42,041 nucleotides of DNA, taken from Candidatus Roizmanbacteria bacterium GW2011_GWC2_34_23 (GTDB taxonomy: Bacteria; Patescibacteriota; Microgenomatia; UBA1406; GWC2-37-13). The first letter of the stretch is position 1, and each line of letters opens with the position of its first letter. Positions 1 through 42,041 of this stretch are shown piece after piece. Location: contig LBPR01000008.1 of the NCBI GenBank assembly GCA_000990305.1, positions 1 through 42,041 of the forward strand, given 5' to 3'. Under the pieces are notes generated by a model, which did not search any database, was not told where the DNA came from, and worked only from the letters and a program-made list of their open reading frames with translations. Both the position numbers and the translations under genes were made by a program.

Positions 1-78
1 CGTTATCAAATCCCTTATAATGAAAATAGCCGTTACCCATACCCGTTGTACAGATTGGCATTTGGGGTTAAGAAGTAA
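1..78 (+). CDS. 3' end of a truncated CDS (...RYQIPYNENSRYPYPLYRLAFGVKK*)
   Basis: Open frame from base 1 to a TAA at 76-78; product not identifiable from 25 residues. Confidence 0.55.
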   Translation, partial: RYQIPYNENSRYPYPLYRLAFGVKK

Positions 79-180
79 TGATACGAATAAGAAAAGATCA
101 ATGCTAATGATGCGAATTTACGAATAAAAACAAAATTAGCATATTCGCAACATTCGTATGAATTATATTATTCGTATCAT
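78..180. repeat. Gene-less palindromic repeat element with ends ATGATACGAATAA / TTATTCGTATCAT
   Basis: Terminal inverted repeat at 78-90 and 168-180; inner AATGCTAATGATGCGAATTTACGAAT also recurs at 651-676. Confidence 0.75.
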
Positions 181-190
181 ATAATAAATT

Positions 191-634
191 ATGGATTCAC
201 AAAATATAAAAGTCTATCTGGCCATTTCCGGAGCTCTTATTGTATTGCTTATTCTTATTATTGTCATTCCTTTTACCAAACAAAAACCAGTTACCAATCT
301 CCAACAACCCATTAATAATCTCATCCCCACTACCGTTGAGACTAACCAGTCACCAGGTACCAACAACCCGTCTCCAATAACTATAAAGGCCGGCTTTACC
401 GGCGGGATTGATGAACCAGTCCCTCAACAAATAATTGATTTGGCCGCTCAAAAAAAAGACCTTCAATCAAAAGTCCCATTAAATCTTTCAACTTTTACGA
501 TCGACTTTGACTACGGCGAAGATAAATTCATAGTTTCCCTCAAAGATCCAAGAGATACTGCCCAGAAAGAATTCGAAAGCTGGAGAGGGGCTAACTATCC
601 AGCGCTCGGAAGCGAACAATTTACGTTTAGATGA
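191..634 (+). CDS. Membrane-anchored protein of unknown function (N-terminal TM, 147 aa)
   Basis: ORF with strongly hydrophobic N-terminus and Pro/Thr/Asn-rich linker. Confidence 0.7.
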   Translation: MDSQNIKVYLAISGALIVLLILIIVIPFTKQKPVTNLQQPINNLIPTTVETNQSPGTNNPSPITIKAGFTGGIDEPVPQQIIDLAAQKKDLQSKVPLNLSTFTIDFDYGEDKFIVSLKDPRDTAQKEFESWRGANYPALGSEQFTFR

Positions 635-1157
635 TACGAATAGAGAAAATAATGCTAATGATGCGAATTTGCGAATCTTAAATGAAAAGCAATATTATTT
701 ATTCTGATCTTTCATATAAAATCAACGGTATTCTGTTTAAAATTCATAACGAACTAGGTAGATACTGTAATGAGAAACAGTATTGTGACCTGATTGAAAA
801 ATATTTAAAAGAATCCAAGTTAAATTTTGAAAGAGAAAAGATTTTACCCATATCTTTTGAAGGAGAAAGTAAAGGAAGAAATAAAGTAGATTTTTTAGTT
901 GAAAATAAAATCATTTTAGAAATAAAGGCTAAAAGAATTACTTCTAAAGAAGATTATTATCAAGCAAGAAGATATTTAACCGCTCTAAATAAAAAAATTT
1001 GTTTTATTGTTAATTTCCACGGTGAATATATTAAACCCAAACGTATTCTTAATTCCCAAGCCCAGGAATAGTTTTATTCGTGTTTTTTCTATTCGTATAT
1101 TCGTATCATTCGCATGAATTGTTTTATTCGTATCATACTTGTTTTATTCGTATCATT
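631..1157. mobile_element. Candidate element: GxxExxY gene flanked by inverted ATGATACGAATA-type repeats
   Basis: Left repeat 631-677 (ATGATACGAATAGAG...ATGCGAATTTGCGAAT), right repeats 1071-1157 (ATTCGTATATTCGTATCATTCGCATGAATTGTTTTATTCGTATCAT...), inverted relative to each other. Confidence 0.5.
682..1071 (+). CDS. GxxExxY family protein (PD-(D/E)XK nuclease-like fold)
   Basis: IHNELGRYCNEKQYCDLIEKYLK...LVENKIILEIKAK...Y..L..LN...C.IVNF pattern typical of the family. Confidence 0.85.
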   Translation: MKSNIIYSDLSYKINGILFKIHNELGRYCNEKQYCDLIEKYLKESKLNFEREKILPISFEGESKGRNKVDFLVENKIILEIKAKRITSKEDYYQARRYLTALNKKICFIVNFHGEYIKPKRILNSQAQE

Positions 1158-2927
1158 ATGTTTCAATTTCTTAAACCTGCCTTTAATATCTTTAAAAAAG
1201 TGCTTTTAGTCGTCATCGTCTACTTTGCTGTCATCTCCCTTTTCTCCCATTTCATCGGGAAAGACAAGATTGCTCTAAATACATCAAAGACTAATCCAAT
1301 CTTAGAAAACCGTGCCGAAATCTACAAAGTCATTAACGATAAAGAGCTCAATAAAACCACCCAAGGCAAGCTGACTATTTTTATGTATAAGGGCATGATG
1401 TGCTCGATGATGGGTGAAGCTTGTACTAATAATCCGGCCGATGCTGATAAAAACTATGGAAAAAGTTTTTTAGGGTTTGTTAGTAATTTAATAGTCTTAC
1501 CTTTTGCAAATCCCCCAGCTTCAGGCATTGCTTGGACTTACTCGGGACTTGCCAACGCTGGCTTCGTTCCCAAGACTTTAGCCGCCGAGGGCATCGGCAT
1601 GGGCTCAATCCAGCCTTTTGCCAAAATTTGGAAAATTTTCCGCGACGTCACCTATCTTTTACTCGTTGTTGTTCTAATAGCCATCGGCTTCATGGTCATG
1701 TTCCGCACTAAAATCAATCCTCAAACTGTCATCTCCGTCGAAAATTCTTTACCAAAAATAATAATTGCTTTAATTCTTATTACTTTCTCCTTTGCAATAG
1801 CAGGTTTTATGATTGATCTCATGTATATGTTGATTGCAATTATTATTTCTGTACTTAGTCCGGTATATAATTTTTCTGGAACTTTTTGGGCAAATGGAGC
1901 GACTGGCCCAAAAGATGCTTATGCTTTGCAACAATATTATCTTACAGCAGATCCTGGCGCAGTTTATAAAGGAACAGGAGGATTAAATGATACTATGTGG
2001 AAAGGTATTTTATTTGATTTACCAAATAGTATTTTGGGGCTAATCCCAGGCCTTGGTTTGGGAATAAAATTAGCGATTACTTCTTTAACAATGTATTTTG
2101 GAGCTAGTTTTATTAGAACTTTTGTATTAAACATTACAAGTGTATTTGGCCTGTCAAATATGGTTGGTTCTTTGGTTGCTCAAGGCCAACCGGCTGGAGT
2201 TGGAGGGTCATTAGCGTTTAATGAATTTCTAAACGGACTCTCAAAATTACCTAATATTTGGATAACTCTTCTAATAGCTATAATAATATTTAAGGGTTTA
2301 ATTCCTATGATTTTAGGTATACTAATTTGGTTTTCTTTGGTTTTTATATTTTTTAAAATTATCTTTTTATTAATTAGTTCATATATAAAAATTCTCTTAA
2401 GTATTATTCTTTCCCCTATTTATCTATTATTTGAAGCTGTCCCTGGACAATCAGCATTTGCTAATTGGATTAAAAATCTTGTTGGAGAGCTTATTGTTTT
2501 TCCTTTAGTAGTTGGTATTTTTGTTTTAGGAACAATTATATCTGATAGCGCATCAAGTGGAAACTTAACACAGTTTCCTTTTTTTGTTGGAATTGATTCA
2601 AAAAGTTTTGGCCTTATAATCGGTATGGCTATACTTTTTATGACTCCGGATTTAGTTAAAGCTGTCAGAGCCGTATTTATTCCAAAGCCAGGTCTTCTTG
2701 ATCAGGCCGGGCCGGGTGTATTCTTTGGAGGAGTCGGAGCTGCTACCGGAGGATTTATGGGCGCTGCTGGACAATTTGGTAGTTTTAGTTTAGCTTTGGG
2801 TGCGCTTGGACCATCAGGAGTATTTGCAGGATTAGGTAAGAAGTTTGGATTACATAGATGGTTGAGTCCTCACATAGATCCTCACCAACCGGCAGGAAAT
2901 GTCATTAAACCTGGTGGCGGCGGGTAA
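1158..2927 (+). CDS. Polytopic membrane protein, VirB6/TrbL-like (T4SS-associated)
   Basis: Many TM segments and Gly-rich C-terminus; start placed at ATG 1158 (MFQFLK) because upstream codons of the listed ORF are repeat sequence. Confidence 0.6.
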   Translation: MFQFLKPAFNIFKKVLLVVIVYFAVISLFSHFIGKDKIALNTSKTNPILENRAEIYKVINDKELNKTTQGKLTIFMYKGMMCSMMGEACTNNPADADKNYGKSFLGFVSNLIVLPFANPPASGIAWTYSGLANAGFVPKTLAAEGIGMGSIQPFAKIWKIFRDVTYLLLVVVLIAIGFMVMFRTKINPQTVISVENSLPKIIIALILITFSFAIAGFMIDLMYMLIAIIISVLSPVYNFSGTFWANGATGPKDAYALQQYYLTADPGAVYKGTGGLNDTMWKGILFDLPNSILGLIPGLGLGIKLAITSLTMYFGASFIRTFVLNITSVFGLSNMVGSLVAQGQPAGVGGSLAFNEFLNGLSKLPNIWITLLIAIIIFKGLIPMILGILIWFSLVFIFFKIIFLLISSYIKILLSIILSPIYLLFEAVPGQSAFANWIKNLVGELIVFPLVVGIFVLGTIISDSASSGNLTQFPFFVGIDSKSFGLIIGMAILFMTPDLVKAVRAVFIPKPGLLDQAGPGVFFGGVGAATGGFMGAAGQFGSFSLALGALGPSGVFAGLGKKFGLHRWLSPHIDPHQPAGNVIKPGGGG

Positions 2928-3710
2928 CTAACCAAACCCCGGTATTCTCAATATATTCACACCTATCAACTTCATAATGAAGACTGAGAAGATTATAAGC
3001 ATCAACCCCATAATACAGCTCGTGATCATCTCTTGAGCTTTCTTTAATTTCTCCGGATTACCTTGAGATGACTGCATCATAAAGGCGGCATAGATTATAC
3101 AAAGTAGCGCAAACCCTCCGCCTAGTCCAATTCCAGTTGTTAATATAAAGCTCGTGATTAAAGTGTTTAAGTCCAGTGGTAGGCATCCCATCCCCGTCCA
3201 CATTCCATTTCCATTTGCGCAGTTTATACAGTTTTTTAATTCATTTAGGTTAGAAGCAGAAAGCGATAAATATTTTGAGCACATTTGAATCATTGCTTGA
3301 TTAGGTAAAATTGCTGATTTATCCACACATTTACAGCTTGGGTCAATAGAGTCAACTCCAACTGGGCTTTTTTCCCCTGATAAACATGCTGTATCGCCTG
3401 TTTGCTGATCTATAAAATTCATCATTTTTCCGCATCCAACTGTGTAATCATCAGCAACACTTTGTATCGACCCTCCAATAAGCGGAATGTTTCCTAATCC
3501 ACTAATGATTTCTATTACTTTATTGTCACATTTAAAACTCTTTGGTAAATTACAACATTTGTCTTTACCAGTTACGTCGCCCGCAATACCACAAGTTAAA
3601 CCTGGAATATTATCTTTATATGTGAATACAACGGAAAAATCTTGACCAAAGGTAATTTTTGGCGAAAAAAATATGAAGAGTAATAATAATGTTAAAAATA
3701 TTTTTTTCAT
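2928..3710 (-). CDS. Secreted Cys-rich domain fused to a T4SS-pilin/VirB2-like two-TM C-terminus
   Basis: Signal peptide MKKIFLTLLLLFIFF, many Cys, then two TM helices FILTTGIGLGGGFALLCIIYAAFMM / MITSCIMGLMLIIFSVFIMKLIG. Confidence 0.6.
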   Translation of the reverse strand: MKKIFLTLLLLFIFFSPKITFGQDFSVVFTYKDNIPGLTCGIAGDVTGKDKCCNLPKSFKCDNKVIEIISGLGNIPLIGGSIQSVADDYTVGCGKMMNFIDQQTGDTACLSGEKSPVGVDSIDPSCKCVDKSAILPNQAMIQMCSKYLSLSASNLNELKNCINCANGNGMWTGMGCLPLDLNTLITSFILTTGIGLGGGFALLCIIYAAFMMQSSQGNPEKLKKAQEMITSCIMGLMLIIFSVFIMKLIGVNILRIPGFG

Positions 3711-3732
3711 ATCTAAATAAATCATATCAAAA

Positions 3733-6700
3733 TCAACCCTTTTTACCACCCATCATTTCTTCATAGGCTTTTTTGATGTATTGCCAAAGTAACCAACCTC
3801 CAGCCAACAACATTATTTCCGTCATCACTTTTGACAATACATTCTTCCAATCCCCTCCAAATCGTTTCATCGCTCTGCTAATGCTATATTTATAGGCTTC
3901 TTTCTGTTTTTGCTGACCCGTCTCTTTTGGTAAACCTGTGATATTATCTAACTTCCACACCTTTTCAAATTCTGGTTTCAAGTGTGTTTCAATATTATTT
4001 TTTGGTAATAAACGGGCTTGCTGCAAAGCCAAATAAAATTGTTGGATATCTCGGACATCCCATTCACGAACTAAATTGGAATTTCCGGCTATTTCAGCTG
4101 CAATCGAATTAATACTCCCGACTCCTCCTATTCCCCCATAACTGTCTGCTGACTGGTCTTTTCTCATATAATTTACCAGCATCCCCGCGATCATATAATT
4201 AAACTCATAATCATCCCCCACTCCATGTACGTCACGGAAAATATCTTGACATTCGGTTAAATACTTAAGCAACTCAGAATAATCGCCATTTTTAGCGATC
4301 TGAGTAAACAACTTAGGCAGATTAGTAAATCCATTGACTACCTTTTCCATAGATGCCATATCTTTTATCTGGCGGGCGATCATTCTTGGGCCGGTTGCAC
4401 GATATGCACACAGCTTCATGTCTGTATTTTCCACACCGAAACTGAATGGGAATTTATCAATTGCCTTAATTCCCTCTCCATCCAAAAATTTATTAGAAAC
4501 TTTCCTACCTTTTTCATCAGTTTTATAAATAAACTTTTCTTGAATGATTTTATATAGACTTAAAACATTTTCTATTCTTTCGTCGCCAATAGTAGTCTTT
4601 TCTAATAACTCTTTGATAGTTTTTTCATTTAAGTTATATAGTAGATCGGCATGTTCACCAACGCTTCTTTCCGGATGTTCTTTATCGAGTGGTAGAATAT
4701 GTATCGCTTCATGAATTTTATCACTAGTATCGCTTCGAAGTAGTGATTCGGCAAATTCCAAATCTCTCATGATTATGCTAAACTCGTCTCTATTCATATT
4801 TTTAAATTTTTCTTGTGTTATCATTTCCTCATAAGTCTGACGCCATCGACTCTTACCAGTTGAATTAAGCCTATCTTTATCTATCCGTAAAAATTTTGTT
4901 GGAAATCTAGCTGCTACTTCTCGTGTCACCGCTCTTTCTATGAAAAGATCTGAAATTTTTCTTTGTACCGCCATTTCGTAGTTGTCAAATGGTAAAGTGT
5001 GGTTTTCCTTTACCCCATCTTTCACAGCTTTTTCGGCTTCTTTTCGGAGCCCCTTGATACAATCTTCATAACTCTGGTCAGAAAAAGGCTTAAAATATTT
5101 CTCATAAATATATTTGAAGAGTACTTCTCTTTGTTTGACGGAATCTATATCATTTTTATCTTTAAACTCTTGTCTTTCAGTTTCAGTTTTAAATTCTTTT
5201 AACATCTCATCTGTTACATTAATTTTTTCCAAATATGTCTTGCCACTTAAATCAACGCCGTTAGATTTCGCATCAATCACTTTTAAAAACCATGCATATC
5301 CGTCGTACCCGATGGCATCCATTGATTTAAAAGATTCAAGTAAATTTAGATTTTGTTTTTCATCGTAAGTAAAATGTCCTTCAAACTGATGTAAACTTCT
5401 CCAGCCTTTCCGTTGATATATCCCTGCCGTTTTGCATAAATTCATCATTTTATCAAATACAAGATTCTGATTTGGACTGCCCTCAACCCCTGATTTCAGA
5501 TCATAAAAACTATCCATGCGAAGCTTAGCATTTTCCCATGCTTTTCGATGATTGTATCCCTGGCCAATCAAGCTTTTTAAAAAATCTTTTCCCGTCATTT
5601 CTACTCCATCTGCTTCTAAAAATAAACATTGATACAAATGCCGCTCTCCTCTCCAACGTAACATCAAATGAAGTCCGCCACTAAGCATTAAGGATGAAGC
5701 AGCGTCATTTGACCCAAATGATTCCCACCCTCCATTTCCAGTTCCGCTTAAAGGGTCAATAAAAGCCTGTGTTTCATAATATGTCATATAGATTCCCTGG
5801 GCAAGTCCAACCGCTCCATTGATTGCACTTTTGAGACGTGCATTACTTATATCCTTCCCATATTTCAACCGTAGATATTCTATTACTTGGACTTCGATCT
5901 TAGTGTTATTACCATTAAATTCGTTTGAAAAAGTTGATGCAAACATCCGATGATCACGTTTAGCCGAATCTTCCTGAAGTATTTTAGTATACAGGTGAAA
6001 AGCTTCGACCATCAATTTTCCGTCAGGCAGAGCTAAAATACTATCCAGATTAACTCCGGTAATTTGCTCAGAAAAATCTCCTAGACCTTTGAAAAAGCTA
6101 CCTTCATGGGCTGGATGATTAGCAGCAAGACCTATATCATGTAAGTATCCAGTTTTTTCCCGCCAATGACCAAATTCAGAAATCTGATTTTCGATAAAGC
6201 TACTTAAAGATACTTCTTGTTGAAATGGAAGAGCAATTGTTCGTGTAATGGGACGGATATTTTCTTTACCTTCTTTATCTTTATAATTAACTTCTCTCGT
6301 TACATAATCCATCTCAGCCATTTTATACATTCCTATATATCTCGGGTCCTCGCTATTTTCATTTTCCATTTCCTCAAAATGATTTAGTAGTCTTCTCAAA
6401 GCTTTCAATATTGTACTTCTGGTCGTGGTAATACCATGCATAAAATCTTCATTTTCAGTTTCCTGAAATTGTTTATGGCCTCTATCTATAGTCAGTTGTC
6501 GATACAATTGAGTCAAAACATCAACAAGTTTGTCTGTCATTTTTTCTGAAAGTTCAATTCCAATCATCCTTTCAACATCTTTATTTAATTCACTTTCACT
6601 TATATTTTTGTGGTACTTTTTGTGATGTGCTTCTGTAATTTCTTTTTTAAGATTGTCGATTTTTAGATGACCATTTTTATCAGTAGCTTTAAGCATTTCA

Positions 6701-7467
6701 TTTTTCTCCCGTGTCAATAGATTCAAGTAAGCTTCTGGATCATAAAGCGAATATAAAAAATTTTTTTGTTCCTTCGGAAATTCCGGAAAATATTCATCAA
6801 CTATTCCGCGCATTTGAGCAAAGTTTTCTTCTTGACTGACATCCATTGATTTAAACAAATTGCCTAATCTATTTCTGACCTCATTGGGCTGATAACCAAT
6901 ATCTCTTGCCATTTCGGAGATCGCATTAATCAACTTATTTCCTGTATACGCATCATTTACACAAAGTTGCGCAACTTTTACCTCAAAATTAGTTGGTTGA
7001 TCTTGAATATTTGATATAGCGATTTCTTTCCCTCCTAATATATATTCATCAAGTATGACAAATATATTAAATAATTCACCGTCCTCTAACACTTGATCGG
7101 CTAATTTGTTTATGAATGCTTGGTTTTTTGGTTGATGATTTACTATAATTCCTTTTTTGGTTGCCTGGACCATTTTTCGGAAATCAACCGCCGTAACATG
7201 TTTTTTTTCATTGATTAGCTTATTGATTCCCCGATTATTTTGATTTTTTTGCATCATTTCATTTAGCTCGTCCACCTGCCTAATTGAATTGGCCATTAAA
7301 GCATCTCCAAGGTCTTTCATTTTAGCAACCCTATCTTGCTCTGAAATTTTATTATCATCAATCGTTTTGATCTGAGCATCAAGCTGTTTTGAGGCTTCTT
7401 GTTCCGCCTGAATCACGTCTTTTATGATTTTTGGTGGTTCATTGGCTTTTGATTCAGTATTATCCAT
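3733..7467 (-). CDS. 1244-aa largely soluble protein with a C-terminal TM (tail-anchored), unknown function
   Basis: Long ORF; only clear hydrophobic segment near the C-terminus (VMTEIMLLAGGWLLWQYIKKAYEEMM); TATATT-N6-ATG upstream. Confidence 0.8.
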   Translation of the reverse strand: MDNTESKANEPPKIIKDVIQAEQEASKQLDAQIKTIDDNKISEQDRVAKMKDLGDALMANSIRQVDELNEMMQKNQNNRGINKLINEKKHVTAVDFRKMVQATKKGIIVNHQPKNQAFINKLADQVLEDGELFNIFVILDEYILGGKEIAISNIQDQPTNFEVKVAQLCVNDAYTGNKLINAISEMARDIGYQPNEVRNRLGNLFKSMDVSQEENFAQMRGIVDEYFPEFPKEQKNFLYSLYDPEAYLNLLTREKNEMLKATDKNGHLKIDNLKKEITEAHHKKYHKNISESELNKDVERMIGIELSEKMTDKLVDVLTQLYRQLTIDRGHKQFQETENEDFMHGITTTRSTILKALRRLLNHFEEMENENSEDPRYIGMYKMAEMDYVTREVNYKDKEGKENIRPITRTIALPFQQEVSLSSFIENQISEFGHWREKTGYLHDIGLAANHPAHEGSFFKGLGDFSEQITGVNLDSILALPDGKLMVEAFHLYTKILQEDSAKRDHRMFASTFSNEFNGNNTKIEVQVIEYLRLKYGKDISNARLKSAINGAVGLAQGIYMTYYETQAFIDPLSGTGNGGWESFGSNDAASSLMLSGGLHLMLRWRGERHLYQCLFLEADGVEMTGKDFLKSLIGQGYNHRKAWENAKLRMDSFYDLKSGVEGSPNQNLVFDKMMNLCKTAGIYQRKGWRSLHQFEGHFTYDEKQNLNLLESFKSMDAIGYDGYAWFLKVIDAKSNGVDLSGKTYLEKINVTDEMLKEFKTETERQEFKDKNDIDSVKQREVLFKYIYEKYFKPFSDQSYEDCIKGLRKEAEKAVKDGVKENHTLPFDNYEMAVQRKISDLFIERAVTREVAARFPTKFLRIDKDRLNSTGKSRWRQTYEEMITQEKFKNMNRDEFSIIMRDLEFAESLLRSDTSDKIHEAIHILPLDKEHPERSVGEHADLLYNLNEKTIKELLEKTTIGDERIENVLSLYKIIQEKFIYKTDEKGRKVSNKFLDGEGIKAIDKFPFSFGVENTDMKLCAYRATGPRMIARQIKDMASMEKVVNGFTNLPKLFTQIAKNGDYSELLKYLTECQDIFRDVHGVGDDYEFNYMIAGMLVNYMRKDQSADSYGGIGGVGSINSIAAEIAGNSNLVREWDVRDIQQFYLALQQARLLPKNNIETHLKPEFEKVWKLDNITGLPKETGQQKQKEAYKYSISRAMKRFGGDWKNVLSKVMTEIMLLAGGWLLWQYIKKAYEEMMGGKKG

Positions 7468-7527
7468 ACTAAAAATATATCAAGTTTGAAGAAGCTAAAC
7501 AAGAGAAGAAACCGTATTCTTCATTTT

Positions 7528-8586
7528 TTATCCCTGCATGCCTCCGCCTTCCCGTAATTTTTGCGCGGCTACATAAGCGAGTAAACCACTAAGACTCATC
7601 ATCATCATAAAGATATTACCACCAACTTTTTTACTAATAGCAACGTGATCACTCCATGAAAGCCCCAGAGTCATATCCTCTAAAAATTTCTTTTTATCTC
7701 CTTCTTTCAGTACTTTTATTTCTACCAATTCTTCTGCTAACTGATTCATACTTGCTTCGCTTGTAAGAGCCTTTGTTATACGCTGCTCGAGAAACTCTAT
7801 TGGATTTTCTTGTTCTTTTCCACTAAGTGCAGTCGCCATGTCTTTGATCACATTTTTGATTGGCTTACCGTCAATATCTCTCATATTATCTCTTGCATCT
7901 TTACTTTTTTTTGTATCTTCCTCTAATATTATTTTTTTTGAAGTAATATTAGCTAGTTCCGACGAGTATCGGGTTCTTTCTTGTTTTTCTAATTGTTGTC
8001 CTGTCCTTGGATTTATACCAGTTTCCAATATTTGTCTAATTCTCCCGATTGTCATATTGTAACTTTGGATGTCTCTTTCAGCATTGGTGTTTTCTAAATC
8101 GATTGCCAGGGCTTTATCTTTTGGATCTTCTGATTTTTTTAATCTACTTATATTTAATCTTGTTTCATTTTGTCGATTTTCTGAATATTGCATTAGCTTT
8201 TCATATCTTTTTTTAATTTCAGTATATTTTTGTTGTTGTTCTTTCGGGTCTTTAATCATACCAGCACCCGCATATTCTGCATCTCTTTGACCTTCTAAAA
8301 TATAAACAATTGCTTCATTACCTGATACTAATTTTAAGGATTTTAAAGCTTCCCTTCCATTTTCAACAAGCGCAGCCTTCGCATCCGCAACTAATTGTAT
8401 TGTCAAGGCTTCAGCCGCTTTTTTCATTTCTAAATCCGCTTTTTGTGCAGCTGACGCCTCTGGAGTAGTTGGCGCTGGAGCTTTTTTTTCGGTCGAAACA
8501 TTCAGAGTCCCGACTCCAATCTTTCCTTCTCCTCCCTTTTGTAAAGTTGCTTTAGCTACTGGTAATTGAGCTGTTGCTTCTTGCAT
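7528..8586 (-). CDS. 352-aa coiled-coil-rich protein with a C-terminal TM, unknown function
   Basis: Charged/helical body and C-terminal NIFMMMMSLSGLLAYVAAQKL. Confidence 0.75.
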   Translation of the reverse strand: MQEATAQLPVAKATLQKGGEGKIGVGTLNVSTEKKAPAPTTPEASAAQKADLEMKKAAEALTIQLVADAKAALVENGREALKSLKLVSGNEAIVYILEGQRDAEYAGAGMIKDPKEQQQKYTEIKKRYEKLMQYSENRQNETRLNISRLKKSEDPKDKALAIDLENTNAERDIQSYNMTIGRIRQILETGINPRTGQQLEKQERTRYSSELANITSKKIILEEDTKKSKDARDNMRDIDGKPIKNVIKDMATALSGKEQENPIEFLEQRITKALTSEASMNQLAEELVEIKVLKEGDKKKFLEDMTLGLSWSDHVAISKKVGGNIFMMMMSLSGLLAYVAAQKLREGGGMQG

Positions 8587-8671
8587 ATTTTAATTACTCA
8601 TCTTAAATTGTAAAACAAAAAATTTCCTTGACTAATTTTACTATCAGATGTCTCCATGATATCAGATTTCC

Positions 8672-9385
8672 TCATTCCCTGTCTATATATGCATGATCAA
8701 CAGAGTCGAACTCTCCAGGGTCGGACCCTCCGGGAGGGTCCGACCCTATCGAACTCATCATGAAGCGCCGATACGCTTTGACCCCTTTAAAGTTTGATAA
8801 AACAATCTCCTTACTCAACCACTTTACTTGATGATTTCCAACATGTGCCGGGTAGCTACTCCACGGATATGATTCTAATAGTTGATTCTCTACCAGTAGT
8901 TCAATTGGGTTTCGATGAATATATAAACTTAAATCAATTAATTGTTCTTCTCCAAAAACTGAGACAGCTTTATATCTCCCCTGGAATAAAGTTCCAACTC
9001 TCTTATATTTCTTATTAAAGTACATTGTGTACTTTATAATCAAGCAACGCATAAAATTTTCTAAATCTTTAGTTCCCATCTGTTGCACCTCTAAATGAAA
9101 ATGATTCGGCATCAATACATAACAAATAAGCTTAATTTTATTAAAAAAGTTTTTCAGTTCGTTTAATCGATATATTTTTGAACTTTTTTCTTCATAATCT
9201 AAATTGGAATTTTTATTAGTACTATCAATGGTTTCCTCCACTGGGGAAAGATATAGTTTTAAATAGGAAAGAAAAACCAGATAATCTTGCTCATCCAAAA
9301 AAATATTTCGTTTTTCCACGCCACGATTATAGACGTGATAAAATCCCTGAGCTATATAAGTTTTTACAGAGTTTTTTGCTGGCAT
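8672..9385 (-). CDS. REP-associated tyrosine transposase (RAYT, Y1_Tnp/TnpA_REP family)
   Basis: FYHVYNRG, CYVLMPNHFHLEVQQ (HUH-type HFH), LFQGRYKAV, YIHRNPIE; flanked by REP-like palindromes. Confidence 0.92.
   Translation of the reverse strand: MPAKNSVKTYIAQGFYHVYNRGVEKRNIFLDEQDYLVFLSYLKLYLSPVEETIDSTNKNSNLDYEEKSSKIYRLNELKNFFNKIKLICYVLMPNHFHLEVQQMGTKDLENFMRCLIIKYTMYFNKKYKRVGTLFQGRYKAVSVFGEEQLIDLSLYIHRNPIELLVENQLLESYPWSSYPAHVGNHQVKWLSKEIVLSNFKGVKAYRRFMMSSIGSDPPGGSDPGEFDSVDHAYIDRE
8717..8747. repeat. REP-like palindrome AGGGTCGGACCCTCCGGGAGGGTCCGACCCT
   Basis: Near-perfect 31-bp inverted repeat inside the 3' end of the RAYT CDS. Confidence 0.9.
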
Positions 9386-9389
9386 ATTT

Positions 9390-9420
9390 AGGGTCGGACC
9401 CTCCAGGAGGGTCCGACCCT
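9390..9420. repeat. REP-like palindrome AGGGTCGGACCCTCCAGGAGGGTCCGACCCT
   Basis: 31 bp, one mismatch to the 8717-8747 copy, immediately 5' of the RAYT start codon. Confidence 0.9.
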
Positions 9421-9470
9421 ATTTAATAACACCGCCAAAAGTCTGTCAACCGCTTATAACCTACAAAAGT
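9421..9470 (-). promoter_or_regulatory. Predicted RAYT promoter with conserved upstream module ACTTTTGTAGGTTATAAGCGGT
   Basis: TTGACA (9449-9444), 17-nt spacer, TTAAAT (9426-9421); module shared with 38178-38204. Confidence 0.55.
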
Positions 9471-9552
9471 AGTAAATCGGATTATAATGATGGGATATTT
9501 TCGTCAAAAGGCATGTCTCATTCACAGCAGTGGAATAGTTAAGAAGTTATTA

Positions 9553-9930
9553 TCAATTACTTATCTTAAATTGTAAAACTTTTTTTACCAAATCCTGGGC
9601 TTGTCCATATTGCTTATTTTTGACCATCGTTGAAACTTGATCTATGGCTTTTTTTTCAAATTTTTCTTCATAAATTTTCATGATTTTATAGACTACAGGA
9701 GCCAGCTCTGGATCATGATCATCGAGCTTGACTCCGCTTAAATATAGCTCTTCGACAGTCATTCCAGGAATAATTAGATCAAGAGTTATTTGCGAAAGTT
9801 TACCTGCCTTATCCTCATCAACAGATCCTTTTTCAAGGAGGGAAATAATTAATGTAGCTGCTTCATATTCAATAAACTTTCTAAACCCATCTTGATCTTT
9901 GATATTTAAATCAAATTTATTATCAACCAT
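9553..9930 (-). CDS. Hypothetical protein (125 aa)
   Basis: ORF only. Confidence 0.6.
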   Translation of the reverse strand: MVDNKFDLNIKDQDGFRKFIEYEAATLIISLLEKGSVDEDKAGKLSQITLDLIIPGMTVEELYLSGVKLDDHDPELAPVVYKIMKIYEEKFEKKAIDQVSTMVKNKQYGQAQDLVKKVLQFKISN

Positions 9931-9979
9931 GATTAAACTTTAGCAAAAATCAGGAAGCTAAACAAGGAGAAAACGAAAT

Positions 9980-10435
9980 TTATTTCTTAACTTCAATCAC
10001 TAACTGTCTTTCCCTACCCTCTCCGACTGACGAAGTGATCAGGTCAGGATAATTAGCGGTTATAAATTCGTGGATCAATTTTCGCTCGAAAGATGAAAGC
10101 GATCTTATATATCCAGTTGTTCCAGTCGCTTTGGTTTGATCGGCGTACTCTCGTGCCATCGTTTCCAATCTTTCCTTTTGCTTTTCCCGAAAGTCGTTGA
10201 CGTTCACTAAAATCTCAACTCTTTCATTAAATTTTTTATAAAGAATTACTTCTAATATTTTTTGAATTGCTCTGATTGTTTCTCCATGGCGACCGATCAC
10301 AGTTGATACTTCTTCATCAGTTTTAATAATTACCTGAAAAACCCCGCCATCATCAGTTACTTCTACCTCAAACTTACTAATCATTTTATTCAATAACTCT
10401 TCCGTTTCTGTTTTGATAGTCTGTATTTTGTCCAT
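9980..10435 (-). CDS. jag: Jag/KhpB-like RNA-binding protein (KH + R3H)
   Basis: VIGRHGETIRAIQKILEVIL (KH) and R3H-like C-terminus ERKLIHEFITANYPDLITSSVGEGRERQLVIE; downstream of yidC. Confidence 0.9.
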   Translation of the reverse strand: MDKIQTIKTETEELLNKMISKFEVEVTDDGGVFQVIIKTDEEVSTVIGRHGETIRAIQKILEVILYKKFNERVEILVNVNDFREKQKERLETMAREYADQTKATGTTGYIRSLSSFERKLIHEFITANYPDLITSSVGEGRERQLVIEVKK

Positions 10436-10473
10436 AATTGTTTAAAAATTAATAAAATTGAAAAACATTTATT

Positions 10474-10533
10474 ATTTAACGAGTTATTTATTTAGCGAGT
10501 TTATTTTAACTCGCAAAACTCTCTAAACTCGAA
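10474..10533. repeat. Intergenic ~60-bp repeat (copy 1), yidC-jag gap
   Basis: ATTTAACGAGTTATTTATTTAGCGAGTTTATTTTAACTCGCAAAACTCTCTAAACTCGAA; near-identical copy at 11644-11700. Confidence 0.85.
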
Positions 10534-10549
10534 ATAAATTAATAATTAA

Positions 10550-11371
10550 TTATTTTTTATTATTCACTTTTTTATATTGCATTATACCCATAATCGAAAA
10601 AATATTCCAATATAAAGCCAAGCCTATTGGTAAAGTATATGAGAACCAACCGATCATAAGCGGAAACATGTATTTCATTTGCGTGTTCATGGCTTTTTGG
10701 AAATCCCCTTGACCCTCTGGTTTCTTGCCCTCCGTAGCTTTAGCGGAGGAGGGTTTATCTTGTACAACTGCGTCAGTTGGACTGGCTTTTGGCATAGAGG
10801 CTTGAGCTTGAAAATATTGCAGAATTCCTGTTATCAACGGAATTAATAAATATATCCAGGTACCGGCTTGTTTTGGCGTTTTAACCAAATCTAATCCAAA
10901 AAACCAAGAATTAACTGAATCAATTTTCAAAAAAGAAAAATACAAAACTTTATTGATAGCCGTAATTGTCTTTTCGGCATGACCATTTAATAAAAATAAA
11001 TTTAGGGTGTTATATAAAGCAATAAAGATTGGTAGTTGGATAATCATTACCAAACAACCGGAGGTCGGATTAATTCCATGTTGTTGATAAAGCTTCAACT
11101 GCTCAGCTTGAAGTTGTTTTTTATCATCTTTATGTTTTGAAGAAAGATTATCTAAATGAGGTTTGAGTTCCTGCATTTTTTTGGCTGTTTCAATCTGTTT
11201 CTGAAAAAATGGTTGAAAAAGTAAACGGACAGCTACGGTAAGCGCAATAATTGCAAACCCAAAAGCTCCAGGAAGTTTTATTAATAAAAACAATTTATAA
11301 AAAACAACGAGCAGATTTAATATTGGATGGGCGAAAAAAGGATCAAAAATATATTGGACAAACGCTTGCAT
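10550..11371 (-). CDS. yidC: YidC/Oxa1 family membrane insertase
   Basis: FQKQIETAKKMQELKPHLDNLSSKHKDDKKQLQAEQLKLYQQHGINPTSGCLVMIIQLPIFIALYNTL, QMKYMFPLMIGWFSYTLPIGLALYW. Confidence 0.93.
   Translation of the reverse strand: MQAFVQYIFDPFFAHPILNLLVVFYKLFLLIKLPGAFGFAIIALTVAVRLLFQPFFQKQIETAKKMQELKPHLDNLSSKHKDDKKQLQAEQLKLYQQHGINPTSGCLVMIIQLPIFIALYNTLNLFLLNGHAEKTITAINKVLYFSFLKIDSVNSWFFGLDLVKTPKQAGTWIYLLIPLITGILQYFQAQASMPKASPTDAVVQDKPSSAKATEGKKPEGQGDFQKAMNTQMKYMFPLMIGWFSYTLPIGLALYWNIFSIMGIMQYKKVNNKK
10728..10753. repeat. Palindromic insert CCCTCCGTAGCTTTAGCGGAGGAGGG within yidC
   Basis: Inverted repeat CCTCCG...CGGAGG; encodes PSSAKATEG in the YidC cytoplasmic loop. Confidence 0.7.
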
Positions 11372-11484
11372 AAAAAATTTCTAATTTCTAATTATTCTAA
11401 TTGACCTAAAAAATAACCAAGTTCCAAATTGGAGTATTGGGATTTTTTTAGAGTAATTAGATCAATTAGGTTAATTATGTCAAT

Positions 11485-11619
11485 TTATACAGTTAACTTT
11501 GCTCTTCCTTTTCCTCTTCTTCTTTTCAGCACTTTTCTTCCATCATGACTATCCATTCTCTTTAAAAATCCGTGTTTTTTCATTCTTTTTGCCTTTTTTG
11601 GCTGCCAGGTTCTCTTCAT
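11485..11619 (-). CDS. rpmH: 50S ribosomal protein L34 (44 aa; not in the supplied ORF track)
   Basis: Translation [44 protein letters not shown]. Confidence 0.95.
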
Positions 11620-11643
11620 GACAATTTAATTAATTATTAATTT

Positions 11644-11700
11644 ATTTAACGAGTTATTTATTTAGCGGGTTTTAACTCGCCAAACTCTCTAAACTCGAAA
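11644..11700. repeat. Intergenic ~60-bp repeat (copy 2), valS-rpmH gap
   Basis: Near-identical to 10474-10533 with a 3-4 nt deletion. Confidence 0.85.
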
Positions 11701-11703
11701 ACT

Positions 11704-13938
11704 CTATAACTGTTCTAATAATATCGACTTTGTATTAAACACCTTCCATATCTCCTCTGTGACAAATGGAACAAACGGATGAAGCATTTTTAGATTCTCT
11801 AAATATACTTCTTTCAATTTACCGAGAGCTTCTATATTACCATTAATTACTTCATCTTTCAATTGTTCTATGTAATAATCGGCAAACCGATGCCAAATAA
11901 ACTCGTAGACTAACCCAAAAGCTTTCGAAAACTGATACGAATCCATGTATTTTAAATACTGCTTTTTCTCTTTTTTGTATTCCGTTTCTAATTCTTTTAT
12001 AATTTTTGATTTTTTGTTTGTATCTTTGATCTTTGATCTTTGATCTTTGATCTGGAGGTTCATACTTATGAACCGACCTATGTTCCATATCTTATTAATA
12101 AAATTTCTCATTCCAATAACTTTTTGCTCAGCCAAAATTACCTTTCCACCTTCCCCTGTCTCAAATAAGAGTGAAGCTCGAAAAGCATCAGCTCCATATT
12201 TATTAACTAAATCAAGTGGGTTAACTACGTTTCCTTTACTTTTACTCATTTTTAATCCTTTACTATCAGCAACCATTGACCATAGATAAACATTTTTGAA
12301 AGGAACTTCTTTTTTAATATATAGAGAAAACATTATCATCCTGGAAACCCAAAATTTTAAAATGTCAGCAAGTGTCCCCATTACATCGGTCGGAAATCTG
12401 GTTTTATATTCTTCATCTTTTAAGGTTACCAGCGGCCATTGACCTGAAGAAAACCAAGTATCAAATGTGTCTGTTTCTTGAATCCAGTCATTGTCATCAT
12501 TTGGTCGACTTTGTGAGACGGTGTATTCAACCTTTTCTTGTTCAAATTGCTGGACTGTCAGTTGTTGAAGTCCTTCCTCAATTTCTTTAAAAGTCAATCC
12601 TTCGCCTAAATATTGTTGGATCGTTCCAATTTTAAATTCATGATTTTTAGTAAAAAAACTTAACCAAATTTTACTTTCATTACCTGTCACTTTATACCAA
12701 ACCGGAATCCTTATTCCCCAAACTATCTGACGACTGATCGGCCAGTCATGCATTATCCCTAGCCAATCAAGCATCTGTTTTTTATATTTTTTTGGGTAAA
12801 ACTTTACTTTTTCTGTTTTCACTGCTTCAATAACCGGCTTTTTGAGATCTTCAACTCGTATAAACCAATTTGAAATTACCGTTGGCTCAAGATCACGAGA
12901 ACATTTATAACAAACAGTTACGCTGTGAACATAATTTTCGTCAATTTTTACAAGAAAGTCTTTATATAAACCGCTTTTTAAATCGGCGACAAATTTTTCC
13001 CGGGCTGCCTTTACCCTTAATCCCGAATAAGGCCCAGCTAATTCTGTTAATTTTCCATTTGTTTGGATGACAGATTTAAAGATTAGTTTATTTTTTTTAC
13101 CTACTTCAAAATCATAACTGTCGTGTGCTGGTGTAATTTTTACAACCCCGGTTCCAAATTTTAGATCAACCATTTCATCAGCTATGACAGGAATTTCTTT
13201 TAACCAAAATAACCCATCAACTTTCATAGTCTGTCCAATATATTTTTTATATCTTTTATCTTTTGGATTAACAACTAAGGCCACATCAACAAATACCGTT
13301 TCAGGTCGGACAGTTGCAAAAATAAGTTCTTCGTATTTAAAATAATAAAGAGGGTCTTTTCTTTTAATATGATTAACTTCGAGTTCTGCAAGTGACGTTC
13401 CACAATGAGTGCAGTAGTTAACAATATAATCGCTCTTATAGACTTTTCCTTCGCTTTCCATTTTTTTAAAAGTCTGAAAGGATTTATCAATTACATGATT
13501 ATCTAAAGAAAAAATTGACCTATTCCAATCGGCTAAAAACCCTAATTTTCTAAATTGCTGATAAATCAATCCTGAATTTTCCTTTACAAAGTCAAAAACA
13601 TTTTTATAAAAAGTTTTTCTGTCAAAATCTAATCTTGATTTTCCTTGTTTAGCTAAAAATTTTTCGTAAACATATTGGGTTTCAAAACCTGCATGGTCTG
13701 TGCCTGGAATCCATAATGAATCATATCCTCTTAATCTTTTATATCTCGTTATCACATCGTCAACCGTATACATTCCGTGACCTGCATGAAGGGAGGCATT
13801 AGCATTTGGAGGTGGCATCAGTATCGTAAATGGTTTTTTATCTGAAGAAGGCCTTAGTAATCCTTTTTCCTCCCATTCTTTATAAATTTTTTCCTCAACT
13901 AATTGTGGTTGGTACTTTGAATCCATATTAATGCTCAT
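11704..13938 (-). CDS. valS: Valyl-tRNA synthetase (class I); start may be the second ATG at 13926
   Basis: PPPNANASLHAGHGMYTVDDVITRYKRLRGYDSLWIPGTDHAGFETQ (HIGH region), KMSKSKGNVVNPLD (KMSKS). Confidence 0.93.
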   Translation of the reverse strand: MSINMDSKYQPQLVEEKIYKEWEEKGLLRPSSDKKPFTILMPPPNANASLHAGHGMYTVDDVITRYKRLRGYDSLWIPGTDHAGFETQYVYEKFLAKQGKSRLDFDRKTFYKNVFDFVKENSGLIYQQFRKLGFLADWNRSIFSLDNHVIDKSFQTFKKMESEGKVYKSDYIVNYCTHCGTSLAELEVNHIKRKDPLYYFKYEELIFATVRPETVFVDVALVVNPKDKRYKKYIGQTMKVDGLFWLKEIPVIADEMVDLKFGTGVVKITPAHDSYDFEVGKKNKLIFKSVIQTNGKLTELAGPYSGLRVKAAREKFVADLKSGLYKDFLVKIDENYVHSVTVCYKCSRDLEPTVISNWFIRVEDLKKPVIEAVKTEKVKFYPKKYKKQMLDWLGIMHDWPISRQIVWGIRIPVWYKVTGNESKIWLSFFTKNHEFKIGTIQQYLGEGLTFKEIEEGLQQLTVQQFEQEKVEYTVSQSRPNDDNDWIQETDTFDTWFSSGQWPLVTLKDEEYKTRFPTDVMGTLADILKFWVSRMIMFSLYIKKEVPFKNVYLWSMVADSKGLKMSKSKGNVVNPLDLVNKYGADAFRASLLFETGEGGKVILAEQKVIGMRNFINKIWNIGRFISMNLQIKDQRSKIKDTNKKSKIIKELETEYKKEKKQYLKYMDSYQFSKAFGLVYEFIWHRFADYYIEQLKDEVINGNIEALGKLKEVYLENLKMLHPFVPFVTEEIWKVFNTKSILLEQL
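12022..12053. repeat. Heptanucleotide tandem repeat (ATCTTTG)x4.6 inside valS
   Basis: Direct reading: ATCTTTG ATCTTTG ATCTTTG ATCTTTG ATCT. Confidence 0.97.
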
Positions 13939-13957
13939 TATTATATAATAATTTCTT

Positions 13958-15727
13958 ATGAACTGGATTCTAATTACGCTTCAATGGTATGTAGCTTTAC
14001 TCGTTATTGGTATCGTCTTTACTCCTTTAACCAAAAAAGTTTTCAAAAGTTTTAATTTTGACTTTGGCTATCCATTCGCTAAAACCTTAGGAATTCTCCT
14101 GTTAAGTTATTTTGTTTTCGTTTTAGGAATTGTTAAAGTTCTTCCTTTTGATCGTCTCGCTTTAATCTTTTCCCTGTGTTTATTTGCAATTATTAATTGG
14201 TTTATTTTTAAAAAAAATAAAAAATTACTCGATGTACGGACGCAAAATTTTGCGTCTCTACGTGCCATTATCATCGAAGAAATCTTGTTTATCTTCTGCC
14301 TCTTCTTTTGGACCTTTGTCCGGAGTCAAGAACCTTCGATTCATGGTTTGGAAAAATTTATGGATTTTGGATTTATAAATTCAATATTACGGACTAAATT
14401 CTTTCCCCCAAAAGATATTTGGTATTCACCCGAACCAATCAACTACTATTATTTCGGACATTTGTCCGGCGCTCTATTGATAAAACTCAGTAATATAAAA
14501 GCTTCTATTGGCTACAATTTGATTCTTGCCACAATTTTTGCTCAAGGAGTGACTCAAGTATTCTCGCTGGTTGTAAATATTATTAAAAAATATGATCAAA
14601 AAATATCTCAATATAAAGCTATTGTCTTTGGTTTAATCGGGGCTTATTTGGTTAATCTCGGTGGAAATCTTCACACGATCTATCTTTTTACCAAGGGTTA
14701 TCCTAACGAAACTCCTATTCCTTTTTGGAAAATTCTGTCAGCCTTCAACCCGACTGCTTATTGGTATCCAAATGCCACCCGTCTTATTCCTTTCACCATT
14801 CATGAATTTCCTTCATATTCGTACGTAGTCGCAGATCTGCACGGACATGTATTTGACATACCGTTTGTGTTATTAACCATCGCTGTTTTGTTTGTGATGT
14901 TTACGAATAAATTACGTAAAGACGCGGCATGCCGCGTCTCTACCTCTATCTTTCTCGGTTTTATGACCGCCATCCACTACATGACTAATGCTTTTGACGG
15001 CCCGATCTATATATTGCTTACCTTATTTATTTTCCTTGTGATGTTTCGATTCTCTTATAAATTATTTTTAAATTCATTTGTTCTTATTTCTTCATTTGTC
15101 GTTTTTTCCTTGCCATTTTCCTGGTTTTTTAAACCTTTTGTCAGCGGTATTGGAGTCAATTGTTCCCCAAAATTTTTAACTGATATTGGAAAAATGGGCC
15201 CCTTCCTTTTTGAAGCCGGAAACTGTCAAATCTCCCCATTTTGGATGCTTTTTCTCCTCTGGGGATTCTTTTGGGTTAGCTTTATCATATTTTTAATAAT
15301 CAAAAACAAAATTCATAACAATATGGCAATAAAACCATATAGCAATTTTATTTTGATTCTTTTTTCCTTTGGCCTTTTCCTTACTATTATTCCAGAATTT
15401 TTCTATATTAAAGATATTTATCCAGCCCATTTCCGAGCTAACACTATGTTTAAGCTTGGCTATCAAGCTTTTTCTATGATGGGAATCGCCTCAATCGTCA
15501 CATTTTATTTGTTAAAAAATATTAAAAAGTCTATTATTTATTATCTATCATCTATCATCTTTGTCGTTTTCCTCTTCTTCCCGTCAATCTACCCTTATTT
15601 TTCCGTTCCCTCATACTACGGCGCACTTAATCGTCCAGTGCAATTAGATGGTCAAGATTGGTTAAAGACAAGCTTTCTTGAAGATAATGAGATAACAAAA
15701 ACGAAAAAGGACAACCTGTTATATTAG
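13958..15727 (+). CDS. YYY/DUF2298-family polytopic membrane protein, N-terminal part (frame break near 15700)
   Basis: Multiple TMs, FMDFGFINSILRTKFFPPKDIWYSPEPINYYYFGHLSGALL, YSYVVADLHGHVFDIPFVLL. Confidence 0.85.
   Translation: MNWILITLQWYVALLVIGIVFTPLTKKVFKSFNFDFGYPFAKTLGILLLSYFVFVLGIVKVLPFDRLALIFSLCLFAIINWFIFKKNKKLLDVRTQNFASLRAIIIEEILFIFCLFFWTFVRSQEPSIHGLEKFMDFGFINSILRTKFFPPKDIWYSPEPINYYYFGHLSGALLIKLSNIKASIGYNLILATIFAQGVTQVFSLVVNIIKKYDQKISQYKAIVFGLIGAYLVNLGGNLHTIYLFTKGYPNETPIPFWKILSAFNPTAYWYPNATRLIPFTIHEFPSYSYVVADLHGHVFDIPFVLLTIAVLFVMFTNKLRKDAACRVSTSIFLGFMTAIHYMTNAFDGPIYILLTLFIFLVMFRFSYKLFLNSFVLISSFVVFSLPFSWFFKPFVSGIGVNCSPKFLTDIGKMGPFLFEAGNCQISPFWMLFLLWGFFWVSFIIFLIIKNKIHNNMAIKPYSNFILILFSFGLFLTIIPEFFYIKDIYPAHFRANTMFKLGYQAFSMMGIASIVTFYLLKNIKKSIIYYLSSIIFVVFLFFPSIYPYFSVPSYYGALNRPVQLDGQDWLKTSFLEDNEITKTKKDNLLY
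14234..14261. repeat. 28-bp palindrome GTACGGACGCAAAATTTTGCGTCTCTAC (copy 1)
   Basis: Inverted repeat; same ends and length as 14916-14943. Confidence 0.85.
14916..14943. repeat. 28-bp palindrome GTAAAGACGCGGCATGCCGCGTCTCTAC (copy 2)
   Basis: Inverted repeat with variable core and conserved GTAnrGACGC...GCGTCTCTAC ends. Confidence 0.85.
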
Positions 15728-16215
15728 AGGCTCAAGGAGACTCATACACGGATTACGAAAGGATCTCGGCATTTACCGGTTTGCCAACTGTTGCTGGTTG
15801 GTGGGTACACGAATGGCTTTGGAGAGGATCTTCAGACATTGTTGGAAAAAGGATTCCTGAGGTTCAAAAATTATATGAGGACAATATCTATGATGAATCT
15901 GAAAATACTTATACTGTATTACCTGGTGATTATTTAATAAAAATAGCTGAAAAAATTAGATTTAATGACTGGAGAGATCTATATAAGTTAAATAGTAATA
16001 ATATAAGAAATCCTTCATCATCTAAAACGATTAATGTAAATAAGTTGAATGAATTTAAAGATTTAATTAATAAATATCAAATAAAATATGTGGTAATTTC
16101 ACGATTGGAACGCCAAAAATACCCCAATTTGGACGAGAAAAAATGGTCAAAAATAGGTAGGTTAATTTTCAAGTCTTCTAATGGCTTTGGAGCTTTATAC
16201 CAAGTAAATCAATAA
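15710..16215 (+). CDS. C-terminal part of the YYY-family protein in the -1 frame, containing a LysM-like insertion
   Basis: QPVILEAQGDSYTDYERISAFTGLPTVAGWWVHEWLWR... continues the upstream ORF in another frame; YTVLPGDYLIKIAEKIRFNDWRDLYKLN resembles LysM. Confidence 0.75.
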
Positions 16216-16218
16216 ACG

Positions 16219-16243
16219 CAAAAGCCCCGCTAAGCGGGGCTTG
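16219..16243. terminator. Intrinsic terminator-like hairpin (AAGCCCCGCTAAGCGGGGCTT), best T-tract on the - strand
   Basis: Perfect GC-rich stem; - strand reads AAGCCCCGCTTAGCGGGGCTTTTGCGTTT. Confidence 0.75.
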
Positions 16244-16275
16244 ACAAACCAAATCTTTTTTGCTATCGTGGTACC

Positions 16276-16330
16276 GAGCATTACTATACGTCGTTGCCTC
16301 AAATACGAGCGGTAGTGATGCTCTTTTTGT
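16276..16330 (+). ncRNA. Candidate ~55-nt RNA: hairpin plus T-tract with its own predicted promoter (TTGACA-N17-TATCGT at 16241-16269)
   Basis: GAGCATTACTATACGTCG...CGAGCGGTAGTGATGCTC-TTTTTGTTT; two G-U pairs form only in the + strand RNA. Confidence 0.4.
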
Positions 16331-16459
16331 TTATAGATGATACAAAGTCACCGGTATTCTCAAATTCTTCTTCGCTAATTTCCTAAGTTGATCGGCTACA
16401 AATCCAATTAGTTCATTTTTCTTTTGATACTTGTTTTTAAAGATTATTGATTTCTTCAT
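16331..16459 (-). CDS. 42-aa basic small protein MKKSIIFKNKYQKKNELIGFVADQLRKLAKKNLRIPVTLYHL
   Basis: Preceded by TTGACA-N17-TATAGT-TAGGAGAT-ATG, which includes an SD-like AGGAG; below the 60-aa ORF cut-off. Confidence 0.6.
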   Translation of the reverse strand: MKKSIIFKNKYQKKNELIGFVADQLRKLAKKNLRIPVTLYHL

Positions 16460-16645
16460 ATCTCCTAACTATAAACAAAATTAAATTGTTTGTCAAGACC
16501 TATAGAGAAAATCATATTGTCTATAGGACACCTTATAGTATTAATATTGCGTCTTAGATTATCACAACAACATAATAAAAGTTATCCAAAGTCTGTGGAT
16601 AACTATGTTTATTCAATAAAACAACATTTCTAGTATAATATACAA

Positions 16646-17431
16646 ATGAATTTCTCCTTACTCACCTACAATACCTTATTCAACAATGGCGTCAATAAAC
16701 TTGGTGAAGTGATCGATTCTTATCATCCAGACATCATTTGCTTACAGGAAGCTCTGACCGATGATAAAAGTGTTCAAAAAATTGAAAAATTTGGCTATAA
16801 AATGGCCGATTATTCCAATTCTTTCGTTAAATTTGGCAAAATATTTGGAGTAATTACTTTTTATAATTCAAAAAATCTTAAATATAATGATTCATTCAAA
16901 CTTGACCTTGGAATTAACTTAGGAGATTTCTTTTTTAATATTCTAAGAATTGTGCTTGGCTACAATCAACCAAAAACGGTTTTAGAAACAAATTTTACCC
17001 ATAAACTAACAAGGGAAAAAATCTGTATATGTAATGTTCACCTATATGTTGTTGGAAGCAATGATCTGAGAATTAAACATATTAATAATGTTTTAAAATC
17101 AATCAACTTATCTGAAAAAAAACAATTAGTTATCGTTGGCGATTTTAACTACTTTCCGTATAAAAGAAAAAACCTCGAAAAAATGATGGCAAAGTATGGC
17201 TTGAAAGAGGCGACTGCTAATATTAGACAAACAATCAAATTCTCTAATAGCGGAAAGTTTGAAAAATTTAACTTATTTCAACGCCTTAGTTTGCCATTTA
17301 TTAACATGTTTGTTGCCAAACAAATCAAAACAGATTATTCTTTTTATAGAGGCTTAAAATTAATTAAAACAGAAAGAATTGAAACACAAACATCCGATCA
17401 TTATCCTATTATTTCAACTTTTGCATTATAA
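16646..17431 (+). CDS. Endonuclease/exonuclease/phosphatase family protein
   Basis: LLTYNTLFNN, IICLQEA, CNVHL, VIVGDFNY, TSDHYPI. Confidence 0.88.
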   Translation: MNFSLLTYNTLFNNGVNKLGEVIDSYHPDIICLQEALTDDKSVQKIEKFGYKMADYSNSFVKFGKIFGVITFYNSKNLKYNDSFKLDLGINLGDFFFNILRIVLGYNQPKTVLETNFTHKLTREKICICNVHLYVVGSNDLRIKHINNVLKSINLSEKKQLVIVGDFNYFPYKRKNLEKMMAKYGLKEATANIRQTIKFSNSGKFEKFNLFQRLSLPFINMFVAKQIKTDYSFYRGLKLIKTERIETQTSDHYPIISTFAL

Positions 17432-17433
17432 AG

Positions 17434-19113
17434 ATGATTAAAATATTGACCTCAATCAGTCATAAAATCTGGCAAAAGAAAATTTACCAATATATATTTT
17501 TTGCTATTGCCTCAATTATAACGATATCTTTAATGGGTTATTATTTTGGAACTTTCGATCAAGCTATCCACATACCTTTCTTAAAAAAATATGCCGATCC
17601 CAGTCTTTTTCCAAATGATATATTCTTCAATTTACGTAATTTCCATTATTCTTTCTTTTGGTACTTTTTTATTCCATTTTACCGACTAAGAATACTTGAA
17701 ATTACTATGTTTATTACGCATTTTTTGGCAACGTTCTTAACTTTTTTGGCTATTTACAATCTCGCAAAAACATTATTTAAAAATCCAATCGCTTCTTTTT
17801 TGGCTGTGATAGCTTTTATTTTTCCTCATCTCGGTTTCGCTGGCTTTCCTATATTTGAATTTAGTCTATTAAATAGAACTTTTACTCTTCCTTTCCTGTT
17901 ATTGGCAATAAATCTCTACCTGAATAAAAAACCCTTATACGCATTTTTAATTTTGGGGTTAATGTATAACATCCACGTTATTTCGGTGAACTTCGTGTTA
18001 GCCATGTTTATTTTTGATTCATTATTGAGAATTAGAGAAATAGGATTTAAAAACTTCATAAAACAATTTCTTACTTTTCTATTATTTGCTTCACCGGTTT
18101 TGATATGGAAGTTCAGCAATTCACATGTTGATATAGGGTTGGATCGAAGCTGGTTTTACATAATAAATAATAGTCTTTTAGCTCACGTCTTTACTCTTAT
18201 TACAACAAATCCTTTAATAAATTTCACCATTTTAAATGGTATATCCGCTATTATTATCTTTTTTTTAACCTTGCCAATAAAAAAAACTGAAAATGACTTA
18301 AAAATCAGCAATTTTATCTGGGCTGCCTTAGTTATTTTAGTAGTTCAGGTAGTTGCAGGAACATGGCTTCCTTTAACGATAATTATTCAGTCTCAGATAA
18401 TAAGAGTTGGGATTTTTGTTAATATTTTTGCCTATTTGTATTTTGCCGGCTACATATCTGAACTATTTTCTAACAAAAAAATAAAACTTAATAAAATTAT
18501 TCTGCTTATCTTTGCACTATCGTTTTCCATTTCTCCTCTAATCTCCCTTGTTATCTTACTTTTACATAAAAATGTTAATAATAAAAGCTTTATTAATGTC
18601 CTTAAATATTTAATTATTGTTATTTTTTTATTAACGCTAATTATTTTTAAATTTATGAATATTTGGAGACCTGGAATAAATATTTACCCAATAAAAGATG
18701 ATAACTATGATGTTCAAATATGGGCAAAAAATAATACACCAAAAGATGCAATTTTTATAACTCCTCCGGCTTTATGGTGGTTTTATGACCTTGAATGGAG
18801 GGTCGTTTCGGAAAGATCGACTGTTTCAACTTTGTCTGAATTGCTTGAAAGCGCATTTCTCCCTTCTTATATAGATTACTGGCGTCCAAGGTTTGAAGAT
18901 GTTGCTCCGAAAGCTCTTAAACAATTTTCTGATGACCCTCTTAAAAATATTATTATTACTAAAAAAGCTTATTACTCTCTATCTGAAAAAGATATTATAA
19001 GAATATCAAAAAAATATGGAGCCAAATATTTTGTCTCCGAAAAGCCTAGTCAATATCAATTTCCGATTGTATATCAAAATAATGGTTTTACTATTTATAT
19101 GATCTTCTTATGA
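17434..19113 (+). CDS. Polytopic membrane protein (PMT/DUF6798-like), envelope glycan related
   Basis: ~10 TM segments plus soluble C-terminus; in operon with GT2 genes. Confidence 0.6.
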   Translation: MIKILTSISHKIWQKKIYQYIFFAIASIITISLMGYYFGTFDQAIHIPFLKKYADPSLFPNDIFFNLRNFHYSFFWYFFIPFYRLRILEITMFITHFLATFLTFLAIYNLAKTLFKNPIASFLAVIAFIFPHLGFAGFPIFEFSLLNRTFTLPFLLLAINLYLNKKPLYAFLILGLMYNIHVISVNFVLAMFIFDSLLRIREIGFKNFIKQFLTFLLFASPVLIWKFSNSHVDIGLDRSWFYIINNSLLAHVFTLITTNPLINFTILNGISAIIIFFLTLPIKKTENDLKISNFIWAALVILVVQVVAGTWLPLTIIIQSQIIRVGIFVNIFAYLYFAGYISELFSNKKIKLNKIILLIFALSFSISPLISLVILLLHKNVNNKSFINVLKYLIIVIFLLTLIIFKFMNIWRPGINIYPIKDDNYDVQIWAKNNTPKDAIFITPPALWWFYDLEWRVVSERSTVSTLSELLESAFLPSYIDYWRPRFEDVAPKALKQFSDDPLKNIIITKKAYYSLSEKDIIRISKKYGAKYFVSEKPSQYQFPIVYQNNGFTIYMIFL

Positions 19114-19865
19114 AAAAATGCCTTATTTCTGTTATCGTTCCCGCTTATAACGAAGAAAAAAAAATTGGCGGCGTACTAAAATCTCTAATTAATTCTTCTT
19201 TGGTAGACGAAATAATAATTATTAATGACGGATCTTCGGATAATACTCTTTCCATAGTTAGAAAGTTTAAAAAAATAAAATTAATCAATCTGAAAAAAAA
19301 TCATGGTAAAAGTTATGCTATTGTAAAAGGAATTGAAAAATCAATCGGAGACATTGTTGTTTTTATTGATGCCGACTTAACAGGATTAAATGATTCACAT
19401 TTGGCAAAATTAACTAACCCTTTAATTTTAGGAAAAAAAGAAGTTGTTATTGGTTATCCAAATGATATAAAAACTGACAAATTATTCCTACCTCTCAGTG
19501 GTGAAAGAGCTTATTGGAAAAAAAACCTTACTCCTTATTTAAGAGAAATGTCTAAGAAAGGTTATGGACTAGAATTATATTTAAACTATATTTTTCGAAA
19601 TAAAAAAATGCAACTATTTCCGTTGAATGGGGTAAAAACAACATTAAAGTATGAAAAACAAACCTATGATATTGTTGCTAAATTATTTCTTGTGGAAAGC
19701 TTTGATATTCTATCTGAAATACTGAAACAACAAAATCCTATTTCTTATTTACTTAAATCATATCTATATTCTTTCTATATTAAAAAACCTAATAAAAATA
19801 ATAATCAAATTGATAAATTAATTAAATATGTTAAAAATAATTTGATAAAAAAAATTAATTTATGA
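19110..19865 (+). CDS. Glycosyltransferase family 2
   Basis: ISVIVPAYNEEKKIGGVLKSL...IIINDGSSDNT...FIDADL. Confidence 0.9.
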   Translation: MKKCLISVIVPAYNEEKKIGGVLKSLINSSLVDEIIIINDGSSDNTLSIVRKFKKIKLINLKKNHGKSYAIVKGIEKSIGDIVVFIDADLTGLNDSHLAKLTNPLILGKKEVVIGYPNDIKTDKLFLPLSGERAYWKKNLTPYLREMSKKGYGLELYLNYIFRNKKMQLFPLNGVKTTLKYEKQTYDIVAKLFLVESFDILSEILKQQNPISYLLKSYLYSFYIKKPNKNNNQIDKLIKYVKNNLIKKINL

Positions 19866-20551
19866 AAGTATCCGTTGTTATACCAGTTTATAATGAAGAA
19901 AAATATATTAAAAACTGCCTTGAGTCATTGATGAAGCAGGAAGAAAAACCTGATGAAATTATAGTTGTTGATAATAACTGTACTGATGAAACTATTAATA
20001 TAGTCAAAAAATATAAAGGAATTAAAATTATTCAAGAAAAAAAACAGGGAATGATTCCAGCTAGAAACACTGGATTCAACGAAGCGAAAAATGAAATAAT
20101 CGCCAAATGTGATGCGGATACAATTCTTCCATTAAATTGGATAAAAAATATTAAAAATAGTTTTTCTCAAGACGCTTCTATAATTGGTATTTCCATGCCA
20201 ATAAGATTAGATATTCCTTTTATTGGTCAATCAATATCTATTGCTCTTTTTTATATTTATCTGTTAATTCCAAGATTGATGATCGGTTTTTATCCCTTTC
20301 TTGGACCCAGTTATGCTATTAAAAAAACTGTCTGGAATGAAGTCAAAGATAGGATATGCCTAGATGACAAAATAGTTCATGAAGATATTGATCTATCTTT
20401 GCACGTCAAAAAATATGGAAAAATATATCATGATGGAAATATAATTATTGCTTCATCTGCGAGAAGAATAATTAATAATCCGTTATCATTTTTTGGTGAA
20501 TATAATATTAGATTCTTTAAAATGTTTTATTCCCATCGTCACTTGGTTTAA
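19862..20551 (+). CDS. Glycosyltransferase family 2
   Basis: VSVVIPVYNEEKYIKNCLESL...IIVVDNNCTDET...KCDADT; ATGA overlap with preceding gene. Confidence 0.92.
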   Translation: MKVSVVIPVYNEEKYIKNCLESLMKQEEKPDEIIVVDNNCTDETINIVKKYKGIKIIQEKKQGMIPARNTGFNEAKNEIIAKCDADTILPLNWIKNIKNSFSQDASIIGISMPIRLDIPFIGQSISIALFYIYLLIPRLMIGFYPFLGPSYAIKKTVWNEVKDRICLDDKIVHEDIDLSLHVKKYGKIYHDGNIIIASSARRIINNPLSFFGEYNIRFFKMFYSHRHLV

Positions 20552-20574
20552 GTTCTATAAAAAGTCCGTCTTTT

Positions 20575-20589
20575 TAAGGTCGGACCTTA
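20575..20589. repeat. Short REP-like palindrome TAAGGTCGGACCTTA
   Basis: Core GGTCGGACC shared with RAYT-flanking REPs; lies in a convergent gap. Confidence 0.5.
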
Positions 20590-20590
20590 A

Positions 20591-22320
20591 TTAACGAGTC
20601 ATATGTTGAAGCTCTTCTAGCGTAGTTACGTCTTCTGGTTTTTTATCATCTCTAAATTTTTCTAAACGAGGAAACCGTAATGCTAAGCCGGCTGTATGAG
20701 TTGGTGACTTAGTAATTTCATCGGCCTTAATCTCAACCACAATTGCAGGAGAAATCCACACATCACAATTCATAGCTTTATCAACAGAATAATTCATTGG
20801 CTTATCTTTGAGTTTTGATATTTGAGATTTGATTTTGAGAAACCTCCATTCCTCATCCGTCAACCCTGTACCAATCTTTGCCACCGTCACAAATTTATCA
20901 TTTTTTTCATCCCTAACCCCAACCAAAAACGCTCCCATGCCAAAATCCGTCCTCTTTCCTTTCCCAAAGTCATAGCCCATCACCAGACAATCAATTGTAT
21001 CGTTAATCTTTGAAGAATAACTTCGTTTATATTTTATCCAGTTCCAACCCCGGGCACCGGGTTGATAAATCCCATCAATCTTTTTGGCAATCACCCCTTC
21101 TAACTTTTTAGCAACCGCCTGATCAAAAATTTCCTCAAGCCGTTCTTCTTTATCTACTTCTTCTTGATGATCAACAACTATGATTTGCTTACTTATATCC
21201 TTATTTTTTATCGTCACCTGTTCCAGAGCTTTTCTTCGTTCAATAAATGGTTTTTTTATAAAATTTTTTCCGTTTAGATATAAAAGCTCAAAAGCAAAAA
21301 GCTTTAAGGGCACTTCAATTGATTTTGCCCCAATATCATATTTTCGTTTACGCTGAACGGTTTCCTGAAATGGAAGAAACTCACCTGTCTTTGGATTATA
21401 ACCAATCGCCTCTCCTTCAATGATCAATTCGTCCGCTTTAACTTCTTTTTTAACCCCTTCAACAATGTCTGGGTACATGTACGTAACGTCCTCGAGACTT
21501 CGGGAGAACAATCTAACCTTTGGAAGGCTTTCCGTAGGGTCTGACCCTCGGCGAGGGTCAGACCCTAGATAATGCACCTGCAATCTAAACCCATCAAATT
21601 TAGGCTCAACTAAACATTTGCCAATTTGCTTGATTATTTCTTTGGCCGACGACATTCTTTCCGCCTTCATCATAATAATCGGTGTAAAGGCTTTTGGTTC
21701 TATTTCTTCTAAACCTTTAATTCCTTTTTCTTTCAACATTTTTCCAATAAATCCTAAGTCAGGCCGGACGTGATAGGCGGTCTCAATAATTGGTCGCAAA
21801 CTCTTATCTCCTTTTAACATCCAAGAATAAGCATCAAGTATCGTCATATCAGAAAACCCGAGGCGGATAATACCGGTCGGAAGACGGACTAAATATCTTC
21901 CTGATAACGGGTCAAGTTGACGAATTAATTGAGAGAGAAGACTTACTTTAACGTCTTGTGAACCATTCCCAGAGGCAGTCGCTAGTTTATAAAAAAAATC
22001 AAAAACTGCCAGTACTTCCATATCTTTTTCTTCAAACGACTTATAAAGTTTTTTGAAACTTTCAACAGTCTGCCCTAGGTCACCGCTCTTTTTAAACTCT
22101 TTTTCAAAATAATTCCGGTCAATGTTGAGGGCGGACATGGCAGATTTAATGATGGTTCTCTCAGCCATGCCAAAATCAATTCCTTCATAGGCGGGGCCCA
22201 CTCTTCCTTGAAGTAAATAAACAACTTTTGCGATTTCTTGACTAAAATGCGCGTTATTTCGAGACGCGAAGAGTTCTTTTCGATTCTTTCAAAATATTTG
22301 GCAAGTTCTGAGAAAAACAT
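20591..22320 (-). CDS. ATP-dependent DNA ligase, probable frame break near 22250-22265
   Basis: Motif I EPKFDGFR, VRLFSRSLEDVTYMYPDI, EGVIAKKIDGIYQPGARGWNWIKYKR; N-terminus MFFSELAKYFERIEKNSSRLEITRIL lies in another frame. Confidence 0.9.
21535..21567. repeat. REP-like palindrome TAGGGTCTGACCCTCGGCGAGGGTCAGACCCTA inside the ligase CDS
   Basis: Perfect 15-bp arms with 3-nt loop; encodes LGSDPRRGSDP. Confidence 0.92.
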
Positions 22321-22336
22321 AAGGTAATTTTAGACT

Positions 22337-22361
22337 GGATTCCCGCCTCCGCGGGAATGAC
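22337..22361. repeat. dRS3-like palindrome ATTCCCGCCTCCGCGGGAAT
   Basis: Inverted repeat; - strand frame reads VIPAEAGIQ, the peptide commonly produced by this repeat type. Confidence 0.7.
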
Positions 22362-22380
22362 AATGAATAAAATTTCAGAG

Positions 22381-22468
22381 TAAGCGAGCGTATTAAATTT
22401 TTTTCGACTTGGGAGTCCCCGAAAAGGGGAGGGTTCCCACGGAGAAATAAAATTTAATACCGAGCTTA
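22381..22468. repeat. 88-bp imperfect multi-stem palindrome (MITE-like or structured RNA)
   Basis: Arms TAAGCGAGCGTATTAAATTTT / AAAATTTAATACCGAGCTTA; inner stems TGGGA/TCCCA and TCCCC-GAAAA-GGGGA. Confidence 0.6.
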
Positions 22469-22485
22469 CAACATTTGAAATATGA

Positions 22486-23529
22486 TTAAACCATTGTGTA
22501 ACGCGCTGATTTAGTACTTCCAATTTTTTTAAGCAAACCTTTCTTTATTAGATCCTGAAGATCACGCAATACCGTATCTTCAGACACGTCAGGAAAAACG
22601 TCCCCGAAAGTTTGATTTTGAATATAACCTATCTCCTGTATATATTCAATCATCTTCATTTGTCTTTCGGTCAAAAAGATCTGTTGTCCGCCAAACTTTT
22701 CTTTTAATTTTACGTCTTTAGATAATTTCAAGATTTTTTCTTTAACTTTTTCAAATTCTATTCCTGCGCCACTTGTAAAATATTCCAGCCAACTGCTTAA
22801 ATCACCAGACGAAGCTTTTTGTAAATTTTGGTAATATGTGACTGCGTCTTTATCATAATATTCTTCTAATGAAAAAAATCGTCTAATATCATAGCCACCC
22901 AAAAATAAAATTAGAGTCGCCAGTACTCGAGAAACTCTACCATTACCATCTAAAAATGGATGAATACGCACTAATTCATGATGGGCAATCCCCGCCTTTA
23001 AAATCGGATGTAGTTTATCTTTATCATCGCGATTCAACCAATAGACAAATTCGCGCATTAAAAAAGGTACTTCAATTGGAGGAGGCGGACGAAAAGTCAC
23101 TTCACCATTGGCGGAATTTCTGATAATTACTTGTTTTGTCCTATATTCTCCCAATCCATCGGGTGGTAAAATTTTATCGGTTAAAATTCGATGCAATTTT
23201 TTTATTATCTGCTCAGAGATTTTATCAATTTTTTTGTTGGCTTCATCATCAATAAATTCAATCACTTTTCGATAATTAATAATCTCCTGGATATCACGTG
23301 GTCGACCAATGACGTCGCGACCCATGAGAATATCTTTAGCATCGTCCTTATGAAGAATATTGCCCTCAAGATGAGTGCCATGATAAACCGCTCTAATCAA
23401 AGCTTCTTCCTTAAATTGTTTTTCCCAGAGAGGTAAAAGTGGAGAATGTTTTATCACTTCTTCTGAGGCTTCTATTTTGGAGATATTGGTTAGAATCTTA
23501 TTAGTAATTATAAAAGTAGGGTTGAACAT
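22486..23529 (-). CDS. Fic family protein with C-terminal winged helix
   Basis: HPFLDGNGRVSRVLATLIL (HPFx[D/E]GN[G]R motif); N-terminal YHGTHLEGN; start at MFNPTF. Confidence 0.93.
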   Translation of the reverse strand: MFNPTFIITNKILTNISKIEASEEVIKHSPLLPLWEKQFKEEALIRAVYHGTHLEGNILHKDDAKDILMGRDVIGRPRDIQEIINYRKVIEFIDDEANKKIDKISEQIIKKLHRILTDKILPPDGLGEYRTKQVIIRNSANGEVTFRPPPPIEVPFLMREFVYWLNRDDKDKLHPILKAGIAHHELVRIHPFLDGNGRVSRVLATLILFLGGYDIRRFFSLEEYYDKDAVTYYQNLQKASSGDLSSWLEYFTSGAGIEFEKVKEKILKLSKDVKLKEKFGGQQIFLTERQMKMIEYIQEIGYIQNQTFGDVFPDVSEDTVLRDLQDLIKKGLLKKIGSTKSARYTMV

Positions 23530-23556
23530 AGGATAATTATAACTTATAATTTCTCT

Positions 23557-23838
23557 ATGGTTCAAGCTTTTACTATCGATTCTAATAGTTTTCCTGCTGC
23601 CAAAGTGACAAGTATTGGTCAAATTGTCAGTCTCGCTCTTCCTTTAGCAATGACCGGAGCCGGACTGATTTTTTTAGTAATTACCCTTAAAGCCGCTTTT
23701 GATATTTTGACTCATGGTGACAATCCTGACGCTTTAAAAAAGGCCTATTCATCGATTGCAAACGCGGTTTTAGGTTTAATTATCGTCGTTGGTAGTTATC
23801 TAGTTATTAAATTATTAGGAGTTATTTTACCAAAATGA
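23557..23838 (+). CDS. T4SS-pilin/VirB2-like small membrane protein
   Basis: Two TMs separated by GDNPDALKKAYSSIANAVLG loop. Confidence 0.7.
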   Translation: MVQAFTIDSNSFPAAKVTSIGQIVSLALPLAMTGAGLIFLVITLKAAFDILTHGDNPDALKKAYSSIANAVLGLIIVVGSYLVIKLLGVILPK

Positions 23839-24224
23839 AATACCTTGCGGAAGTTGATCCTGAAATTCAAAAACTATTCGGTGATATTTCTCCACCTGCC
23901 GCTATGAATGTTGGTGGTGGTGATCCTGTTCAGGGATTGGGTAAATTTATTGGCTTTGGTATTCAAATGTTTATACTGGTTGCCGGTTTGTTTATGCTGG
24001 TTTATCTTTTGTGGGGTGCCTTTGATTGGATTTCTTCAAGCGGAGAGAAAGAAAAAATCACCAAAGCCCAAAATAAAATCACTAATGCTTTAATAGGGAT
24101 AGTTTTAGTTTTTGTCGTTTTAGTAGTCTTTAACTTACTCGCAGGAAATATCTTAGGGATCATTGTAGTAGATCCAAATAATCCAAATGGCTTTCAAATA
24201 AAATTACCAACCTTGGGAGAATAA
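23835..24224 (+). CDS. T4SS-pilin/VirB2-like small membrane protein
   Basis: Two TMs separated by SSGEKEKITKAQNKITNALIGI loop; ATGA overlap with preceding gene. Confidence 0.75.
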   Translation: MKYLAEVDPEIQKLFGDISPPAAMNVGGGDPVQGLGKFIGFGIQMFILVAGLFMLVYLLWGAFDWISSSGEKEKITKAQNKITNALIGIVLVFVVLVVFNLLAGNILGIIVVDPNNPNGFQIKLPTLGE

Positions 24225-24227
24225 AAA

Positions 24228-24255
24228 AATACCCCACCCGTCGGCAGGGATATTT
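24228..24255. terminator. Terminator-like hairpin between convergent genes
   Basis: AAAATACCCC...GCAGGGATATTTT. Confidence 0.5.
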
Positions 24256-24283
24256 TAAATACAATACATTATTTTAGTTATAG

Positions 24284-25012
24284 TTAATCTACGCTCTCAT
24301 TTATACTTTTTATTTTAATTGCTTGACAACACATAAATCCATCTTTATAGCCACGAAGTGTATTTGAAGGTTGAGAACTTGCTTCAATATAATTATATTG
24401 ACCATTGGCTGATTTTATTGAACTACAAGGTCCACCGCCAGTCTTATACCAATCACCTTTACATTCAACCTTTGGCGTTAAAGATCCAAATATAAGACAT
24501 ACTTTATTATTATTTTTACCTTTAAAATAACTTGAAACTAAACCTGTGACATTCTGTATCGTAAAATTATAATTCTTAGCCCAATCTTTTTGCAAACTTC
24601 CATTATCATAATTTTTTTTACTATACCATTCTGCTTTTCCTTTATAACCGTCAATTTTAATACTATTGCAATCTTGACCATATTTATCCTTAAGTTTTGT
24701 GCTATCTTGTGTTTTTGCAATACAGCAAGCGTAACCAGACTTTTCTAATTTGTCGTCTTGACGATAATCAAAAGGTGTATTATAATTTTTTGCTAATCTT
24801 CTACAAGTAGCACTAGCACCTTCTAGCCTATTACCACTACCTATCGGCATAATTCTAGCATTAGTGCATTTACCAGCCGCTTCCGTATCTGTGGTTGCTT
24901 TCATTTTATTAATAAAAATGACGGAAAGAAGTAAAAAAATCGCCGCTAACGATATAAAAAATAATTTAAAACCGTCCCGTTTATAGAAGCTCAATTTTTT
25001 AGTCTTTTTCAT
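24284..25012 (-). CDS. Membrane-anchored extracytoplasmic Cys-rich protein, internal duplication
   Basis: N-terminal TM FFISLAAIFLLLSVIFI; two GY/FxCCxA motifs (GYACCIA, GFMCCQA); start at MKKTKK. Confidence 0.65.
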   Translation of the reverse strand: MKKTKKLSFYKRDGFKLFFISLAAIFLLLSVIFINKMKATTDTEAAGKCTNARIMPIGSGNRLEGASATCRRLAKNYNTPFDYRQDDKLEKSGYACCIAKTQDSTKLKDKYGQDCNSIKIDGYKGKAEWYSKKNYDNGSLQKDWAKNYNFTIQNVTGLVSSYFKGKNNNKVCLIFGSLTPKVECKGDWYKTGGGPCSSIKSANGQYNYIEASSQPSNTLRGYKDGFMCCQAIKIKSINESVD

Positions 25013-25055
25013 AAAAATATAATTATTAACTATCAATGATTAATAACTAAATATC

Positions 25056-25085
25056 ATTTTAATTGGGGGGGGGAGCGGTTGTCAA
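25056..25085 (-). promoter_or_regulatory. Predicted promoter with poly-C9 tract in the spacer
   Basis: TTGACA (25085-25080), 18-nt spacer containing G9 on + strand (25065-25073), TAAAAT (25061-25056). Confidence 0.6.
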
Positions 25086-25111
25086 GTCAAAAAGAAATCA
25101 TAGAAAGAATA

Positions 25112-26803
25112 TTATTCAATCTTATAAATCTTACTTCCTTGAAGGACATAAATAAAATCCTTATAAACCACAAAGTCTGTGGCAGTAGACAAAATTTTTG
25201 AATTCACCTGTTCCTGATAGTCTCCGTTTTTATTCATCACATAAATTATTCCCTTCTTTTTGTCCCAACCGTACACTTTTTCCAAATCGCGAGTGGTAAA
25301 GATTTTATTTATGTTGGTGCTTCCATCAGGTAGATCAATTTTGAATCCGTCACGTAAACCTGAAGTATATTTAAACATAACTGCATCGCCGGCCAAATAA
25401 ACCGAGCCATCAATGCTCAAAGAATTAACTTGAGACAAATCAATTGATTGACCGGATTGAAAATAAGAATTTTTACTGCCAAATCCTGATTCCGCAACCA
25501 TATACTTCCAAATTTCATCTTTTCCTTGATCTAACAAATAAATATTACTGTTAAAAACGACTAGATCTATAATCTTTCCCCAATCTTTGTCATTTTCAAT
25601 TATTTTTTTTGTTTTTCCATCAATAATTTGGTAAATGCCGGCATCTTCAACATAAAAATATTTTTTTTCTTCAGACAAAGCAACAAGGGTAGATTTTTTT
25701 ATTTCATTAGATTGATTTTTATCTAAAGATTTCTTGTCCAGTGAAAATTCATACAGAACTCCTCTTGTCTTATCACTAACTAGAAGACGGTCGTCGTTAA
25801 GATATAATTTGTTGCCCTTTGCGTTCTTATCATCAACGGTCAAATCAAAAAATTCCGTATATTTTTTTTCCTCCTTTTTGAGTATCTTATTCTCAGTATC
25901 TATAATTAGCTTATCCAATCCACTTAACTCATAACTCTTAACACCTACCTCCTGCTTTAACTTATTAGCTTTCTCTTTACTATCCGCGATTAAACTTAGG
26001 GCACTTGACATATTTAAGAATGATACTTCCTCTGCTTGATTTAATTTTTGACTGATAAGATCGTGAGTTAAGTTAATTTTTTTTTGGTTATTCTCGCTTG
26101 ATCGACGCGCATAACCTAAACCAACACTCCAAAATAGAATTATTCCCAAAATAAAAACCGTGATGAATGTTAAAATTTTTTGCTGGCCAAATCGTTGATA
26201 GAAATCCTTTAAACTAAAATTATTAACTCTTGTTATTTCTTCTTCCATTTTTTTTAGTTTTAAAAATAAAGCCGCCGTCCCCTGGTCATCGAGCTCAAGT
26301 AACTCTGGAGTTATTTCATCAATAATATCTGAGATTGGTCTGTGGTCAAATTTTTGATTCAATCCAGATTCCTCTCCCAACAGTTTCATAAATCTATTAA
26401 AAGTAAAGACAAAAACATCTTCTTCTTTGATATGTCCTGAGGCAGTTTCGTCCCGTTCAATAAGAAGGGCCAGTTTATTATTGCGCCGAATATAGACTTT
26501 ACCCTGATTAACTGTCTTCAAATAAAAAATGTTTCCTTTTAAATAACCGGCCGAAAGAGAAAACCCTGACGGCAGATTCTTTTCTTTAATAATGTTTGAA
26601 ATAAAGACATCAAATTGTTGTAAGTTTTCAATCTTAATAACGCTAATTTTTTCGCGAATGTAGGCAGTTAATTCTCGACCGCGATCCGGAGTAATACCCG
26701 TCTCAATTTCAACCGTTAAAAATAAATTATTTTCATCAACGAAGCCGGAAAAACCATCAGGTTTTTCACGACCTAAATAGAAGCCAATTTCTTGCTTAAA
26801 CAT
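25112..26803 (-). CDS. Putative PPM/PP2C-like (degenerate) domain + TM + beta-propeller-like extracytoplasmic domain
   Basis: Domain layout inferred from sequence: alpha/beta N-terminus, one TM (ILTFITVFILGIILFWSVGLGY), repeated short beta-like segments after. Confidence 0.45.
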   Translation of the reverse strand: MFKQEIGFYLGREKPDGFSGFVDENNLFLTVEIETGITPDRGRELTAYIREKISVIKIENLQQFDVFISNIIKEKNLPSGFSLSAGYLKGNIFYLKTVNQGKVYIRRNNKLALLIERDETASGHIKEEDVFVFTFNRFMKLLGEESGLNQKFDHRPISDIIDEITPELLELDDQGTAALFLKLKKMEEEITRVNNFSLKDFYQRFGQQKILTFITVFILGIILFWSVGLGYARRSSENNQKKINLTHDLISQKLNQAEEVSFLNMSSALSLIADSKEKANKLKQEVGVKSYELSGLDKLIIDTENKILKKEEKKYTEFFDLTVDDKNAKGNKLYLNDDRLLVSDKTRGVLYEFSLDKKSLDKNQSNEIKKSTLVALSEEKKYFYVEDAGIYQIIDGKTKKIIENDKDWGKIIDLVVFNSNIYLLDQGKDEIWKYMVAESGFGSKNSYFQSGQSIDLSQVNSLSIDGSVYLAGDAVMFKYTSGLRDGFKIDLPDGSTNINKIFTTRDLEKVYGWDKKKGIIYVMNKNGDYQEQVNSKILSTATDFVVYKDFIYVLQGSKIYKIE

Positions 26804-26807
26804 ATCA

Positions 26808-27020
26808 TCAAATTATGAATATTGATAATAGTACTATTATCAATATAATCAAAGAGACTGTCACTTGCAATGAAGTCACGAAAAGAATAAGCCAATTATA
26901 TTTATTCTGCAGGGATTTATTCATAACTTTAACTTGTTTGGAAATCACCAAAGCGTAAAGATAATAAAAAACAGCAAGAAGTGAAATAACAATTTTAAAA
27001 AAAATATCTTTAAAATCCAT
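26808..27020 (-). CDS. Small two-TM membrane protein
   Basis: Two hydrophobic segments; overlaps downstream end of the 27010-27561 ORF. Confidence 0.55.
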   Translation of the reverse strand: MDFKDIFFKIVISLLAVFYYLYALVISKQVKVMNKSLQNKYNWLILFVTSLQVTVSLIILIIVLLSIFII

Positions 27021-27561
27021 GTTTTTTGCTTAACAATTTATTAATTATTTGGACTGCGTCGGAAGGATGAGGAACATTAATAAATTCAACATTAGCTTCT
27101 GTTCCAGCAGTTTGGACAAAAATTGATCCATAGTCAAAAAATGATTCTATATATCCGCCACTTTTTACAGTAGTGTCTTCTATTCTCCCAAGTTGAGCGT
27201 TGGTAATTTCTTTATATAAAACCGCATAAAAATCAATGTCAATTACCCGTTTATTAGTTATTATTCCCACGTTAAAATACCAATTTAAAATATTAAACCA
27301 AATATAACTAAGAATAAAAACAATAAAAAATAAGTTAATTATCAATATCTGTCCTAAATTAAAAAAACTTTGAGGAAAAAAATTGAAAACAAAAAATAGA
27401 ATAAAGAAAAGAATTGAGGTCAAAACCCATCTAAGTTGAGTAAAAGGATGACTACGAAGTAGTAAATATATCTTTTCGCCATCCTCTTGAGTATCGAATT
27501 TAATATCAGGATTAAGGATATAAGAATAGAAAGCGGAGCTTTTTTTATTATTGTTTTCCAT
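27010..27561 (-). CDS. Bacterial PH-domain membrane protein
   Basis: Two TMs then WYFNVGIITNKRVIDIDFYAVLYKEITNAQLGRIEDTTVK. Confidence 0.75.
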   Translation of the reverse strand: MENNNKKSSAFYSYILNPDIKFDTQEDGEKIYLLLRSHPFTQLRWVLTSILFFILFFVFNFFPQSFFNLGQILIINLFFIVFILSYIWFNILNWYFNVGIITNKRVIDIDFYAVLYKEITNAQLGRIEDTTVKSGGYIESFFDYGSIFVQTAGTEANVEFINVPHPSDAVQIINKLLSKKHGF

Positions 27562-27586
27562 TCATTTATATTATATACTATCAATC

Positions 27587-27706
27587 GTCCTGGTTACTTG
27601 AGCGACTTGGCCCCACCCTTTTCCATCCCGAACAAGGTCGTGAAACGAGTCAGCGCCGATGATACTCACATCGAAAGATGAAGGGAAAGTAGGTCGTAGC
27701 CGGGAC
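27587..27706 (+). rRNA. rrf: 5S rRNA (isolated; no 16S/23S in window)
   Basis: Terminal stem GTCCTGG/CCGGGAC; CCACCC...CCATCCCGAACAAGGTCGTGAAACGAGTCAGCGCCGATGATACT...GGGAAAGTAGGTCG. Confidence 0.92.
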
Positions 27707-27797
27707 TCTGAAGTAGGCTCGACTTTGTCGAGCTCACTTCAGAGTGGTGAAGTGAACTTAAGTTCTACTTCACCACATTTACTGACTCTAAAGAGTC
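27706..27797. repeat. Three tandem hairpins directly 3' of 5S rRNA
   Basis: CTCTGAAGT..ACTTCAGAG (27706-27744); TGGTGAAGT..ACTTCACCA (27745-27775); GACTCTAAAGAGTC (27784-27797). Confidence 0.8.
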
Positions 27798-27801
27798 AAA
27801 A

Positions 27802-28054
27802 ATGAAAAAATTACTTTATTGTGTTTACGTACTTTTTTCTCTAAAAGATAAATTATTTTATATCGGCTATACCACCAACCTTCATGAAAGATTAAAAAGC
27901 AACTGAACCAAGAAGACCTTTTACTCTATTATTTTGTGAATATTATTTATCAATACACGATGCTACTCGAAGAGAAAAATATTTAAAAACTACTGCTGGA
28001 AAGAAAACATTACGATTGATGCTAAAAGATTCTTTACTGCTCGTTGGTAAATAA
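27802..28054 (+). pseudogene. GIY-YIG endonuclease remnant (internal deletion/frameshift)
   Basis: MKKLLYCVYVLFSLKDKLFYIGYTTNLHERLKSN* then, in another frame, TEPRRPFTLLFCEYYLSIHDATRREKYLKTTAGKKTLRLMLKDSL. Confidence 0.85.
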
Positions 28055-28576
28055 TATATTTTGCGGAATTTGAAAAATATTTTGATCCTTAATGTTAGTT
28101 CGTTTACAGCTCTTAATAATCTTTACTAAATCAATATCCTTATTTTTAATCTTCTCTTTGATCAAGTCGTTATTGATCAGATCGTCTATGCTCATAAAGC
28201 CCAGATAAGTCTCAACTAAGCCAACATAGTTGGACAATCCGCATTTTTTAACACCGTTCAGTTTACCTGTTTCCCAAGTAAAGAGGCAATCTCCATTTAA
28301 TAAATAATTTGTTAATTTATTTTTTAATAATATTTTTTTATCTTTAATAAATAAACTATCACAAACAATTGGTCCTTTGAGATTAAATTTAAATTCCGCC
28401 TTAATCGTTGGAACAATCGTTGGTATTAACAAATTATCTGTTATTGAATTTTTTGGTGAACTAAATTTAAAGAATAACGAAATAACTAGGATAAAAATAG
28501 GAATAATTAAAACGGCCTTGGAGACAAAGGAAAAAAAATTGTCCAGACTATTTGTATTATTATTCACCTGATTCAA
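28034..28576 (-). CDS. Single-TM protein of unknown function
   Basis: ORF with N-terminal TM. Confidence 0.55.
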   Translation of the reverse strand: MNQVNNNTNSLDNFFSFVSKAVLIIPIFILVISLFFKFSSPKNSITDNLLIPTIVPTIKAEFKFNLKGPIVCDSLFIKDKKILLKNKLTNYLLNGDCLFTWETGKLNGVKKCGLSNYVGLVETYLGFMSIDDLINNDLIKEKIKNKDIDLVKIIKSCKRTNIKDQNIFQIPQNILFTNEQ

Positions 28577-29717
28577 TTTCTTTTAATTGCTCTAATTCCG
28601 GAAGGGTTTTCCCCACAATTCCTTCCAAATCTCCATGCATACCAAGTAAATTATCTTTAATTAAAGAAATATTTTTTTCTTCCCTAGCCCATTTATGAGT
28701 GAACCAATCTTTTTCTTTTTGTAATTCTTGGGATAGGCCAGAATATGATTCATAGATTGCTTCTACTCTTTGCTTAAACTCTATACTGGTTAGGTAATTC
28801 CATAATATTTCTTTCTTTTCTTGCTTACCTTTATTTGCTGAACGAACACCAAATACTTCTATCAAATTGTTTCTAAGAGATATTGCCGCCCCTATTACTG
28901 TTTTATAATCAACCACCCAGATTCCATCCTTCAACCCAAAATTTTTTACCCCCTGCGGCATAACTTGGGTCACAATAATAGCCAATTCTGCTTTTATTTC
29001 TCTTTGATCTTGTTTCAATTTAGATATCCATCCCTCAGTCCAGGCTTTAGTTCTTTTTGACTCCCATAAAATCGTTCCGCATTCTTTTCCGGCGTTATTT
29101 TTTACTGTCTGTACTAAATCGGCTCCTCGAATACCTTTGGGTACGTCGGATATAAAATCGTAAGGGAATTCTGTTCCTAATATTTTTTTTAATTCATCTT
29201 CCATTACTTCTCCTTGAGACTGTTGTGAACCTTGCTCTAATTTTCTTTTGTATTCCTCAACCATTTTCATTGCGTCTGATATTTTCTTATCTTTTTCCAA
29301 AATTTTTAGTTTGTTTTCTTCGTCAGATTTTCTCTTTTCCTCTTCCCTAATTTTTTCTTGTGAAGTCATTAATTTCTTTTCCATTTCAATTCTTTGATTG
29401 TCACTTTCTTGTTTTATTTGGCGTATTAGTTTATTCAGTTCTAATGTTTGTTCCTGCAAAGTTTTTTTCTGATTTCTTAATTCCTCAAGTTCATTACTCT
29501 TGTCTTTGAGTTGCAGTTCCATTTCCTCTTTAGCTTTTTCTTTGAGTTTTGTCAGTTGGCCTTCTCTCCAACTGCGCGCCTCATCATTTAAACGTTTTTT
29601 TTCATCTTCTAATTTCTTATTGGTTTCAACTTCCAGTTTTTCTTTTATTTCATGAGTCATCGCCTGATCGAGAGGAAATTTTTTGCCGCAATGCGGACAT
29701 TTAATCGTGTCGTTCAT
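28560..29717 (-). CDS. DUF2130 domain protein (coiled coil + nuclease-like C-terminus)
   Basis: IKCPHCGKKFPLDQA zinc-ribbon start, long coiled coil, GTILWESKRTKAWTEGWISKLKQDQREIKAELAIIVTQVMP. Confidence 0.88.
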   Translation of the reverse strand: MNDTIKCPHCGKKFPLDQAMTHEIKEKLEVETNKKLEDEKKRLNDEARSWREGQLTKLKEKAKEEMELQLKDKSNELEELRNQKKTLQEQTLELNKLIRQIKQESDNQRIEMEKKLMTSQEKIREEEKRKSDEENKLKILEKDKKISDAMKMVEEYKRKLEQGSQQSQGEVMEDELKKILGTEFPYDFISDVPKGIRGADLVQTVKNNAGKECGTILWESKRTKAWTEGWISKLKQDQREIKAELAIIVTQVMPQGVKNFGLKDGIWVVDYKTVIGAAISLRNNLIEVFGVRSANKGKQEKKEILWNYLTSIEFKQRVEAIYESYSGLSQELQKEKDWFTHKWAREEKNISLIKDNLLGMHGDLEGIVGKTLPELEQLKEIESGE

Positions 29718-29774
29718 ATAGTTAAGATTATAACAAACCTAAACCCAAGCATATTTGGTAAAATATAGTACTTT

Positions 29775-29847
29775 TGGGGAGTGGTGTAACGGTAACACGC
29801 CTGCCTTTGGAGCAGCGCGACTCAAGGTTCGAATCCTTGCTCCCCAA
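29775..29847 (+). tRNA. tRNA-Gln (anticodon TTG), no encoded CCA
   Basis: Acceptor TGGGGAG/CTCCCCA, anticodon arm CTGCC TTTGGAG..., T-arm GGTTCGAATCC. Confidence 0.92.
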
Positions 29848-29857
29848 CACTGATAGA

Positions 29858-30925
29858 CTATAGATTTTTTTTGAAAAAATTGACTGTTCTTTCCATGGCC
29901 TGTTCAAAATAGGGAGAATTAATATTGTGCCCTCCATCTTCATATTCATAAAACTCATAGACTTTTGAATTATCTTTCAAGACCTTTACCAAATCCCTGG
30001 AATAACCAATATTGACAACAGGGTCACTGGTCGAATGATTAATCTGCAATGGACTTGATAAATATTTTATATTCTTTGTTAAAGAAATTGAAGTCCAAAA
30101 ATCATTGTTGAAATCTATTGCTTGGGGATTTGATCTAATATTTTGTATTTCTGATGACGTTTCCCTATTTTTTTGTGAGTCTCCTTCCTTACTCTCAAAA
30201 GGTCTATGGACATAGCTATTATCACTAATTTTATACTTTACAAAATCTTCATAACTATAAACGGCTCCAGCCCAAATAACTCCGGCTTTTATTTCTTTTG
30301 AAACCAGCATGGCTCGGAGTACTGCATTCCCCGCCATACTATGACCCCAGATACCAATTCTTTTTGGATCTACTTTTTCAAATTTTTGTAAACTTTTTAA
30401 GGCGCTGATTACATCAATTGTATAAGCTGAAGAAAAATATGAACCAGAGGGATCCCCTTCTGATTTGCCATTACCCCGAAAATCTATTTTAAAGACAACA
30501 AAACCATTTTTGGCTAAATAGTCTATGTAAGAAACATATCCTTCGGTCGTTTGATATTGAGACGGCGGAATATAACCATGATTAAAAATAATTGCGGAGA
30601 AACCATTAACCGGTTCCTTATCTATTGGGACGGTTAATAAACCATAGACTTTATTGCCCTCACTTAAAAAACTAGCAATATATCTTTTATAATTACTGCC
30701 GTCAGCCAACTCCTCTTCAATTTTTACTTTTTCTGAAACAATGTTCAAAGATCTAAGATAATCTATGCTAATCGGTGAAGCATCGGATTTAATTATCTTT
30801 TGATTTTTATTCGAAATGATTTTTTTCGGTATAACTTTTATTAGGTTATTCTTATCAGAACTAACAAATATTGTAACCATAAAAACTGCAAGTAAAATTA
30901 AAAACATGATTGAAGATTTTTTCAT
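29858..30925 (-). CDS. Alpha/beta hydrolase (S9/dienelactone-hydrolase-like), membrane-anchored
   Basis: IIFNHGYIPP, GIWGHSMAGNAVLRA (GxSxxG), DPVVNIGYS, GGHN. Confidence 0.9.
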   Translation of the reverse strand: MKKSSIMFLILLAVFMVTIFVSSDKNNLIKVIPKKIISNKNQKIIKSDASPISIDYLRSLNIVSEKVKIEEELADGSNYKRYIASFLSEGNKVYGLLTVPIDKEPVNGFSAIIFNHGYIPPSQYQTTEGYVSYIDYLAKNGFVVFKIDFRGNGKSEGDPSGSYFSSAYTIDVISALKSLQKFEKVDPKRIGIWGHSMAGNAVLRAMLVSKEIKAGVIWAGAVYSYEDFVKYKISDNSYVHRPFESKEGDSQKNRETSSEIQNIRSNPQAIDFNNDFWTSISLTKNIKYLSSPLQINHSTSDPVVNIGYSRDLVKVLKDNSKVYEFYEYEDGGHNINSPYFEQAMERTVNFFKKNL

Positions 30926-30946
30926 ATATTATAATATCGTACCATT

Positions 30947-31213
30947 ATGTATTTTATTTATCTTCTTCGCTGTTCGGATAATTCTCTTTACTGTGGACAA
31001 ACAAAAAACCTAAAAAGAAGAATCAAAGAACATAATAGTAATGATTCAAAATCAAAATATACCCGGGCAAGAAGACCGGTAAAATTAGTTTATTTTGAAA
31101 AATATAAAACTATTAATAAAGCTCTGAAAAGAGAATTTGAGATCAAAAAAATGACGAAAGGAAAAAAAGAAGAATTAATTATCAACTTGCAAAATAATTT
31201 AAACCATTTATAA
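30947..31213 (+). CDS. GIY-YIG endonuclease domain protein
   Basis: MYFIYLLRCSDNSLYCGQTKNLKRRIKEHN. Confidence 0.9.
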   Translation: MYFIYLLRCSDNSLYCGQTKNLKRRIKEHNSNDSKSKYTRARRPVKLVYFEKYKTINKALKREFEIKKMTKGKKEELIINLQNNLNHL

Positions 31214-31247
31214 TCATAACTATTACTCATTAAGTATTAGTTAAATA

Positions 31248-32075
31248 ATGATCACTACTGCAATTATTTCTTTTAGAGAATTTTTAGAAGCATTTTTGAT
31301 TGTTGGGGTTTTCCTAGGTATTTCCAGAAAACTCAATTTGAAAAAAGAATTTGAAATTGGTTTGGCGGCCGTTATTGGAGTTGTCTTCTCGCTTTTACTA
31401 GCAACTGGTACTTATCTGTTTGGTAATCAAGTTCACGGTGTCTTAACCGAAAAAAACGCTGAATTACTTGAAGGCTACTTAATGGTTTTTTCTGGTTTGT
31501 TTATTGCCTATGTTATCTTTTCATTACATGATGTTATCAGTCGAAGCCGTGCCGGTACCCTGATCAAAATTAAACAAAAATTACAGGAAAAAGTTTTTGA
31601 TTTTTCGTTATTTTCAACAATTGTTTTTTTGGTTATTAGGGAAGGATTTGAAATTGCTTTATTTACGGCCAGTACTTCTCTCTTTTTTATTTTTATCCAA
31701 AATTTTATTGGTCTAATGTTGGGTTTTGTTTCTGCCTCCATTGTTGGAGTGATGACTTTTTTTGCTTACATTAAGTTTTCTATCGGTAAAATATTTAGAC
31801 TTACCGAATATATGATAATAATTCTCGGTGCAGCCTTAGTTCAAAATGGTATAACTGAACTATTAGAACATGGTCTCAACATACATCTCTCAAAAATAAT
31901 GTCTTTCCCACTAAATTTTTTGCCACATAAAAGCAGTCTCATTGGCCATATGATGAAAAGCTTTTTCGGAATTGATCGCGAGTTCAGTTTTTCCAAACTG
32001 GCAATCATGGGAGGATACGTCTTGATCATCTATCTACTTCGACGTCGCTCCGCCCACTCTTTGAATCGGGTTTAA
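31248..32075 (+). CDS. FTR1-family iron permease-like protein
   Basis: ISFREFLEAFLIV and LVIREGFEIALF (RExxE-type motifs), ~7 TM. Confidence 0.85.
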   Translation: MITTAIISFREFLEAFLIVGVFLGISRKLNLKKEFEIGLAAVIGVVFSLLLATGTYLFGNQVHGVLTEKNAELLEGYLMVFSGLFIAYVIFSLHDVISRSRAGTLIKIKQKLQEKVFDFSLFSTIVFLVIREGFEIALFTASTSLFFIFIQNFIGLMLGFVSASIVGVMTFFAYIKFSIGKIFRLTEYMIIILGAALVQNGITELLEHGLNIHLSKIMSFPLNFLPHKSSLIGHMMKSFFGIDREFSFSKLAIMGGYVLIIYLLRRRSAHSLNRV

Positions 32076-32468
32076 CTGAACATTTTGAGCGGTTACTGAT
32101 CCGTCAGTATTTTCTGATCCGAAAACTGATACCTTTTCACCGATTTTAAGTTCTGACTTATTAACGGTCTCTGCTTTATTGATCTGGGTCTTATCATTGA
32201 TCAAAATGATCTTACTGCTGTTATCTTGCAATTTGACTGTAATTGATTTGTTGTCTGCTGAAATTATTTCCCCAGCAACTGGTCTAAACCCTCCAAGATT
32301 ATTTGCCCCTGTAGCTCCAGTTCTATTATTCCTCATAACATTTTGTCCATTACCAAACTGTCCAGACAGATTACCTTTTTGACCTTGTTGGTATTTCATA
32401 CCTCCGTAAAAACCAGCTCCAGCAAAAACAATAACTAAGATCACTGTTATTAAATAATTATTTTTCAT
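32034..32468 (-). CDS. DUF5666-like exported protein
   Basis: Signal anchor; GEIISADNKSITVKLQDNSSKIILINDKTQINK...LKIGEKVSVFGSENTDGSVTAQNVQ; SD GGAGGTG upstream. Confidence 0.75.
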   Translation of the reverse strand: MKNNYLITVILVIVFAGAGFYGGMKYQQGQKGNLSGQFGNGQNVMRNNRTGATGANNLGGFRPVAGEIISADNKSITVKLQDNSSKIILINDKTQINKAETVNKSELKIGEKVSVFGSENTDGSVTAQNVQLNPIQRVGGATSK

Positions 32469-32512
32469 TTATATTTGTTCACCTCCTTTATAAACTTTAT
32501 AACTTTATAAAC

Positions 32513-33736
32513 TCATTCATATCTCAACGCTTCAATTGGCTGTAAATTGGCTGCTTTCCGTGCCGGATACAGTCCAAAAACTATACCAATAAGACTAGAA
32601 ACCCCTATCGCCAATGCAATAGACGATACAGAAATAACATAAGATAAGTTCATGACTTTTGATATTATAAACGAAGCGGCCAGTCCAAATATCATTCCAA
32701 ATATCCCTCCGATAAAAGTTAACAAAATTGATTCTATTAAAAACTGGGTAATGATCGTCTTCTTTTTAGCTCCTAATGCCTTGCGAAGTCCAATCTCACG
32801 AGTACGTTCAGTTACCGTTACCAACATTATATTCATAATTCCAATACCGCCGACTAAAAGAGAAATTGCGGCGATGCCACCTAATAAAGCTGTTAATGTT
32901 CCCGTCACTTGAGAAACTGTGCTTAGCAAATCACTTTGTGACATGATTGTAAAATCTGCGTCAGCTGGAGTATTTAATTTATGTTCCTTAAGTAACAAAT
33001 AGCCAATTTCGTCTTGAGCTTGCACCATTACTTCTTTCGATTTTGCTTCAACTGAAATACTAGTCAAATTAGTTTTTCCGAAGATCTGTTTTTGAGCAGT
33101 TGTTAGTGGGACATAGATCATATCGTCTGGATTATTAAAGCCTGATCCACCTTTTGAAGCAGTTACCCCAACAACTTTTAATGTTTGACTTCCTACCTTA
33201 ATCGTCTTTCCAATAGGATTCAATTCTCCAAATAGATCTGTTGCTGTCGTCGGTCCCAAAACCGCCACTTTTCCGACTGAAACATTATCTCTGGTTGTGA
33301 TAAATGCTCCCTTTATCATCGTTATTTTTTTGATCTCGGCATATTGCGGATAGACACCAATGATAGACACGTTTGTATTATTTCGACCGGCTATTACCTG
33401 CGAGCGACTTGAATATTCGGGTGATACCTTACTTACCAAAGTTGTAGGGAGTTTCTCTTCGATCGCCTTTGCATCAGAAAAAGTAAGACTAGTATTTCCC
33501 CCTTGTGCCCCCATAATTCCCCCACTGCTTTGTCTTGAAGGACTAACGGTTAATAGATTGCTTCCGAGAGACTGAATTTGATCTTCTATCGACTTTTGGC
33601 TTCCTTGTCCTAAAGAAATAAGCGTGATGACACTACCAATACCAATAACTATTCCAAGGATCGCTAATCCCGTCCTCATTTTATTAAGAGTTAAAGTCTG
33701 GAAACCCTCGATGATCGTTTCAATTAGATCCTGCAT
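32513..33736 (-). CDS. MacB/FtsX-type ABC transporter permease
   Basis: NKMRTGLAILGIVIGIGSVITLISLGQG...MLVTVTERTREIGLRKALGAK; start at MQDLIE. Confidence 0.92.
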   Translation of the reverse strand: MQDLIETIIEGFQTLTLNKMRTGLAILGIVIGIGSVITLISLGQGSQKSIEDQIQSLGSNLLTVSPSRQSSGGIMGAQGGNTSLTFSDAKAIEEKLPTTLVSKVSPEYSSRSQVIAGRNNTNVSIIGVYPQYAEIKKITMIKGAFITTRDNVSVGKVAVLGPTTATDLFGELNPIGKTIKVGSQTLKVVGVTASKGGSGFNNPDDMIYVPLTTAQKQIFGKTNLTSISVEAKSKEVMVQAQDEIGYLLLKEHKLNTPADADFTIMSQSDLLSTVSQVTGTLTALLGGIAAISLLVGGIGIMNIMLVTVTERTREIGLRKALGAKKKTIITQFLIESILLTFIGGIFGMIFGLAASFIISKVMNLSYVISVSSIALAIGVSSLIGIVFGLYPARKAANLQPIEALRYE

Positions 33737-33746
33737 AAAGTAAATA

Positions 33747-34421
33747 TTAAATTTTCTCGTCTTTCTCAATCCTTCCGTCCTTAATATGAATTATTCTTTT
33801 CGCGTGTTTAGCAATATCTGGCTCATGGGTTATCATCACAATCGTGTGCCCCTCTTTATTTAGTTTTTTAAAAATTGCCATTATCTCTTCAGCTTGAACA
33901 CTGGCAATATTTCCGGTTGGCTCATCCGCCAATAAAATTGCCGGATCCATCGCAAGCCCTCGGGCAATGGCAACTCTTTGCTGTTGCCCACCAGATAGTT
34001 GGTTAGATGTATGATCAAGTCTATTTCCGAGACCAACCATCTCTAAATATTTTTTTGCTTTTTTAAATCTCTCTTCCTTTGGAATATTTGCATAACGCAT
34101 CGGTAACATTACATTTTGCATCGCTGTTGTTCTAGGAAGTAGATTGAATGCTTGAAAAATAAATCCTATCTTTTTATTTCTCATTTCTGCAGACTCGTCC
34201 TCAGTTAGTTGACTGACCTTTTGTCCATCCAAAATGTATTCCCCGCTTGTTGGTAAATCCAATATCCCTAAGATGTGCATTAAGGTTGATTTACCAGAAC
34301 CAGATGGCCCCATGATCGCCACAAATTCTCCTTTTTTTATTTCAAAAGAAACGTTATCTAAGGCAACTGTTTCTACTTCTCCAATCTTATATATTTTTGA
34401 AAGTTTTAAAACTTTTATCAT
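33747..34421 (-). CDS. LolD/MacB-type ABC transporter ATPase
   Basis: GPSGSGKST (Walker A), [30 protein letters not shown]; start at MIKVLK. Confidence 0.95.
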
Positions 34422-34422
34422 A

Positions 34423-35718
34423 TTATCTTCCCTGAATTCTGACATTGTTAGTAGTTCCAGTTCGACTTCCAAATCCTCCGAAGACCGATTGAGTACTAGT
34501 TGAAGATTTTGTTGTTGTGGCAGTTGTAGTTGAGGTAATTATAGTATCACCCTCTTTTAATCCTGAGATTATTTCTGTCTGACTATCAGAGACCAATCCA
34601 ATTTCAATGTTTTGGTTGACTGGTTTTCTTTTTTCAAGTATTTGCACATAGTTATTGCCACTATCATCACTTTTTATTGCTGAGGAAGGTATAAGTAGCA
34701 CATCATCCTTTGTATTAGTGATAATACTTGCAGAAATTCCCATGTTGGGTAAAATTTCGTTTGATTTTGTATCAAGTAAAACCACTGTTGGATAATTTGT
34801 TACCCCGGATGAAACCGAGCCAACCATGTCAATGGAGATGACTTTACCGGTAAAAGTTTTGGTCGAAAAAGCATCAAAAGTAATCGTCGCCTTATCCCCT
34901 ATTTTTATTTTTGGGACATCAATTTCAGTTAAGTTTATTGATAGAGTTGGTAGCGCATCTGTTTTTATGTTTGCAATTTTATTGGTCGTTGCTGAAGTAT
35001 TGCTGCTCGATTGAGAATTGATAACTGAACCAATCTGTAAAGATAATCCTGAAACTGTTCCTGAAATAGGGGCATAAATGATCGGTGAAGCCTGTTGATA
35101 TGAATACCAAGCTGTATTGAGTGATGATTGCGCTTGCTCAATTGCTTTTTGTTGGGCTTTATATTTTGCTTCTGATAATAACCAATTGTCTTCAGAAATT
35201 CTGAATTCAGTTTGCGACTGTCTCTCAGGAGTATTGGGGGTCTTGTCACTATTTTCATATTTTGAACTTGTAGATAAATTATAGTAACTCTGCCATTTGG
35301 TAAATAGATCCGCTTGAGTTGAAAAAAGACTGTCTTTGGTAGTTTGTAGTGAATTCTTAGCCGATTGATATGAAGCCCATGCTTGAGAAGATTTTTGTTG
35401 TCCCTCAAGATCAAGTTCTAGTTCGGCAATTTTATCTCCAGTTTTAACAATGTCTCCATCTTTCACATAAATATTTTTTACAACCCCTGTTGCCTCCGTT
35501 GTGATGTTACTACTATTAGTTGATGCAACCGTCCCTGATCCTGTAACCGTAACAACTAAATTTCCTTTGACAGCTTTTTCTGTTTGATACGTAATTTTGC
35601 CATTTTTATTTAAAAATAATTTTGAAATGGCAAAATATCCTACTGCAAAAATTACGATAATCAAAATAATTTTTTTAATTAAGCTCATTTTCAAAAACCA
35701 ATTTTTTATTTTATTCAT
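34423..35718 (-). CDS. MacA/HlyD-type periplasmic adaptor-like protein
   Basis: TVTGSGTVASTNSSNITTEATGVVKNIYVKDGDIVKTGDKIAEL, IYAPISGTVSGL, LIPSSAI. Confidence 0.9.
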   Translation of the reverse strand: MNKIKNWFLKMSLIKKIILIIVIFAVGYFAISKLFLNKNGKITYQTEKAVKGNLVVTVTGSGTVASTNSSNITTEATGVVKNIYVKDGDIVKTGDKIAELELDLEGQQKSSQAWASYQSAKNSLQTTKDSLFSTQADLFTKWQSYYNLSTSSKYENSDKTPNTPERQSQTEFRISEDNWLLSEAKYKAQQKAIEQAQSSLNTAWYSYQQASPIIYAPISGTVSGLSLQIGSVINSQSSSNTSATTNKIANIKTDALPTLSINLTEIDVPKIKIGDKATITFDAFSTKTFTGKVISIDMVGSVSSGVTNYPTVVLLDTKSNEILPNMGISASIITNTKDDVLLIPSSAIKSDDSGNNYVQILEKRKPVNQNIEIGLVSDSQTEIISGLKEGDTIITSTTTATTTKSSTSTQSVFGGFGSRTGTTNNVRIQGR

Positions 35719-35748
35719 AAAAACGTATTTTAATTTTAAATTCTGAAT

Positions 35749-36762
35749 TTATCCTGAAATTGGCAATTTTATTATAAACGTTGTTCCTTTGTTAGGCTTA
35801 CTGTTAACTAAAATTTTTCCATGATGATTATCTATAACGTTTTTCACAATTGATAATCCCAACCCATAACCAGTAACTTTTATTTTTGATCGCGATTGAT
35901 CAACCCGATAAAATCGATCAAAAATATTTGGCAAATCCTTTTTATCTATCCCTATTCCTTGATCTTTTATTTCTATGTTCAATTGAGAATCAGTTGTTCT
36001 AGATGTAAAAAAAATAGTCGTTCCATTGGGGCTATATTTAATTGCATTATCCAAAATATTGGTAAACGCATTGACTAAATCAAATTCTATTCCTGATATT
36101 TTCTTATCAGAAACTTTATTGATGATTTTTATTTTTTTATTAAGTGCTTGATTATTAAGTTTTGAAATTGATTGATTAATAATTTTTTTAATAGATACTT
36201 GTTGAAAAAATTTTGTGTTTGAATGTTGATATTGTGTTAGATTTAATAATGAATCAGAAAGTCTTTGCAAATCATTAACATCTTCTATACTTTCGCTCAT
36301 TATTTTTTTAGCATCCTCTAATAGTAAGTTCTTGTCACGAAGATTGACTTCTAAAGAACTTTTTAAGGCTGTTAATGGCGTTCTAAATTCGTGAGAAGCA
36401 TCAGAAATAAAACGATTTTGTTCTTCGACCATTGCTTGAATTGGACGCAAAGTTTTTCCGGCTAAGAAATAAGAAAGACTGCCGACGATAAAAAATATTC
36501 CGCCATTAATAATAATCAAAATAAGAGCTAATCTACGTTTAGTTTCTTCAATTAAATCTGGATCTATAAAACGCACTGGTGGGGGCTGAGGAAAATAATT
36601 ATTTTCTTGGAATCGGCGTTCTATTCTTAATTTTTGACTTTGAGAAAAACGGTCAATTTCACTGGTTATCCCTTTATAAATGATAAGACTGAAAGATACG
36701 CTGATAAACATCAGGATCAATAGATACCAAGCGGTTAATTTTAATCGGGCATTTTTAAACAT
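35749..36762 (-). CDS. Sensor histidine kinase
   Basis: FISDASHEFRTPLTALKSSLE (H box), NILDNAIKYSPNG (N box), DQGIGIDKKDLPNIFDRFYR. Confidence 0.95.
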   Translation of the reverse strand: MFKNARLKLTAWYLLILMFISVSFSLIIYKGITSEIDRFSQSQKLRIERRFQENNYFPQPPPVRFIDPDLIEETKRRLALILIIINGGIFFIVGSLSYFLAGKTLRPIQAMVEEQNRFISDASHEFRTPLTALKSSLEVNLRDKNLLLEDAKKIMSESIEDVNDLQRLSDSLLNLTQYQHSNTKFFQQVSIKKIINQSISKLNNQALNKKIKIINKVSDKKISGIEFDLVNAFTNILDNAIKYSPNGTTIFFTSRTTDSQLNIEIKDQGIGIDKKDLPNIFDRFYRVDQSRSKIKVTGYGLGLSIVKNVIDNHHGKILVNSKPNKGTTFIIKLPISG

Positions 36763-36767
36763 ATATT

Positions 36768-37442
36768 TTAGCTTCCTATTTTGTAACCAAATCCCCTTAC
36801 CGTATTTATTAAAGGTTTTTTGTTATTAAATGGCTTATCAATTTTATTTCTTAAATTTTTTATATATACTTCAATAGTATTCGGCAAAATATCCGCGTCG
36901 TAATCCCAAACATGAGTAATGATTTGGTCTTTAGTAACAATTGTTTTTTTATTCGCAAGTAAATATTCAAGTAAAGAAAACTCTTTACTGGAAAGTTTTA
37001 TTTCTTGACCATCTCTTTTAACTGAAAATAATTTTTTATCCAAAACTAAGTCTTCTACTGAAAGATTAGTATTTACGATCGTGCCCTTTCTTCGAGTTAA
37101 CGCTCGAACTCTCGCTAATAATTCATCAAAAGAAAACGGTTTGGTCATATAATCATCAGCTCCTGCATCGAGCCCAACCACTTTATCTTCCGTTTGGCCT
37201 TTGGCTGTTAACATTAAAATAGGAATGTGGATTTTATTTTTTCTAAGTTCTTTGCAGATCTCTATTCCATTCATTTCCGGAAGCATAATGTCAAGAAGTA
37301 TTAAGTCGTAATCTTCAGTTGATGCCAGATCATAACCGTCAGTACCAGTGTAGGCAACGTCGACGGCATATCTTTCCTGTTCTAAACCCTTTTTTATGGA
37401 GTTAGCAATCCTATGTTCGTCCTCAACTATTAAGATTCTCAT
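36768..37442 (-). CDS. OmpR/PhoB-family response regulator
   Basis: MRILIVEDEHRIA, LILLDIMLPEMNGIE, winged-helix C-terminus. Confidence 0.95.
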   Translation of the reverse strand: MRILIVEDEHRIANSIKKGLEQERYAVDVAYTGTDGYDLASTEDYDLILLDIMLPEMNGIEICKELRKNKIHIPILMLTAKGQTEDKVVGLDAGADDYMTKPFSFDELLARVRALTRRKGTIVNTNLSVEDLVLDKKLFSVKRDGQEIKLSSKEFSLLEYLLANKKTIVTKDQIITHVWDYDADILPNTIEVYIKNLRNKIDKPFNNKKPLINTVRGFGYKIGS

Positions 37443-37448
37443 AAAAAG

Positions 37449-37479
37449 ATTATAGTCTTTTGGCTGAAAGTTGGCTGAA
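37449..37479 (-). promoter_or_regulatory. Direct-repeat operator (TTCAGCCAA-CT-TTCAGCCAA) and TATAAT -10 upstream of the response regulator
   Basis: Repeats at 37479-37471 and 37468-37460 (11-bp period), TATAAT 37454-37449. Confidence 0.6.
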
Positions 37480-37490
37480 TATTAATTAAT

Positions 37491-37778
37491 TTATTTAAAT
37501 TGAAGAATAAGTTTACTATCAAGTGCTTCAGCTAATCTTTTCAAAAGCAAGAGAGAGGGATTAGCAGACATCGTCTCAATCCTTGAAATAACTGCCTGAG
37601 TGGTGTTTACTTTTTTTGCTAAAATCCTTTGAGAAAAATTTTTAGATAACCTTTTTTTGATTAAAGCACTAGCCAAATCATACTCTACTTGGGATTTTTT
37701 CCAGGTCATTTCAAATTGAGGATCTTTAAGCGAATGCTTTAAGTGGTCTTGAAATGTATAGACTAGTTTGTTTTTCAT
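37491..37778 (-). CDS. HTH (XRE/HigA-like) antitoxin
   Basis: SQRILAKKVNTTQAVISRIETMSANPSLLLLKRLAEAL; start at MKNKLVY. Confidence 0.88.
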   Translation of the reverse strand: MKNKLVYTFQDHLKHSLKDPQFEMTWKKSQVEYDLASALIKKRLSKNFSQRILAKKVNTTQAVISRIETMSANPSLLLLKRLAEALDSKLILQFK

Positions 37779-37794
37779 ATGAATTGATGATATC

Positions 37795-38148
37795 TTAAAA
37801 GATATCATTTGTCAAGAGCCATTGACGATATCTTTTTATAGCAATATTGATTTCTTTAGGATTAGTTTTTTGAGTTTTTTTAATAAATCCATGGAGAAGT
37901 AAAACTGTTTCGTTTCGGGGAATAATATATATAATACGAATATTATCTTTACCCAAAATTCTTACCTCCCATAAAGGAGTTCCCCTTAATTTTTTAGTAT
38001 GTTGAGGAATTGAATGAATTCCGTACTCAATTATTAATTTAAAAATATGAAATATTTTGATTTTTTGTTTTTGTTCCAGAGAATCAATAAAATCCTTAAC
38101 AGGATTAACTCCTGAAGAAGAAATAAAATACTGTATTTTAGTTGTCAT
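37795..38148 (-). CDS. RelE/HigB-like (Gp49-type) toxin
   Basis: LRGTPLWEVRILGKDNIRIIYIIPRNETVLLLHGFIKKTQKTNPKEINIAIKR; start at MTTKIQ. Confidence 0.9.
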   Translation of the reverse strand: MTTKIQYFISSSGVNPVKDFIDSLEQKQKIKIFHIFKLIIEYGIHSIPQHTKKLRGTPLWEVRILGKDNIRIIYIIPRNETVLLLHGFIKKTQKTNPKEINIAIKRYRQWLLTNDIF

Positions 38149-38154
38149 AAAAAA

Positions 38155-38204
38155 ATAATAAAGCCGTTTATGAATCTTGTCCACCGCTTATAACCTACAA
38201 AAGT
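38155..38204 (-). promoter_or_regulatory. Predicted HigB promoter with the same upstream module as the RAYT promoter
   Basis: TGGACA (38183-38178), 17-nt spacer, TATTAT (38160-38155); 26/27 identity of 38178-38204 with 9444-9470. Confidence 0.6.
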
Positions 38205-38304
38205 GATTGTTCAGATCATTCAGAAAGTATTATTTTGATGATAGATATCACTTCCTTTTTGGCTAGAATGACACTGGAAAATAAATTTTGTATAATTTAT
38301 ACAT

Positions 38305-38571
38305 ATGACTTCGATCCAAGATCTTGAAAAAGAGATTCTGTTAATAAAAACCAGAAATAAAAAAGTTGAAATTGATAAAGCCTGGGAAACTAGTTGGACT
38401 AGAAAATTTTTATTAATGACATTTACTTATCTTGGAATTGGTTTTTATTTGCGGGCAATTAATATTGATAAACCTTGGTTAAACGCGATAGTTCCTTCTG
38501 TTGGATTTCTTCTGTCAACGTTTACTTTGCCTTTTTTTAAAAAGATTTGGGAAAAATATATTCATCATTAA
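38305..38571 (+). CDS. Small 2TM-domain membrane protein
   Basis: Two hydrophobic segments. Confidence 0.6.
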   Translation: MTSIQDLEKEILLIKTRNKKVEIDKAWETSWTRKFLLMTFTYLGIGFYLRAINIDKPWLNAIVPSVGFLLSTFTLPFFKKIWEKYIHH

Positions 38572-38578
38572 AATCCAT

Positions 38579-38607
38579 TTGACATGGTAAAAAAGGTTAT
38601 TTATGAT
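38579..38607 (+). promoter_or_regulatory. Predicted promoter of the RRM gene
   Basis: TTGACA-N17-TATGAT; implies ~105-nt leader with AAGGAGGTG SD. Confidence 0.55.
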
Positions 38608-38719
38608 ATACTTATTAAAGTTAATTCAGTATGGTAGAAAAACTGCTGTTGGAAAACAATTCAGTTTGTAAACTTCTGGATAACATTCATATTTAATCAA
38701 AAGGAGGTGAAAAACATAA

Positions 38720-39018
38720 ATGGATAACAAAAAATTGTACGTAGGAAATCTTCCTTGGACATTGACTAATGATTCATTAAAAGAAATGTTTGCGCAATTT
38801 GGTGAAGTTACTGAAGCCATCATCATCACAGACAGAATGTCTGGAAGATCAAAAGGTTTCGGTTTCGTCACATTCGCAACTGAAGAGGCAGCCGCAGCGG
38901 CTACTCAACAAATGCATGAAAAAGAATTTGAAGGTAGAAAAATCGGCGACCAGGTGGAGGCGGTTTTAACCGAGGTGGTGGAGGTGGTGGATTTAGAGAT
39001 GATCGAAGAAGCTATTAA
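38720..39018 (+). CDS. RRM-domain RNA-binding protein; Gly-rich C-terminus restored in the -1 frame
   Basis: KLYVGNLPWTLTNDSLKEMFAQFGEV...GRSKGFGFVTF; -1 frame reads PGGGGFNRGGGGGGFRDDRRSY*. Confidence 0.85.
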
Positions 39019-39033
39019 TTTTAGCAAAAAAAC

Positions 39034-39104
39034 AAACACTATCTATTAGTTTCACTTTTTCTTTTAATTGAAGAAAAAAGTATAACGAAGGATAGTGTTT
39101 TTTT
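39034..39104. terminator. Bidirectional terminator between RRM gene and typA
   Basis: AAACACTATC (39034-39043) / GATAGTGTTT (39091-39100) followed by T-run, inner A/T-rich stem. Confidence 0.75.
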
Positions 39105-40941
39105 ATGCTGAAAGACTTTCGGCACGTCGACCTTCGACGCGTCTTTTAGTTAATGAAAGGTGTTCTTTTCTAATCCTGATATTTAATGGGGTGACTTCCA
39201 ACATTTCATCATCGTTAATAAAATCTAATGCCTGTTCAAGTGACATTGGAGACGCCGGAATTAAACCAACCGAAACTCCCTCGCCGGCTGACCTGTTATT
39301 TGTTAGTTGTTTTTCTTTAACAACGTTAACTTCTATATCCATTTCTCTTGAAGATAATCCAACGACCATTCCCTCATAAACTTCAACTCCAATCCCAACA
39401 AAAAGAGTTCCCCTGCTTTGACTTTTGACCAAACCATAGGTTACTGTCACGCCAGGTTTAGTTGCAATTAAAGCACCGTTTCTTGATGACTCCATTTTTT
39501 GTCCCTTTGGAAAATAACCTAAAAAATAAGCACTAAGAATGGCCGTTCCTCGGGTTTTTGTGAGCAACGAGCTTCTGACTCCGAGCAAATTATAATCTGA
39601 GATTTTATAAATTAATCTGGTCGTATTACCGGTTGTCACCATGTCAATCATCTCTCCTTTTCGCTTACCAAACTCCTCAGTCACCAAACCCATATAATCT
39701 TTATCTACGTCTATTGTCACTTCTTCAAACGGCTCATTAATTACTCCATTAATTTTTTTGTAAATTACTTGGGGTTTCGAAACCTGAAGCTCATACCCTT
39801 CTCTTCTCATTGTTTCAATTAAAATTGCTAAGTGCAATTCTCCTCGACCATAAACTACATAATTAACTCCCTCAGGGTCTTCTTCTATTTTTAATCCTAA
39901 GTTTGTCTGTTTTTCTTTTTCTAATCTTTCTTTGATTTGACGAGATGTGCAATATTTTCCCTCTCGCCCAGAAAATGGGCTGGTGTTTGGACCGATTGTA
40001 ATCTTAATCGTTGGATCTTCAACTTTAATTGATGGAAGACTGACAGGATTGGATGGATCGCAGATAGTTTGACCGATATTTAATTGAGGAATGCCGGCAA
40101 TGGCAACGATATCACCACTGGCAACCCAATTGACTTCCTTTTTTTGTAAACCTTCAAATGTATATAATTTTTGGGCCCGATACTGACCAATAATCTTATT
40201 ATCCTGAACCAAAACGATTGGTTGATCTTTCTTTAATATCCCCTGGGATACTTCCCCAATACAAAGCTTGCCAACATAGTTATCATAGTCTAAAGTTGAA
40301 ATTAACATTTGAAAAGGTTTATCATCATCAATCGCACTATTGTCTATTTCTTTAATTATCGTATCAAATAGAGGAACAAGATTATCTTTGCTATCTGGAG
40401 AATATTTTTCCGGAAGTTCATAAAAAGCTTTTCCGTCCCTGCCAACCGCATAAAGAGTCTTGAAATGGAGAAAAGATTCGTCAAGAGCTAACTCCAAAAT
40501 CAAGTCTTCCACTTGGTTCAAAACTTCTTTTGGTCTAGCGTCTTTTTTATCAATCTTATTAATGATTAAAATTAGTTTTAACTTTGCTTCAATGGCTTTT
40601 TTTAAAACAAATTTTGTCTGAGGAAGGGGACCTTCAGCGGCATCAACCAATAAAATTGCTCCGCTAGCCATATTGATGACCCGCTCCACTTCACCACCAA
40701 AATCCGCATGTCCCGGAGTATCTACAATATTGATTTTTGTGTTTTTGTAAAAAACTGCTGTATTTTTAGCCAAGATCGTAATCCCCTTTTCCCTTTCAAG
40801 GTCATTTGAATCCATGATCAATGTTTCTCCCATTTCTTTTTGATTATCTCTAAAAGTATGGGTTTGTTTGAGGATAGCGTCCACAAGCGTGGTCTTGCCG
40901 TGATCAACGTGGGCAATAATAACAACGTTTCGAATTTCCAT
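39103..40941 (-). CDS. typA: GTPase TypA/BipA
   Basis: [43 protein letters not shown]. Confidence 0.96.
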
Positions 40942-41030
40942 AGTATAAAAAAAACCACCATCATAAATCGGTGGATTAATGAATCACATTGTACCACAAT
41001 TTAATGCTGTTTATTGTATCATTATTAGCT

Positions 41031-41804
41031 ATGAGCATAGCTTCAATACATGATAAGCTCGAAGCCTTTTTAAATAGGATTCAAAAAATTTCTTTTAGTG
41101 ATCTTCCAACTATTCATTTTCCATCTTGGGATGAGTTAAAAGAAAAAGCTAAAAGTATAAAGGTTGAACCGGGTTGGGCAATTTATTTTGTCCGAGAAAA
41201 AAATTATATTGATCATGTTGCCATAATTCCTCATCAAGATGAAATAAACCTTAATTTATTTGATGCGCTTTTACTTAATGCTGCGCCTCCACCAATTGGG
41301 CTCGGAGTTGGGCCACTAGTAGATAATCAATCAGATATGTCAGGATTAAGAATTATAACTGCCATTGAATATATTGAACTTTTCAACAAAGGAGATTACA
41401 AAAAAATATTTTTTGGTCCTCCGCCTGTTAATAATAAGGAGATTATAAAGAAAGCCGGTCTTATTGCAAAGGAAATCAGCGATTCAGGAATTATAGATAA
41501 TCAACCGGTTGTTTATTCTTTCTCTATGATTCCCTTGATTAAAAAATTTTATGCAATTAATTTTGATCCGATAAAATCAAAAACAAAATTGGCTTTTTTA
41601 ACTAGAAAGCTTAAAAAAACAGTTAAAGCAATTTATTGTGGAAGCTTAGTGGCTCAAATTTGGCAAAAAGCTGGAATTTTAAATCTTCCCGAAGTAAAAT
41701 TTTTAAAAATTCGTGGACATTCCAGTTTTACTCTTTTTAAATGGTCTAAATTAAACAAATCAATTTTGGGGGGAATAAGTTGGGATGATGATAAGGTAGT
41801 CTAA
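41031..41804 (+). CDS. Putative permuted papain-fold (YiiX/NlpC-P60-like) cysteine hydrolase
   Basis: EPGWAIYFVREKNYIDHVAIIP (candidate His) and IYCGSLVAQIWQKAGI (candidate Cys), in permuted order. Confidence 0.4.
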   Translation: MSIASIHDKLEAFLNRIQKISFSDLPTIHFPSWDELKEKAKSIKVEPGWAIYFVREKNYIDHVAIIPHQDEINLNLFDALLLNAAPPPIGLGVGPLVDNQSDMSGLRIITAIEYIELFNKGDYKKIFFGPPPVNNKEIIKKAGLIAKEISDSGIIDNQPVVYSFSMIPLIKKFYAINFDPIKSKTKLAFLTRKLKKTVKAIYCGSLVAQIWQKAGILNLPEVKFLKIRGHSSFTLFKWSKLNKSILGGISWDDDKVV

Positions 41805-41812
41805 AGTTATTA

Positions 41813-42041
41813 TTAATATTCACCCTTTTTAATTTTTTCTAGATCGTGTTTATCTGCCAAGTCGAATTGATAAGGTGGTCCTCCTCTAAAGAGGTTGACC
41901 ACACTAATGTCTTCAACCACCCAAAACATCACGCTTTCTTCATTGTTGGAGTGATAGGGATTGTTTGCGTCCTCGTGGTCTATACTGCTTTTGTAGTTGA
42001 TGTTGATCAATCCTAACAAGTGTCCTAGTTCGTGATTAAGC
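41813..42041 (-). CDS. 3' part of a zinc metallopeptidase truncated by window end
   Basis: Frame through the window end reads LNHELGHLLGLININ (HExxHxxG). Confidence 0.7.
   Translation of the reverse strand, partial: LNHELGHLLGLININYKSSIDHEDANNPYHSNNEESVMFWVVEDISVVNLFRGGPPYQFDLADKHDLEKIKKGEY

Follow-up and report, generated by a model that had tools for sequence, protein, structure and literature searches.

A poly-C promoter spacer ahead of a cysteine-rich protein gene in Candidatus Roizmanbacteria: a candidate transcriptional contingency locus

Could a run of nine cytosines, lying between the -35 and -10 hexamers of a gene for a membrane-anchored protein, act as a switch of transcription in a member of the Candidate Phyla Radiation (CPR)? 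The question is raised by a window of 42,041 nucleotides (positions 1 to 42,041 of the forward strand of contig LBPR01000008.1) from Candidatus Roizmanbacteria bacterium GW2011_GWC2_34_23, a genome of 707,712 bases in 29 contigs that is 80% complete, for which an initial annotation had proposed a phase-variable promoter. If the proposal is correct, a tiny and presumably host-dependent bacterium varies its surface by a bet-hedging device known from mucosal pathogens, and this variation is possibly directed against bacterial hosts, phages or predators.

Layout and conservation of the promoter

The sequence and coordinates given for the promoter are accurate: on the minus strand, positions 25056 to 25085 hold a perfect -35 hexamer, an 18-nt spacer containing C9 and a -10 hexamer with five of six consensus matches. 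The gene downstream does encode a membrane-anchored, Cys-rich protein, with an N-terminal anchor and 10 cysteines, and starts with an ATG at 25012, leaving a gap of 43 nt from the end of the -10. Anchor and composition together suggest that the protein is exposed at the surface. The features of the locus are the following.

25112-26803, minus strand: gene for a conserved 563-aa membrane protein, upstream and co-directional, used as synteny anchor (open reading frame; present in 55 of 57 relatives)
25080-25085, minus strand: -35 hexamer TTGACA (sequence and consensus scan), kept in orthologous intergenic regions
25062-25079, minus strand: 18-nt promoter spacer ACCGCTCCCCCCCCCAAT, of the same length in G014 and in the majority of polyC-free relatives; 17 nt in G013 and G015
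25074-25079, minus strand: ACCGCT between the -35 and C9 (sequence)
25065-25073, minus strand: C9 tract within the spacer (sequence); C7 (G013), C8 (G015) and CTCTC5 (G014) in orthologues
25062-25064, minus strand: AAT between C9 and the -10 (sequence)
25056-25061, minus strand: -10 hexamer TAAAAT, five of six consensus matches; G014 has TAGAAT, equally spaced from the -35
25013-25049, minus strand: predicted 5' untranslated leader, placed from the -10 position, without a clear Shine-Dalgarno site
24284-25012, minus strand: gene for the 242-aa Cys-rich protein with N-terminal membrane anchor (open reading frame; family by N-terminal profile and pairwise comparison)
24232-24249, minus strand: terminator-like hairpin plus T-run 3' of the Cys-rich gene, a weak candidate given that shuffled sequences average 1.5 such sites

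Relatives of the 563-aa gene that bear a name belong to Candidatus Roizmanbacteria, in agreement with the CPR lineage that had been assigned, and the sequence beyond this gene was compared at 20 loci. Our genome forms with G013, G014, G002 and G015 a clade with 100/100 support, in which four of the five species have a C-rich spacer and G002 has a different gene at the locus. A homopolymer between recognizable -35 and -10 hexamers is thus present as described and recurs in orthologous promoters, three of which, out of four, hold an uninterrupted run of 7-9 C. The tract differs between species, which bears on a comparison that the initial annotation had advocated: C9 in a spacer of 18 nt in our genome; an interrupted CTCTC5, also with 18 nt, in G014; C7 plus T with 17 nt in G013; and C8 in G015, where the spacer measures 17 nt to TAAACT or 15 nt to TATAAA and the -35 shares bases with the stop codon of the gene before it. 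The G013 contig breaks off 57 nt past the C run; in that genome the Cys-rich gene is preceded by another promoter, free of poly-C. Over its first 54 nt, the promoter of G014 has 7 differences from ours, 2 of them inside the run, and the 25 nt directly upstream of it show no clear likeness. To judge from these hexamers and their conservation, the locus is a genuine sigma-70-type promoter of the Cys-rich protein gene; the C-rich spacer is a real, conserved feature of it and a candidate transcriptional contingency locus.

Outside the clade, members of the same gene family in G004, G009, G017, G019 and G007 are preceded by TTGACA and TANNNT, set 18 nt apart by a pyrimidine-rich spacer that has no C run, and G003, also devoid of a C run, has its best -10 at 17 nt. 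The promoter shared with these polyC-free relatives probably goes back to a common ancestor, and the spacer would have become C-rich later, in the clade of our genome.

Position and persistence of the C run

The initial annotation had called the run unusual, which is true of its place but not of its length. C9/G9 occurs once in the 707,712 bases and is the longest G/C run there; the counts over the whole genome (38 runs of 6, 9 of 7, 3 of 8 and 1 of 9) form a geometric tail, from which one C9 somewhere in the genome is expected, so that run length by itself was rejected as evidence. Its location within a promoter spacer is another matter. In 20 genomes of the genus there are 48 G/C runs of at least 8, all but 4 within open frames of at least 258 nt, and this promoter, in our genome and in G015, accounts for two of the four exceptions. 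A search of 83 genomes of the order with the pattern TTGACA-N1-10-C7-N0-9-TANNNT returned 7 matches, and the reversed pattern, used as control, returned none; three of the 7 are this promoter in our genome, G013 and G015, and the other four comprise an intergenic promoter in G078, a CsoR-type palindrome in G027 and two sites inside long open reading frames. It is the position of C9, not its length, that exceeds chance.

The match in G078 (L150, G078:C9:129110-129138), from another genus of the family, is a second intergenic C7-spacer promoter, TTGACA-17-TATAAT, and the gene that follows it encodes a small protein containing Gly, Arg and Cys. In G013, C10 and C9 also occur within open frames (L169, G013:C39:2191-2200; L167, L170), and these runs are candidates for either frameshift phase variation or assembly errors. 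The exact 16-mer TTGACAACCGCTCCCC has 6 matches in viral contigs, a number judged near chance level; it lies within promoter-like sequence of IMG/VR contigs (L143, L144, L146), two of which share one record.

Persistence of the run is equally informative. At fourfold sites of the 563-aa gene, identity among the clade species is 36-53% and C is kept as C in 14-43%; with synonymous sites this close to saturation, plain neutral inheritance of a 7-9 C run in three species is unlikely, and the run would be maintained by either selection or slippage-driven homogenization. An assembly artefact is disfavoured, as the promoter, each time with a C run of its own, recurs in independent assemblies, of which two are WY2.bin75 and CandRoiz1; the exact length in any single assembly is uncertain. 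Control G runs, another comparison advocated at the outset, are provided between species by the G7 tract of the csoR promoter, which does not vary where that of the surface promoter does. Given its constancy across ten species, instability or poor assembly is not a general property of tracts of comparable length in these genomes.

Possible roles of the C-rich spacer

The closest precedents come from Neisseria: opc and fetA, with poly-C, and porA. In Haemophilus, the hif promoter has a TA dinucleotide repeat, not a homopolymer, which corrects the parallel drawn by the initial annotation. The likeness to fetA (frpB) lies in a poly-C tract that separates the -35 and -10 of a gene for a surface protein, at our locus a presumed one; fetA runs of C10-C14 vary between strains and in culture with a measured change of expression (PMC5320596), whereas for our C9 both would be predictions. 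The promoters of opc (poly-cytidine) and porA (poly-G spacer) share with ours the architecture and the proposed spacing mechanism, in which slippage in the spacer alters the -35/-10 distance and hence transcription, as in fetA (PMC5320596; PMC5084427). Switching of opc and porA is experimentally proven according to the studies cited in these two papers (Sarkari 1994; van der Ende 1995), whereas at our promoter we infer it.

We tentatively consider a transcriptional contingency locus to be the most likely role of the C-rich spacer. In one clade of Ca. Roizmanbacteria, an 18-nt spacer would have been turned into a C-rich slippage tract; slipped-strand errors in C7-C9 would make it 1-2 nt longer or shorter, the promoter would shift between near-optimal (17-18) and poor spacing, and cells would differ in the amount of surface protein made. 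Slippage within a population, its effect on transcription and a role in host contact are all presumed here. The claim of a phase-variable promoter is borne out insofar as the promoter is real and conserved, the C run is common to sister species at differing lengths and the gene is diversifying. Against it stand a spacing of 17-18 nt in four species, one interrupted run, a co-directional upstream gene with no terminator and, in G013, the contig end near the tract together with a Cys-rich gene behind another promoter. The spacings of 18, 18, 17 and 17 nt are all compatible with activity and include no clear OFF allele, and slippage would be suppressed by the interruption in G014. In meningococci, tracts of at least 8 mostly vary within single colonies (PMC5084427), a threshold of about 8 that C9 in our genome and C8 in G015 reach and that C7 in G013 and CTCTC5 in G014 do not; C9 and the C7-C8 tracts of the sister species are also shorter than the known fetA tracts. 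Phase variation at this poly-C promoter is therefore plausible but unproven, and we hold it with some reserve.

Mismatch repair may have a bearing on tract stability. Of the 20 genus genomes, 19 gave no match to MutS domain V, a count limited by the incompleteness of these genomes, and if canonical MutS is missing, slippage may go unrepaired. The match in our genome is an atypical protein of 1175 aa that has the ATPase module of domain V twice and none of the other MutS domains (L171:203-3730, G000:C15). In the literature searched (preprints and most subscription journals lay outside its scope), nothing was found on homopolymer phase variation in Patescibacteria or on a promoter homopolymer in CPR, and the sole slippage case in CPR is a coding repeat: in a Gracilibacterium, slippage-based variation was proposed for a hypervariable 9-mer repeat that alters the protein sequence (PMC6851277). 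The two cases are alike as proposed slippage variation in a CPR bacterium, and differ as a coding 9-mer repeat and a promoter homopolymer. Ours might be the first promoter-type phase-variable locus in the CPR, kept in a clade without canonical MutS, a suggestion to be taken slightly more cautiously than the role itself. The locus offers a specific and cheap test of phase variation, by C counts in existing metagenome reads.

A serious if somewhat less probable alternative is a constitutive promoter of the ordinary kind, in which a pyrimidine-rich spacer turned into poly-C by drift in this clade, selection acting on its length (17-18) only and the run, which would have no regulatory role, persisting by slippage-driven homogenization. 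That total spacing is conserved though the run differs fits this explanation well, as do the mostly 18-nt pyrimidine-rich spacers retained by polyC-free relatives, the two substitutions that interrupt the run of G014 at constant length and the place of C9 within the run-length tail of the genome. It accounts less readily for uninterrupted runs of 7-9 C in three species despite near-saturated divergence, and for the fact that two of the four long runs outside open reading frames in the genus sit here. Unlikely, by comparison, is a role of the C-rich spacer as an invariable binding site or DNA-shape determinant that serves a different regulator or a variant sigma factor: ACCGCT beside the tract is identical in our genome, G013 and G014, and polyC-free relatives are alike in spacer sequence as well as length, but in G015 TTTGTT stands where those three have ACCGCT, the tract is not constant in length and no further motif in common was found.

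Finally, it is most improbable that the C tract is the operator of a CsoR/RcnR/FrmR-type (DUF156) repressor, the Cys-rich protein being induced by a metal or thiol-reactive signal: our genome, G013, G014 and G015 each encode a PF02583 protein as cognate repressor and carry a G7 tract in their csoR promoters, and G027 has a polyC7 palindrome in the promoter spacer ahead of its csoR gene, but the genus operator, ATCCT-G7-AGGAT, is invariant in tract length and flanks and its exact site occurs once per genome, ahead of csoR, whereas the tract of the surface promoters varies from 5 to 9, within sequences that have no inverted repeat and 6-7 mismatches of 17, or more, to that operator. The PF02583 search, the csoR upstream regions and the operator pattern thus disfavour this role. 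Known CsoR/RcnR operators are G/C tracts with flanking inverted repeats (PMC3902906); the uninterrupted tract at a promoter is the point of likeness, and the repeats that such operators need are absent at our C9 and present in the genus csoR operator. In ten genus genomes the csoR promoter reads TTGACA-N-TATCCTGGGGGGGAGGAT, with exactly G7 and the ATCCT/AGGAT repeat in each, the operator-like site lying at the -10 (G000:C6:18344-18358, L177, in our genome; L178-L180, L182-L186 and L189 in others). The spacer TACCCCCCCTGGGGTA of G027 (L149, G027:C157:41402-41430), ahead of a CsoR-family-like gene, is likely a CsoR operator.

The Cys-rich gene family and its neighbourhood

The Cys-rich protein had no family match in Pfam or NCBIfam, and a search of genome contigs with the protein found no homologue. 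A profile of its N-terminus detected family members in most genomes of the genus, with several copies in some. The first ~45 residues are conserved across the family (up to 87% identity between species), and ectodomains are often unalignable: between our genome and G014, the Cys-rich proteins share 28-32% identity and the neighbouring genes 77%. By these comparisons the gene is a fast-diversifying one, with a conserved anchor and a hypervariable ectodomain. The AlphaFold model of the ectodomain is poor (pLDDT 45). Across the family (L081-L095, L109, L110), the ectodomains that follow the anchor of ~45 residues (MKxDKICFxKTLxYLVLL...) are unrelated; L094 and L095 have in common another ectodomain, which on visual inspection resembles trypsin, and G019 (L085, G019:C38) has near-identical tandem repeats in its Cys-rich ectodomain (SCKQQGGNWYNTKSYSTCDDLGKAYNGTFTTATSPSDASYYSGYNCC).

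The stop codon of the 563-aa gene lies 26 nt ahead of the -35, and no terminator was found between the two; read-through from this co-directional gene could therefore mask switching. On the other side, two T4SS pilin-like genes (window 23557-24224) are oriented convergently to the Cys-rich gene. Several relatives lack the latter, and in them the pilin gene directly follows the 563-aa gene, pointing to the Cys-rich gene as an optional insert at the locus. G013 (L086, G013:C11) and G007 (L078, G007:C13) are more than 90% identical over the promoter and leader that precede the Cys-rich gene, far above the ~49% identity of the neighbouring gene between our genome, a close relative of G013, and G007, which suggests that promoter-plus-gene cassettes are exchanged. 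In G013, a 52-bp repeat is found at contig ends, directly upstream of both the Cys-rich gene and csoR (L180).
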